IMG/VR virus record: IMGVR_UViG_3300035188_001650
Coordinates: 1-48,978 of that record
DNA from: a virus
DNA length: 48,978 nt
Strand: one strand, 5' to 3'
Position numbers and translations under genes: made by a program. Positions 1-48,978 of the stretch are shown here, piece by piece. The notes under the pieces are model-generated. The model saw only the letters and a program-made list of their open reading frames with translations, searched no databases and was not told the origin of the DNA. Each line of letters opens with the position of its first letter. Positions within the stretch are counted from its first letter, which is position 1.

Positions 1-1338
1 AAACCCAGTACCATAAACAAAAGAAGTATCTATTGAACCGTCAGTGTTTAATTTAATAATTCGGTTTGCTGCGGTTCCGTTATAAGAAGTAAAGGAGCCA
101 ACAACATAAATATTTCCTGAACTGTCTTCTGCGGAAAATGCCGTAGAAAAATTAAATCCAGAAGTAGATGTTCCGAAACCAGTATCTAACGATCCATCAG
201 AATTATATCGTTTGAATCCTATTCTTCCATATTTACTATATTGGCTAAGGTTTTCGCATACATATATTTTCCCAGAATAATATGTAGATGCTGTTATGTG
301 AACTGGAGTGGATAGGTATCCTACAGAACCTGTATTAAATCCTTGATCAACTGCTGTGAAAAAAGAATCCATCTTAAAAATTTTAGGGATTCTTTCTGAA
401 CCAACAAAATTGGTTACATAGTTAGAACAAATATAAAAAGTGCTACCTATTGAGCTTTTAGGTGTTATATATGTAGTATCCGTTTGAGTTGTTAGTGGGA
501 CAGAACAAGGGTATCCTAGATAATTACCTTCAACAGCATAAAATACAGAAGCTCCTATTTTAGTGGAATTAAATACAGGACTTATCCAACACGATAGAGT
601 CCACCCACTTCCTGATTTAAACGCCATAGGGTTTTGTTTAACGTAATCATCAACGCCATCGAACACAATTACCCCTTGAGATTGGTATGATGGACCATTG
701 ATTAAATCTGAATTTTGATTTCCGCCAGTTAAAATTTGATTTGATGTTGCAGAGGATCTTATACCATTTACAAAAACAGTCGGATACGGTTTTTGTTCTA
801 CTTGTATATCCCAAATATCTATAATATCACCAACTTGAAATGTTGGTGTATCAAAAAATCTAAATGTCGAATCATAAGTAATTCTTTTCGCCGTTGCTGA
901 AGCAAAAATATAATCGCCTGTATCTATAATTAATCTGTCGCCAACATTAACATCACAAAAATCGTTTATTAAAAAGTTGGTTAATCCAGAAATGACTTTA
1001 TATTTGTATGATAATGTATATGTTTGGTTGTTTACTAACAAACCATTAGGAATTGATATTCTAATTAGCCCACTAGTGTTACACTGAACGCGATATTTAC
1101 TATTTGCCTCTACAGTTGTCACTGAAAAAGAACCCGTTAATGTTCCAATAGACCCAACAAAAGTTCCGGAAGAATACATTAAATTTGTAGTGGTTTCTCC
1201 GGATATAGTTTCTGAACGATTGCCTTTTAATAAATTAAACCAATTATTTCCAGTTCCTGGATAGCTTTTTGGATTAGCAGCATCTAAACATAATACCAAA
1301 TTATCAGTAACAAGTTTACTATTATATGCCGTTGCCAT
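1..1338 (-). CDS. Tail fibre/adhesin with LamG-like and delta-60 repeat domains (partial, C-terminus cut by window edge)
   Basis: The frame is open from ATG at 1338 to the window edge (446 codons, no stop), so the 3' part is missing. An AGAGGAA ribosome site lies 8 nt before the ATG, and the gene starts 4 nt after the stop of the upstream fibre gene. The N-terminus contains LVLCLDAANPKSYPG and, near residue 227, FDGVDDYV; both are typical of concanavalin/LamG-type modules in tail proteins of T4-like marine phages. From about residue 375 there are two units of the delta-60 repeat (NSDGSLDTGF, then VGSFTSYNG followed by LNTDGSIDTSF), which usually builds a beta-propeller. The likely role is receptor binding at the distal tail. 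The domain calls rest on motif recognition; the receptor is unknown. Confidence 0.8.
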   Translation of the reverse strand, partial: MATAYNSKLVTDNLVLCLDAANPKSYPGTGNNWFNLLKGNRSETISGETTTNLMYSSGTFVGSIGTLTGSFSVTTVEANSKYRVQCNTSGLIRISIPNGLLVNNQTYTLSYKYKVISGLTNFLINDFCDVNVGDRLIIDTGDYIFASATAKRITYDSTFRFFDTPTFQVGDIIDIWDIQVEQKPYPTVFVNGIRSSATSNQILTGGNQNSDLINGPSYQSQGVIVFDGVDDYVKQNPMAFKSGSGWTLSCWISPVFNSTKIGASVFYAVEGNYLGYPCSVPLTTQTDTTYITPKSSIGSTFYICSNYVTNFVGSERIPKIFKMDSFFTAVDQGFNTGSVGYLSTPVHITASTYYSGKIYVCENLSQYSKYGRIGFKRYNSDGSLDTGFGTSTSGFNFSTAFSAEDSSGNIYVVGSFTSYNGTAANRIIKLNTDGSIDTSFVYGTGF

Positions 1339-1342
1339 AATA

Positions 1343-4300
1343 TTATTCCTCTACTATTAATGAAGGTACATCTTTTCTTTCTGCCGTTATATCCCAAAAG
1401 AATTCGTATTCTTTAGTAAAAATGCTAGTAGTTTCGTCAATACCCACTGTAAACCGATTTTCTTTAATGTTAATGTCTTCTACCCATAATACTTTACCGT
1501 GTTTAATATTTGTTAATTGAATATTAACATCTTCTTCATGAACCAAATCTCTAAAGTAATATGGTAAGGTTACTACTCCTTTTCCGTTAATAACTTTTCC
1601 TTTACCTGTTAATCTTACTCCGTGATATGGAGATTCCAACGAACCATATCTTAGTCGTTTATTTGGATCGGAAGGATGAACGATATCGAACGATTTCGTA
1701 GTAGCGTTTAATGCTCCGGAAATACCAATCCCGCCAGTAACAACCAATGTTCCTGTTGTTGTATTGGTGGAAGCAGTATTGGCAGTTAGAGTTAATGTAT
1801 TTGCTTTAGCAGTCCCCACAACTTCAAATTTGTAATTTGTAGTATTAGAACCAATTACTACATTACCCGAATTTAAAATTGCTAATTGGATATTATTTGC
1901 TGAGTCTCTAAACCAATGATTGGAATTTGAAGGTCTACCAGAAACATAATTCATTCCGTGAGACAATCCGGCGAATTCTGAACCATAAAAATCGTATACT
2001 ATTCTTGAAGTCGTATAACCAGAATAATTGACTTTAAAATTGATGCCAGTAGCCCAACCAGAAGAATTGTCTAATGTTAGAATTGGTACACAAGCACCGG
2101 CGCTTTCGGTTATGTGTAACTTTGTTGTTGGTGTTGTTGTCGCAATCCCAAACCTACCATTTGCAACATCAAACGCAAACGCATTATTAGTATATCCAGC
2201 AAGAGTTCCGGAAGTAGCAGAAACCAATTGTGGATAATATGTTCCAGAAGTAGCGTTGGTTATTACTTCAAAATTAGCGACATTGGCAGTTAAATTTGAC
2301 GCAGTTCCAGTTAAACCAGTTCCTTCTCCATAGAACGTAGTGGCATATAAATTACCATCGTAATTTAATCTAGTAGTATTTGTTGGTGCAGTTGAACCAC
2401 CATCAAACTGACCAGCAGTTTTCGTAGTTCCATTATATTCAATAAACGATGGAGTTGTGGAACCAGCGGTAACACCTCTATCGCCCGGAATTGTTCCTGT
2501 AGTCAAATTCGAAGCATTAGAAGCGTTTGTGTTTGTGGTATTTGCTTGGTTATAAGCAGAGTTTGCTTGGATAAATGCTGCAGTAATAGAAGTATTCTGA
2601 GTCGCGTTTATATTTGTTTGCAGAGTATTATTAGAACTTAACCAACTTGTTAAATTAGTAATATTTGTGTTCTGGGTAACATCAGTTCCTTCAATGACAG
2701 TCAATCTTGTATTTTGAGTATTATCTACTCCTTGTATATTAGATATTGTTGTGGATGTTAGTACATCTATTCCGTTAATTTTATAGGTTTTACCAGAAGC
2801 AATGTCAATATTTTCGCTAGAAGTCCACGAAGAAGTTGCGTTAATCCAATTCCAAGTTTTATCTGTTGTTCCTCTAACAGTAATACCACCGCCATCAGCA
2901 GTAATATTCGTAGGAGAAGCAACATTTGCTAAAGTTATGTTCTTGTCTTCTACAGCAATAGTATCAACATCAAGAGTGGTTGTAGTGCCTTGAACCGCAA
3001 CATTACCAGTAATAACAACATCTCCTGTGATTGTCCCACCAGAAGAACTAAATTTAGTATTAGAAGATAAGAATGCGGCATTAGCATGAGTAAATGCTGC
3101 TTGAGTAAATGTGTTTTGAGTAACATCAACACCTTCAATAACAGTCAATCTTGTATTTTGGGTATTATCAACTCCAGCAATCAAACTTACATTAGAACTT
3201 AACCATGATGTTAAATTGCTAATATTGGTGTTCTGAGTAACATCAACACCTTCAATAACAGTCAATCTTGTATTCTGAGTATTATCTACTTCCTGTATAG
3301 ATAATATATTTGTATTTTGGGTATTATCAACTCCAGCAATCAAACTTACATTAGAACTTAACCATGATGTTAAATTGCTAATATTAGTATTTTGGGTAGT
3401 ATTAATTCCCTGTAATAATGTTACATTAGAATTTATTACATTATTGGTGTAAATTAAATTGTTTGTATTAGCAGTATCTGTATACCCTGTATAATAACTA
3501 CCATGTTCGCCATCTAATTTATCGGAATTGCCAACATCTAAATTCGATTGAGGTTTATTCTCCCATCTATTATTCGCACTCCAAATAATAACATCGTTTG
3601 CTGAAATATTAGTAATCTTAACGTCACGTGCTTCTGATAATTCATATCCAAAATCTGGACGAACCATCAAAATGCCATTATTAGAAGATGGAGAATTAGA
3701 AACTCTAACAACTGCTGCTAATGTTATAGCATAATCTGGGGCAGTAGGTCTTGTATTAGAAAATGCTCCAGGATTGTTATTATCTAGATATAAAATATCT
3801 CCAAGAGAATAATTGTACGTGTCAACGTCATTAACCTTACCAAACCAAGTTACATATCCCCAATTATTTTGAGGAATAGTTTGGGTGGCAACACCAACAA
3901 TCCATCTAGGTTCAAATCCAGTAACTTGTGTATTTGCTAATCTTAATAGAAGACCATCTCCTTGAGCGCCAGCGAACATAACAATTTTACCATTTTGGAT
4001 GGTTTCTGTTGCTCTACCATAGATATGAGATTCTTGTCCTACTTGTAATGTAACTCCATTTAGTAGTTCCATATCATATGTTGAATATGTATTATTCCAC
4101 GAGATATTTTTCAATCCCTCGGAAGAGTTCATATACAATCCATTTAAAGAAATAAATGAATTTGCATCTCTTACGACTACAGTATTTGCAGCGTTTGATG
4201 TTGCAGTATTATAACCATCGAGTAAATCTACGTTGAGATTTTCAACTTTTGTAGTTGATGAGACGGTTAGAGGTGGAGTTCCCGTAGAAACAAGAGCTGT

Positions 4301-4390
4301 TAATGTATTGGTTGATACATTATTGGCAGAAACAATATCTTGATAATTGGCATCTATACCATGCCTAGTGGTAAACTTTTTTGTTGACAT
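1343..4390 (-). CDS. Large tail fibre protein with internal repeats
   Basis: A 1015-aa structural protein directly behind a T4-type late promoter (4422-4429). Residues about 325-440 and 555-610 carry imperfect repeats built on VDNTQNTRLTVIEG and ISNLTSWLSSN, consistent with a trimeric fibre shaft. A segment near residue 850 (LANTASTNTTTGTLVVTGG) is a module common in fibres of T4-like marine phages. The C-terminal ~115 residues (SFDIVHPSDPNKRLRYGSLESPYHGV onward) resemble the conserved C-terminal domain of cyanophage-type structural fibres. No chaperone or enzymatic domain was seen. It is the first gene of a late unit that continues into the LamG/delta-60 fibre. Its exact place in the particle is inferred only from type and context. 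Confidence 0.8.
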   Translation of the reverse strand: MSTKKFTTRHGIDANYQDIVSANNVSTNTLTALVSTGTPPLTVSSTTKVENLNVDLLDGYNTATSNAANTVVVRDANSFISLNGLYMNSSEGLKNISWNNTYSTYDMELLNGVTLQVGQESHIYGRATETIQNGKIVMFAGAQGDGLLLRLANTQVTGFEPRWIVGVATQTIPQNNWGYVTWFGKVNDVDTYNYSLGDILYLDNNNPGAFSNTRPTAPDYAITLAAVVRVSNSPSSNNGILMVRPDFGYELSEARDVKITNISANDVIIWSANNRWENKPQSNLDVGNSDKLDGEHGSYYTGYTDTANTNNLIYTNNVINSNVTLLQGINTTQNTNISNLTSWLSSNVSLIAGVDNTQNTNILSIQEVDNTQNTRLTVIEGVDVTQNTNISNLTSWLSSNVSLIAGVDNTQNTRLTVIEGVDVTQNTFTQAAFTHANAAFLSSNTKFSSSGGTITGDVVITGNVAVQGTTTTLDVDTIAVEDKNITLANVASPTNITADGGGITVRGTTDKTWNWINATSSWTSSENIDIASGKTYKINGIDVLTSTTISNIQGVDNTQNTRLTVIEGTDVTQNTNITNLTSWLSSNNTLQTNINATQNTSITAAFIQANSAYNQANTTNTNASNASNLTTGTIPGDRGVTAGSTTPSFIEYNGTTKTAGQFDGGSTAPTNTTRLNYDGNLYATTFYGEGTGLTGTASNLTANVANFEVITNATSGTYYPQLVSATSGTLAGYTNNAFAFDVANGRFGIATTTPTTKLHITESAGACVPILTLDNSSGWATGINFKVNYSGYTTSRIVYDFYGSEFAGLSHGMNYVSGRPSNSNHWFRDSANNIQLAILNSGNVVIGSNTTNYKFEVVGTAKANTLTLTANTASTNTTTGTLVVTGGIGISGALNATTKSFDIVHPSDPNKRLRYGSLESPYHGVRLTGKGKVINGKGVVTLPYYFRDLVHEEDVNIQLTNIKHGKVLWVEDINIKENRFTVGIDETTSIFTKEYEFFWDITAERKDVPSLIVEE
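2590..3430. repeat. Coding repeats in the 1015-aa fibre gene (117-bp unit)
   Basis: Two nearly identical 117-bp units begin at 3124 and 3241 (39 codons each). Further partial copies lie at about 2640-2760 and 3312-3420. The period is a multiple of three and the copies encode alternating QNTRLTVIEG and LTSWLSSN segments, so this is a fibre-shaft repeat. Confidence 0.75.
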
Positions 4391-4421
4391 CCCGATTCCC
4401 TATCCTCGGAGGTTTATTTAG

Positions 4422-4429
4422 TATTTATA
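4422..4429 (-). promoter_or_regulatory. T4-type late promoter (TATAAATA)
   Basis: A perfect TATAAATA on the minus strand, 32 bp before the ATG of the 1015-aa fibre gene, in the short gap after the 245-aa gene. A GAGG-type ribosome site lies between it and the ATG. Confidence 0.8.
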
Positions 4430-4460
4430 CTAAGATTTAAAAAATATTAACAAAGAAAAT

Positions 4461-5198
4461 TCATCTTGCAATCTCTGTAATACGCAACCACATAGATGTA
4501 GGAGAGTTATCTATAATTATACCATCATCGGCGCTGTCTCTACGAGCACCAACTTGTATTTGTTTTGTTGATGTGCTAGAATTTGTGTATCTACCCGTCA
4601 ATGGGAATAATACTCCCGAACGACCGCTTGTACCCTGATTATTATCATTAGCCATCTGCCAAGCGTATGCAATTTCAGTGTTATCAACTAATAATTGCGA
4701 ATACCAACTATCATCGGTGGTTCCTTGTGGTTGATATTTTGATAGATGATAGTGAATGATCAAATAACTCGATGAACTAACAGGAGTATAATTATAAGTA
4801 ATAAAATTCACTGTTGATCCTGTCGTTGCAATAGTCGTACTAACGACAGTAACTTGACTATTATCCAACATAGTATCTTTTATCACTTGACCTGCGGTAT
4901 AAGATCCCGGAGTAATTGTACCTTTATTTGATATGTTGCCGCTGTTGGTTATTGTAAATATAACATTAGTATAGGTGCTATCAATTATTTCGATGCTTCC
5001 TGTACTATTTAAACGAACCGTTTTGTTTGGATCGGTTGTTCCTGGAGCAATATTTGTTGCTTTTAATAAATCGAAATATGTTGTTCCTCCGATTGTGTTA
5101 TTTCCAGATAACATCAATAATGCGCCACTATTAGCCCCATTATATTTTGAAAATAATTGACCAGAGGGTATTTTTGAAATTGCTCTTGAATTCGACAT
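4461..5198 (-). CDS. Small tail fibre / receptor-binding protein with C-terminal jelly-roll-like domain
   Basis: A 245-aa protein lying 3 nt after the next fibre gene. Residues 1-100 form a thin fibre-like segment (TTDPNKTVRLNSTGSIEI). Residues about 110-245 are beta-rich and end in SMWLRITEIAR, with a pattern of alternating strands (YLIIHYHLSKY, SQLLVDNTEIAYAW, IQVGARRDSADDGIIID) resembling the TNF/C1q-like or jelly-roll heads at fibre tips of T4-like marine phages. A fibre tip or short fibre is inferred from architecture and neighbours. No enzymatic motif was seen. Confidence 0.65.
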   Translation of the reverse strand: MSNSRAISKIPSGQLFSKYNGANSGALLMLSGNNTIGGTTYFDLLKATNIAPGTTDPNKTVRLNSTGSIEIIDSTYTNVIFTITNSGNISNKGTITPGSYTAGQVIKDTMLDNSQVTVVSTTIATTGSTVNFITYNYTPVSSSSYLIIHYHLSKYQPQGTTDDSWYSQLLVDNTEIAYAWQMANDNNQGTSGRSGVLFPLTGRYTNSSTSTKQIQVGARRDSADDGIIIDNSPTSMWLRITEIAR

Positions 5199-5201
5199 AT
5201 A

Positions 5202-6206
5202 TTATACTACAATTGAGGTTTTTGTGAATTTAATACTATTGCTATTGTTGGTAGGAGATATCAATAATCTCACAGATCCTCCGGAAACGTCTGTATCATA
5301 ACTCATTAATACGCCATTTGTTGTAATTAAACCATATTCTGTAATATAAGAAGTGGTTCCATCATGAATCAACAATAATTCACTTATTTGATAACTTGTC
5401 GAACTTGTGACTTGTATTTGATATTTCACGGATCTATATAACGCGGTTGAAAATAAATCCAATACTTGATTTGCGCTATTTGTCGTAGTTATTATATTAT
5501 TCGAATCAATATTTCCATATATTAAACTATAAGAATTTGCAACATTTACATCGTTATACCATTTTTGTATTGAAACGTCGTCACCTAAAGGTGCTGGAGA
5601 CGATAATATTATAGATGTTCCATTTGTTGCCGTATAGTCGGAAGAATTTAAAAGTACACCATTTACAAATACTTTAATTTTACCTATATTATATCCATTT
5701 GTAATGGAAAATTCTGTTTGATTATTTGCGGCTGTGAATTCTTGATACGCTAAGTTTGTTGATGTAGGACCAGATCCAGAACTGTTAAATGCTAAATTTG
5801 CTAAGTTATAGACAGCGTTTAATGCGTTTGCTGTTGCTACTAACACAATAGAATTCGAATCAACTCCATCGTATAATTGAACAACACCCTCTTCAAAAAC
5901 TGTTCCGGATTTTACTCCAATAGTAAATTTATCATTAACAGAATCTGGAGTTAATGTTATTGCTCCCGTAGAGTCTATAGATAAAATATCAGAATTGGAT
6001 GTTGCAATTAATAATGAAGAATTTACATTTAGAACAGAATATGCGTTTGTTGTGGTATCTGTTCTTACGGTTCTTATAACATTAGAAGGATCTTTATAGA
6101 ATAAAATACCGTCAGCGGTATTAATCGCTATTTCGCCGCTTTCTAAACTACTAGGAACATTTCCAGGTACTATAGATTTCTTTAATTGAATTACTGTGTT
6201 CGCCAC
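5202..6206 (-). CDS. Tail fibre protein with Mtd-like N-terminal domain
   Basis: A 334-aa protein. The N-terminus (MANTVIQLKKS, LESGEIAINTADGILFYKDP) is the signature of the major-tropism-determinant N-terminal domain, a small beta-prism module that anchors many phage receptor-binding proteins. It shares the MANTxIQxK(K/R)S start with the 501-aa fibre at 6825-8330. The middle has a segment near residues 165-215 (FTAANNQTEFSITNGYNIG, FVNGVLL) typical of fibre beta domains, and the C-terminal ~110 residues form another beta domain. It probably anchors or forms a side fibre. The start has good spacing after the preceding coiled-coil gene (10 nt). Confidence 0.75.
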   Translation of the reverse strand: MANTVIQLKKSIVPGNVPSSLESGEIAINTADGILFYKDPSNVIRTVRTDTTTNAYSVLNVNSSLLIATSNSDILSIDSTGAITLTPDSVNDKFTIGVKSGTVFEEGVVQLYDGVDSNSIVLVATANALNAVYNLANLAFNSSGSGPTSTNLAYQEFTAANNQTEFSITNGYNIGKIKVFVNGVLLNSSDYTATNGTSIILSSPAPLGDDVSIQKWYNDVNVANSYSLIYGNIDSNNIITTTNSANQVLDLFSTALYRSVKYQIQVTSSTSYQISELLLIHDGTTSYITEYGLITTNGVLMSYDTDVSGGSVRLLISPTNNSNSIKFTKTSIVV

Positions 6207-6216
6207 TTAATATCTC

Positions 6217-6735
6217 TTAAAATGTTCCGCCGTCTTTAGAATAGGAATCTACTTCTTCTTTAATTTCTTTAGTTACTACGGGAGCGTTTTTAGCATCAAA
6301 TTTTCTTCTTTGTGCTGGCGTCATTTGTAGATATTCTATTTTAGAGTTTAATTCTTCTATTTTCTTTTCGTATCTTAACGCGAGTTTTTCTTTTTCTTTT
6401 TCTTTATTTTGTAATTCTTGTCTTGCAGAAATCAACTCGTTCTTAAAAGTATTTAAGTGGTTTGTTTCTGCTCTTATTTGTTCGAATTCGTTTTTTAATC
6501 TACCAATTTCTGTATTTTTATCGAGTAGTTGGTGGTCCTTTTCTTCTATGTTCTTTTCTATGTCGTTAAATTCTTGTAACTTATTTTCTAAAATTTCGAC
6601 CTTCTTTTTTAATTCTTCTTGATCTTCTGCATTGATTTTTGCTTGCGCTTGGAATACTATATTTTTTCCCAAAGCGTCATGAAAGGTTGACGTCAACAAT
6701 TCAACATAAGCGTTAAAAAATCTCTCATTATTCAT
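6217..6735 (-). CDS. Coiled-coil protein in the tail-fibre cluster, DGGTF C-terminus
   Basis: A 172-aa protein, highly charged. Residues about 35-140 form an almost continuous predicted coiled coil (EELKKKVEILENKLQEF and similar heptads), followed by MTPAQRRKFDAKNAP and a C-terminus ending SKDGGTF. The start is supported by an AGGGGTGATAA ribosome site just before the ATG. It is flanked by fibre genes and preceded by a terminator and a late promoter, so it is probably a virion component or fibre assembly factor. No known family was recognised. The C-terminal DGG(T/S/L)F is shared with the two genes upstream. Confidence 0.7.
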   Translation of the reverse strand: MNNERFFNAYVELLTSTFHDALGKNIVFQAQAKINAEDQEELKKKVEILENKLQEFNDIEKNIEEKDHQLLDKNTEIGRLKNEFEQIRAETNHLNTFKNELISARQELQNKEKEKEKLALRYEKKIEELNSKIEYLQMTPAQRRKFDAKNAPVVTKEIKEEVDSYSKDGGTF

Positions 6736-6752
6736 TTATCACCCCTATTAAT

Positions 6753-6793
6753 AAAAAACCGTAGAAAAGAATATATTTTTCCTTCCTACGGTT
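6753..6793 (-). terminator. Rho-independent terminator after the 501-aa fibre gene
   Basis: On the minus strand AACCGTAG (6793-6786) pairs with CTACGGTT (6764-6757) around a 21-nt loop and runs into a T tract (6758-6753). It ends transcripts from the 501-aa fibre gene and overlaps the initiation region of the next late promoter. Confidence 0.7.
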
Positions 6794-6795
6794 AT

Positions 6796-6803
6796 TATTT
6801 ATA
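6796..6803 (-). promoter_or_regulatory. T4-type late promoter (TATAAATA) for the coiled-coil and downstream fibre genes
   Basis: A perfect TATAAATA on the minus strand, 61 bp before the ATG at 6735. Initiation a few bases downstream would fall inside the first arm of the terminator hairpin, so transcripts begun here would lack an intact stem. Confidence 0.65.
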
Positions 6804-6824
6804 TGTTTTTACTAAAGATCTTTT

Positions 6825-8330
6825 TTAGAAAGATCCGCCATCAAGATGACCGAATTTTACTCCAGTTGCCGCAGCAAATTGTAATACATGACCGTCAGAA
6901 GCAGAATTTGTATAAGACATAGCATTTCCACTTCCGGAATAGAATACTGCTGAGTTTGCGTTTGGATTGGTGAAACCAAGACCACCACCAAGCAAATCTA
7001 ATGTTCCAAAAGTAGGAGCGCCAGAACCGCCAGATATAAACGCTTGTCCTGTTGTTCCAACTGTATTGAATAGATACGATGTACCATTACTATACGCAAC
7101 AGAACCAGCAGAACCAATTGCCGCAGCATTAGTACCGCCATGAGCGATAGGTAGAATATCTGCTACGTGAGTGGCTAGACCAACTTTTCCGTAAGAAGGT
7201 GCTACACCAGTACCACCAGAAAGTAAAACGCTACCAACAGAAACGTCGCTTAATACTGTTAGAGAAGTAGAACCATTAGCAAAAATTATATCGCCGACGG
7301 TATAACTTCTTAGTCCAGTACCACCATCTGAAGGTTGGATTGCTTGATGTAAATTAGATATTACACCACCAGTTACATTAGCTCTTAATGTTGCGGTATT
7401 AGCAACAGTAATGGAAGCAGAAGGAATCGTATTTCCTGTGGGGTCGTCATCCAAGCCTTTAAATAAGAAATATTGTTTAGAATCCGAAATGGTTCTGGCT
7501 AAACCAGAGAATTTAACTCCAGAGTCGTTATAAGTTCCATAGAAACCGATATCTAAACCATCGCCAGAAGTATTATTGTTTGCAAGTTTAATTAGAGAGT
7601 CTTCTACAAACAAACTAGAAGTATTAACTGTTACTGTGTTACCAAGTACGGTTAAATCGCCGGAAACTGTTAAATCGCCACCAACAGTTTGTCCGCCAGA
7701 AGTTCTAATAACAGTATTATCAACGAATATAGAAATATTATCGTCGGTTACTGTGGTGGTAATTCCATCTCCACCTTGGAAATTCAAAGTCTCTGTTAAT
7801 AGAGAAACGCCATCAGAACCAGTATCGCCAGTTATATTAAGTGTTGTTGCAATGGAAACATTAGCTGCTGCAGTAACAAGACCTTTACCGTTTACCGTAA
7901 ATACTGGAATTTGAGAAACGCCACCAAACGTTCCAACGTTGTTATTTACTGTTGCGAAAGTTAATCCAATACCGGCATTAGCAGTTCCGTCTATAGATGC
8001 AGAACCAGACGCATCACCAAAAACAAATACGTCTCTTGCGGTTTGCCATTTTGTTGCTGTATTAGCGTTGCCCCATAAACTAGCATTAACTACAGTGGCG
8101 GAAAAACTTCCATCAGAATCTCTCTTAACAATGGTAGAAACAGTATTAGAAGAAGTGGCGGCATCTAGCATTTGTGTATAGGTATTGCCGCCTATAACAA
8201 CAACTCCAGTAGTAGCGTCACCAATTGCTATTTTACCAGATTGGAACGAATATGCTAACTCACCGTAATTTAGTGTGGTTGGTAACGCTGTGGTTTGAGA
8301 GCGTTTTATTTGGATGATTGTATTTGCCAT
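6825..8330 (-). CDS. Tail fibre protein with Mtd-like N-terminus and DGGSF C-terminus
   Basis: A 501-aa protein. The N-terminus MANTIIQIKRS followed by LNYGELAYSFQSGKIAIGD is the Mtd-N type anchoring module. Residues about 55-140 hold the fibre module WGNANTATKWQTARDV, FGDASGSASIDGT. Next come a segment with TLNFQGGDGITTTVTDDNISI and DLTVSGDLTVLGNTVTVNTSSL, common in shaft regions of marine T4-like fibres, and Gly-rich repeats (VLLSGGTGVAPSYGKVG, FISGGSGAPTFGT). It ends HLDGGSF. It has an AGGAAAATAA ribosome site before the ATG and a terminator downstream. A receptor-binding or fibre role is inferred. Confidence 0.75.
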   Translation of the reverse strand: MANTIIQIKRSQTTALPTTLNYGELAYSFQSGKIAIGDATTGVVVIGGNTYTQMLDAATSSNTVSTIVKRDSDGSFSATVVNASLWGNANTATKWQTARDVFVFGDASGSASIDGTANAGIGLTFATVNNNVGTFGGVSQIPVFTVNGKGLVTAAANVSIATTLNITGDTGSDGVSLLTETLNFQGGDGITTTVTDDNISIFVDNTVIRTSGGQTVGGDLTVSGDLTVLGNTVTVNTSSLFVEDSLIKLANNNTSGDGLDIGFYGTYNDSGVKFSGLARTISDSKQYFLFKGLDDDPTGNTIPSASITVANTATLRANVTGGVISNLHQAIQPSDGGTGLRSYTVGDIIFANGSTSLTVLSDVSVGSVLLSGGTGVAPSYGKVGLATHVADILPIAHGGTNAAAIGSAGSVAYSNGTSYLFNTVGTTGQAFISGGSGAPTFGTLDLLGGGLGFTNPNANSAVFYSGSGNAMSYTNSASDGHVLQFAAATGVKFGHLDGGSF

Positions 8331-8346
8331 TTATTTTCCTAATTTT

Positions 8347-8634
8347 TTAAAATAATCCGCCATCAATATTGTTTATGTCAATAGAAGAAGAGTCTATCCT
8401 TTTGGATACATATTTACCTGTTACAGCATTAAATACCAACACGTTACCGTCCACAGGACTAAAAGAGTAAACGTCTTCTAACTGAGATATTTTTTTAGCT
8501 CCATAATTTATAGATTTTACAGAATAATCTTGTTGGTTATCAACTTTAACATTAATAGTATTATCATAAGTCACATTACCAACTCTAGTTGGGTTTTGCC
8601 CATTGACTTTTACTGATACTGCTCTGATTGACAT
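8347..8634 (-). CDS. Small virion/fibre-associated protein, DGGLF C-terminus
   Basis: A 95-aa beta-rich protein. The segment KKISQLEDVYSF followed by GNVLVFNAVTGKYVSKRID matches a short module found repeatedly in phage fibre proteins (LxDVxxxxxxDGxVLVxxxxTGKY). It ends NIDGGLF, the same tag as the next two genes. It is the first gene after a late promoter at 8657-8664, with AGGAAACTAAAATG at its start. It is probably a fibre connector or head-fibre-like protein; the precise role is unknown. Confidence 0.65.
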   Translation of the reverse strand: MSIRAVSVKVNGQNPTRVGNVTYDNTINVKVDNQQDYSVKSINYGAKKISQLEDVYSFSPVDGNVLVFNAVTGKYVSKRIDSSSIDINNIDGGLF

Positions 8635-8656
8635 TTTAGTTTCCTAATTTTATTAG

Positions 8657-8664
8657 TATTTATA
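8657..8664 (-). promoter_or_regulatory. T4-type late promoter (TATAAATA)
   Basis: A perfect TATAAATA on the minus strand in the 42-bp gap before the 95-aa gene (ATG at 8634), followed by an AGGAAA ribosome site. Confidence 0.8.
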
Positions 8665-8676
8665 AAAATGTCAAAC

Positions 8677-9024
8677 TTATATTTTAGTTGAACTAGGTTC
8701 TACGTGAATAATCCCTTCCAAAACTTTTGATCTATTAGTGGGGTTTGATGTATTTGTTATAAAAACGTCATAAACATACCTTCCAGATTTAATGTTTTGT
8801 GTAGTATTTGCAGATAGTGATAAATTTATAATCCCTAATTGGGTATTAGCAACATTTGCAGAAAAAGAAGCAGCAACGTTCGCAGACCAATAAGATTTTC
8901 TTATATCAGATTTTACGTTAGAATTGGTAAGATTATATGGATAACCGTTTAATCCGTCTAATGTGATATTAACGGAATAATCTTCCCCTTGTTCCAAAAA
9001 TAATTCTAAATATCCTGCTGACAT
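8677..9024 (-). CDS. Small tail/baseplate protein with BppU-like N-terminal beta domain
   Basis: A 115-aa protein. The N-terminus MSAGYLELFLEQGEDYSVNI, followed by LDGLNGYPYNLTNSNVKSDI, resembles the Ig-like beta module at the N-terminus of baseplate upper proteins and many small virion proteins of T4-like marine phages (QGxxxxxxxxxxDxxGxPxxLxxxxxxxxIR). The rest is beta-rich (GIINLSLSANTTQNI, GRYVYDVFI). It sits 1 nt after the 1955-aa fibre gene, with an AGGAAACTAAT ribosome site. A structural connector role is inferred from fold resemblance and context. Confidence 0.6.
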   Translation of the reverse strand: MSAGYLELFLEQGEDYSVNITLDGLNGYPYNLTNSNVKSDIRKSYWSANVAASFSANVANTQLGIINLSLSANTTQNIKSGRYVYDVFITNTSNPTNRSKVLEGIIHVEPSSTKI

Positions 9025-9025
9025 A

Positions 9026-12000
9026 TTAGTTTCCTATTTTAGATTTTAGTTCGTCAATTTGTTTTTGCTGTTCTTTAATTGCCTCAATTAGAACACCTAC
9101 GATATTACCATAAGCAACTGAAAGTATTCCATCGGAATTTTCTACAACAACTTCTGGAAGAACTTCTTGAACCTCTTGAGCAATTACACCGATTCCTTTC
9201 TTATTGGAGTCAATCTTGGTAAAAGACACACCTCTTAGATTTAAAACTTTATCTAAAGAATTTTCTAATGTAATAACATCTTTTTTCAGCGTTTTGTCGG
9301 AATATGCAGTAACGTTTCCAGAAGCAGTGAAATCTCCTGAGGGACTTAAAATTGCAGTTCCAGTTCCGGCAGACATTCCAGTATTACCGGAACCGATATT
9401 AGACATCCAAAAATTACCATTAGCACCAACATCTTTAATAATTCTAGCATGATAATCATATTGCCCAGGAGTTCCTGCTGAATGAAAGTCGATTAAAGCT
9501 CCCCTATCGCCTGTTCCTTGTCTTCCCAGTTCAATAGTCCCAACACTACTAAATTCGGAGGTTCCAATTATTGCGGTAGTAGCAGTAATTTGTCCGTTAC
9601 CATCTCTAGCGACAATTTTGTTTGCTGTATTAGTTGTTGTAGCATCTACTGCCCAAGTGGTTGCAGCAGAACCGTCAAAATTGCTGCCTGTTAAATATGT
9701 TCCTCTGGTTAAAATGTTATTTACTTTACTTGCAGTAGACGCATTACCAGATAAAGATGCTGTAATTGTTCCTGCAGAGAAATTACCAGAACCGTCTCTA
9801 ACAACAATTTTGTTTGCTGTATTAGTTGTTGTAGCATCTACTGCCCAAGTGGTTGCGTTATAGCCAGTATAATTAGAACCAGTTAAATACGATCCTACAG
9901 TTAATGTTGCTGGAGTGTATTCGTACCAAGTTGTTGCGTCGTTTGTACCACCCCAAACCCTTGCCGGAGTTCCTGCTTGATCGGTGTTGTCAAATGCTAT
10001 ACCAAGAGTGGAATACGGAATATTCCACGATGATGTTGCAGCAGACCAACCACCGACTTGCAGTCTATTGTTAGTTCCTAGACCAAAATATGTAGCGTAA
10101 GCTCCTGGTCTATGAAATGCTATGAATGCTGCGGAAGAACTGTTTGGTCCTTGGATTTCAATACCACCAAGAGAACCTGTTGAAGTTCCTAAAGAAGACG
10201 ATGCTTGAGAACCAGTAGCAAGTATTCTCGTAGAAGACGAGAATTGTCCAGTTACTGATAAAGTAGAACTAAATGATCCTGTCGATACGCTAACGGTTCC
10301 AGCACCACCAATACCAGTAGCAGTACCGTTGATGTTCATTGTCTGACCGCTGATAAAACTTGCGACAGCAGCAGCACTAGCAGTTCTATAAAAATTATCA
10401 GAAGTCTTCGATATAATTCCAGTCACACCAGTAGTAACTGAATTATCAGAAGAATTAAAATAAGATGAGGTAATTGTTCCTGCAGAGAAATTACCAGATC
10501 CATCTCTAGCAACAATTGTAGAAACGGTATTTGCACTTGTAGCATTAGAAGCTATTGTTGGATTTCCAGCAGATCCATCGGCATTAGTAATAGAAATTCC
10601 TGTTCCAGAAACAGCGATAGACCTAGCAGTTATTGTACCAGAAGATGTTCTAGTAAATAATCCAGTAGTTGTCATGTCGTGAAGGTTTAATGCTTGTCCA
10701 GTTAAACCAATAGTCCATGATCTATTTGTAGATAAATCTGTAGCAGAACCGCCGCCAGTAATACCAGTTCCATTCGCTATTGTCAATGTTCTGCTTGTTG
10801 GAACCATAGTACCCGCAGTTAATACAACATTACCAACCGGAAGAGTAACAGAATAGTTGGACGTTACGTCAGAAGTAATGAATTCCCAATAATTGGTGTT
10901 ATTAGTATCCCATATTCTTACGGTACTAGTTCCTGGTTTTAGGTCTATAGCTCCTAATCCAACCCCGGTATCTAGAGTTATCGCCCCAGTACCTTTTGTA
11001 GATATGGTTAGACCAACATTACTATCAAACTGCCCCTCTGTTGATATCAACACTGGAGATCCGTTTGCAGCGTTTGTTATGGTTGCATAATTCACACCAG
11101 AAGTAACACCTACTGTGTTTAGTGTTGTTGTTCCGTTGGTTCCAAAAAGATTTGGAACGAGTATATTCGCAGAACCATTAAAGGACACTCCATTAATATT
11201 TCTTGCAGTTTGTAAAGTAGTTGCAGTAGAAGCATTACCGCTTAAAGCTGCGGTAATTGTTCCCGCAGAGAAATTACCAGATCCATCTCTAGCAACAATT
11301 TTGTTTGCTGTATTAGTTGTTGTAGCATCTACTGTCCAAGTGGTTGCTGCAGATCCGTCAAAATTGCTGCCTGTTAAATATGTACCTCTGGTTAAAATGC
11401 TGTTTACTTTAGATGAGCTGGTTGCATTACCGCTTAAAGATGCGGTAATTGTTCCTGCAGAGAAATTACCTGAAGCATCCCTAGCAACAATTGTAGAAAC
11501 GGTATTTGCACTTGTAGCATTAGAAGTTATTGTTGGATTTCCAGCAGATCCATCAGCATTAGTAATAGAAATTCCTGTTCCAGAAACAGCGATAGATCTT
11601 GAAATTATAGATCCGGCAGAGTTTCTGGTAAATAGACCAGTAGTTGCTAAATCATGTAAGCTCCTTGCTTGTCCAGTTAATTGGAACTGTCTATTAACGC
11701 TTAAATTGGTAGTCGCGTCGGTTGCGATACCTCCAGAAGCAGTAATAGTTAAAGAAGTTGGAACCATAGTGCCGGGAACTAGAGTAGTATTTCCAGCGGC
11801 AAGATTTAACAAATAATTAGCTGTTGTATCTCCAGTAACAATTTCATGATAATTTGAATTATTGTTGTCCCAAATTCTAACATTAGTTGATAAAGGTTTT
11901 AGGTCTATTTGTCCAGTTAACCCCGAAACCACTAATTTATTATTAACATTTGCTTCTTCAGCAATAAAAGCGTCGTTGTTTGCTCGAAAATCTCTAGTAA

Positions 12001-14893
12001 ATATTGTTTGGGTTACAGAAAGATTTTGGGTATTAGCAAAATTGTTTGCTTGTAAGCTGTTTGAAACAACTATTGGAGAAATTACATTAGTGTTTGCAAC
12101 AACAAAGTTAGATAATGTTGTTCCTGTTACCGACAATGTTGATATACCACCAAAAACTGTATTAGTTCTATTTAAATATACTGGCGTTGTCCCTATAGTT
12201 ATTGCTGAATTTGCGTGTGTATAAACAGAATTTGCATGTGTATAAGCAGAATTAGAATTTAAGAATGCAGAATTTGCGTGTGTTCTTGTTAGAGAATGTA
12301 CTCTAGAAGAAGGAACTCTTACGGAACTAGTTTCATTTAGATTATCAGCAATATCTAACTCTAGCAATAAATTAGTATAAATTTTACTGTTGGCGGTAGA
12401 ATTAGGAACATCGACTGCTCTCCATCTTAAAGATAGATCGGACCAAGATATTGCTGCGTCAGAGTTTGCAGAATACCATATACCATTTGCCTCATCTAAT
12501 TTTCTATTAACAATCAGTTCTGCAGGAATGGTGTTGGTCCACCAAGAAGGGCTGTTAGCACTTAATCTTATTGATTTACCATCATACTGAGTAGCCCCTA
12601 AAACTTTTAAGTCTCCTCCAACAACCATGTTTGAAACTATCGAAGCATTATTGAATAGTGCTTCTCTTGAATATACATTATATACAGATGGATTTTGGCT
12701 GTTATCTAGATATCCTACACTATTAGCTTGAACTAGATTTGATGCGTATAAATTGGTAGTATTTGCATTATTTACTACTAAAATGTTAGTATTAGATATA
12801 AAATCATTTGTAAATATTCTCTGAGTTACTGATAGGTTTTGAGTGTTTGCTGCACTATTTGCTTGCAAAATCGCAGTAAATACGTTACTACTACCGTGTA
12901 AAGTAGGAGAAGTAACTAATGAATTAGCTGAAACAGTATTAGTTATTACATTAGTATTAGATTGAACAGTTTCAGTGACAACTCTAGTATTAGCTTGGAC
13001 AATACCTGTCACAACTCTAGTATTTGCTAAAACATCATTAGTTATTACATTAGTATTAGCTTGGACAATACCTGTCACAACTCTAGTATTTGCTAAAACA
13101 TCATTAGTTATTACATTAGTATTAGATTGAACAGTTTCAGTGACAACTCTAGTATTTGCTAAAACATCATTAGTTATTACATTAGTATTAGATTGAACAG
13201 TTTCAGTGACAACTCTAGTATTAGCCTGAATATATCCAGAGAATACATTACTACTACCATGTAAAGTAGGAGAAGTAACAACAGTATTAGCAGAAACAGT
13301 ATTAGAATGAACTATATTATTTGCCTGAACAATACCTGTTACAACTCTAGTATTAGCCTGAACATATCCAGAAAATACATTACTACTACCATGTAAAGTA
13401 GGAGAAGTAACAACAGTATTAGCAGAAATAGTATTAGATATTACGGTATTGTTTGCTTGAACGAATCCTGCAACAACTCTAGTATTTGCTAAAACATCAT
13501 TAGTTATTACGTTAGTATTAGCTTGAACAATACCAGTAACTACTCTAGTGTTAGCTTGAGCGTAGTCGGTATATATGTGGGTGTTCGCTTGAACAATACC
13601 AGTAACTACTCTAGTGTTAGCTAAAATGTCGTTTGATAGTATAGAATTATTAGATTGTAAAGTCGCTGTAATTATTCTAGTATTAGCTAAAGCAGTATCT
13701 GTTATAACTCTAGATTGAGATTCAATAACATCAGTAACAATTAAATTATTTGCTTTAAGAAATCCTGTATAAACGTTCGAAGAAGCTTGAACTGTAGGAG
13801 TAACTATAGAACTATTAGCAGAGATTGTTGCAGTAAATATGTTAGTATTAGCTTGAACTATACCTGTAACAACTCTCGTATTAGCTTGAACATAATCGGT
13901 GAATACGTTACTGCTACCATGCAACGTTGGAGTAGTAACCAAAGAGTTGGCGGAAACGGTATTAGCAATAACGGTATTATTTGCTTGAACAATACCAGTA
14001 ACGATTCTGGTATTAGCTTGTACATATCCGCTGAATACGTTACTACTACCATGTAATGTTGGCGAAGTAACTATTGAGTTAGCAGTAACTGTATTAGCAA
14101 TAACAGTATTATTCGCTTGAACAATACCAGTAACGACTCTCGTATTTGCAACAGCAACCCCTGTTTGTAAATTTGTATTCGCTTGCAAGTAATCTACAAA
14201 GGCGTCATCAGTTACAGAAAGATATCTAGTATTTGCAGAAGTATTTGCCTGCAATCTATCGGTATAAGATAAACCTATAACATGAGAATTTACAGACACA
14301 AATAAATTTCTATTAGTAGAAATATTATTTGCAGCATATATAAAATTATTACTTACCAAATTTCCAACTGTAACGTTCGCAGAAAATTGTGCAGTATTCC
14401 CAGATAAATTGTAATAAATTATTTGATTGTTTGCTTGTATTAAATTTACATTGGCTGTTTCTAGAATATCTACGCTATTGGCAAATAGAGATTTAGCAAG
14501 AGTAACTATACCGTAACTATTGTTAACATTTTCATAACCAATTCCGGTTAAGTAAGAAGCATAATTTTGATATCCACCAGAAAATATTGAAGTTCCGTTC
14601 GAATACAACGTTACGTTATTCGCTCTATCTGTGAGAGATAGAGTTTTCCCCACTTCAGCATTATTTTGGACGTATAAACTACTGCCAACACCTTCTACCC
14701 TAGTTTCTCTAGAAAATACTGATATCGTATTGGAAAGAAACCCAGTTCCAGAACTTGATATAGAAAAAGTTCCAGAAGGTTTATCCCAATCATAAAACCC
14801 CAAATATTGCCAAGCGTTTACTAGGTTATTTGCGGTTCTTACTAAATCACCGAAAGTATTAGAGAAATAGATATTGGTTATATTATTTGCCAT
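9026..14893 (-). CDS. Giant tail fibre with 11-residue repeats and C-terminal S74 intramolecular chaperone
   Basis: A 1955-aa protein. Residues about 1-130 form an N-terminal attachment region. Residues about 215-720 are a long array of 11-residue repeats (VVTGIVQANTN, VITNDVLANTR, VTSPTLHGSSN). Residues about 1080-1500 have repeated modules (VARDGSGNFSAGTITASLSGNA). Around residue 1600, FIAFHRPGAYATYFGLG followed by VGGW is a module common near fibre tips. The last 93 residues (AYSDKTLKKDV onward, IGVIAQEVQEVLPEVV) are a Peptidase_S74/endosialidase chaperone domain. Family knowledge predicts trimer-assisted folding and self-cleavage just before Ser1865 in YSD. The final helix (EQQKQIDELKSKI) is coiled coil. 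This is likely the longest receptor-binding fibre of the particle. Confidence 0.85.
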   Translation of the reverse strand: MANNITNIYFSNTFGDLVRTANNLVNAWQYLGFYDWDKPSGTFSISSSGTGFLSNTISVFSRETRVEGVGSSLYVQNNAEVGKTLSLTDRANNVTLYSNGTSIFSGGYQNYASYLTGIGYENVNNSYGIVTLAKSLFANSVDILETANVNLIQANNQIIYYNLSGNTAQFSANVTVGNLVSNNFIYAANNISTNRNLFVSVNSHVIGLSYTDRLQANTSANTRYLSVTDDAFVDYLQANTNLQTGVAVANTRVVTGIVQANNTVIANTVTANSIVTSPTLHGSSNVFSGYVQANTRIVTGIVQANNTVIANTVSANSLVTTPTLHGSSNVFTDYVQANTRVVTGIVQANTNIFTATISANSSIVTPTVQASSNVYTGFLKANNLIVTDVIESQSRVITDTALANTRIITATLQSNNSILSNDILANTRVVTGIVQANTHIYTDYAQANTRVVTGIVQANTNVITNDVLANTRVVAGFVQANNTVISNTISANTVVTSPTLHGSSNVFSGYVQANTRVVTGIVQANNIVHSNTVSANTVVTSPTLHGSSNVFSGYIQANTRVVTETVQSNTNVITNDVLANTRVVTETVQSNTNVITNDVLANTRVVTGIVQANTNVITNDVLANTRVVTGIVQANTRVVTETVQSNTNVITNTVSANSLVTSPTLHGSSNVFTAILQANSAANTQNLSVTQRIFTNDFISNTNILVVNNANTTNLYASNLVQANSVGYLDNSQNPSVYNVYSREALFNNASIVSNMVVGGDLKVLGATQYDGKSIRLSANSPSWWTNTIPAELIVNRKLDEANGIWYSANSDAAISWSDLSLRWRAVDVPNSTANSKIYTNLLLELDIADNLNETSSVRVPSSRVHSLTRTHANSAFLNSNSAYTHANSVYTHANSAITIGTTPVYLNRTNTVFGGISTLSVTGTTLSNFVVANTNVISPIVVSNSLQANNFANTQNLSVTQTIFTRDFRANNDAFIAEEANVNNKLVVSGLTGQIDLKPLSTNVRIWDNNNSNYHEIVTGDTTANYLLNLAAGNTTLVPGTMVPTSLTITASGGIATDATTNLSVNRQFQLTGQARSLHDLATTGLFTRNSAGSIISRSIAVSGTGISITNADGSAGNPTITSNATSANTVSTIVARDASGNFSAGTITASLSGNATSSSKVNSILTRGTYLTGSNFDGSAATTWTVDATTTNTANKIVARDGSGNFSAGTITAALSGNASTATTLQTARNINGVSFNGSANILVPNLFGTNGTTTLNTVGVTSGVNYATITNAANGSPVLISTEGQFDSNVGLTISTKGTGAITLDTGVGLGAIDLKPGTSTVRIWDTNNTNYWEFITSDVTSNYSVTLPVGNVVLTAGTMVPTSRTLTIANGTGITGGGSATDLSTNRSWTIGLTGQALNLHDMTTTGLFTRTSSGTITARSIAVSGTGISITNADGSAGNPTIASNATSANTVSTIVARDGSGNFSAGTITSSYFNSSDNSVTTGVTGIISKTSDNFYRTASAAAVASFISGQTMNINGTATGIGGAGTVSVSTGSFSSTLSVTGQFSSSTRILATGSQASSSLGTSTGSLGGIEIQGPNSSSAAFIAFHRPGAYATYFGLGTNNRLQVGGWSAATSSWNIPYSTLGIAFDNTDQAGTPARVWGGTNDATTWYEYTPATLTVGSYLTGSNYTGYNATTWAVDATTTNTANKIVVRDGSGNFSAGTITASLSGNASTASKVNNILTRGTYLTGSNFDGSAATTWAVDATTTNTANKIVARDGNGQITATTAIIGTSEFSSVGTIELGRQGTGDRGALIDFHSAGTPGQYDYHARIIKDVGANGNFWMSNIGSGNTGMSAGTGTAILSPSGDFTASGNVTAYSDKTLKKDVITLENSLDKVLNLRGVSFTKIDSNKKGIGVIAQEVQEVLPEVVVENSDGILSVAYGNIVGVLIEAIKEQQKQIDELKSKIGN
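12880..14170. repeat. 33-bp coding repeat array in the giant fibre gene
   Basis: Tandem units of 33 bp (11 codons), often nearly identical. One example is the block with ATTAGTTATTACATTAGTAT, which recurs around 12950, 13040, 13105, 13160 and 13500. The period keeps the reading frame, and the variants mix two or three unit types. Confidence 0.8.
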
Positions 14894-15113
14894 TAGTTTT
14901 ATCCGATATTAATTGAATTAGCATAGATTTAATATCACCTATGTCGTTTTTTAACGAATCTATCTCATTATTTATATTAGCAATTTCTGTCTTTTGTATA
15001 TGTAACATTTTCGCTTTCATGAAATATTCTTCTCTGGCGCTTCTATCAGTATTAAGAAGCGCCATAGATTCTGTATCCCTAATAAAGTTTCCTTCCTCAG
15101 TTTTTACTAACAT
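14883..15113 (-). CDS. Small coiled-coil protein between DUF4815 protein and giant fibre
   Basis: A 76-aa protein whose 3' end overlaps the start of the giant fibre gene by 11 nt, indicating translational coupling. The N-terminus (MLVKTEEGNFIRDTESMALLNTD) resembles short conserved proteins of cyanophage-type T4-like phages found beside structural genes. The second half (KTEIANINNEIDSLKNDI) is a predicted coiled coil. A fibre chaperone or small baseplate component is possible; the function is not known. Confidence 0.65.
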   Translation of the reverse strand: MLVKTEEGNFIRDTESMALLNTDRSAREEYFMKAKMLHIQKTEIANINNEIDSLKNDIGDIKSMLIQLISDKTNGK

Positions 15114-15114
15114 A

Positions 15115-18100
15115 TTACCTCATTCCAGTTCCAGCAGGAAGAGCAATTGCCCTAATATCAGTTAAGAAAGGAACATATGTAGGATCTGTAGTTGTCATTA
15201 CCACCTTAATAGCAAATTGGTTAAATGTTGAATATGTTGCTCCAGAACTACTGGTGTAAACAATATTATTATTAGCTATATTATCCTTACCTGGAGCAGC
15301 AACATATTCAATTAAATCTGTTCTTGTAGAGGAAACCCTATTAGTAGAAGAAATTGGAGTCATTATTTGCCAAGTTCCATCATCAAATTTTTGTTCGTCT
15401 TCTCCAGAAAGAATCTTATAATAAACATATATTTCTGTATTCAATGGTTTATATGCAGTATAATAAACTCTTAGATCTCCGGCTTCATCTCCAGGAGCAA
15501 GAACAACCCGTTTAGAAATATATTTTGCCAGACCGTTTCCTGTTCTAGTACAAGTTTCGCAATTTATAATAATCGCGGGTTTTCCATTTTCAAATCTTGG
15601 TTCTCCATCGATATAGAAAGTTTGATTCGTCGAAGTTCCAAATACATTATTAGAAACCGTAACCCAACCATTGGCATTGTTTGCAGAAACTACTGTTGTA
15701 ACAAACGAACTATTACCATTAGATATAGATTGACCATACCAAATAGAACCATTAGCAATGCTCCCATTTTCTGTTTTAAATATGATATTATCATTACCAG
15801 ATACAGTATTTGCAGTAGATATTGTAGAAAGATATAATTTAGGTCTTACTGCATAATTACGTCCATTATTAGCAAATACTATTTTAGAAATAGAATTTCC
15901 ATTAGACGGATCAACAACAACGTCTGCAAGTGCACCAACCCCATAACCATCAGCTTCTATTCTTACTCCAGTAGTCGTGTTGGAGTAATTTTTACCCCCA
16001 TCAACAATATTGATATTATAATCATATACTCCTAGATCGTTAATCAACCATTTTGTTGTATATAAAGAAACACCATCATCAGAAATCATGGGGCTAACCC
16101 ATTTATTTGAAGATGTTAATTGCGCAGTCATAACTAAAGAATTATTACTATTTCCAGCAATAATTCTAGCACCCCTACCATCAGTTAAAAACTGATCAGC
16201 AGAAGGAGTTCCATACCTACCAGGATTAATAGGAGTTTTTGTTCCTGTTAACAACCAAGTATTTTTTGGTGTTGTATCATAAGAATAATTTATTTTAGTC
16301 TGTGTTGGAGTGAAATCCGAAGTTGATAGATTCAACTTATCATATTCAATAGAATTTCTTTGCGAGAATACAGAATATGTTGTATTAGCAATAACTTGTA
16401 AATCATCTTTAAAATACGCAGAAGCAAAATCTATTGGCTTAGATCTTGGGGCGCTTTTTGGGATGACAAAATCAATATTCGGAGTTTTGGAAACGTCGAA
16501 TTCACAAGCATCAATGGTAAACATTAACGATTTTGTTTGTTCAGCGCTCCAAGTTATTGCGTTTTGAGATACAAATAACGTTCCAACATATGGATTAGAA
16601 CTCAATTTAGCTGTTGTTTGTGGGTCTGGGTCTGTTGGAAGATTTTTTGAAGTTGACGCCAACGCAAAATCGTTTTGAGCAGCCAACCAGCAAGTATACT
16701 CCAAAGAAGAAGATCTAACAACAAATGCGTACAAAATGTCGGGTTTGATGTATACTGGAACATCAAATTCAAATGTTGTTTTTGAATTTTGATCCAAGTA
16801 ATGAGGTCTTTCGGAAGTATTTACAACTAATGGGTCTATGATGACTTTAGAATTTTCAAGAACCTTTGATGTAGGATACCCATTTAATGTTTCAACCAAA
16901 TAAATATAAATTGGTTGATCTATAGACCTTGTTCTAAAAAATAGACTTAAAGATTTTAAGAAAACCCCATTAGGATATAAATTTCCTTCGACGATAAAAG
17001 ATTGACACAAAGGGTCTTCTGGTGGTGGAGGAGGTGGAGGTGGGGCAATATATTCTTGCTCCTTCCTAGTAGAACTCTTGTTGATTTTATCCGTTTCTGT
17101 CCATCCAGGTATTTTTGACGCAAATTGTAAACTTTGACTTTGCGTCGCCAAGTTTGAAGCAAAGAAGGACGATTCTGCGTATGTTGTAGCAGAATTTGCA
17201 TTACCATCAATACCATTATCCACTCTGAAAACTTTAGTTCCAGAGAAAAACTTACCACCAGGAACTTTAAATATACCACAAAACATACCATTAACAGAAG
17301 ACATAAACGGCATTGGTTCTGAGAAATTAACTGGGTTATTTCTTGAAGTTGCTAATGGTGTAGAAGCAGAAGTTTTGAAAATAGAAGTATTTCTACTTAT
17401 AGAGTAAATAGTGGCAGAAGAAATTTCTACATTTATTGTTGTGGATAATGTTGCTACTTTAGTAGACCCATTATAAGCAGAAATTACTGCAGAACTGCTC
17501 CATTCGTCATTTATTGGATTTGGATTGAAAATAGTAACAATAGCATCTTTATAAAAATTATTAGTAGAAGAAGCCATTGACGATAAAGTAATTGAAGTTA
17601 CTCCCAATTGCCTACGAACCGTTCTCTTAAATAGGGTTTTTGGTAAATATGTATTATTATTTTGACCCAAAGATTCTGCTCTACTTATTGCTGAATAGTC
17701 TCTCCCGGTTTCGTCTTCGTATAAATCTGCTGTTTGCGCAGTTCCTCCAGAAACAGCCCCTAATAATCCAGACGAATGTAACGTTTCTACTAAAACGCCA
17801 GAAGCGGTTGTCCTAGAAAAACTTCCGTTTGTATTAAATACGCCAACATTAATCGAATTGGTGTCTGGAGCCGCATATCTTGTAATACCAATATCTCCAA
17901 CAACATATAGGTATTGGTGAAGCATTCTTAGTCTTAGAGTCGTTAGAGCACCAGAAGGAAATCTAGAAACTGGTTCATATGCAACCCCGAGTATTTTTCC
18001 TGTAGGAACGAAAACCCCTGCAGATAAATAACCAATAACATCACCTTCTTTAAATTCTCCACCAGAAACCGCAACTTTTAGAAGATTTGGTAATCTGACG

Positions 18101-21100
18101 TTTTCGTTAATGTTTACGTTATCGAAATAACAATTTAGCGGGGTATTAATTAATAAACCTTTAGTTTTAAACTCAATTTCTTGCGCTCGAACAAAGGGCA
18201 TTATATTAATATCTGTAATGAAATCGTTGGTTTCTATAAAGTTTGTATTTAAATCTTTGTAGTATCCATATAAACTATCCCTCGATTCTTGCCAAGTTTT
18301 TAGGAACTCTTTTGTTATAGTAGTACCACCAGCAGAATCAACTATTCTAGTTGTATCAACCAATTTTTCTGTAGTAGTTCCAGCAACGAGTTTCCAATCA
18401 GACTGACTTAAAAGATTTACTTGATCGGATGGTTCATAGAATTTAAACGCTGGGTCGGCTATCAATAAACTTGGTAGTTTTAAGTTATCGACATAAGTAT
18501 CCATTGGAGGGGACAAATCCAAGTCTCCAACAACATCAATAACAGCAACAGGGTTGACGTTTATAGTTCTGCTTGCTAGTTTTTGTTCAATAACTGGTTT
18601 TTTTGTAAATGGTAACGTGTAGAATTTATTTGTTTTGTTGCTTGTTATTGCAAAATCTGTTAATTGAGAATTATCAATCGCTCCCATATTTCTAGAAAGA
18701 GCAGAACACTGCAACTTCCAATTTTCTACTGTATGTGAAGCAGTTAAAGACCTTTCAAGTTTTAATACAGCGCTATTGAAGTCGTAATTTGCAGTATCAG
18801 AAGCAGAGAATCCAGTAAAATCATCTGCTAGTATACCATATTTAAACCTATTTAATCCGTTTTCGTCTGGAATTTGTAAAGATTCCGCGTTCTTTTCTAA
18901 TAAACTTAGGGAAGTATAATATTCAATATTATTAACTCTCTTTTCCAAATCGGAAATGTTCTTCATCTTCCATGTTTTATGGGCTATTTTTTGAATTGCA
19001 ATATTTGTTACTTTTGAATTTTCTCCAGTTATATATGCTGTATATGGGTCTAAATTTATTTTGGCAATATCCATAGAAGCATCTGGTATGGTTGGAAATT
19101 TTGGATATTGCGCAGGAACTCCTTGTACGATTTCAAATGTTCTATCTTTTGTTAATATTAAAATGTCCTTTCTACCTAGATAGTATTCATAATCTCCAGT
19201 AAATGCAGTTAGGTAATTTGGAACAATGTAATCTTTATCAAAAACGAAATTTGCATCTCCATTTTTTCTGGTTGGTCTGAAGTCAATACTATCAGACGCA
19301 CTATATACATCGCCATTTTTAGCGGTATAATTAGAATTTAATACTTCGGAATATTCTTCTTTTCTTACACCCTTAAAATAAGACATTACGCTAAAGTAAC
19401 CTATATCACCAGAATGTGAATAGTAATCGAATATTACTAATAAATTACCTTTTCTTATTGGAGCGCCAAAATTTAATTGAATATATGCGTGATCATAATA
19501 CGAATCTTTTTGTCCACTATTAAAAGTGTAATATTTCGTAACGTCTGTTACATTAGTTAAAGTGGAATTCGGGGCTGTTGAAGAATTTGCTGTTTCATAT
19601 ATTTTAAGAATCCTTTTTACGTCACAAACATATAAACTTTGTATTTGTGTTATTGGTACTAATTCTGCAAAGGGAATATAAACTTGACCTAAAGCCGAAT
19701 TAAATCTAATATTACCTTTATCGACAACAGAAGTTCCTGTTGAATAGTAAGAAGTATTGCCTTGGTATAATTCTTTAGTTCTTAAAATATTCGTAGCGTC
19801 GGCATTATTGACGTTTAATTTAGAAATAATATCAATATCAAAAGAAATATTACCGAGATTAGAAATTTCTAATTTAGCAGACTGTCTGTTAGTTGGTTCT
19901 ACAATAACTTTTCTTGAAATCGTGTCAAAGGTCAAAATTTGTCCATTAGCACTTCTTGACACTATAAAATTCGATTTTATTTGATCTGCACTTAAAGAAC
20001 CTGAACCAGAGAAAGTCGTTGAATTTGGAGCCGTTAAATATAATTCCAGTTTACCGTTTGCGAATTGTAAAGATTGGTCTGCGTATAGATATGTTCCCTG
20101 ATAACTGGTATCTGTTAATTGTTTAACATAAGAATGTCCAAGGTTCCACACCATTTCTGGATCGCTTGGCTCGACCAATTTGGCATAACCAGTAGAAAAC
20201 CCTCTTTCTTTACCGTGTTGAGAATTTATATTACTTCTTATCGTTTTTGACACGGGAGAAGTGGATAGTACAATACTTTCTGCGTCTTTTATGCCAAAAT
20301 TTAGTGTGTATTTTGAAGTGGAATCTATTCTTTCAGAAAAATTTGAGCTAACTACAATCATGCCGCTAGAGTAAGATTCGACGATTGTTCTAGTATCTCC
20401 GGCACTAGACCCAGAAGTAATAGAAACCGTAACTCCAACATAAGCATTTGCAGTAGTAGTAAAAGTTCCAGACTGTAACCATAAACGGTCAAATGTTGGT
20501 GCAGTATTCGCCGCAGCCCCATTTATGTTTCTTGTTTGTATATCGGTAACAAACATTTTATAAACGATAGAATCTGGATTAGAAATATCGCCAGAATATT
20601 GTTCTAAGTTCCTCACATAAGAAGTTCCGACTAAAGTTTTATTATATTCTGTGGTTGAAGAAACATTTATATTATTATAAGGTACGCAATGAATATCTAC
20701 TTTTGGTAATTTCGTTATTTCGAAAAACCCTTCTAAATTATCAACATAGAAATAGTTTCCATACTCAAAATATACAGTCGCATTATTACTAGATTCTGTT
20801 GTTCTTGCTCTTTGACCAAGAATGCCAATATCAGATTGATTTTCTACTCTATACCCATTTACATAAGCAACACCCTTTCCTACAGTCATAATATAAGAAT
20901 TTGCGTCTGCTGGATTTATTTTTGGCGTAAATGCGAAATCGTTTACAATATAGTTTCCGTTTGTTTCTGAAGTCCTTTTGGCGAAATAATCATCAATAAC
21001 AGAATATACAGTATTGTTTACTTGCTTTTTTATTTCTCCTTCTTCCATTCTGACCAATTCAATGAAGCTTTGGTCGTCACCAATGGATAAAGGTCTGGTT

Positions 21101-21882
21101 TCTAAATCCAATTCAATGACGTATCTATCTGCGCCAGGAGCCTGATAATTGGATGCACCAATAGCTGGATCTAATAAAGAAGGGTCGTCAACATAATCAT
21201 AAACTGTTTCGTTTATATTTAAACCCACTCTTAATGTTGGTTTATTTCCATACTTATCAAGAATTGCAATTTGCGGTTGAACTCCAACAAAATTACCAAT
21301 AGTATATTTTGAATAAGTTCCGTCTGGATTTTGAATATTTGAGTAACTATATCCATTTACGACAAAGAAAACCCCTTCTGCAATATGAGCGACAGAAGAT
21401 TTTCCAGAATGATTTGCTGAAGTTAATTGTGCAGTAAAATTAGAATCGTCAGCAGAATAAATTATATCTCCAGCATCAAATTGTTGTCCGGAAATATAAG
21501 AAACAATTAAAGTTGGGGCTTCTGCGGAAACTTCGTTAACAAAAGTTTCTTCTGCTACTGCAAGAACTCTAGCAATAACAGTTCCAGTATCGTCCCTAAT
21601 GATTCTATTGAGAAAATTATTTACATCAATAGAATTTTCTTCATATTCTGGTAATAGTCGAAGATAATAACAATCGGTATTGATGGTTACATTACCTCCA
21701 GTTACTGGGGTATTTTGTGAAAAAATATGAAATGCAAATTTGGAAATTTGATCCTGTAAAATCGTTTGGGATTGAGTCAATTCCCTTGCCTGAATCGCTT
21801 TTCCAGGTTTGAAAAGAATTCTGTGAAAATGTTTATTAGGATCGAAATCGTCTCTGTACGGCTCAACATTAAAATTTAGCAT
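15115..21882 (-). CDS. Giant baseplate/tail structural protein with DUF4815 domain
   Basis: A 2255-aa protein. The N-terminus (FNVEPYRDDFDP, FHRILFKPGKAIQARELTQS) is the recognisable DUF4815 signature of very large structural proteins in cyanophage and other T4-like marine phages. A polyproline run (eight Pro, near residue 1615) separates it from a second beta domain (CQSFIVEGNLYPNGVFLKSL, then FEFDVPVYIKPDILYAFVV), also typical of this family. Near residues 1950-2015 there is a Gly-rich module (VDGGKNYSNTTTGVRIEADG and GVGALADVVV) also found in gp6, gp7 and gp8 of this window. Position next to gp8 suggests a wedge-periphery or fibre-holding role comparable to T4 gp10/gp9; that equivalence is inference. 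Confidence 0.85.
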   Translation of the reverse strand: MLNFNVEPYRDDFDPNKHFHRILFKPGKAIQARELTQSQTILQDQISKFAFHIFSQNTPVTGGNVTINTDCYYLRLLPEYEENSIDVNNFLNRIIRDDTGTVIARVLAVAEETFVNEVSAEAPTLIVSYISGQQFDAGDIIYSADDSNFTAQLTSANHSGKSSVAHIAEGVFFVVNGYSYSNIQNPDGTYSKYTIGNFVGVQPQIAILDKYGNKPTLRVGLNINETVYDYVDDPSLLDPAIGASNYQAPGADRYVIELDLETRPLSIGDDQSFIELVRMEEGEIKKQVNNTVYSVIDDYFAKRTSETNGNYIVNDFAFTPKINPADANSYIMTVGKGVAYVNGYRVENQSDIGILGQRARTTESSNNATVYFEYGNYFYVDNLEGFFEITKLPKVDIHCVPYNNINVSSTTEYNKTLVGTSYVRNLEQYSGDISNPDSIVYKMFVTDIQTRNINGAAANTAPTFDRLWLQSGTFTTTANAYVGVTVSITSGSSAGDTRTIVESYSSGMIVVSSNFSERIDSTSKYTLNFGIKDAESIVLSTSPVSKTIRSNINSQHGKERGFSTGYAKLVEPSDPEMVWNLGHSYVKQLTDTSYQGTYLYADQSLQFANGKLELYLTAPNSTTFSGSGSLSADQIKSNFIVSRSANGQILTFDTISRKVIVEPTNRQSAKLEISNLGNISFDIDIISKLNVNNADATNILRTKELYQGNTSYYSTGTSVVDKGNIRFNSALGQVYIPFAELVPITQIQSLYVCDVKRILKIYETANSSTAPNSTLTNVTDVTKYYTFNSGQKDSYYDHAYIQLNFGAPIRKGNLLVIFDYYSHSGDIGYFSVMSYFKGVRKEEYSEVLNSNYTAKNGDVYSASDSIDFRPTRKNGDANFVFDKDYIVPNYLTAFTGDYEYYLGRKDILILTKDRTFEIVQGVPAQYPKFPTIPDASMDIAKINLDPYTAYITGENSKVTNIAIQKIAHKTWKMKNISDLEKRVNNIEYYTSLSLLEKNAESLQIPDENGLNRFKYGILADDFTGFSASDTANYDFNSAVLKLERSLTASHTVENWKLQCSALSRNMGAIDNSQLTDFAITSNKTNKFYTLPFTKKPVIEQKLASRTINVNPVAVIDVVGDLDLSPPMDTYVDNLKLPSLLIADPAFKFYEPSDQVNLLSQSDWKLVAGTTTEKLVDTTRIVDSAGGTTITKEFLKTWQESRDSLYGYYKDLNTNFIETNDFITDINIMPFVRAQEIEFKTKGLLINTPLNCYFDNVNINENVRLPNLLKVAVSGGEFKEGDVIGYLSAGVFVPTGKILGVAYEPVSRFPSGALTTLRLRMLHQYLYVVGDIGITRYAAPDTNSINVGVFNTNGSFSRTTASGVLVETLHSSGLLGAVSGGTAQTADLYEDETGRDYSAISRAESLGQNNNTYLPKTLFKRTVRRQLGVTSITLSSMASSTNNFYKDAIVTIFNPNPINDEWSSSAVISAYNGSTKVATLSTTINVEISSATIYSISRNTSIFKTSASTPLATSRNNPVNFSEPMPFMSSVNGMFCGIFKVPGGKFFSGTKVFRVDNGIDGNANSATTYAESSFFASNLATQSQSLQFASKIPGWTETDKINKSSTRKEQEYIAPPPPPPPPEDPLCQSFIVEGNLYPNGVFLKSLSLFFRTRSIDQPIYIYLVETLNGYPTSKVLENSKVIIDPLVVNTSERPHYLDQNSKTTFEFDVPVYIKPDILYAFVVRSSSLEYTCWLAAQNDFALASTSKNLPTDPDPQTTAKLSSNPYVGTLFVSQNAITWSAEQTKSLMFTIDACEFDVSKTPNIDFVIPKSAPRSKPIDFASAYFKDDLQVIANTTYSVFSQRNSIEYDKLNLSTSDFTPTQTKINYSYDTTPKNTWLLTGTKTPINPGRYGTPSADQFLTDGRGARIIAGNSNNSLVMTAQLTSSNKWVSPMISDDGVSLYTTKWLINDLGVYDYNINIVDGGKNYSNTTTGVRIEADGYGVGALADVVVDPSNGNSISKIVFANNGRNYAVRPKLYLSTISTANTVSGNDNIIFKTENGSIANGSIWYGQSISNGNSSFVTTVVSANNANGWVTVSNNVFGTSTNQTFYIDGEPRFENGKPAIIINCETCTRTGNGLAKYISKRVVLAPGDEAGDLRVYYTAYKPLNTEIYVYYKILSGEDEQKFDDGTWQIMTPISSTNRVSSTRTDLIEYVAAPGKDNIANNNIVYTSSSGATYSTFNQFAIKVVMTTTDPTYVPFLTDIRAIALPAGTGMR

Positions 21883-21914
21883 TTAACTTTTCCTTCAGTA
21901 AAGATGTTTTTAAC

Positions 21915-21922
21915 TATTTATT
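21915..21922 (-). promoter_or_regulatory. Possible late promoter variant (AATAAATA)
   Basis: AATAAATA on the minus strand, one mismatch from TATAAATA, 33 bp before the ATG of the DUF4815 gene in the 42-bp gap after gp8. The position matches the perfect late promoters in this window. Confidence 0.4.
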
Positions 21923-21924
21923 TG

Positions 21925-23787
21925 TTAAAATTTTATGACTAATCTGAATAATTCCAAACCGTCGCTGCTCCTCTGGATTTCTTGGCGGTTTTCTATATGG
22001 ATTATGTGTCCTGTATACTTTATCAAATCTGGATCAAATACTTGCAGCAAAGTTCTGGCGGTACCAGAAGATAATCCATATATGGAAGAACCATTAACAT
22101 AAGTACCATTTAAGTTAATCAGTCTAAGTTTATTTGGGGCTGACTCGAAATTTACGCAAGTTGCAGTAAACGTAGAGTTTGCAAAATTTGCATTATTTGG
22201 TGTCTGATATACTATTTCTCCATCCTGAAACGTACCAAAACCGTTAGAAACAATAATATCAGTAGATGTGGCATAAGTTTCCGCGTTAGCAACGTATGGA
22301 TATGTACTATTAGCAGTAGGACTAGAAAGTAACCCTATTTGTCTTATTTGCATGTCTGTTGGAAGTTTATTACCTTCAGATTCTTGAAACAAGAAAGCGA
22401 CCATCACTCGATCACATCCCATCTCAGACATAATATCTGCACCATTTCCCCCTATTGGAGATATAGAAGCAATCGCAGAGGCATTATTTCCTGTTGCTGA
22501 AGATATAACGACGTTAGCGGTGGTATAATTATATCCTGGATTTCTTACTACAATATTTTGAATTTTTTTTGTTGTTTGATCTACTTCCGCATAGGCAGAA
22601 GCACCCAAACCGTCTCCCATAATAGAAACATCAACAAGGGCTAATGATAAATCATAACCAGAACCACCATTTGTTACATTTATTACTTCTATTCCACCAG
22701 CCTTTTCGTTAGAAAATTTCGCTTCTGGTGGTGTTGAAATTGGAATAGGAATCCAATTTTCATCCATAAACTGCTGAAGTTTACCATAAGAAATAGTAAA
22801 CATATATTTCCATTTATACCCATCGTCTGGGTCGTAGAAAATATTAGTAGTATCATCAAAATTACCAGCAACGAAATACGGTTCTACTGTAGAAACGCCA
22901 CCATTATTATTCCAAAGACATTTAAATACCTGATAAAATTGATTCATTACATAGAATTTATATACCGGAGTTCCATCAGAATTTTTTTCATATAAATCAA
23001 TATCATCTCTATAGTAATCGTATACTTCCCCTTCAGACCAATTTATTCTTCTTACTACCGGAGAAATATTATTTGAAGTAATTTTCTTCAAATAAAACAT
23101 ATTTTTAAATATTTGTTTTTTATATTTTATGGTATCTTTTGGTTTTGGTGGGTGATCGTTATCATTAACTAAAGTAACAGTAGAAGAACTATTAATTGGA
23201 GGATAATCCATTAAAGGCTCGTTTAGAGTTATCGTTTTAGTTGAAGCGTCATATCCAACTACGCTTCTATAATAATTTAATTCTCCAGGATCGTTTAAAA
23301 TATCAATTTTAACCGCACAATCAGAATAAAAATTATCCTTATTAGACAAAGCCCCATTATCATTCAAAGTTATTTTATTATCATTAGGAATAAACCCAGT
23401 AAAAGTGAATTTACCTACTGAAGTTTTCGTTGCGTTTTTACTTAACGTTAAAACAAAATCTTCATAATTTATTTGATCAACTACTGTATTTGCTGGAACG
23501 TTTTCATGAGAAACTTTTTGCCCAATAAAAAAATCATTCAGAGTTGGTTCGTTTACTATAATTAAACTATTAGAATTTTCAATAATAGCAGCATCTCTAA
23601 TAATAATCGTTTCAGCTGCATTACTTGAGTAAGAAGTTTCGTTCCAAGGGTCATTATAAGAAATGAACCCGTACAAAGATTGCAAATTTTTGTTATCTGG
23701 AGGTAAAATTACCTGCGGAGCGTAAAAAAATTGAGTAATTTCGTAACTATTACTATCATTAGTTAATATGCTGTTATTTGCTATCAT
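21925..23787 (-). CDS. gp8: Baseplate wedge protein gp8-like
   Basis: About 620 aa from the ATG at 23787, which overlaps the preceding stop by 1 nt (TAATG). An upstream in-frame TTG at 23802 is a less likely start because the ribosome site abuts it. The first half follows the gp8 plan: LYGFISYNDPWNE, VRRINWSEGEVYDYYRDD, KFYVMNQFYQVFKCLWNNNG, VEPYFV, DDGYKWKYMFTI. T4 gp8 is 334 aa; this protein is almost twice as long, with a C-terminal extension containing a Gly-rich module (NGGSGYDLSLALVDVSIMGD, then NPGYNYTTANVVI). T4 gp8 dimers join the wedge to gp10/gp7. Placement after gp6 and gp7 genes agrees. The assignment is by pattern resemblance. Confidence 0.7.
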   Translation of the reverse strand: MIANNSILTNDSNSYEITQFFYAPQVILPPDNKNLQSLYGFISYNDPWNETSYSSNAAETIIIRDAAIIENSNSLIIVNEPTLNDFFIGQKVSHENVPANTVVDQINYEDFVLTLSKNATKTSVGKFTFTGFIPNDNKITLNDNGALSNKDNFYSDCAVKIDILNDPGELNYYRSVVGYDASTKTITLNEPLMDYPPINSSSTVTLVNDNDHPPKPKDTIKYKKQIFKNMFYLKKITSNNISPVVRRINWSEGEVYDYYRDDIDLYEKNSDGTPVYKFYVMNQFYQVFKCLWNNNGGVSTVEPYFVAGNFDDTTNIFYDPDDGYKWKYMFTISYGKLQQFMDENWIPIPISTPPEAKFSNEKAGGIEVINVTNGGSGYDLSLALVDVSIMGDGLGASAYAEVDQTTKKIQNIVVRNPGYNYTTANVVISSATGNNASAIASISPIGGNGADIMSEMGCDRVMVAFLFQESEGNKLPTDMQIRQIGLLSSPTANSTYPYVANAETYATSTDIIVSNGFGTFQDGEIVYQTPNNANFANSTFTATCVNFESAPNKLRLINLNGTYVNGSSIYGLSSGTARTLLQVFDPDLIKYTGHIIHIENRQEIQRSSDGLELFRLVIKF

Positions 23788-24839
23788 TATACTATTACCC
23801 AACCTCTAGTAGAATCTATATAACACATTGTTATAGAAACGTTTGGTACGTCTATTTTTAAATGTTCGTTTGGAGCAAGACCGTGTATTCTCGTACCATT
23901 ATACTGAATGGTATTATTCTTAGATGGAGACATATTAGTAAAGTATATGAATGTATTTTCTTTAGGAACTCCAGCAGGAAGTTTTACGTGAATATTACTA
24001 TTGACATCACCTAAAATTATATATCTATTGTTAGCAATGGTTACTAAATTATTTTGAGAGCTTGTGACATAATTAATTGCTGGTTTTATTATACAATTAT
24101 TTGCATAATTATAAGAAGAATTTGCGTGATTATATATAAAAGCCCCGTCAAGCGTTATAGATTCTCCCAACCTCAATTGTTTTCCACCAGTAATACCATT
24201 TAACGTATTGATAGTTATTGGGTTGGCTCCTATAGTCAAAGGTTGGCCAAGGGATAAAGATTTATTAAGACCGCCGTCTATAGTTATACCGTTTGTTGCC
24301 GTCAATGCTATAGGCGAAACAGAAACCGATAAACTTTGCCCCAAAGATAATTTGGTGTTATCTGGATTAGAAGATAGCAAAGAAACTCCACCAGATGAAA
24401 ACAAAGAAATAGCCGAATTTGCTTTATTAAAGGCAGAATTAGCGTGATTATATGCAACGTTTGCGTGTTGTCTGGCAACATTTGCTCTAGAAAACGCACC
24501 GTTTGCATAAATTGAAGCAGAATTAGCTGTATTGTAGGAAGCATTTGAGTGATTAAATGTTGTTGTATCGCTGATTAAAAGAACATCACCCAAATTAGCA
24601 GTCGCTATAGAAGACCCGTTGGCTTTTAGTCCACCCTCAGTTTGAAATTTAAGGTATGGAAAAGGTAGGGGATCTCCAAAATATTCTGAAAGATATTTTA
24701 ATAAAGCGTCTAGAGAAAGCCTTTTGGTTTTCATCTCGTTAACATTAACTATGGCGAACCAAGTATTACTTGGATTGCCAGCCATAGTTCTTTCTGTTTC
24801 TGGCGGAAGTTGAGAAATTCTTATGATAGGTGTAGACAT
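23787..24839 (-). CDS. Fibre-like structural protein with Asn-rich heptads
   Basis: A 350-aa protein. The N-terminus (MSTPIIRISQLPPETERTMA, then WFAIVNVNEMKTKRLSLDAL) resembles short head domains of phage structural proteins that list parameters of fibres. Residues about 95-150 contain seven-residue units (ANVAYNHANSAFNKANSAIS) expected to form a trimeric stalk. Residues 150-240 contain beta repeats (SLGQSLSVSVSPIALTATNG). The C-terminal ~90 residues (YIILGDVNSNIHVKLPAGVP) form a small beta domain common at fibre ends. It lies between gp8 and the beta-helix protein, so a wedge-attached side fibre is likely. Confidence 0.65.
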   Translation of the reverse strand: MSTPIIRISQLPPETERTMAGNPSNTWFAIVNVNEMKTKRLSLDALLKYLSEYFGDPLPFPYLKFQTEGGLKANGSSIATANLGDVLLISDTTTFNHSNASYNTANSASIYANGAFSRANVARQHANVAYNHANSAFNKANSAISLFSSGGVSLLSSNPDNTKLSLGQSLSVSVSPIALTATNGITIDGGLNKSLSLGQPLTIGANPITINTLNGITGGKQLRLGESITLDGAFIYNHANSSYNYANNCIIKPAINYVTSSQNNLVTIANNRYIILGDVNSNIHVKLPAGVPKENTFIYFTNMSPSKNNTIQYNGTRIHGLAPNEHLKIDVPNVSITMCYIDSTRGWVIV

Positions 24840-24849
24840 TTATTTACCT

Positions 24850-26265
24850 TTATTCTGAGGCGTTTTCTATATTATTAACTTTCAAGGTATTAGGACCGAC
24901 AATATTTATTCTCTTTCTTGTTATATTGTTGGAGATAATGTTTTTATCACTTGTTCCTGTTTCTATGATATTATTAGCCAAATCGCTATCAAATATACTA
25001 TTAACAATCTGCCCTTTAAAAGAATTAGAAATTACTACATCATTATTACAGTTACTTGAAATGACAGAAGAAACTATATAATTTTTACAATTTGATAATT
25101 CAACACCTTTAGAAAAAGAATATCCAAATTCTGCATCAATCTTAATATCTGATATTTTCGCATTAACACAAAGTAAAGAGCTACTATTGCCGGAAACTCC
25201 GATAGGAATACAATTAACAGTACCGTTAGATCTAAAACCAATACTAGATATAGAAATATTATCGGGACTTAGAGAGGTGTTGGATTTTGTATATTTAAGG
25301 ACAGTAGAATTATTTGCTAACGTTACAAATATCGAAGAGTTACTTCCGTCGCCTTTAATGCTTATACCAGGATTAATATTCAAAGTGGTAACACCATAAA
25401 AGCCAGAAGGGATAAAGATCGTTCCAAAAGGAATAGAATTAATAACGTTTTGCAAATTTACCGTATCGTCTGTAACACCATCACCAACAACATTAAATCT
25501 TTTCGCGTTAACGATAGGATATAGATTTAATTCAGAAACCAAAGATTCATGTGTGCTGTTTGCCAAACTATACGCAGAAGATAATTTTATATCAGTATTT
25601 GCTGCAATAAATAACGCATTGTTTGCAACACTCAATGCTGTAAAAGCGTTTGTGTTTGCATTTTGAGAATCGCCTATTGCAGTTTGCGCTAAATCGTAAG
25701 CTACAGTTGAATTTGTGTTTGCAAATTGTGCAGATATAGAAGCTGAATTTGCTGTATCATATATTTGTTGTAATTTAGCGTTTACCCCTATAGCATAAGA
25801 ATTTGCAGAATTTGCTTGAATAAATGCGGCGTTTGCTTGAATAAACGCATTAGCGGAAAAAGAAACCCCGGAATTAGCAACGCCAAAAATTATATTTGAG
25901 ATATCATATAAAGAATTAGAGAAACTATATACAGAGGATAATTTTATTTCTGTATTAGAGAGTGTGTTTGCCGTAGTGTTTGCGAAATTATAAGAAGCAT
26001 TAGCCCAATTATATGCTGAATTGGCATAAACGAACGCTGAATTGGCGTAATTAGCAGCAGAATTTGATGCATCGTAAGAAGCATTAGCTTTTACAAAGGA
26101 TTGATTCGCCTTTAAAAATGCTTCGGCAACAATAAACGATTTTAGGTTTGCTGCGGTTATTTTTACGCTATTATTTGGGGTTTCGTTAATAACGTTTACC
26201 CCTATTAATAATGTATTACTTGTTGGATTACCTAGATTTGGTAAACTGCTGGTTATTATTCCCAT
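24850..26265 (-). CDS. Tailspike-like protein: Asn-rich stalk plus pectate-lyase-type beta-helix
   Basis: A 471-aa protein. Residues about 40-235 are dominated by seven-residue stalk repeats (ANSAFVYANSAYNWANASYN, AFIQANAAFIQANSANSYA). From about residue 248 the sequence AKRFNVVGDGVTDDTVNLQN is the start signature of the Pectate_lyase_3/tailspike right-handed beta-helix, continuing through GTIFIPSGFYGVTTLNI and NNIIETGTSDKNIISNNITR. Such domains bind or cut surface polysaccharides; catalytic residues cannot be assigned here. It is a host-surface depolymerase or adhesin candidate. It sits 7 nt after gp7 and is probably co-transcribed with the baseplate genes. Confidence 0.75.
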   Translation of the reverse strand: MGIITSSLPNLGNPTSNTLLIGVNVINETPNNSVKITAANLKSFIVAEAFLKANQSFVKANASYDASNSAANYANSAFVYANSAYNWANASYNFANTTANTLSNTEIKLSSVYSFSNSLYDISNIIFGVANSGVSFSANAFIQANAAFIQANSANSYAIGVNAKLQQIYDTANSASISAQFANTNSTVAYDLAQTAIGDSQNANTNAFTALSVANNALFIAANTDIKLSSAYSLANSTHESLVSELNLYPIVNAKRFNVVGDGVTDDTVNLQNVINSIPFGTIFIPSGFYGVTTLNINPGISIKGDGSNSSIFVTLANNSTVLKYTKSNTSLSPDNISISSIGFRSNGTVNCIPIGVSGNSSSLLCVNAKISDIKIDAEFGYSFSKGVELSNCKNYIVSSVISSNCNNDVVISNSFKGQIVNSIFDSDLANNIIETGTSDKNIISNNITRKRINIVGPNTLKVNNIENASE

Positions 26266-26272
26266 ATTAAAC

Positions 26273-29200
26273 CTATTTAATTCTTATGTAAATTGTTGCT
26301 GATATGTTAACATTATTTTCTGTTAGTAGCGGTTCTCCAGATTCGCTTAATAAATCGTCATTGAATACAAAATAGTTTTCTTCTGGTCTTTGTCTCGCAC
26401 CACCAATAGAACCGTATTTTTCAGTAAATTGACCAGATTCTACCCTTACGAATTCGGATGGAATTTCAGAGTCTCTATTACTAGTACCATCACCCAAGAA
26501 ATAATAAACATTATCGATAGAAGTTTTTATACAATTGTTTGATAATAATAAAGTATTGTTCGACGTTATTATTCTACTTATTCTAGTATTGTAAGGAACG
26601 CTCTGGAATTGTATATAATTATATTTATATACGCCAACAGTGGTCTCGGTCTGTTTATCAAAGTAGCTATAGCTGTATCCGTTAGCATTAGCAGAAGCAT
26701 TATGGGTCATAACAATGGTATTATTACCAGAAATTATTTGAGCAACCTTTGTTCCGTTGGGTATATTGTTTCCGGTAATATATTGCCCAACAACAACGTT
26801 GGAGACAGATTCAACTTCTTTAAGCATGTTACTGTTATTAACAGTGTTAGCATAGATAGTCGTAGTATTTCCAACAACGATCTGATTTTTAATCAAATCA
26901 GACGTTAAATTGCTACTAGAAGAAGTTCTTATTACCACAACATTACTATTACTAGAAGTATTGCATAGAATCAATTGGTGCGGTAATATGTACTTATTAT
27001 CCGATCCAGACCAATTATCCATAACCAGCAATAAAGTATTGTTTTGGTTTTCAGTAGCGTTTTCTGTTAAAATTATGCTGCTGTTTGCAATATTAACAGA
27101 TTTTATTTTAGTGTCCCAAAGAATTCCAGCACCATATATGTTTTGGTCTTTAGAAATATTGGGGAATGTAGACAACCGCAACATATTGGAATTATTAGAA
27201 TCAAGCGTTGCATATTTGGAAATTGATTCTGGGAATCGCATTAATTCAGAATTAAACTCGTTTTCGGCAACTTCTTCAGTAGCCAACGCAGCCCATATAT
27301 ATTCAAAATCGTCAATATAATTTACATAAGTTGATTCTTTTAATTCTATTTCAGAGTTAGCTTCGTTCTTTATTACCGCTTGACCAATTACCTTGGTTCC
27401 AGAAGGATGCATACTTTCATATAGAATATCTCTATATTTTGAGATGTCTTTTTCAACAGAAACGACATAAGTAAAATTATTGTAGTTTTCATCTTCCAGA
27501 ACAGAAAAAGAACTTGGTTGGTGCGATTCATCAATATATCTTCCAGAACCAAGTATCAGTCCGTTTAAGAATTTAGAATTTGCTTTAGCAGTACCATCAC
27601 CATAAGTTAATATACCGTCTTTACCAACTATCTGAGAAGTTCCGTCTGGTAAAAATTTTCTAGGGAAAACATAGTCGGTTTTTATAGTTATTGGATATGT
27701 ATTTGGTTCTATTATTTTGGTTTTTTGTAGAGTTAATTCTGCGTTAGGGTTTGGAAGTTTATTATAATTATAAACCCTTAGTATATAAGTAGATGTTTCA
27801 GAATTTTCGTCAAACGTGATTCTATTAATAGAATCAACATACGACTTATAAGTAAAACTAGTAGAATTGGCTCCTTGATATACTATGTCTCCCTTTTGAG
27901 GTACATATAACAAACTTACGTTACTTACAGCGATATCCTGAACCTTTAGAGAAACTTTTGGCGCAGAAATATAATCTTCACCAAAATTGGTAATTTTTAT
28001 TGTTGTTATTGAACCAATTCTATCTGTAATTGGTACCAGCTTTGCTCCATCGCCAAGTACAGTACTGACGTATAAGTCTGCTCCGGTTCCAACAAAAGAA
28101 TAAGTGTTGGATACATAGGTTCCTGTCGCGCTATTAGATAATATTACCCAACCATTAGAATATGAATTTATAACGGTTGTTGTAACAGGAATACCATTAC
28201 CAGAAACAGTTTGCCCCACTAAAACATTTCCAGTAACAAAAGAACTAGAAACCCTTAGTACATTATTGCTAGAAATACTAGCAGAAGTTTCCGTTGGTTT
28301 AACGTAAACGTAAGGCAATTCTCCGTTGGAATATCCAAACCCGCCTAAAGGGGCAGGGTTGTTTGTGGACGTATAATAAGAAACGGTGTTGATTTCGCCT
28401 CCAGATAATACTGAAGTAACGTTTGCAAAAGCCCCTCCACCAAGACCACCAGAAAATAGTATTTCGTCCCCTACCTTGTAGCCAACTCCTCGTTTTCTAT
28501 TACCAGAAGAGTCTGTTCTGATAAGGATTGGTCCTAGAATACCAAAATTTTTGATAGACGTTACCGTATTTGCTGCTGGAGTGTATCTAGGGTCGTATTC
28601 ATCCCCCATTCCAAACGGCAAATCCGTTTCATACATTGATTCGGCGGATATGGTGGGAATTGTTCTAAATCCACCACCACCATTTTGAACAATAACTGTA
28701 TCAATAGAATACGTCGAAAATTCTCTAAACGTAAATGCATTCGCCATAACCGTATTTGCATTACATATTAAAGAATTTGCTAATGTTCTTGAGAAATTAT
28801 AATTAAGAGTATTGCTTATTGGGAACCCAGTAAAAACGTTGCAATTTAGTGGAATATTTTCTTTCAATTCCAAAGAATCCGCAACCATCATTGTCACGTT
28901 TGACGTATTTGCTGGATTTATAGCACCAACCGTTAATATAGGTTTACCGGAATCGGGAGTTACAAAAATAAATGTGTTGGGATGTTCTCTATAACCATAA
29001 GATCCCTCTTCAACTTTTACGCGCTGTATAGCACCCAAAGTAACTTCCCCGACTTCAGCAACAGCACCAATATCAGAAGTTTCCTCTTCTAATCCTTCGT
29101 AAAAAACGACCGGGTCGCCCGATAAATAATAATTACCTCTATAATTTCGATTAACGTCAACTGAAGATATAGTTCCTAATAGTTTTCCCTCTAATATTTC

Positions 29201-29842
29201 CCCTTCTTCTACTATATTACCTTCAACATCAAAATAAACGTTTTGGAGGTTTACGTCAACTACTTTTACAAATTCTCCAGTTTGGAACAACCTTTGTATG
29301 TCGGATATGAATATCTCTACCCTATCGTTTACAACCTTTGCCCTTTCGATTTTAGCCAAAGACTTTGAAATATCACCGAAAATAAACAAATTTTCAGCAT
29401 TGATCCACCTAGAATCATTGGATTTAATTTTAACAGATTTAGGTAAAAACCATTTACCTGCAGACGCTTTTACTACATATTCTTTAGTTTCATATACGTC
29501 AGAATCAACATTATATAAACATCTAAATAGAAATTTATAAGCCGCTCTATTTCCTTTATTTTCATAAAGTTCTTTTGAGAACCTTAATAATTTTCTTTTG
29601 TCTGTAATAACATCTTTTGGAAATGCTGGCATAAACGTTGAATAAAAATATTCAACGAATTTTTCAACGGTAGAATCAATATCAATATATTCTTGTATTT
29701 TTTTAGATTCGCTTAATACATTAGAATCTTGTTCTAACCATTCATAATAAGATTCTATAAAAGCAACAAAATTCTGATAGTTATCATCTTCCCTAACGAA
29801 ACTAGGTAATTGCTGTTGTACTAATAGAGAAGTTTTTATCAT
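26273..29842 (-). CDS. gp7: Baseplate wedge protein gp7-like
   Basis: A 1189-aa protein that shares 1 nt with the gp6 gene. Residues 10-130 (NFVAFIESYYEWLE, KRKLLRFSKELYENKGNRAA and YKFLFRCLYNVDSDVYE) match the T4 gp7 segment with FCEAYIQYL, FYSTKGIEASYKFLFKVLYN. In T4 gp7 this segment is in the middle, whereas here it is N-terminal, so the order is rearranged relative to T4 (1032 aa). The rest contains Gly-rich beta modules (GYKVGDEILFSGGLGGG near 28450, ITNFGEDYISAPKVSLKV near 27975). gp7 links gp10, gp8 and gp6 in the wedge. Order gp25-gp6-gp7-gp8 in one operon supports the call. Confidence 0.75.
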   Translation of the reverse strand: MIKTSLLVQQQLPSFVREDDNYQNFVAFIESYYEWLEQDSNVLSESKKIQEYIDIDSTVEKFVEYFYSTFMPAFPKDVITDKRKLLRFSKELYENKGNRAAYKFLFRCLYNVDSDVYETKEYVVKASAGKWFLPKSVKIKSNDSRWINAENLFIFGDISKSLAKIERAKVVNDRVEIFISDIQRLFQTGEFVKVVDVNLQNVYFDVEGNIVEEGEILEGKLLGTISSVDVNRNYRGNYYLSGDPVVFYEGLEEETSDIGAVAEVGEVTLGAIQRVKVEEGSYGYREHPNTFIFVTPDSGKPILTVGAINPANTSNVTMMVADSLELKENIPLNCNVFTGFPISNTLNYNFSRTLANSLICNANTVMANAFTFREFSTYSIDTVIVQNGGGGFRTIPTISAESMYETDLPFGMGDEYDPRYTPAANTVTSIKNFGILGPILIRTDSSGNRKRGVGYKVGDEILFSGGLGGGAFANVTSVLSGGEINTVSYYTSTNNPAPLGGFGYSNGELPYVYVKPTETSASISSNNVLRVSSSFVTGNVLVGQTVSGNGIPVTTTVINSYSNGWVILSNSATGTYVSNTYSFVGTGADLYVSTVLGDGAKLVPITDRIGSITTIKITNFGEDYISAPKVSLKVQDIAVSNVSLLYVPQKGDIVYQGANSTSFTYKSYVDSINRITFDENSETSTYILRVYNYNKLPNPNAELTLQKTKIIEPNTYPITIKTDYVFPRKFLPDGTSQIVGKDGILTYGDGTAKANSKFLNGLILGSGRYIDESHQPSSFSVLEDENYNNFTYVVSVEKDISKYRDILYESMHPSGTKVIGQAVIKNEANSEIELKESTYVNYIDDFEYIWAALATEEVAENEFNSELMRFPESISKYATLDSNNSNMLRLSTFPNISKDQNIYGAGILWDTKIKSVNIANSSIILTENATENQNNTLLLVMDNWSGSDNKYILPHQLILCNTSSNSNVVVIRTSSSSNLTSDLIKNQIVVGNTTTIYANTVNNSNMLKEVESVSNVVVGQYITGNNIPNGTKVAQIISGNNTIVMTHNASANANGYSYSYFDKQTETTVGVYKYNYIQFQSVPYNTRISRIITSNNTLLLSNNCIKTSIDNVYYFLGDGTSNRDSEIPSEFVRVESGQFTEKYGSIGGARQRPEENYFVFNDDLLSESGEPLLTENNVNISATIYIRIK

Positions 29843-31929
29843 TAGGATTTCTCTTTGATGTTTATCACTATTGCTGAAGGGTCAAACTGGTCTATAGTTA
29901 ATATTCTATTTCTACTGGAACTTATAATGTTAGATTGAGGTTTTGCCGTCAAAGTTAATTGTGCCAATGGGTTATTCACATTCAAAGGATTAAAATCTGT
30001 TAGAGTTACTTTTCCAGTATAATAATCAACAACGCCAACATTTTCATCAAAAGAAGTTTTTATATTTTTCTTATTGTAATAATAAGATTTTATAGTACCA
30101 TACCTACCTTGTAGTGTTGCTGTTGCTTGACCCAGATTTCCACCACCACCCTCAATTTCAATAATTGCCTGAGAATAATTCGCTCCGGGGTTATCAACAA
30201 CAATTTTGCTCAAAGAACCATTAACAACTATAGAATACGCATTAGCGCCAGACCCATCACCAACTATTTTTATTGAAGGGTTTGTTTTATATCCAAATCC
30301 GGGATTAACAATATCGATTGATTCAACACCCCCAGAATATGAAGGCAATTCTTCAAGGTATATCCCATCAATAACGGCATAAGAATTTTGTCTATCATAA
30401 TATTGCATAGAAGGAGAAGAAGTTATACCAGAAAATAATATACCCCTCTCCAATACGCTTCCAAACTCTAATTCATATGTTGTGGCTACTTCTAAACTTG
30501 GTAAGAACTTCTTTTGAAGGGTTACGTCTATTTCGTTGGTCACGATAGAATTATCAGCGTTCTGAACTGCGAACATTAAATCCGGGTAACTAAATGTAGA
30601 ATTAAAAGAGTTTAAAGTTTCTCTTGAAAACTCTTGTATGGAAGTTCTTATTCTAGATTCAAGTTCACCAACGCTCAGTATAGTTTTTCTGGAATCATAT
30701 ATTACATCTATTTCTAATTTAATATATGTGTAGTCTGGATCAATAATAGTAGGCTCAACAGTAATTACATTCAAAGGTTTAATCAACTTTGTTTTCACAA
30801 TTTCTTTTTGAGATGTTGTTAAAGCGTAACCTCCTTGTGGTTTTAGAGAAACAAAAACTTGACCATACACAGGAGGATCATTTTCTTGTCCACCCCAAAC
30901 ATTAACAGAATCAAATATAAACCCATAATTATTGTTATTCAATAGGGTCATATAATCTTGATTCGTTACTGCCCTATTTTGCGCCGAGTATGATTTTGGA
31001 GCAATAAATTTTATTGACTCAATAGATTCTTTTTCTCTGCCTCCAAAGGCTGGACTAGTAGTTTCAACGCTTATGATGCCAGAAGCAAGCTGTTCGTTAC
31101 CCCCCACAATAGTGAATTCTTTAGCTCCGTTTGCAATACTACCATCAGACGTTATGTAGGAAACTATTACAACATTACCGTTTTCTAATTGTTTACCAAG
31201 AACTCCATCACCAAAGTAAATTTCATAAAAACCATCCATAGATTCTTGAACGAAATAAATTTCTGATTCAGGAGTTATGGACAAAGTTTCAGTAGAACCC
31301 GTATAAAAAGAAACAGAAGAAAAATCCAACCGAGACTTTTGGACTATTACTTGGAGTGTGCTTAGGTCTATATTTGCGTCTGGTATTTTATATATACCCT
31401 TTGGGTTTTCTTTTAAATTATACGTGAATGTATACTGTACTGGTTCTCCTTGTTTTACTATAACGTCTGCTATTACTATAGCAGTATTAGGGTTATTATT
31501 TGGATCGTTATTAACAACGTATTCTTTATCGGTCATAAAAACGTAGTTAACACCATCAACAGACTCTGATATAAATTTTGTAAATTTAGGAATAGTTATA
31601 GACGGTAGTTCATAATTAGTAATGGTTAATTTAATTGTGGCAGTAGGAGCAACAACAGATCTTGGAAAATACCCTAACATTTTCGAATGCGATATTACGG
31701 AAGCTCTTTTAACGGCAGAATCCAAAAACATTTCATTAGCAACCATATTCAAATAGAAGGCATTATAATGGGTATTGTACGCTAAAACGTCTAATAAAGT
31801 TTGAAGAACACTACCAGTATAATCTGCGTCTTTTAGAACATCTTGACCTCTAAGGAAAGTTAATAAATTACTTTTGATCTGATCAAAATCTGTCCCCACA
31901 AGAGTTAAATTAGAATTAGAGGTTGCCAT
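29842..31929 (-). CDS. gp6: Baseplate wedge protein gp6 (Baseplate_J family)
   Basis: A 695-aa protein (T4 gp6 is 660 aa). The N-terminus (LVGTDFDQIKSNLLTFLRGQ, then SVLQTLLDVLAYNTHYNAFY, LNMVANEMFLDSAVKRASV) is the classical gp6/Baseplate_J signature. A central part contains SAQNRAVTNQDYMTLL and the C-terminal third includes TNEIDVTLQKKFLPSL. Residues about 525-610 hold a Gly-rich module (SIDIVNPGFGYKTNPSIKIV, DNPGANYSQAIIEIEGGGG). gp6 forms the inner iris ring of the baseplate and triggers sheath contraction. It starts from an AGGAAAAAATAAATG context, 10 nt after gp25. Confidence 0.92.
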   Translation of the reverse strand: MATSNSNLTLVGTDFDQIKSNLLTFLRGQDVLKDADYTGSVLQTLLDVLAYNTHYNAFYLNMVANEMFLDSAVKRASVISHSKMLGYFPRSVVAPTATIKLTITNYELPSITIPKFTKFISESVDGVNYVFMTDKEYVVNNDPNNNPNTAIVIADVIVKQGEPVQYTFTYNLKENPKGIYKIPDANIDLSTLQVIVQKSRLDFSSVSFYTGSTETLSITPESEIYFVQESMDGFYEIYFGDGVLGKQLENGNVVIVSYITSDGSIANGAKEFTIVGGNEQLASGIISVETTSPAFGGREKESIESIKFIAPKSYSAQNRAVTNQDYMTLLNNNNYGFIFDSVNVWGGQENDPPVYGQVFVSLKPQGGYALTTSQKEIVKTKLIKPLNVITVEPTIIDPDYTYIKLEIDVIYDSRKTILSVGELESRIRTSIQEFSRETLNSFNSTFSYPDLMFAVQNADNSIVTNEIDVTLQKKFLPSLEVATTYELEFGSVLERGILFSGITSSPSMQYYDRQNSYAVIDGIYLEELPSYSGGVESIDIVNPGFGYKTNPSIKIVGDGSGANAYSIVVNGSLSKIVVDNPGANYSQAIIEIEGGGGNLGQATATLQGRYGTIKSYYYNKKNIKTSFDENVGVVDYYTGKVTLTDFNPLNVNNPLAQLTLTAKPQSNIISSSRNRILTIDQFDPSAIVINIKEKS

Positions 31930-31939
31930 TTATTTTTTC

Positions 31940-32332
31940 CTATCTTGATCTTTCTAAAAGCATATCTACTACAACTGGTGTCGTTGAATTTTCTATATAA
32001 AATACAATATTTGCTCGTAATGCGTTTTCGTCAGGATAACCTTTAACTTGAACAAAAACATTTTTTGCTCTGGGTTCAAAAGTTGTTACAACATTATAAA
32101 TTTCTCTCTGAATGTAATTTTCTGTAAGAGAAGTAATTGGTTCAAACAACATTTTCTTAACGTTTGACCCTATTTCAGATTGAAACGGTCTTTCGTAATG
32201 GTTTGTAAGAACCAAATTTCTAACAGAACGAATTACTGCCTTCTCGTTTATACTCATAACCAAATCTTGTTTAACAGGATGTATGTTAAACATTAGGTCT
32301 AAGTCCGAGTATATTATGTCTTTATTTTGCAT
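31940..32332 (-). CDS. gp25: Baseplate wedge protein gp25
   Basis: A 130-aa protein (T4 gp25 is 132 aa). It has SDLDLMFNIHPVKQDL, SVRNLVLTNHYERPFQSEIG and KKMLFEP, followed by the EPR motif in TTFEPRAKNVFV, which is diagnostic of the gp25/TssE-like family. gp25 starts sheath polymerisation and joins wedge to hub. It is encoded between gp5 and gp6 in the baseplate operon, with only short intergenic spacing. Start context GGGGGCTAATAAATAATACATG gives a weak but usable ribosome site. Confidence 0.93.
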   Translation of the reverse strand: MQNKDIIYSDLDLMFNIHPVKQDLVMSINEKAVIRSVRNLVLTNHYERPFQSEIGSNVKKMLFEPITSLTENYIQREIYNVVTTFEPRAKNVFVQVKGYPDENALRANIVFYIENSTTPVVVDMLLERSR

Positions 32333-32342
32333 GTATTATTTA

Positions 32343-33110
32343 TTAGCCCCCGCTATAGTGTATACCAATAGCATCTGTGTGAGTACCTGTAGTTTTGTGA
32401 TTCGGAGTATCTTCATTAATGCCGCCAGGAGCTTTATTATTTATGGAACCAGTCGCAATTATATTAACATTTTTACCCGAAATGGTGATATTTCCTCCAG
32501 AATCTATAGAAATAAAACTTCCAGTTCTATGAATTAAAGTAACCCTTTCCGCGTTTGGAGTATCGTCTAAATCCAAATAATGCCCAGATTCAGTTTGTAT
32601 TGAAAATACATATGGATATTTCCCTCCATGAGACTTACCATATGGCGTTTGATCCATATTTTCGTTTCTAGCAGACCTGCTAATTGTTGGCTGATTTAAT
32701 TCTCCGTCTCCAGGATATCTCGTTTGTCCAGAATGCAATGTTCTTGGTCTTTGTTTTATTTCTTCTTCTGTTGCTGGGTCTGCAAAACCTTTTTCCTTAG
32801 GATACCTTATTTCTGGTATATTTGGAATTACCCCCATATAAAACGGTACTTGCGCGTATTCTCCATCCATAAAAAACCCAAACAAAACTTCTCCTTCCTT
32901 TGGTACGTGAGAAATTTGGTATGCGTTTGCCGACATAACAGGTTGCGCCCATAATAAACCGTCAGAAGGAACGTTTGATTTATCGTCTTTATGCCAACCA
33001 AAAATTCTAACCCTAACCCTACCAACTTTCAAAGGGTCTTTACGGTCTTCTACTATACCAGTCCACCAAATAAACCCATCCATCCCAGGGAAATTTTTAG
33101 TTTTTTCCAT
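32343..33110 (-). CDS. gp5: Baseplate hub/spike protein gp5-like without lysozyme domain
   Basis: A 255-aa protein. Residues 10-100 (FIWWTGIVEDRKDPLKVGRV, FGWHKD, LLWAQPVMSA, VPKEGEVLFGFFMDGEYAQV) form the OB-fold of gp5/VgrG-like hubs. Residues about 120-255 (VFSIQTESGHYLDLDDTPNA, HRTGSFISIDSGGNITISGK) resemble the start of the spike beta-helix. T4 gp5 is 575 aa and has a lysozyme domain between these parts; it is absent here and the helix is short. The protein would form the trimeric needle at the tail tip. Muralytic activity may instead be supplied by the protein at 39319-41973. Confidence 0.85.
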   Translation of the reverse strand: MEKTKNFPGMDGFIWWTGIVEDRKDPLKVGRVRVRIFGWHKDDKSNVPSDGLLWAQPVMSANAYQISHVPKEGEVLFGFFMDGEYAQVPFYMGVIPNIPEIRYPKEKGFADPATEEEIKQRPRTLHSGQTRYPGDGELNQPTISRSARNENMDQTPYGKSHGGKYPYVFSIQTESGHYLDLDDTPNAERVTLIHRTGSFISIDSGGNITISGKNVNIIATGSINNKAPGGINEDTPNHKTTGTHTDAIGIHYSGG

Positions 33111-33113
33111 GCA

Positions 33114-34610
33114 TCACCACCATTTATAATTATCAGAACGGACCTGTATTATAACATTATTACTATTGTCAAAAGGTTTTAATCCTTGAACGTTAGTTCT
33201 CGCTTCTACTTGTCCACAATAAGCGTCTTTTACGCATTCTAAAACCGTTTCATAAACACCTTGATCAAACCTTTGTCTAACTGCAGAAACCAAATACCTA
33301 CCCTTCAAAAACCTATCCAAAGGTTTTGTACCTTTTTCTTCTTTTGCTTGCGGAAAATGTACATAAATTATGTTACCAACGGCAATATATGGGTCTCCGG
33401 ATATAAGCAATTTTAACCTATTGAAATTTATCAACCCCAATTGAGCAAATCTGTACGGGATGGTATTCTCAACAAAATTTTGAGGTATATTTGGCTGTCT
33501 TTCTTTTATATATGGATTATTTTTTTGGTTTGTCGTTGATGGAGCAATTTTTACTACTGGTTGATATTCGTTATGTTTTTTCTTAAATCTATCTTCTGCG
33601 TTACTAAGAATAGGGTTTTTATTATAGGTCTTATACATTTCAACTTTTTTTGCCAAATGATTATTAAAGTATTTTTCATAATCAAATACCTTTTCTTCGT
33701 GAGTTCTTCTTAAATAATCAATAGCAATAAGTTTATTTGAAACCATCCCGCTTTGCATCATATCCATTGCGTCGTGATTATCTACAATTTGATATGATAT
33801 AATCTGCTCAAAGGGGTCGAAATCAAAATTCATATCTTCTTTTGGAGAAAGGTTCTTAGTACCATACCAATACCCAGAAGTGTTTTTACTTTTTTTGAAC
33901 GGGCTTTTATATTCAAATTTAGGGATATTATTAAATATTGATAGTATGGATCTAAAATTCCAACCATACCTGTTCTTATAAAATAGGTATGTCGCACCAC
34001 CTTCTGGACCACCATGAGAACCAGAACTATTATCAGCAATCGCCATAGTACATAACCAAGCAACAGCTTCAAGGGGTCTCATATTCGGAATTACTATATC
34101 ATACTTACCAAAAGTGGGTTCAATATTAGCGTCTGGAAATTTATCTTTTGGAATTTTCAAAACATTTAAAGCGATATCTTTTACGATATCAGATATTCTC
34201 ATTTGTTTATAAGATTTATTTAACTGCATCCGATTTGAAAGGAATTCTTCTTCGCAACAAAAATGTAATACGAAGGTTTCGTTAAATTCTCTTCCAGTTA
34301 AGTGCCTTCCTTGAGTTTTAAATATTCTAAACATCCCACGAAACCGTTTATTTTTATCTAAATTTCCGGGTTTGTCGAATTCCAAAAGTACAAACTCGTC
34401 GCCGCACCAAGAATAAGCGTTATGCAAACCACCAGAGTCGTTTAAAACTATATTACCAGAAGTGGCGTTAGAAAATATATCCTCAAAATAGTTAATTTCA
34501 ACCAAAGTTGGTTTTAAGTCTATGATTTTATTTTCTGCAGATAAAATCTGACACTTATATAATTCTAAACCATTAAGTTGAGTTACTGCGTTATCTGTAA
34601 TTTCTGCCAT
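33114..34610 (-). CDS. Baseplate hub protein, probable gp27 functional counterpart
   Basis: A 498-aa protein encoded 3 nt before gp5. The N-terminal part (LKPTLVEINYFEDIFSNATS, GNIVLNDSGGLHNAYSWCGD) and middle (IRPLEA-type segment MRPLEAVAWLCTMAIA, then YLFYKNRYGWNFRSI) look like the beta-barrel domains of gp27/gpD-type hub proteins. The C-terminus (GDPYIAVGNIIYVHFPQ, RFLKGRYLVSAVRQRF) fits the last barrel. T4 gp27 is 391 aa, and direct similarity is weak by eye. Adjacency to gp5, which gp27 anchors, is the main argument. Confidence 0.6.
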   Translation of the reverse strand: MAEITDNAVTQLNGLELYKCQILSAENKIIDLKPTLVEINYFEDIFSNATSGNIVLNDSGGLHNAYSWCGDEFVLLEFDKPGNLDKNKRFRGMFRIFKTQGRHLTGREFNETFVLHFCCEEEFLSNRMQLNKSYKQMRISDIVKDIALNVLKIPKDKFPDANIEPTFGKYDIVIPNMRPLEAVAWLCTMAIADNSSGSHGGPEGGATYLFYKNRYGWNFRSILSIFNNIPKFEYKSPFKKSKNTSGYWYGTKNLSPKEDMNFDFDPFEQIISYQIVDNHDAMDMMQSGMVSNKLIAIDYLRRTHEEKVFDYEKYFNNHLAKKVEMYKTYNKNPILSNAEDRFKKKHNEYQPVVKIAPSTTNQKNNPYIKERQPNIPQNFVENTIPYRFAQLGLINFNRLKLLISGDPYIAVGNIIYVHFPQAKEEKGTKPLDRFLKGRYLVSAVRQRFDQGVYETVLECVKDAYCGQVEARTNVQGLKPFDNSNNVIIQVRSDNYKWW

Positions 34611-34612
34611 AA

Positions 34613-35455
34613 TTATTGTTTAATCAATCGTTGAAATTCTTCTTGAGCCTTTCGTATGTAATTTTTATCTAAAATTTTAACGTTTCTTTTAGATTCATTT
34701 ATTTCCATTTCTCTATCATAGATAGTTATTTCTGGGTATTTTTTTGAAACTTCATATATACTATAATTAGATTGCGAATTATAGATAAATATTTTCCCAT
34801 TAGTTTCACTACTTTTTGCTGGTATAGTTATATTAAATAAACTGTTCGCAGAATCAATAGATTCAACTTTAGCAAAATTTGGTATAAACTCATTACCGAT
34901 TAATATATCCCCAACATTTAATACGGAGCCAGCATTAAGTGTTAATTGGTAAGAATTTAATTCCGATTCCGCATAAATTGTATAAGGGGTTCCAGTAGAA
35001 TAAGTATTGGTAAATTCTAGTTCTCTGTACGACTTTTCGTCAATAACATAATTTCTTTTAGATATCCCTTCGCTTGTAGTTATAGTAACTGTCTTTTGGT
35101 ATCTATATATCGGGTCAGGGGTTGTTTGGGCGTATGCCAATCCAGTTTTGTTAACTATAGACCCTTGTTCTTTATATTTGTCTTCAATATATTTGTTGAA
35201 AGTATAATAATCTATTGGGAAATCCCAATTCGCATCAAAAATATTATTCGTGAATAGAATAACCCAGTGTAATTCTTCTTCTCCGTAATACTTGTGCGCT
35301 AAGTGTTCTGGTCTATCAGAATCCTTATACTTATAATTGTAATATATTCTTGGATCATTTAACCAAGATTCCCTAACCTTTGCTCTAACAAGCAGGTCTG
35401 TAACTATTTGTTTATTGTAAACAATACTAGGGTAAAAATAAAAGAAATTTGACAT
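34613..35455 (-). CDS. gp53: Baseplate wedge protein gp53
   Basis: A 280-aa protein (T4 gp53 is 196 aa). It has a conserved gp53 core: FFYFYPSIVYN at the start, then DRPEHLAHKYYGEEELHWVI and LFTNNIFDANWDFPID. The middle insert (about residues 120-235) includes beta segments (VLNVGDILIGNEFIPNFAKV) absent from T4, and the C-terminus resumes with YEVSKKYPEITIYDREMEIN, KNVKILDKNYI-like wedge residues. gp53 clamps neighbouring wedges through gp6/gp25. It is encoded 1 nt after the gp48/54-like gene. Confidence 0.88.
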   Translation of the reverse strand: MSNFFYFYPSIVYNKQIVTDLLVRAKVRESWLNDPRIYYNYKYKDSDRPEHLAHKYYGEEELHWVILFTNNIFDANWDFPIDYYTFNKYIEDKYKEQGSIVNKTGLAYAQTTPDPIYRYQKTVTITTSEGISKRNYVIDEKSYRELEFTNTYSTGTPYTIYAESELNSYQLTLNAGSVLNVGDILIGNEFIPNFAKVESIDSANSLFNITIPAKSSETNGKIFIYNSQSNYSIYEVSKKYPEITIYDREMEINESKRNVKILDKNYIRKAQEEFQRLIKQ

Positions 35456-36481
35456 TTAGTAACCTGCTTCAATATCTTGCTTAGTCACAACCTGAGTCTC
35501 AGTAAAATGTAAAGACATTCTTGTTTGTATGGGCATACCATCTACGTGGGTTGACCAACCCGTTGGAGCGTAATCCACGTCATACCCAGTAAGAACGCAA
35601 GTGGAAACTTGATGTATTTTAGTGTTTCTAGAACCCCTGTGCATAAACTCTATATCAAAAGTTCCAGGAGCAATATAAAATAAACCATAATCTAATACTG
35701 CCTCCGGATGAGCATGAAACCTAAACGCTCTTATTATTTGCTGTACTGACTCTGCTTCTTTTGGACTTTTTGGGGTGAAGAAAAAATCGTATGAGAATTC
35801 TCGCAAACCAACTTGCCTAAAAAGAACCAACATTTGATCGTTTACAGTGACTCCACCAATTTTACCAAGGTTTTCCAAAAGGTTCATAGCGCCAGAAATA
35901 CCTTGAACCAATTTACTGTTAGTTACCTTACTAAGATAACCAGAAAGGGTTTTATCCAAAGAATTTAACAAAGAAGCGCCCATTTGTCTAGCGGAAGTGT
36001 GTTCGTATTGTATTTGCGAACTATACGACATAGTATCTGGAATATAAAGCGAAATCGCTTGGGATATCCTTTGGGTTCTAATATGGTTTACAGCGCCAGC
36101 AGCAGAAGTTGGGTCTTTGATTGGAGTCCCGTCGCGTTCAACTTCCTTTATAGAATATCCGTTCGAAGTAATACCGATAGAACCAAGTAAACCACCAACT
36201 TCTGGCATACCTTCATAAGAATAAGAAGAAATTCCTGTTTTTCCGTCTTTTTCCCAATATTTACCCCAAACTGGAGCGTTCACGTAAAAATTTATATAAT
36301 GCCCATGCATAAAATAATGTTCTATATCTTCTGGATATTTTAACGATATAAAGTCATACATACCAACATTTCTACTGGGAAACACACCCCCAGGACTAAA
36401 CGCTTCTAAACCTTCTAGGATCAAAGTTTCTGGGTCTAAAGAAGCTAGAGGATTTGCAGCTAAAAATGAAGGCATTGCCAT
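35456..36481 (-). CDS. gp48: Baseplate tail-tube junction protein, gp48/gp54-like
   Basis: A 341-aa protein, first gene of the minus-strand baseplate operon, behind late promoters at 36513 and possibly 36552. The second half (VLFRQVGLREFSYDFFFTPK, SVQQIIRAFRFHAHPEA, VSTCVLTGYDVDYAPTG, then MSLHFTETQVVTKQDIEAGY) is the tube-like fold with a C-terminal strand typical of gp48/gp54, which cap the hub and start tail-tube growth. T4 gp48 is 364 aa and gp54 is 320 aa; which one this equals is not certain. Another tube-fold protein (37727-38404) may take the other role. Confidence 0.75.
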   Translation of the reverse strand: MAMPSFLAANPLASLDPETLILEGLEAFSPGGVFPSRNVGMYDFISLKYPEDIEHYFMHGHYINFYVNAPVWGKYWEKDGKTGISSYSYEGMPEVGGLLGSIGITSNGYSIKEVERDGTPIKDPTSAAGAVNHIRTQRISQAISLYIPDTMSYSSQIQYEHTSARQMGASLLNSLDKTLSGYLSKVTNSKLVQGISGAMNLLENLGKIGGVTVNDQMLVLFRQVGLREFSYDFFFTPKSPKEAESVQQIIRAFRFHAHPEAVLDYGLFYIAPGTFDIEFMHRGSRNTKIHQVSTCVLTGYDVDYAPTGWSTHVDGMPIQTRMSLHFTETQVVTKQDIEAGY

Positions 36482-36512
36482 AAGAAATTCCTACGAATCT
36501 ACTAAATAATAT

Positions 36513-36520
36513 TATTTATA
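36513..36520 (-). promoter_or_regulatory. T4-type late promoter (TATAAATA) for the baseplate operon
   Basis: A perfect TATAAATA on the minus strand in the 50-bp divergent spacer, 32 bp before the ATG at 36481. A second perfect copy (36552-36559, minus) lies inside the gp4 coding start and could be a tandem promoter. Confidence 0.8.
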
Positions 36521-36531
36521 TTGAACTTTAG

Positions 36532-36969
36532 ATGTCTAATTACAAACAGGGTATTTATAAATTAAAGAATCCAGAAAAATATCATGGAGACCCTCATAAC
36601 GTAATTTATCGCTCTTCCTGGGAGCTGAGAGTTTTTAAGTGGTTGGATAAAAACGAAAACGTTTTATCTTGGGGTTCTGAAGAATTGGTAATAAATTATA
36701 TTTCTCCAGTAGACAACAGACAACACAGATACTTTCCAGATATATTAGCAAAAGTTAAAAAATTAGACGGTTCTATAGAAACTTATGTCATAGAAGTAAA
36801 ACCTTATGCTCAAACTATAGAACCAAAAATAAAGAAAAGAGTAACCAAAACGTATATTAACGAAGTTTGTACTTGGGGAGTAAATTCTGCTAAATGGGCG
36901 GCAGCAAAAGAATATTGCAGACATAGGGGTTGGACGTTTAAACTTCTTACAGAAAAAGACATCTTTTAA
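36532..36969 (+). CDS. gp4: Head completion nuclease-fold protein gp4
   Basis: A 145-aa protein (T4 gp4 is 150 aa). The conserved block YHGDPHNVIYRSSWELRVFK, then WLDKNENVLSWGSEELVINY, and HRYFPDILAK with VIEVKPYAQT is the gp4 (50/65) family signature. The last two segments form a PD...ExK nuclease motif. In T4, gp4 is needed to finish heads so that tails can join. It is transcribed divergently from the baseplate operon. The ribosome site is weak and no perfect plus-strand late promoter lies upstream; ACTAAATA at 36501-36508 is only a rough match. Confidence 0.9.
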   Translation: MSNYKQGIYKLKNPEKYHGDPHNVIYRSSWELRVFKWLDKNENVLSWGSEELVINYISPVDNRQHRYFPDILAKVKKLDGSIETYVIEVKPYAQTIEPKIKKRVTKTYINEVCTWGVNSAKWAAAKEYCRHRGWTFKLLTEKDIF

Positions 36970-36986
36970 TATTCAATAAATAGTCC

Positions 36987-37730
36987 ATGGACAATACAAA
37001 ATATTCGGAATGGCATGTTGTTGAATTAAAAGGCAAAAAATATATTTTCAACCCGTTTTTTATGGGGGTTGGCGCTTGGGCAGAATTAACATTTACAAAT
37101 TCTCCAGGAAGGTATGCAACAAACCAAGAAGAATTAAATGAAGCGTTCTTTAAACAAAGAAAATTACCTTCTATGTATGAGAGGTTTAAAAACGCTTCTC
37201 CAGCAGAAAGATCTGCTCTAGCGAGTCAATCGATGGGTTGGTTAAATTTAAAAGTAAAGGCTTTAAAATCTAACGCTCCAGAACTGGACAAAATAATAAA
37301 GAAAAAGGTTTTTTATCCGGGAGGAATGTTTTTCTTTTCTTATGACGCAAAATATAAAGATACATTGCCTTATTGGGATAAATTTCCCCTGATAATTTTA
37401 TTAGAAAATAAAGGTTCGCATTTTCTTGGGGTGAATATACACTATTTACCCTATGAAGTTAGATCTTTGATTATAGCAGAAATAGCAAGCAAATCTCAAT
37501 ACATAAAAGAGAACGATATGTTAGTTTCTAATATAAGTTATGAGATCATTAAAAGGTCTAAAAATTATAAAGATTTAAAAGAATATTGTATTAAACTGTA
37601 TCTTAAATCTAATGTTAAAAGTAGGATACTGCCAGTAGAAGCGCACGAATGGTTATTTGCCGCAAACCTACCAGTAGCAGATATGCAAAAACAATCAAAT
37701 TCAAAAGTTTGGAAGAAATATAAAAGATGA
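36987..37730 (+). CDS. Conserved T4-like phage protein of unknown function
   Basis: A 247-aa protein. The core (FYPGGMFFFSYDAKYKDTLP, then YWDKFPLIILLE, FLGVNIHYLPYEVR) and the C-terminal segment (LPVEAHEWLFAANLPVADMQ, NSKVWKKYKR) recall a conserved protein of cyanophage-type T4-like viruses in the tail/head completion region. Its place directly after gp4 is where T4 has neighbouring gene 2 (DNA end protector), but no clear gp2 similarity was seen, so that is only positional. The stop overlaps the next start (ATGA), showing coupling to the tube-fold protein. Confidence 0.7.
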   Translation: MDNTKYSEWHVVELKGKKYIFNPFFMGVGAWAELTFTNSPGRYATNQEELNEAFFKQRKLPSMYERFKNASPAERSALASQSMGWLNLKVKALKSNAPELDKIIKKKVFYPGGMFFFSYDAKYKDTLPYWDKFPLIILLENKGSHFLGVNIHYLPYEVRSLIIAEIASKSQYIKENDMLVSNISYEIIKRSKNYKDLKEYCIKLYLKSNVKSRILPVEAHEWLFAANLPVADMQKQSNSKVWKKYKR

Positions 37731-38404
37731 GCGAAATAAAATATAACTCAGATATAAGAAATTTTCTTGAAACTTTCTCTAAAACGGAAGTAGCAAGACC
37801 CTGTAACTTTGACGTTATGATCACCCCAACAAATCCGGTTTTTGCTTTGGATTTGATGGCGGCTGCAGGTCTTGACGGAGAAGACCCAGCTTCTGCTTGG
37901 AAAAAAATGAAATTTCACTGCGAAGCGGCAGAATTACCATCAAGGACATTTTCTGCGGTTACGCAAAAGTTATACGGTCCAGAAATCCTACACCCAATAC
38001 AAAATTCATATAACAAAATAAACCTAACTTTTATTTGCTCAGACAATATGATTGAACGTTGGATTTTTGAATATTGGATGAATTATATTTCAAACGCGTC
38101 TTTTTTCCCATTCCAAATAGGAATAGAAGACGTTGTTGGTCTATTTACTGACGGTCCAGTAGTAAACTACGATTTTAAATATAAAAATCAATACGAAGCA
38201 TTTATATTAATCACGCAATATAACGTAAAAAACGACCCATCGTATTGGGTTGGTTTGTTTCACGCATTTCCAATATCTTTAAACGAAATGCCCCTTTCTT
38301 GGGAAAATGGTAACGCAATACATAAACTAACAGTAACTTTTGCATACACATACTACAACGCAGCAATTCCTTTAGGTGGATCTATACCATTCCCAGTATT
38401 TTAA
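37727..38404 (+). CDS. gp54: Tail-tube-fold protein (gp54/gp19-like)
   Basis: A 225-aa protein. The order of motifs follows T4 gp54 and gp19: ARPCNFDVMITP, CEAAELPSRTFSAV, NKINLTFICSDNMIERWIFE, YWMNYIS, then FPISLNEMPLSWENGNAIHK and LTVTFAYTYYNAAIP. T4 gp54 has ...WVNSV...PISVSAPELSYDGDN...FDVTFAYRV in the same order. The T4 equivalents are the tube initiator gp54 (320 aa) and the tube protein gp19 (163 aa). It is encoded just upstream of gp26 and the tape-measure-position gene, the place of the tube protein in lambda-like tails. Either identity is possible. Confidence 0.7.
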   Translation: MSEIKYNSDIRNFLETFSKTEVARPCNFDVMITPTNPVFALDLMAAAGLDGEDPASAWKKMKFHCEAAELPSRTFSAVTQKLYGPEILHPIQNSYNKINLTFICSDNMIERWIFEYWMNYISNASFFPFQIGIEDVVGLFTDGPVVNYDFKYKNQYEAFILITQYNVKNDPSYWVGLFHAFPISLNEMPLSWENGNAIHKLTVTFAYTYYNAAIPLGGSIPFPVF

Positions 38405-38418
38405 TCATGGAGTAAATT

Positions 38419-39138
38419 ATGTTACCAAAAATCGAAAGTCCTTTGTATGAAACGACATTACCAATTTCAAATCAAACGGTTATGTTTAGACCTTTCCTAG
38501 TAAAAGAACAAAAAATTCTATTACTAGCAAAACAATCTGAAGACGCAGAATTCGCTTTAAATAATATTAAACAAATAATAAAAAATTGTTGTACCTCAGA
38601 TATTGACGTTAACAAACTCAATCAAATAGACATAGAATACTTTTTCCTACAACTTAGAGCAAGGTCTATTGGAGAAATTGTAGAAACAAAATATAGATGC
38701 AATAATAAAATAGAAGAAAATATTTGCGGGAACTTAATGCCGGTTTCTATAAACCTATTAGAAGTTTCTGTAGACAAAAAAGAAAATAACGACATAATTC
38801 GATTAACGGATAGTGTTGGGTTTAAAATGAAATATCCTGATATTGCAGAATTGTCTAAATTGAATACTGAAATTACTGACGCCGTTACCCTAACATTAGA
38901 GGTAATTTATAACTCATTAGATTACATATTCGACGAACAAAATTTCTATTACAAAAACGAAACGCCAAAATCAGAGGTATTAGAATTTTTAGAATCTATG
39001 TCTATTGATCAATTTAAAAAGGTAGAAGAATTTTTCAGCAATTTACCAGTATTAAAAGAAACCCTAACGGTAAAATGTTCTAAATGTGGGTTTGTACACG
39101 ATATTGATATTGTAGGTCTTGATAATTTTTTAGGGTAA
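38419..39138 (+). CDS. gp26: Baseplate hub assembly protein gp26
   Basis: A 239-aa protein (T4 gp26 is 208 aa), preceded by GGAGTAAATT before the ATG. The N-terminus (MLPKIESPLYETTLPISNQT, then FRPFLVKEQKILLLAKQSED) is the T4 baseplate gp26 family signature. Cys94/Cys103 and Cys220/Cys223 (KCSKCGF) could form a zinc site. The last codons are AAT TTT TTA GGG TAA, containing the slippery heptamer T TTT TTA at 39126-39132. A -1 shift there continues into gp51. gp26 acts in hub assembly and is not a main virion component. Confidence 0.88.
   Translation: MLPKIESPLYETTLPISNQTVMFRPFLVKEQKILLLAKQSEDAEFALNNIKQIIKNCCTSDIDVNKLNQIDIEYFFLQLRARSIGEIVETKYRCNNKIEENICGNLMPVSINLLEVSVDKKENNDIIRLTDSVGFKMKYPDIAELSKLNTEITDAVTLTLEVIYNSLDYIFDEQNFYYKNETPKSEVLEFLESMSIDQFKKVEEFFSNLPVLKETLTVKCSKCGFVHDIDIVGLDNFLG
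39126..39132 (+). promoter_or_regulatory. -1 ribosomal frameshift slippery site joining gp26 to gp51
   Basis: T TTT TTA (X XXY YYZ in the gp26 frame), two codons before the gp26 stop. In the -1 frame a TAA lies at 39123-39125 immediately before it, so that frame opens exactly at the heptamer and stays open to 39317. No obvious stem-loop was found downstream. Confidence 0.65.
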
Positions 39139-39317
39139 CTCTTTCTCATGATAATTTGGAAAACTATTATAAAACAAATTTTGCAATGATGCAACATCAC
39201 AAATATAGTTTATCTGAACTAGAAAATATGATCCCGTGGGAAAGAGAAGTGTTTTTGAATTTATTATTACAACATATTAACGAAGAAAACGAAAAACTAA
39301 GTCAAAATAGGAACTAA
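39126..39317 (+). CDS. gp51: gp51-like baseplate hub assembly factor, probably made as a gp26-gp51 frameshift fusion
   Basis: From the slippery site the -1 frame encodes RVTLSHDNLENYYKTNFAMM then QHHKYSLSELENMIPWEREV and an acidic helix ending in SQNRN (61 codons after the slip; fusion about 299 aa). The block NYYxxxFxMMQHHKYSLxELENMxPWER is the conserved gp51 core of cyanophage-type T4-like phages. It begins before any ATG: the first in-frame ATG (39186) lies inside the conserved block, and upstream only a TTG (39156) without a ribosome site exists. Independent initiation would therefore lose conserved sequence. It ends 1 nt before the next gene. Confidence 0.75.
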   Translation, partial: FFRVTLSHDNLENYYKTNFAMMQHHKYSLSELENMIPWEREVFLNLLLQHINEENEKLSQNRN

Positions 39318-39318
39318 A

Positions 39319-41973
39319 ATGGCGTTACCAGCACTAAACAACAAAAATGCTATTGGGAATTTATCCTTAGACGATAAATCGCAAATATTAACGTCATTGG
39401 TTCAATCGGGAAAACTCCAATTAGTAAATTATGGAGCCATAAACCTCAATCAAAACGTTACTTCCAACGCTACTGCAACAAAAGAGAATTCTTCGAATTA
39501 TTTTGGAGAAGCAATGGTAAGGGCATTGGAAAACATTAAAGGGCTTCTATTCGATTTAAACAATAACATTTTACGTTATATCGAAACGACATCAACGAGT
39601 CAACAAGTAACACAAAACCTTCTAGAATCAAAAGCAAAGGACATTGAAGTTACTAAAACCGCAGGTGGGATTGGGATAGGAAAAGAAAACCTAGAAAAAT
39701 TCTATAAAATTTTTGAGTCCATGAATAATGGAATTCTAAAATTGTCCGAAGGTGTTGGTATAGGAGGAACGTTCGGAACTGGTAAAGGATTTTTGGGAAG
39801 TTTATTAGGGTCATTATTACCAAAACTTCTAAAAGGGTTTTTATTTGGTGCTGCCGGTGCTGGAATCTATAAAGCGATAGATTGGTTGGATGATAGAGAG
39901 ATGAATAACTCTCCTTGGGAAAAGGCGAAGAAATTCGCAAAAGATACATTAGGTTTAGAGTTTGAAGAAGAGGGAGAAAACCAGGAACAAAGAACCGCAG
40001 AACAAACCGGAACAGGTACAACCCCAACAACAGGGACCCAAACAGAAACTCGCTCCCAACAAACTTCTCCAGGAGCAGGAACAACACCTACTGGAAGGTT
40101 AGTACAAGTTGCCGAAAAATTTGAGGGCATGACAGAAAAGGCAAACAAAAAAGAATTAGAAGCATTTTTTAAAACAAATTTGGGTTCTGGTTTTGGGATA
40201 TCAGAAGCTTGGTGCGCAACATTCGTTAATTCTGTCTTATCTGCCAATGGATATAAAAAATCAAAATCAGTAAAAAGTGCAAAAAGTTTCTTAACTTATG
40301 GAGAAGCAGTAAATTTAAATGACGCGAAACCCGGAGACATAGCTGTATTTAATAGAGGTACAGATAAAAATAAGGGGCACGTCGGTTTTGTTGTTTCTTT
40401 AGACGGAAACATGATTACTATAATTGGAGGAAATCAAGGTACAAAAGGTGGCGGCGGAGTAACAAGATCTACAAGAAATACCAAAAAGAAAAATCACGAA
40501 TTGGTCGCTATAAGAAGACCAACAGAAAAAGAAAGTGAGTCTGCATATAAAGAACCTAGTTTACCTCAAACACCCCAAACAACTCCAGTACAGCAAAATG
40601 AAACGCCAAAACTTGCAGATGATATCAAAAAGAAAGGTGTCACAGCACAACAACAAAATGTACCGTCAGAAATAGAAGAGGAAGAAGAACAAGAAGAAAC
40701 TTCAGAAAAGGTCCAAGAAGACCCCTCGCTAAAAAAAGAAACTGCAACAAAAGAAACAGCAACACAATCAAACGAAAAGAAAGTTTTTGACTTTTTCGTT
40801 AGTAAAGGGTTTACAAAAGAACAAGCAGCAGGTATTACTGGAAGTTTAAAAATAGAAAGCCCCACCTTCAATCCCAACCAAAAACAAAAAGGTGGTGGTC
40901 CAGGGAGAGGTATCGCTCAATGGTCTGTTGATGGTCCTAGATTTAAAGAATTGAAAGCTAGAAAAGGTGATAAGTGGAACACCCTTAATGGACAATTAGA
41001 ATATATCTACGAAGAAATAACAGGACAAACAAAACATAAAGAATACGGAAATGTTTATAAAGGCATAAAGTCTGCAAAATCCGCAAAAGAAGCAACTGAA
41101 ATTTGGACGAAAGAATACGAAAAAGCTGGGAAAGAAAATATGACCCAAAGGATTTCCGCTGCAGAAGGAATTCTTAAAAAATATTCAATAGGTTCTACAG
41201 AAACAGAACTAGCTCAAGAAACCCCAAGTACTGGAGATGCAGCAAAGCCAAAAGGACAACAAACAGATACAGAAGAACAACCAAAAGAAAAAACTTTGGT
41301 CGATACTCTAAAAGACGCTTTTGGTTCTACTCTTGAAAATATTACAAAACCCGGAAATATTAAATCAGTGGTTGATGAGGGTTTATATCAAGGATTGTCT
41401 GCTATAGGAGAAGGATTCACTTTTGCTGGAGTTGAAGGTTTTGATAATTCTAGGTTAAGGAAACTCAAGAAACCAGAAGAAACTATTGACGAAAAAATAG
41501 TTAGAAAGGCTACTGATTCCTCCAGACCAGAAGAAACTATTGACGAAAAAATAGTTAGAAAGGCTACGGAGTTCTTCAGACCAGAAGAAACTATTGACGA
41601 AAAAATAGTTAGAAAGGCTACTGATTCCTCCAGACCAGAAGAAACTATTGACGAAAAAATAGTTAGAAAGGCTACGGAGTTCTTCAGACCAGAAGAAACA
41701 GCAAATCTACAACCAAACGTTAAAGAAGAATTATCCGGAAAACGATTAGAAGAAACCACAAAAAATAATGAATCGCTTAAAGAATCGAAAATGGAAGCAA
41801 TAAAAGCCCCACAAGAATCTCAAGCGCCAAATATAAACGTCAATGCTCCTGTGAGCGGTGGAAATGGCGGCGGAGACGATTTTGCAGCTGGTGGTATATC
41901 TAAAATGGACGTTAGAGATTCGGTATTACACCAAATGCAATATAGAAAAGGTTCTTCATCAGCTTTGGTATAA
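39319..41973 (+). CDS. Tape-measure-position tail protein with CHAP-like and tail-lysozyme domains
   Basis: An 884-aa protein with an AGGAACTAAA ribosome site. Residues 155-190 are hydrophobic (FLGSLLGSLLPKLLKGFLFG). Residues 260-400 form a CHAP-like amidase/endopeptidase with Cys299 (AWCATFV), His354 (GHVGFV) and Asn372 (GGNQG). Residues 486-622 form a phage tail lysozyme domain (VFDFFVSKGFTKEQAAGITG, Glu513 in KIES, then GRGIAQW). Low-complexity linkers rich in Gln, Glu and Thr separate them. Residues 719-790 hold four 18-residue repeats (PEETIDEKIVRKA). Its position after tube protein, gp26 and gp51 is that of the tape measure (T4 gp29). Tape-measure function is inferred; the hydrolase domains are recognised by motif and would cut cell wall during DNA entry. 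Confidence 0.75.
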   Translation: MALPALNNKNAIGNLSLDDKSQILTSLVQSGKLQLVNYGAINLNQNVTSNATATKENSSNYFGEAMVRALENIKGLLFDLNNNILRYIETTSTSQQVTQNLLESKAKDIEVTKTAGGIGIGKENLEKFYKIFESMNNGILKLSEGVGIGGTFGTGKGFLGSLLGSLLPKLLKGFLFGAAGAGIYKAIDWLDDREMNNSPWEKAKKFAKDTLGLEFEEEGENQEQRTAEQTGTGTTPTTGTQTETRSQQTSPGAGTTPTGRLVQVAEKFEGMTEKANKKELEAFFKTNLGSGFGISEAWCATFVNSVLSANGYKKSKSVKSAKSFLTYGEAVNLNDAKPGDIAVFNRGTDKNKGHVGFVVSLDGNMITIIGGNQGTKGGGGVTRSTRNTKKKNHELVAIRRPTEKESESAYKEPSLPQTPQTTPVQQNETPKLADDIKKKGVTAQQQNVPSEIEEEEEQEETSEKVQEDPSLKKETATKETATQSNEKKVFDFFVSKGFTKEQAAGITGSLKIESPTFNPNQKQKGGGPGRGIAQWSVDGPRFKELKARKGDKWNTLNGQLEYIYEEITGQTKHKEYGNVYKGIKSAKSAKEATEIWTKEYEKAGKENMTQRISAAEGILKKYSIGSTETELAQETPSTGDAAKPKGQQTDTEEQPKEKTLVDTLKDAFGSTLENITKPGNIKSVVDEGLYQGLSAIGEGFTFAGVEGFDNSRLRKLKKPEETIDEKIVRKATDSSRPEETIDEKIVRKATEFFRPEETIDEKIVRKATDSSRPEETIDEKIVRKATEFFRPEETANLQPNVKEELSGKRLEETTKNNESLKESKMEAIKAPQESQAPNINVNAPVSGGNGGGDDFAAGGISKMDVRDSVLHQMQYRKGSSSALV
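41473..41688. repeat. Four 54-bp coding repeats arranged as a perfect 108-bp tandem duplication
   Basis: Units start at 41473, 41527, 41581 and 41635. Units 1 and 3 are identical (ending in a DSSR codon set), as are 2 and 4 (ending EFFR), so 41473-41580 equals 41581-41688 base for base. An 11-bp remnant of a fifth unit follows to 41699. Confidence 0.95.
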
Positions 41974-41997
41974 AAATGGGGAGGTTTTACCCTCCCC
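41972..41997 (-). terminator. Rho-independent terminator after gp32
   Basis: GGGGAGG (41978-41984) pairs with CCTCCCC (41991-41997) around a 6-nt loop. On the minus strand a T tract (41976-41972) follows. It lies 9 nt past the gp32 stop and could also slow plus-strand transcripts arriving from the tape-measure gene. Confidence 0.85.
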
Positions 41998-42005
41998 GAT
42001 AATCC

Positions 42006-42920
42006 TTACTCTTCGTCTGAGAGCAGTTTACTGAAATAATCCAAATCTTCGTCTGTTTCGTCAATATCTACTGACGAACTGGATGAGAATACTTCGTTGG
42101 ATTCATCTACTTTTGGTTCTGGTTTCATTGCTCTGGCACGTTCTACTGTGGTAGGACCACTGCGACCAGTAGAAGTATTACCAAGAACTCTGTCCAACTT
42201 AGACTTTAGTTCGTCATAAGTTTTAAAATTCTTTGGATCAATTACTTCCTTCAAGGAATGTTCTGCCTTCCAAACCGATTCCATTTTATCATCATCATCA
42301 AATAATGGACCAGTAGAATCAAATTCCGAAAGGTCATAATTCTGATAACCATCAACCTTACGAATCTTCAACTTGAAATTAGCGCCAGACCAAAAATCAA
42401 AAGGATCAAATGGTTTATCGTCCTCAAACTGAGGATTCATTGCTGTAGTAATCTTTTCCATAATCTTCTTACCATAACGGAAAAGGAAAATCTTACCTTC
42501 GTTTTCTGGATGCTTTGGGTCCTTTACAACATAAATGTTAGAAACATAATGTAGGCGACGCTTCTGTTTACGAGCAACTTCTTTATTTGCCTCAATACCA
42601 GAATTCCACAAAGAACTATTATGTTCAGAAACTGGATCGTTTTGTCCAATGGTTGTTAGGGACTTTTCGATATACCAACCACCTGGACCTTGAAACCCGT
42701 GATCGTAATACTTTACGAATGGAATAGCGTCATCACCGTCTTGAGAAGAAGCTGGAAGGAATCTGATTACGGCATAACCATTACCTGTTTTATCGGTTTC
42801 ACACTTCCAATAAACATCTTCGCCATCATTATAAGAAGAAGAATTTAGTGATTCTACCGCCTTGGAGAGTTTTTCGAGACTAGATCCTGAGGATCTCTTT
42901 AGATTAGCAAAACTAGACAT
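42006..42920 (-). CDS. gp32: Single-stranded DNA-binding protein gp32
   Basis: About 304 aa from the ATG at 42920 (MSSFANLKRSSG), chosen because AGAGG lies 9 nt upstream. A longer frame from TTG at 42941 would run through this ribosome site. The N-terminal KRSSG matches the basic cooperative-binding motif of gp32. The core (YYDHGFQGPGGWYIEKS, RLHYVSNIYVVKDPKHPENE, KIFLFRYGKKI, WSGANFKLKIRKVDGYQNYD) is the gp32 OB fold, and the C-terminal tail is acidic (DIDETDEDLDYFSKLLSDEE). The His/Cys zinc ligands of T4 gp32 are not present. It follows gp33-gp59 in the T4 order, with its own terminator. Confidence 0.95.
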   Translation of the reverse strand: MSSFANLKRSSGSSLEKLSKAVESLNSSSYNDGEDVYWKCETDKTGNGYAVIRFLPASSQDGDDAIPFVKYYDHGFQGPGGWYIEKSLTTIGQNDPVSEHNSSLWNSGIEANKEVARKQKRRLHYVSNIYVVKDPKHPENEGKIFLFRYGKKIMEKITTAMNPQFEDDKPFDPFDFWSGANFKLKIRKVDGYQNYDLSEFDSTGPLFDDDDKMESVWKAEHSLKEVIDPKNFKTYDELKSKLDRVLGNTSTGRSGPTTVERARAMKPEPKVDESNEVFSSSSSVDIDETDEDLDYFSKLLSDEE

Positions 42921-42994
42921 ATTTTTTACCTCTTTATACAAACTTAATACAACTTAAAAACAATCTTATCCAAATAATCATAATATAGAACTAT

Positions 42995-43576
42995 TTAGCT
43001 ACGACATTTTACCTCCTCTTTCAATATATTCTTAAACTTTGGGAGATCTATATTCATAAACGATCTATACTTATCACATTTCATCCTAAAAGGTTCCCAA
43101 ACTATTCTTTCTTTTATTTTCATATTCCAGACATTAAAAAATTGTAATATAGAATCAGTCAAAAGTAAAGTATCCAAACTTACGATTTCTTGCATAGTTT
43201 TTACCATCAACAACGGATACGTTCCCTTAACAAGTATCAATTCGTTTAAAGGATACTCATCCAATAAAGTTCCTATTTCGTTTTTATAAACATAAGAAAG
43301 AGAATCGTTTCGTTTTTTCCAACTTTTATATCTGGTTTCGCAATCGTCAGATAATAAATCCATCACCCAAAGTTTGGGGTTTTCTGATAAATTTGAGACG
43401 TAATAATGAATTAAATCGTCACCATACATTTTTCCAAGTTTTTGGAATATAAAAAATTGATTTTCTGGTACGAATTTAGATTTGGTCTTAAACCTATAGG
43501 TTATAGCATTATATTTTTCAGAAGTGAAATGTAATTTTATAGCATTATATAAATTAGCAGCATCATTTCCATTCAT
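42995..43576 (-). CDS. gp59: Helicase loader gp59
   Basis: A 193-aa protein (T4 gp59 is 217 aa). It aligns by eye along its whole length with T4 gp59: NLYNAIKLHFTSEKYNAITY, then FFIFQKLGKMYGDDLIHYYV, SNLSENPKLWVMDL, LLTDSILQFFNVW, FRMKCDKYRSFMNIDLPKFK. gp59 loads the gp41 helicase onto gp32-covered forks. Its start overlaps the gp33 stop by 1 nt (TAATG) and gp32 follows, as in T4. Confidence 0.92.
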   Translation of the reverse strand: MNGNDAANLYNAIKLHFTSEKYNAITYRFKTKSKFVPENQFFIFQKLGKMYGDDLIHYYVSNLSENPKLWVMDLLSDDCETRYKSWKKRNDSLSYVYKNEIGTLLDEYPLNELILVKGTYPLLMVKTMQEIVSLDTLLLTDSILQFFNVWNMKIKERIVWEPFRMKCDKYRSFMNIDLPKFKNILKEEVKCRS

Positions 43577-43803
43577 TATATCGGCAATACTGGACTTTTT
43601 TCAATAAGGTTACTTCTCATTGCTTCCTCAGAAATCTTAGAAACAATAGAAGGGGTGATTAATTTTGCAGCAATTTCTATTTCTAGACCAATAGTTTCAC
43701 AATATTCGGTAATTGCATCTATATAAGAAATATTATCCCTTTCTACTAAGGAAATAATATGTTTTGAGAATTTTTCCTTTTCTTCTACTTTCGGAGACAC
43801 CAT
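43576..43803 (-). CDS. gp33: Late transcription co-activator gp33
   Basis: A 75-aa protein (T4 gp33 is 112 aa). The core (FSKHIISLVERDNISYIDAI, TEYCETIGLEIEIAAKLITP, then KISEEAMRSNLI) matches the gp33 pattern, and gp33-gp59-gp32 is the T4 order. gp33 bridges RNA polymerase and the sliding clamp for transcription from TATAAATA promoters, several of which occur in this window. An AAGGAAAAATT ribosome site precedes the ATG. Confidence 0.85.
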   Translation of the reverse strand: MVSPKVEEKEKFSKHIISLVERDNISYIDAITEYCETIGLEIEIAAKLITPSIVSKISEEAMRSNLIEKSPVLPI

Positions 43804-43814
43804 AATTTTTCCTT

Positions 43815-43842
43815 AAAAGTGGGATCCCCAAAAGAGGATCCC
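43815..43842 (-). terminator. Rho-independent terminator after the RlpA-like gene
   Basis: GGGATCC (43821-43827) pairs with GGATCCC (43836-43842) around an 8-nt loop, followed on the minus strand by ACTTTTAA. It separates the RlpA-like gene from gp33. Confidence 0.75.
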
Positions 43843-43852
43843 GTTATTACAT

Positions 43853-44191
43853 TTATTTCACCACTTGAAGCGAAACCGGAGCAGTTCCACCCATACCAAT
43901 AGCATTTTTAGCGGCTTGTGATAAATCAATAATACGACCGCGAACAAATGGTCCCCTATCAGTGATTGTCACAAGTACTGACTTTTTATTTTTAAGGTTC
44001 GTAACTTTAACCTTAGACCCAAACGCAATATTTTTATGTGCTGCAGTAAACGCGCGAGAGTTAAAAGGTTTTCCAGAAGCAGTTTTCTTTCCGTGGAACC
44101 CCGGACCATACCAGGAAGCAGTACCAGTTTGAGCTAAAGAAACTTCGGAAGTTATGAACATTAAAAGTACAATTGAAAATAATTTCATCAT
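43853..44191 (-). CDS. Secreted RlpA-like double-psi beta-barrel protein
   Basis: A 112-aa protein with a clear signal peptide (MMKLFSIVLLMFITSEVSLA, probably cut before Gln21) and no lipobox. The mature part is one RlpA/DPBB domain: TASWYGPGFHGKKTASGKPF, then FTAAHKNIAFGSKVKVTNLK and ITDRGPFVRGRIIDLSQAA, with the Asp of TDRGPF and of IDLS conserved. RlpA proteins are lytic transglycosylases acting on denuded peptidoglycan; bacterial ones are larger lipoproteins with a SPOR domain, which this lacks. A GAGGAG ribosome site precedes ATGATG. It has its own upstream late promoter, a ~120-nt leader and a terminator. A wall-remodelling or lysis role is inferred. Confidence 0.85.
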   Translation of the reverse strand: MMKLFSIVLLMFITSEVSLAQTGTASWYGPGFHGKKTASGKPFNSRAFTAAHKNIAFGSKVKVTNLKNKKSVLVTITDRGPFVRGRIIDLSQAAKNAIGMGGTAPVSLQVVK

Positions 44192-44315
44192 TATTTTTCT
44201 CCTCTACAGTTGAAATAAATCAACCTTGAATTTGATGATTTTTGACTACTTTAAAAAGTAACCTCATCGGTTAAAAGAATAGTTTACCTCGCTTTACTCG
44301 AAAAGTAAAGGTTGG
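44192..44315 (-). promoter_or_regulatory. Structured leader of the RlpA-like gene
   Basis: About 120 nt between the late promoter and the ATG. On the minus strand it starts with a 7-bp hairpin (44292-44298 with 44304-44310, loop TTTCG) and later has AAATCA/TGATTT arms near 44216-44241. On the plus strand the same 7-bp stem is followed by a T run (44315-44321), so it could stop opposing transcripts. No riboswitch class was recognised. Confidence 0.4.
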
Positions 44316-44320
44316 TTTTT

Positions 44321-44328
44321 TATTTATA
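44321..44328 (-). promoter_or_regulatory. T4-type late promoter (TATAAATA) for the RlpA-like gene
   Basis: A perfect TATAAATA on the minus strand at the 3' end of the exonuclease gene, 130 bp before the RlpA-like start. Confidence 0.65.
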
Positions 44329-44992
44329 TATGATAATATCTATAATATTCTTTGATTTTAGATATCGTGGAAGGGATATAGTCTTTAACTTCTTTAATAA
44401 AGGCTTGATCGTCGCCATCATCAACCGAAACTAGAATTGCTATTTGTTTTGCTTGAATCCCCGTCAACTCAAAATACGACATTGAATAAAATGTAGCTTG
44501 AATAAAATAATCCTGAATCCAATCTTCTCTTTTTTCTTTTTTACTCGTCTTAAAGTCAATTATTGAAAGTCTATTATCAAAATTTGCTATGCAATCGCAC
44601 CTTCCGGCAACCTTCAATTTATTAGAATATAAAGGAACTTCTAATTTATGAATATCAGATATCCTATGCAAAATACCTTTGAATTCGTAAAAAGAATTCA
44701 ATGCGTCTGGCATAAATTGCTTTTTATCTATTTCTTCATTAGATAGATATTTTTCGCAAAGTAGGTGAAATTTTGTTCCCCTAGAAGAAGCGACAGCAGA
44801 GACTCTATTCGCCTCTGCTTCGCCAACTCTTTTACGCCATTCAAACAGAGCGCGATTTGGAAACGATCCCAACACACTAGTTATTGACGGATATTTTCCG
44901 TTTGGCGTCAAATAGTGCCTTTTACCGTTTAAATTTTCGGTATTCAATTCCAACAATTCTGTCGGATTTACATGATTAAATTTCATCTTCAA
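44324..44992 (-). CDS. PD-(D/E)XK exonuclease (RecB-like fold)
   Basis: A 222-aa protein. It has the pattern of a T4-like marine phage exonuclease: YLTPNGKYPSITSVLGSF, FEWRKRVGEAEANRVSAVAS, SRGTKFHLLCEKYL (His76), VAGRCDCI (Asp133), SIIDFKTSKK (Asp146, Lys148) and IQATFYSM (Gln165, Tyr169). These are the ordered motifs of RecB/Cas4-type nucleases. It probably processes DNA ends in recombination or packaging. The start overlaps the preceding small gene by 17 nt. Confidence 0.8.
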   Translation of the reverse strand: MKMKFNHVNPTELLELNTENLNGKRHYLTPNGKYPSITSVLGSFPNRALFEWRKRVGEAEANRVSAVASSRGTKFHLLCEKYLSNEEIDKKQFMPDALNSFYEFKGILHRISDIHKLEVPLYSNKLKVAGRCDCIANFDNRLSIIDFKTSKKEKREDWIQDYFIQATFYSMSYFELTGIQAKQIAILVSVDDGDDQAFIKEVKDYIPSTISKIKEYYRYYHI

Positions 44993-45215
44993 TAAGTTCT
45001 CTCTGATAAAAAGACTTTTCGTGTATAGTTTTTTCGTTCCACACTTTTCTAGGATTAGAGCAGAAGGGACATTTTGGATTTCCGCAATTCACGCCATTCA
45101 TCTTAGATAAACGATGAGGTTCATTATTATACTTTGGATTCCAATTTGCACCTAATATATTCTTTCTTTTTTGAATAATTCTTTTGGTGTTATGTCGTCT
45201 TTCCGCTCTGTTCAT
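44976..45215 (-). CDS. Small putative zinc-binding protein
   Basis: A 79-aa basic protein. NCGNPKCPFCSNPRKVW supplies three closely spaced Cys (CxxxxCxxC), likely a metal-binding knuckle. The N-terminus (MNRAERRHNTKRIIQKRKN) is strongly basic. ACGGAGAAAT before the ATG is a good ribosome site. Similar short proteins occur beside recombination genes in cyanophage-type T4-like phages. It overlaps the exonuclease start, so the two are coupled. Function unknown; nucleic-acid binding is plausible. Confidence 0.65.
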   Translation of the reverse strand: MNRAERRHNTKRIIQKRKNILGANWNPKYNNEPHRLSKMNGVNCGNPKCPFCSNPRKVWNEKTIHEKSFYQRELIEDEI

Positions 45216-45238
45216 ATTTCTCCGTTAAATATTTTTAT

Positions 45239-45246
45239 TATAAATA
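45239..45246 (+). promoter_or_regulatory. T4-type late promoter (TATAAATA) for the homing endonuclease
   Basis: A perfect TATAAATA on the plus strand, 67 bp before the homing gene ATG. It lies in the upstream region of the oppositely directed 79-aa gene. Confidence 0.75.
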
Positions 45247-45249
45247 AAC

Positions 45250-45281
45250 GTAGGTCGCGGGAATCTCACCTCCCCACCTAC
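45250..45281. other. Stem-loop in the homing gene leader
   Basis: GTAGGT (45250-45255) pairs with ACCTAC (45276-45281), and inside it GGGA (45259-45262) pairs with TCCC (45271-45274) around an 8-nt loop. It sits at the expected 5' end of the plus late transcript and is also within any minus transcript from 45319-45326. Confidence 0.6.
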
Positions 45282-45313
45282 CCTAACATTTAAACTTTAC
45301 GGAGCATGTCAGC

Positions 45314-46069
45314 ATGAATATTTATATTCCTTTTACCTACATTATTGGTTGGTCTGAACATAAAAAATTCTATTATGGTAGGAAAACTGCCAAAGGATGT
45401 CACCCAAAAGTTTTATGGGAATCTTATTTTACTTCTTCTAAATATGTGAAAACCTTTAGAGAAGAATATGGAGAACCAGATATTATTAAAATTCATAAAA
45501 TGTTTCCAAATAACCCAAAATCATGTTCCGATTTCGAAGAAAATTATTTAACAAAAATAGATGCTAAAAATCATCCACTATTTTTAAACAAACACAATGG
45601 AGGAAAAACTTTTGATACCACTGGAGACATTATTTCTCCAAAGAAAAAACAAATACTTTCCGAGAAAAATTCAAAAGAATATATTTGCGTTTCTCCAGAA
45701 GATGAAATTTTTGAAATCAAAAATCTAAGTTTATTTTGTAAAAAATATAAATTAACAGAATCAGGGATGCGTTGTGTTGCTAATGGTAGGGGACTATTGC
45801 ATAAAAATTGGCAATGTTTCCATAAAGAATTATACTTCGGACACAAACCGTCAAATCAAATAATATTAGAAAAGAAAATTAAACTTAAAGAATTTGTAAA
45901 ATCCCAAAAGGAAAAGTCTTATATAATAACCTTTCCTGATGGGGAAATTCAAAAAATAAAAAATTTATCTACATTTTGTCAAAATCAAAATTTAAATATT
46001 GGATGTATGATCGCAGTCGCAAAAGGCGAAAGAAAACATCATAAACAATTTAAATGTAAATATCTATAA
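45314..46069 (+). CDS. GIY-YIG-like homing endonuclease with two NUMOD-type repeats
   Basis: A 251-aa protein; GGAG at 45301 supports the ATG at 45314. The N-terminal ~95 residues fit a divergent GIY-YIG nuclease: Tyr9-Ile-Ile (TYIIGW), Tyr20-Tyr-Gly-Arg (FYYGRK), LWESYFTSSKYV, Glu75/76 (DFEENYL) and Asn92 (FLNKHNGG). The C-terminal part has two copies of a DNA-binding motif (IKNLSLFCKKYKLTESGMRC with HKNWQCF; IKNLSTFCQNQNLNIGCMIA with HKQFKC). Free-standing nucleases of this kind move into intergenic sites of T4-like genomes. It lies antisense inside a minus-strand cluster, overlapping the PhoH 3' end by 6 nt. Activity is inferred from motifs. Confidence 0.8.
   Translation: MNIYIPFTYIIGWSEHKKFYYGRKTAKGCHPKVLWESYFTSSKYVKTFREEYGEPDIIKIHKMFPNNPKSCSDFEENYLTKIDAKNHPLFLNKHNGGKTFDTTGDIISPKKKQILSEKNSKEYICVSPEDEIFEIKNLSLFCKKYKLTESGMRCVANGRGLLHKNWQCFHKELYFGHKPSNQIILEKKIKLKEFVKSQKEKSYIITFPDGEIQKIKNLSTFCQNQNLNIGCMIAVAKGERKHHKQFKCKYL
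45319..45326 (-). promoter_or_regulatory. Possible late promoter (TATAAATA) facing the homing gene promoter
   Basis: A perfect TATAAATA on the minus strand over codons 2-5 of the homing gene. It would drive the 79-aa and exonuclease genes with a ~95-nt leader antisense to the homing leader. It could also be a chance product of the Asn-Ile-Tyr codons. Confidence 0.4.
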
Positions 46070-46834
46070 ACCGCATTTTTCTTTTACGGTTAAATATTCG
46101 CGGACAAGACCGCTGCGAACGCAATCTTCTATTGTAAAATTTGTAATTGAAAACGAATCCATATTTTTAATAATTTTTATAAAATCTAAGAATCCGCTAG
46201 TTTCTTTCCTTCCGTCAAAATCTGATTGGACCATATCTCCAGAAAAGAATATCCTACTATTTTTACCGCAACGAGTGATAACACTATCTAATTCGTGAAA
46301 TATGCAATTTTGCATTTCATCAACTAATATTAAAACATTATCAAAAGTAGTTCCTCTGATATAAGAAGTAGATACGAATTCTATAAGATCTTTCTTCTTC
46401 AAGATTTCATACGCGTCTGCTCTTCCAAATAGATCATTACATATACTTTTGTATGTTGTTTCGTAAATCGCTAATTTTTCATCTTCCGTCCCAGGTAAAA
46501 ATCCTATGTTTCTTGTTGGGACAGCAGAACGAACAATTAAAATCTTTTCGTATTCGTTGTTATATACTAACTCTTGCAGCATTAAATACAATAAACAAAA
46601 AGTTTTTCCCGTTCCCGCAGAACCCGAACATACTAAATTCTTTTCTTCAGCATAAGCAGAAAAAACTTTTCCTTGATTTTCGGTTAATGGGTGTATTTCT
46701 TTCAATTGTAGGTTAGATAAACCCGCGTTTGGTTTTTTCTTCGCCTTTTTAATAAAAGAAACTTTATCTGCTTCATCTATTTCATGACTCTTTAGAAATT
46801 TTGTGTTTGCTTTCTTGACTGGTCTGATTGCCAT
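46064..46834 (-). CDS. phoH: PhoH-like P-loop ATPase
   Basis: A 256-aa protein. Walker A GSAGTGKT at residues 71-78, Walker B LILVDEMQN ending at residue 176, and the PhoH motifs VRSAVPTRNIGFLPGTEDEK and FFSGDMVQSD. It is similar in size to PhoH of marine T4-like phages, where it is near-universal. Family members are ATPases with suggested RNA helicase/nuclease-associated roles. Its 3' end overlaps the opposing homing gene by 6 nt; the protein appears full length. Confidence 0.93.
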   Translation of the reverse strand: MAIRPVKKANTKFLKSHEIDEADKVSFIKKAKKKPNAGLSNLQLKEIHPLTENQGKVFSAYAEEKNLVCSGSAGTGKTFCLLYLMLQELVYNNEYEKILIVRSAVPTRNIGFLPGTEDEKLAIYETTYKSICNDLFGRADAYEILKKKDLIEFVSTSYIRGTTFDNVLILVDEMQNCIFHELDSVITRCGKNSRIFFSGDMVQSDFDGRKETSGFLDFIKIIKNMDSFSITNFTIEDCVRSGLVREYLTVKEKCGL

Positions 46835-46852
46835 AGATTATTCCTTTAAAAT

Positions 46853-46886
46853 AAAAAAAGGGAATAAGGCACTAGACCCTATTCCC
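46853..46886 (-). terminator. Rho-independent terminator before PhoH
   Basis: GGGAATA (46860-46866) pairs with TATTCCC (46880-46886), followed on the minus strand by seven T (46859-46853). It ends transcripts of the 81-aa gene ahead of phoH. Confidence 0.85.
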
Positions 46887-46944
46887 TACTGACTAAAAAA
46901 TTGTCAAAACATCCATTATTATCAAGAATTTATCATAATTTTAA

Positions 46945-47190
46945 TTAATCCCACCGAGAAGTCATTTGATTTCCCGGGTTATTTTTCTTAATTCTGTCGA
47001 TTACTCCTTCCTTAAAATCCGATGGTGGTTTCTTAATTCCCAAAGATACAGAATCAGCAAAATTCAAAGTTGAAAAATGTTGTTCTTTATCTGGATTATT
47101 TTTCTTGAATTCTTCCCACTGAGAAATAGTCATAACCATTTCGGTTACTTCTCCAGTTTTTTTATCTCTTACGTCATAAATTGGACACAT
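46945..47190 (-). CDS. Small FmdB-related conserved phage protein
   Basis: An 81-aa protein. PIYDVRDKKTGEVTEMVMTI, then SQWEEFKKNNPDKEQHFSTL and SVSLGIKKPPSDFKEGVIDR, follows the pattern of FmdB-like short proteins in T4-like marine phages, but the Cys pairs of the FmdB zinc ribbon are missing here (only one Cys). Start supported by AGGTAA 5 nt before the ATG. Flanked by a variant late promoter upstream (47218-47225) and a terminator downstream, so it may be a single-gene unit. Function unknown. Confidence 0.7.
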   Translation of the reverse strand: MCPIYDVRDKKTGEVTEMVMTISQWEEFKKNNPDKEQHFSTLNFADSVSLGIKKPPSDFKEGVIDRIKKNNPGNQMTSRWD

Positions 47191-47217
47191 AATAATTACC
47201 TAAAAATGTTTGTCTAC

Positions 47218-47225
47218 TATTTATT
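47218..47225 (-). promoter_or_regulatory. Possible late promoter variant (AATAAATA)
   Basis: AATAAATA on the minus strand overlapping the stop of the membrane-protein gene, 28 bp before the 81-aa gene ATG. One mismatch from consensus; position fits. Confidence 0.35.
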
Positions 47226-47538
47226 TTCTTACGTTCCTAGTGATTTTGGTATTAACGCTCCCTCTATCCCACCAATTTATAAATTGGGATAGACTTATCA
47301 GAGAATTCCCCAAAATTTCAGTAGCGATGAAAAAAACCGCTCCAAACCCAAAAAATATTAATTTATCAGTAAATATGTCTAAATTTTTGGTAATAAAAAA
47401 GGCGTCAACAAAGAAATATATAGCGCAAATAACAGTAAGCGTAAAAACTAAACCCCCTAGTTGGGCAACAGACAGCCCCAACAAATAGATAGATTTACAA
47501 AATTTATTAGAACCCTCGTAGGTAAACTTTTTAGTCAT
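47221..47538 (-). CDS. Small membrane protein with two transmembrane segments
   Basis: 105 aa from the ATG at 47538 (MTKKFTYEG), which overlaps the preceding stop as ATGA and has GGAG upstream. A longer frame starting at 47598 would run deep into the upstream gene and is rejected. Two hydrophobic spans are seen (LVFTLTVICAIYFFVDAFFI and LIFFGFGAVFFIATEI), with a charged C-terminus (WWDRGSVNTKITRNVRK). Topology suggests an inner-membrane protein. Holin or superinfection-exclusion roles are possible but nothing specific supports either. Confidence 0.65.
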   Translation of the reverse strand: MTKKFTYEGSNKFCKSIYLLGLSVAQLGGLVFTLTVICAIYFFVDAFFITKNLDIFTDKLIFFGFGAVFFIATEILGNSLISLSQFINWWDRGSVNTKITRNVRK

Positions 47539-48101
47539 GAAGGATTCTCCAAAACAAACCATTCTGGAATTGGTCTTGAATTTACCTTTCCCACCCAAGA
47601 CGCAAGATGTTGTTTTGATTTGTTATAATAGTTTCTATATGAAGCTACCGAATCATTTTGTATCTTATATTCTTCTGGCATCGCTGGAGTTACTTGAATA
47701 AACTCGCCAATTGGAATATTTTTTGGTTGGGTTTCTAAAAACGAAACTAATCCAGAAGACTCACATTTATGAATTTTTCCATATCGAAATGTGTATTCCT
47801 TACAGAGTTCAACCAATAAGTCGTAGAGGTATCTATAATTGCTGTCAGATTGCCTACACCAAATAGCAGAAGGGTGTGAAATATGAGTTGATTTATACAA
47901 TTTAACATCTCTTTCGTCCTCTAATTTCCAACGTTTAATATTTCTACCAGAAGCAGTTTTCTCGATAACTTCTTTACCATCCAAGACCCTATGAGCCGTA
48001 CAAAGCAACTGCGAACACTCCAAAATCATTTTTACGCAATGAGCGTTGTTGTGGTATTGTGCTGCAATTTTGGGGTTGTCGTCTAAAGCAAAAATGTTCA
48101 T
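47535..48101 (-). CDS. Conserved T4-like marine phage protein of unknown function
   Basis: A 188-aa protein. The N-terminus (MNIFALDDNPKIAAQYHNNA, then HCVKMILECSQLLCTAHRVL) and the later HPSAIWCRQSDSNYRYLYDL, EYTFRYGKIHK, TPAMPEEYK and VASYRNYYNKSK match a hypothetical protein common in cyanophage and related T4-like genomes. Conserved His, Lys, Glu and Trp residues suggest an enzyme, perhaps nucleic-acid related; no catalytic class can be named. The upstream region is AT-rich with no late promoter, so early expression is possible. Confidence 0.7.
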   Translation of the reverse strand: MNIFALDDNPKIAAQYHNNAHCVKMILECSQLLCTAHRVLDGKEVIEKTASGRNIKRWKLEDERDVKLYKSTHISHPSAIWCRQSDSNYRYLYDLLVELCKEYTFRYGKIHKCESSGLVSFLETQPKNIPIGEFIQVTPAMPEEYKIQNDSVASYRNYYNKSKQHLASWVGKVNSRPIPEWFVLENPS

Positions 48102-48297
48102 ATTATATTATTAATCAATGTTATCATTAATATTCTATATCTAGGATTATAGACAATATAAGAAAGTTTATTTAATCTGTTTATCTCTAATAAAATCAGA
48201 TTCAGTAACTGTCGCAAACTTAGCATACCTCTAAAATTTGAAAAAGTAAATAAATTTATTTATCATAATTATAAATACTTCTATTTAGGATACATAA
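48102..48297. promoter_or_regulatory. Divergent AT-rich intergenic region
   Basis: A 196-bp gap between oppositely directed genes. It contains the plus-strand late promoter at 48270, a perfect 16-bp palindrome TAAATAAATTTATTTA (48247-48262) and a TATAAT-like box on the minus strand near 48148. No small coding frame or RNA gene was seen. Confidence 0.4.
48270..48277 (+). promoter_or_regulatory. T4-type late promoter (TATAAATA)
   Basis: A perfect TATAAATA on the plus strand, 20 bp before the ATG of the putative internal head protein. The site TTTAGGATACATAA before the ATG supplies an AGGA ribosome site. Confidence 0.8.
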
Positions 48298-48978
48298 ATG
48301 ATATCGTTTAAAAGATTTCTTGAAGAAGGCGTACATTCTGATTTCGCAAAATCCCTCTCGCACGAAGATTTATTCAAACATCTGGAAACCCACGCAGACC
48401 CAAACGATAAAGCGTCTGATCACTGGGCTGATAGAAAAGCCGCAATACTAAAAGAATTGCACAAAAGGCATTCTTCTAAAGAAGAAGGATTTCATTCCCT
48501 CGGTAAGGAATATGTAAAAAACTCCGGACACGATCATTCTATATTGGATCGTTTTCTTTCCCATCACGCAGATTCTCCTTCTCCTTATGTCAAAAGAACT
48601 GCTGAAAGTTTGTTGGCGAAAATTGGTAAGCCAGTAATTCCTCAACAAAAACCAAAACAGGAAAAACCCGCTCCAAAAGAAAAGGTAAAAAAAGAAGTAG
48701 AAACAAAACTTGATACTTCTATACATCCAGAAGGAAAATTGGAATCTGAAAAAGGAGATACGTCAGAACATGGCGGTTCTTCAGAAGTTACCCACATTTT
48801 CCATAAAACTCAAGACGGTAAAAGGAAAAAGGTTGCTACAGTAGTTTCTACAGAAGACTCTCATACGCCACATATTGTAAAGAATGGCAAATTATCCCCG
48901 ATTGAAACCCCATTCAAACACAAAACTCACAAAGAAGCAGTATTAAGGGCAATTAAAACTGTAAGAGACACTCAATAA
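48298..48978 (+). CDS. Putative internal head protein with capsid-targeting N-terminus
   Basis: A 226-aa protein, complete, with its stop at the window end. The N-terminus MISFKRFLEEG resembles the capsid-targeting sequence of T4 internal proteins (MKTYQEFIAE) and fits the gp21 protease rule (L/I-x-E), predicting cleavage after Glu10. The rest is rich in Lys, His, Glu and Ser, with a Lys/Pro/Glu linker near residues 113-135 (PQQKPKQEKPAPKEKVKKEV), as expected for a DNA-associated protein. A late promoter drives it. Function after injection is unknown; the targeting call is inference from ten residues and context. Confidence 0.55.
   Translation: MISFKRFLEEGVHSDFAKSLSHEDLFKHLETHADPNDKASDHWADRKAAILKELHKRHSSKEEGFHSLGKEYVKNSGHDHSILDRFLSHHADSPSPYVKRTAESLLAKIGKPVIPQQKPKQEKPAPKEKVKKEVETKLDTSIHPEGKLESEKGDTSEHGGSSEVTHIFHKTQDGKRKKVATVVSTEDSHTPHIVKNGKLSPIETPFKHKTHKEAVLRAIKTVRDTQ

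Follow-up and report, generated by a model that had tools for sequence, protein, structure and literature searches.

A T4-like phage gp26-gp51 junction with a conserved slippery heptamer, very likely joined by -1 frameshifting into short and long tail assembly chaperones

In phage lambda, the genes are ordered tube, G, T and tape measure, and the slippery site is G GGA AAG. For T4-like phages, the tail assembly chaperones (TACs) were reportedly identified by Vladimirov, Gautam & Davidson in 2022 (Virology 566:9-15), and we take these TACs to be gp26 and gp51, consistent with the wording of the texts that cite that study. The short lambda form gpG and the long form gpGT arise by a -1 frameshift and bind the tape measure and the tube protein, and the accessible part of the same 2016 review calls the G-T frameshift conserved in long-tailed phages "except T4" (PMC5009743). 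In the excerpt available of a 2010 review, gp26 and gp51 are hub assembly chaperones with gp51 absent from the particle, and genetic evidence for gp26 in the hub is cited as well (PMC3004832). Two recent papers, each accessible in part, cite Vladimirov et al.: the PRFect paper for the occurrence, in some T4-like phages, of a short gene together with a long fusion gene (PMC10274946), and the Adele paper for poly-T slippery sites in the TAC-N genes of T4-like phages. The latter proposes that TAC-N and TAC-NC of Pakpunavirus Adele and other Vandenendeviridae arise by a -1 frameshift on the poly-T motif GTTTTT (PMC12846349). Among the matches listed in our literature search, no other report had a title or abstract on the gp26-gp51 junction, and the accessible portions of PMC12671138, PMC12859696, PMC11131426 and PMC13222765 held nothing on which T4-like phages frameshift. 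Going by the accessible parts of the citing papers, the link of T4-like gp26/gp51 to tail assembly chaperones was already published in 2022, and the DNA analyzed here adds another member. The first-pass annotation of this DNA, which tied the T4 hub factors to the lambda G/GT system, was right on this point, yet the link was not new; it had missed both the 2022 publication and the relation of T4 gp26 and gp51 as short and long paralogues.

The window, i.e., the whole 48,978-base virus record that was analyzed, contains a T4-like tail cluster in which a short open reading frame (ORF) is overlapped by a -1-frame ORF without a good start of its own. The short ORF is gp26, the putative short tail assembly chaperone (TAC-N or gpG-like; zero frame, 38419-39138, + strand, 239 aa), and its 3' end reads GAT AAT TTT TTA GGG TAA. 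The slippery heptamer T TTT TTA (39126-39132, + strand) lies in the X XXY YYZ phase fit for simultaneous -1 slippage, and the gp26 stop codon (39136-39138) follows one codon (GGG) past it. A TAA stop in the -1 frame (39123-39125, + strand) abuts the heptamer on its 5' side, as read from the sequence, and computation gave the same stop before the heptamer in L038, an IMG/VR contig that carries this region. Past this stop, the -1 frame is open until the stop at 39315-39317, with a translation that includes FFRVTLSHDNLENYYKTNF. This -1-frame extension (gp51 or T domain; 39126-39317, + strand, 63 aa plus stop) encodes the gp51 core, and a TTG at 39156 is the sole ATG, GTG or TTG between the TAA stop and the core. 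All of these features of the gp26 end, the preceding -1 stop and a core that starts upstream of any ATG had been described in the first-pass annotation and were confirmed. The predicted frameshift fusion gp26-gp51 (TAC-NC or gpGT-like) would span 38419-39317 on the + strand, with 299 aa as modelled, and is co-linear with the single-ORF gp51 of T4. Among window ORFs of 100 aa or more, in-phase T TTT TTN occurs seven times (two on the + strand, five on the - strand), and the gp26 heptamer is the only one of these sites at most five codons from a stop.

The gene order of tube-like protein, gp26, -1-frame gp51 and tape-measure-position protein is found in the window and also in relatives, which agrees with the earlier comparison of this locus to lambda V-G-GT-H. 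Upstream lies a tail-tube-like protein in the lambda V position (37727-38404, + strand; phrog_45 tail tube, 1.7e-28). Downstream, the tape-measure-position protein (39319-41973, + strand) matches phrog_9570 tape measure (3e-20, residues 472-657) and phrog_1259 hub/lysozyme (1.8e-24), and it contains CHAP and phage tail lysozyme domains (PF18013, 1.1e-30; PF05257, 2.1e-9). Its translation also displays about four tandem 18-residue repeats (PEETIDEKIVRKAT...) toward the C-terminal part. A tape measure is annotated downstream of gp26-gp51 in RHph_I1_18 and HTVC008M. Further along the window, a small secreted-looking ORF on the - strand (43853-44191) presumably resembles RlpA/double-psi beta-barrel proteins.

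Both parts of the predicted product match the T4 gp26/gp51 family profiles. gp26 matches phrog_150 (5.5e-56) and PF12322 T4_baseplate (4.1e-51), and for the -1 segment the hit is phrog_634 "baseplate hub assembly catalyst" (1.3e-27). The -1 segment also matches positions 231-278 of the 282 in phrog_150 (1.2e-7), in keeping with the inclusion of some long forms, T4 gp51 among them, in phrog_150. The window protein shares at most 39% identity with the other proteins of a 30-protein tree and 54% with its closest IMG/VR relative, near-identical copies aside. The AlphaFold2 model of gp26 has a pLDDT of 93.6, and that of the -1 segment is helical with a pLDDT of 82. When the gp26 model was compared with 642 Foldseek-candidate PDB chains, the top three were 3FGX, 2OB9 and 3KLU (Z of 8.2, 7.2 and 6.7), with these TAC-structure alignments covering 83-85 residues within residues 1-93; the next rows were 5IR0 (Z of 5.5) and then 2.8, and a Z of 7-8 can arise without kinship. 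2OB9 is the HK97 tail assembly chaperone and 3KLU is YqbN, and all three are named phage tail assembly chaperones in the available part of PMC9603447. On its own, Foldseek matched neither the T domain nor gp26 significantly to the PDB (for gp26, 2OB9 ranked 17 and 22, with E of 3.0 and 3.7). Against predicted viral proteins, it gave 52 gp26 matches at E up to 0.001, annotated as baseplate hub proteins, which add family and not function. The gp26 profile found nothing credible among PDB sequences (best E of 0.14), nor did the NCBIfam search. The model comparison is supportive, not absolute, of a TAC fold in the N-terminal domain of gp26, and from homology and fold a chaperone role of the gp26/gp51 products is likely.

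The frame relation and the heptamer are conserved across the sampled relatives. We collected 312 loci and used profiles to locate gp26 and the gp51 core in them; junction residues were kept out of the core profile. These loci were gathered with single gp26 proteins as queries, which biases the sample to frameshift-type genes and makes it no census. Some of the loci duplicate one phage or the window itself, for which reason clustering was done. Of the 312 loci, 294 have the gp51 core in the -1 frame relative to gp26; the remaining 18 comprise 12 contigs that end too early, three duplicated-type phages, two copies of ACP17 and L312. The profile did not find the core in 17 loci, i.e., the 12 early-ending contigs, T4, AS-gz, RB43 and the two ACP17 copies. 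The ACP17 core is too diverged for the profile, and its junction reads GAT TTT TTC GTA TAA, where the -1 frame encodes a core-like segment. In the single locus L312, the core is in the gp26 frame and the gp26 ORF ends early, yet the same kind of junction (AGT TTT TTT TAA) is present. In-phase T TTT TTN inside the overlap was found at 293 of the 294 loci with a -1-frame core, which bears out the conservation that the first-pass annotation had asked to see at relatives' junctions. A first survey (80/80) was biased by a query that included the junction, and the fair count is 293/294; in the subset obtained with gp26-body queries (214 loci, 200 with a -1 core), the site was present in 200/200. Named phages with the site include KVP40, Sinorhizobium phiM7, Rhizobium RHph_I1_18, Aeromonas phiAS5 and AsFcp_4, Cronobacter LPCS28, Acidovorax ACP17, Pelagibacter HTVC008M and Mosig, Methylophilales Melnitz-3, P-HM1, P-SSM2 and S-CAM1. 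A sequencing or assembly error could have split one in-frame gene, as the single T4 gp51 ORF spanning both parts might suggest, but the same split recurs near the same place in 294 loci, finished phage genomes included. This conservation refutes the error, whose probability we regard as vanishingly small.

The heptamer was further evaluated in 72 clusters at 70% protein identity, drawn from 289 of the 294 loci by requiring a gp26 ORF of at least 190 residues and the heptamer; this left out Cygsa01 (L129) as well as L034, L085, L090 and L111, in all four of which gp26 is cut. Its presence in 72/72 clusters is conditional, since the heptamer was an entry requirement. Against each gene's own synonymous codon use, the heptamer in the 72 clusters gives log10 P = -32.9, with relatedness uncorrected. 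All T-runs of at least 6 in the overlap begin at the third codon position, i.e., in slip phase (293/293), compared with only 7/31 such runs elsewhere in gp26 of the clusters. The runs have 6 T in 267/293 loci and 7-8 T in 26/293.

These runs bear on whether RNA polymerase, instead of the ribosome, slips on the T-run and joins the frames. A homopolymer site, with 26 runs reaching 7-8 T, would suit such slippage, but the other 267 runs have only 6 T, and a 6-T run is short for transcriptional slippage. Moreover, the run always lies in the codon phase for tandem tRNA slippage, which a polymerase does not require, and selection for an upstream Shine-Dalgarno (SD)-like element points to ribosomes. 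Polymerase slippage is thus very improbable in our estimation, and ribosomal frameshifting is the reading that we retain.

The upstream element is an SD-like purine run, typically GAGGG or GGAGGG in Glu-Gly codons, that ends 8 nt upstream of the heptamer in 38/72 clusters. Anti-SD pairing upstream is stronger than in synonymous shuffles in 56/72 clusters (p = 3.7e-8, treating the clusters as independent, which they are not). The Glu codon within the run is GAG in 38 cases and GAA in 15, compared with 448 and 1130 elsewhere in gp26. Such an element seems to be selected across the clusters and points to ribosomes. Downstream of the heptamer, the sequence folds more strongly than under the synonymous null in 59/72 clusters (p = 1.1e-9, again treating as independent clusters that are not). 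A common downstream hairpin was sought across the 72 clusters and none was found, the helices being lineage-specific and differing in register. Helices of at least 7 bp occur in 13/72 clusters (6.7 expected) and of at least 6 bp in 21 (17.6 expected), and clean hairpins appear in single lineages, e.g., P-HM1, L041, L073 and L289. Both stimulator elements are weak in the window. Upstream of its heptamer is a weak SD-like GTAGGT (39112-39117, + strand) with an anti-SD duplex of -3.1 kcal/mol, compared with a mean of -6.4 kcal/mol in the 72 clusters, most of which have a stronger element than the window, and the downstream region contains no strong hairpin (5 bp).

The -1 frame ahead of the gp51 core is under purifying selection as protein, even where it has no start codon. 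In the seven codons from the gp26 stop to the core, dN/dS is 0.12 in the -1 frame and 1.13 and 3.0 in the other two phases (97 disjoint pairs, 72-95% identical, from loci with the heptamer 10 bases before the gp26 stop). Among 31 pairs without a start codon in either member, the -1-frame dN/dS before the core is 0.14. Since the stretch is selected as protein and often lacks a start codon, the simplest reading is that ribosomes arrive from gp26. The main rival is that gp51 is a separate short gene whose translation begins at the TTG at 39156, at some non-standard codon or through coupling to the end of gp26 translation, with the T-run incidental. Some relatives, e.g., P-SSM2, have an ATG near the junction, and nine of the 13 frameshift-type records that were fetched by name annotate gp51 as its own CDS. 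However, the annotated starts vary widely, and those of four of the nine (phiAS5, HTVC008M, Mosig and Melnitz-3) lie at least 60 bases past the heptamer, inside the conserved core. No ATG, GTG or TTG precedes the core in the -1 frame of 40/72 clusters, an absence of gp51 starts that the first-pass annotation had proposed to look for, and the purifying selection just described together with the invariant phase of the heptamer also argues against a separate gene. A further point in favor of a separate gene comes from Pseudomonas phage Cygsa01 (L129, 3477-3662), the sole exception among the 294 loci, which lacks the heptamer and reads AGC ATT TTC ACC TAATG, so that the gp26 stop and the gp51 ATG overlap. 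The first-pass annotation had named beforehand, as evidence against frameshifting, a relative that lacks the heptamer and has a good gp51 start; one such relative was found, Cygsa01, and we read it as a lineage-specific exception, the sequence suggesting that coupling replaced frameshifting in its lineage. For the window, a separate gp51 gene has only a slim chance.

Programmed -1 frameshifting between gp26 and gp51, as claimed in the first-pass annotation, is very likely at 39126-39132 because of the conserved slippery site, the frame relation, the selection on the -1 frame, the TAC fold, the gene order and the homology to T4. In the best explanation, which we hold with high confidence on comparative sequence evidence, gp26 would be the short tail assembly chaperone of a T4-like phage, and a share of the ribosomes nearing the end of gp26 would shift back by one base on T TTT TTA, ahead of the stop codon, and carry on translating in the gp51 frame. 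Slippage would yield a long form, presumably less abundant, with a helical C-terminal T domain. The short and long forms, like lambda gpG/gpGT, would most likely coat the tape-measure protein and bring in subunits of the tube, and both would leave before the virion is complete. That ribosomes shift frame here in infected cells, how efficiently they do so, and that the products act as chaperones are all inferred.

T4 encodes homologues of the short and the long product in two genes. The first-pass annotation had described T4 26 and 51 as separate neighboring genes, and they do adjoin, but they are divergently transcribed, and gp51 is more than the core. In T4, gp26 has 208 aa and gp51 has 249 aa, and each of the two matches PF12322 and phrog_150; gp51 includes a full gp26-like domain, and it alone continues into the gp51 core. 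In profile comparisons, the T4 gp51 profile matches window-type gp26 (probability 98.5%, E of 4e-15), the C-terminal end of that gp51 profile is matched by the T segment family (probability 98%, E of 2e-13), and the gp26 family matches the gp51 family (E of 4.5e-22). By these comparisons, T4 gp26 and gp51 are paralogues that match the short product and the whole long product, respectively. Whole-record searches found PF12322 twice in 8/8 T4-type records and once in 16 others, i.e., the window, the 79-kb contig behind L004, 13 frameshift-type phages and Cygsa01; the named records without the T4 arrangement have a single copy in 14/14. The full-length long form was found only in the same eight T4-type records. 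The window has no T4-type separate full-length gp51 gene; in the window and the near-identical 79-kb contig, both of which may be fragments, the hit to the long-form profile is limited to its C-terminal part and falls on the -1 ORF. The long and short genes are divergent in T4, AS-gz, phage 133, JSE, phiP4-3 and phage 31, and they lie long then short in tandem on one strand in RB43 (L130, 3501-4794) and RCIP0002 (L317, 2501-3795). The short genes of these last two phages end with an in-phase T TTA AAG. In-phase T TTT TTN was absent from the whole of gp26 in all eight duplicated-type phages examined (0/8).

The history of the two arrangements was approached with the 30-protein tree, which is unrooted and gives no direction from frameshift to duplication. 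Eight long forms group together (100/99), as do 14 frameshift-type proteins (99/99); the eight short forms as one clade are not rejected (p = 0.43), with a program warning of long branches meeting. The family of T4 gp28 (gene 28, L118, 6849-7382) is weakly matched by T4 gp26 (E of 9e-4; profile probability 60% over about 100 columns), and its profile comparison with window-type gp26 gave no support; by sequence, gp28 may be a distant relative or third paralogue. T4 gene 26 also has an annotated internal in-frame start, 26' (L118, 4303-4590), and given 26', the T4 short chaperone may exist in two lengths. A tentative wider reading, to which we give somewhat less than an even chance, is that the T4 superfamily makes the short/long chaperone pair interchangeably. 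One frameshifted gene would serve in the sampled cyanophage- and pelagiphage-like lineages, KVP40, phiAS5, AsFcp_4, LPCS28, phiM7, RHph_I1_18 and ACP17; a gene duplication, which maybe arose once, would serve in T4, JSE, phage 133, phiP4-3, phage 31, AS-gz, RB43 and RCIP0002; and a rarer stop-start coupling would serve in Cygsa01. In the frameshift lineages, the selected SD-like element, some 8 nt upstream, and downstream hairpins that are specific to each lineage would tune the ratio, and T4 gp28 would maybe be a further distant relative.

Databases misrepresent this gene pair in the sampled records, where the joined product is never annotated (0/13 frameshift-type phage records fetched by name) and gp51 is in some cases absent or begun inside the conserved core. 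gp51 is missing from the annotation in 4/13 (S-CAM1, LPCS28, ACP17 and AsFcp_4). The KVP40 record (L121, 3513-3680) has a note that likens the ORF to a 40-residue stretch at the T4 gp51 C-terminus. The frameshift form is present across a wide range of T4-like lineages, as sampled with frameshift-type queries and not as a census, and the long-obscure T4 "hub assembly catalyst" gp51, together with gp26, is tied to the best-understood tail chaperone system. Beyond the 2022 study, the present analysis contributes a view of how broadly the junction is conserved, a test for selection, the contrast in copy number and evidence that points to an upstream stimulator.

The frameshift appears to be real but not new in kind, being known in lambda and reported for some T4 relatives. 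The window belongs to the same gene family as the T4-like TACs gp26/gp51 of Vladimirov et al., as far as the citing texts describe them, and is a further, divergent member. It resembles lambda gpG/gpGT in gene order and in a short/long pair made by a -1 frameshift, which is predicted in the window; in contrast, it represents another sequence family, with a T TTT TTN site and in T4-like phages, and its type of short form is larger than gpG, with further domains. The Adele and Vandenendeviridae TACs, going by the accessible text, are like the window in a proposed poly-T -1 frameshift and belong to another phage group. T4 gp26 and gp51 are homologous to the short and the whole long product of the window, respectively, whereas T4 uses two separate divergent genes and two PF12322 copies instead of one, and T4-type gp26 is without the in-phase T TTT TTN.
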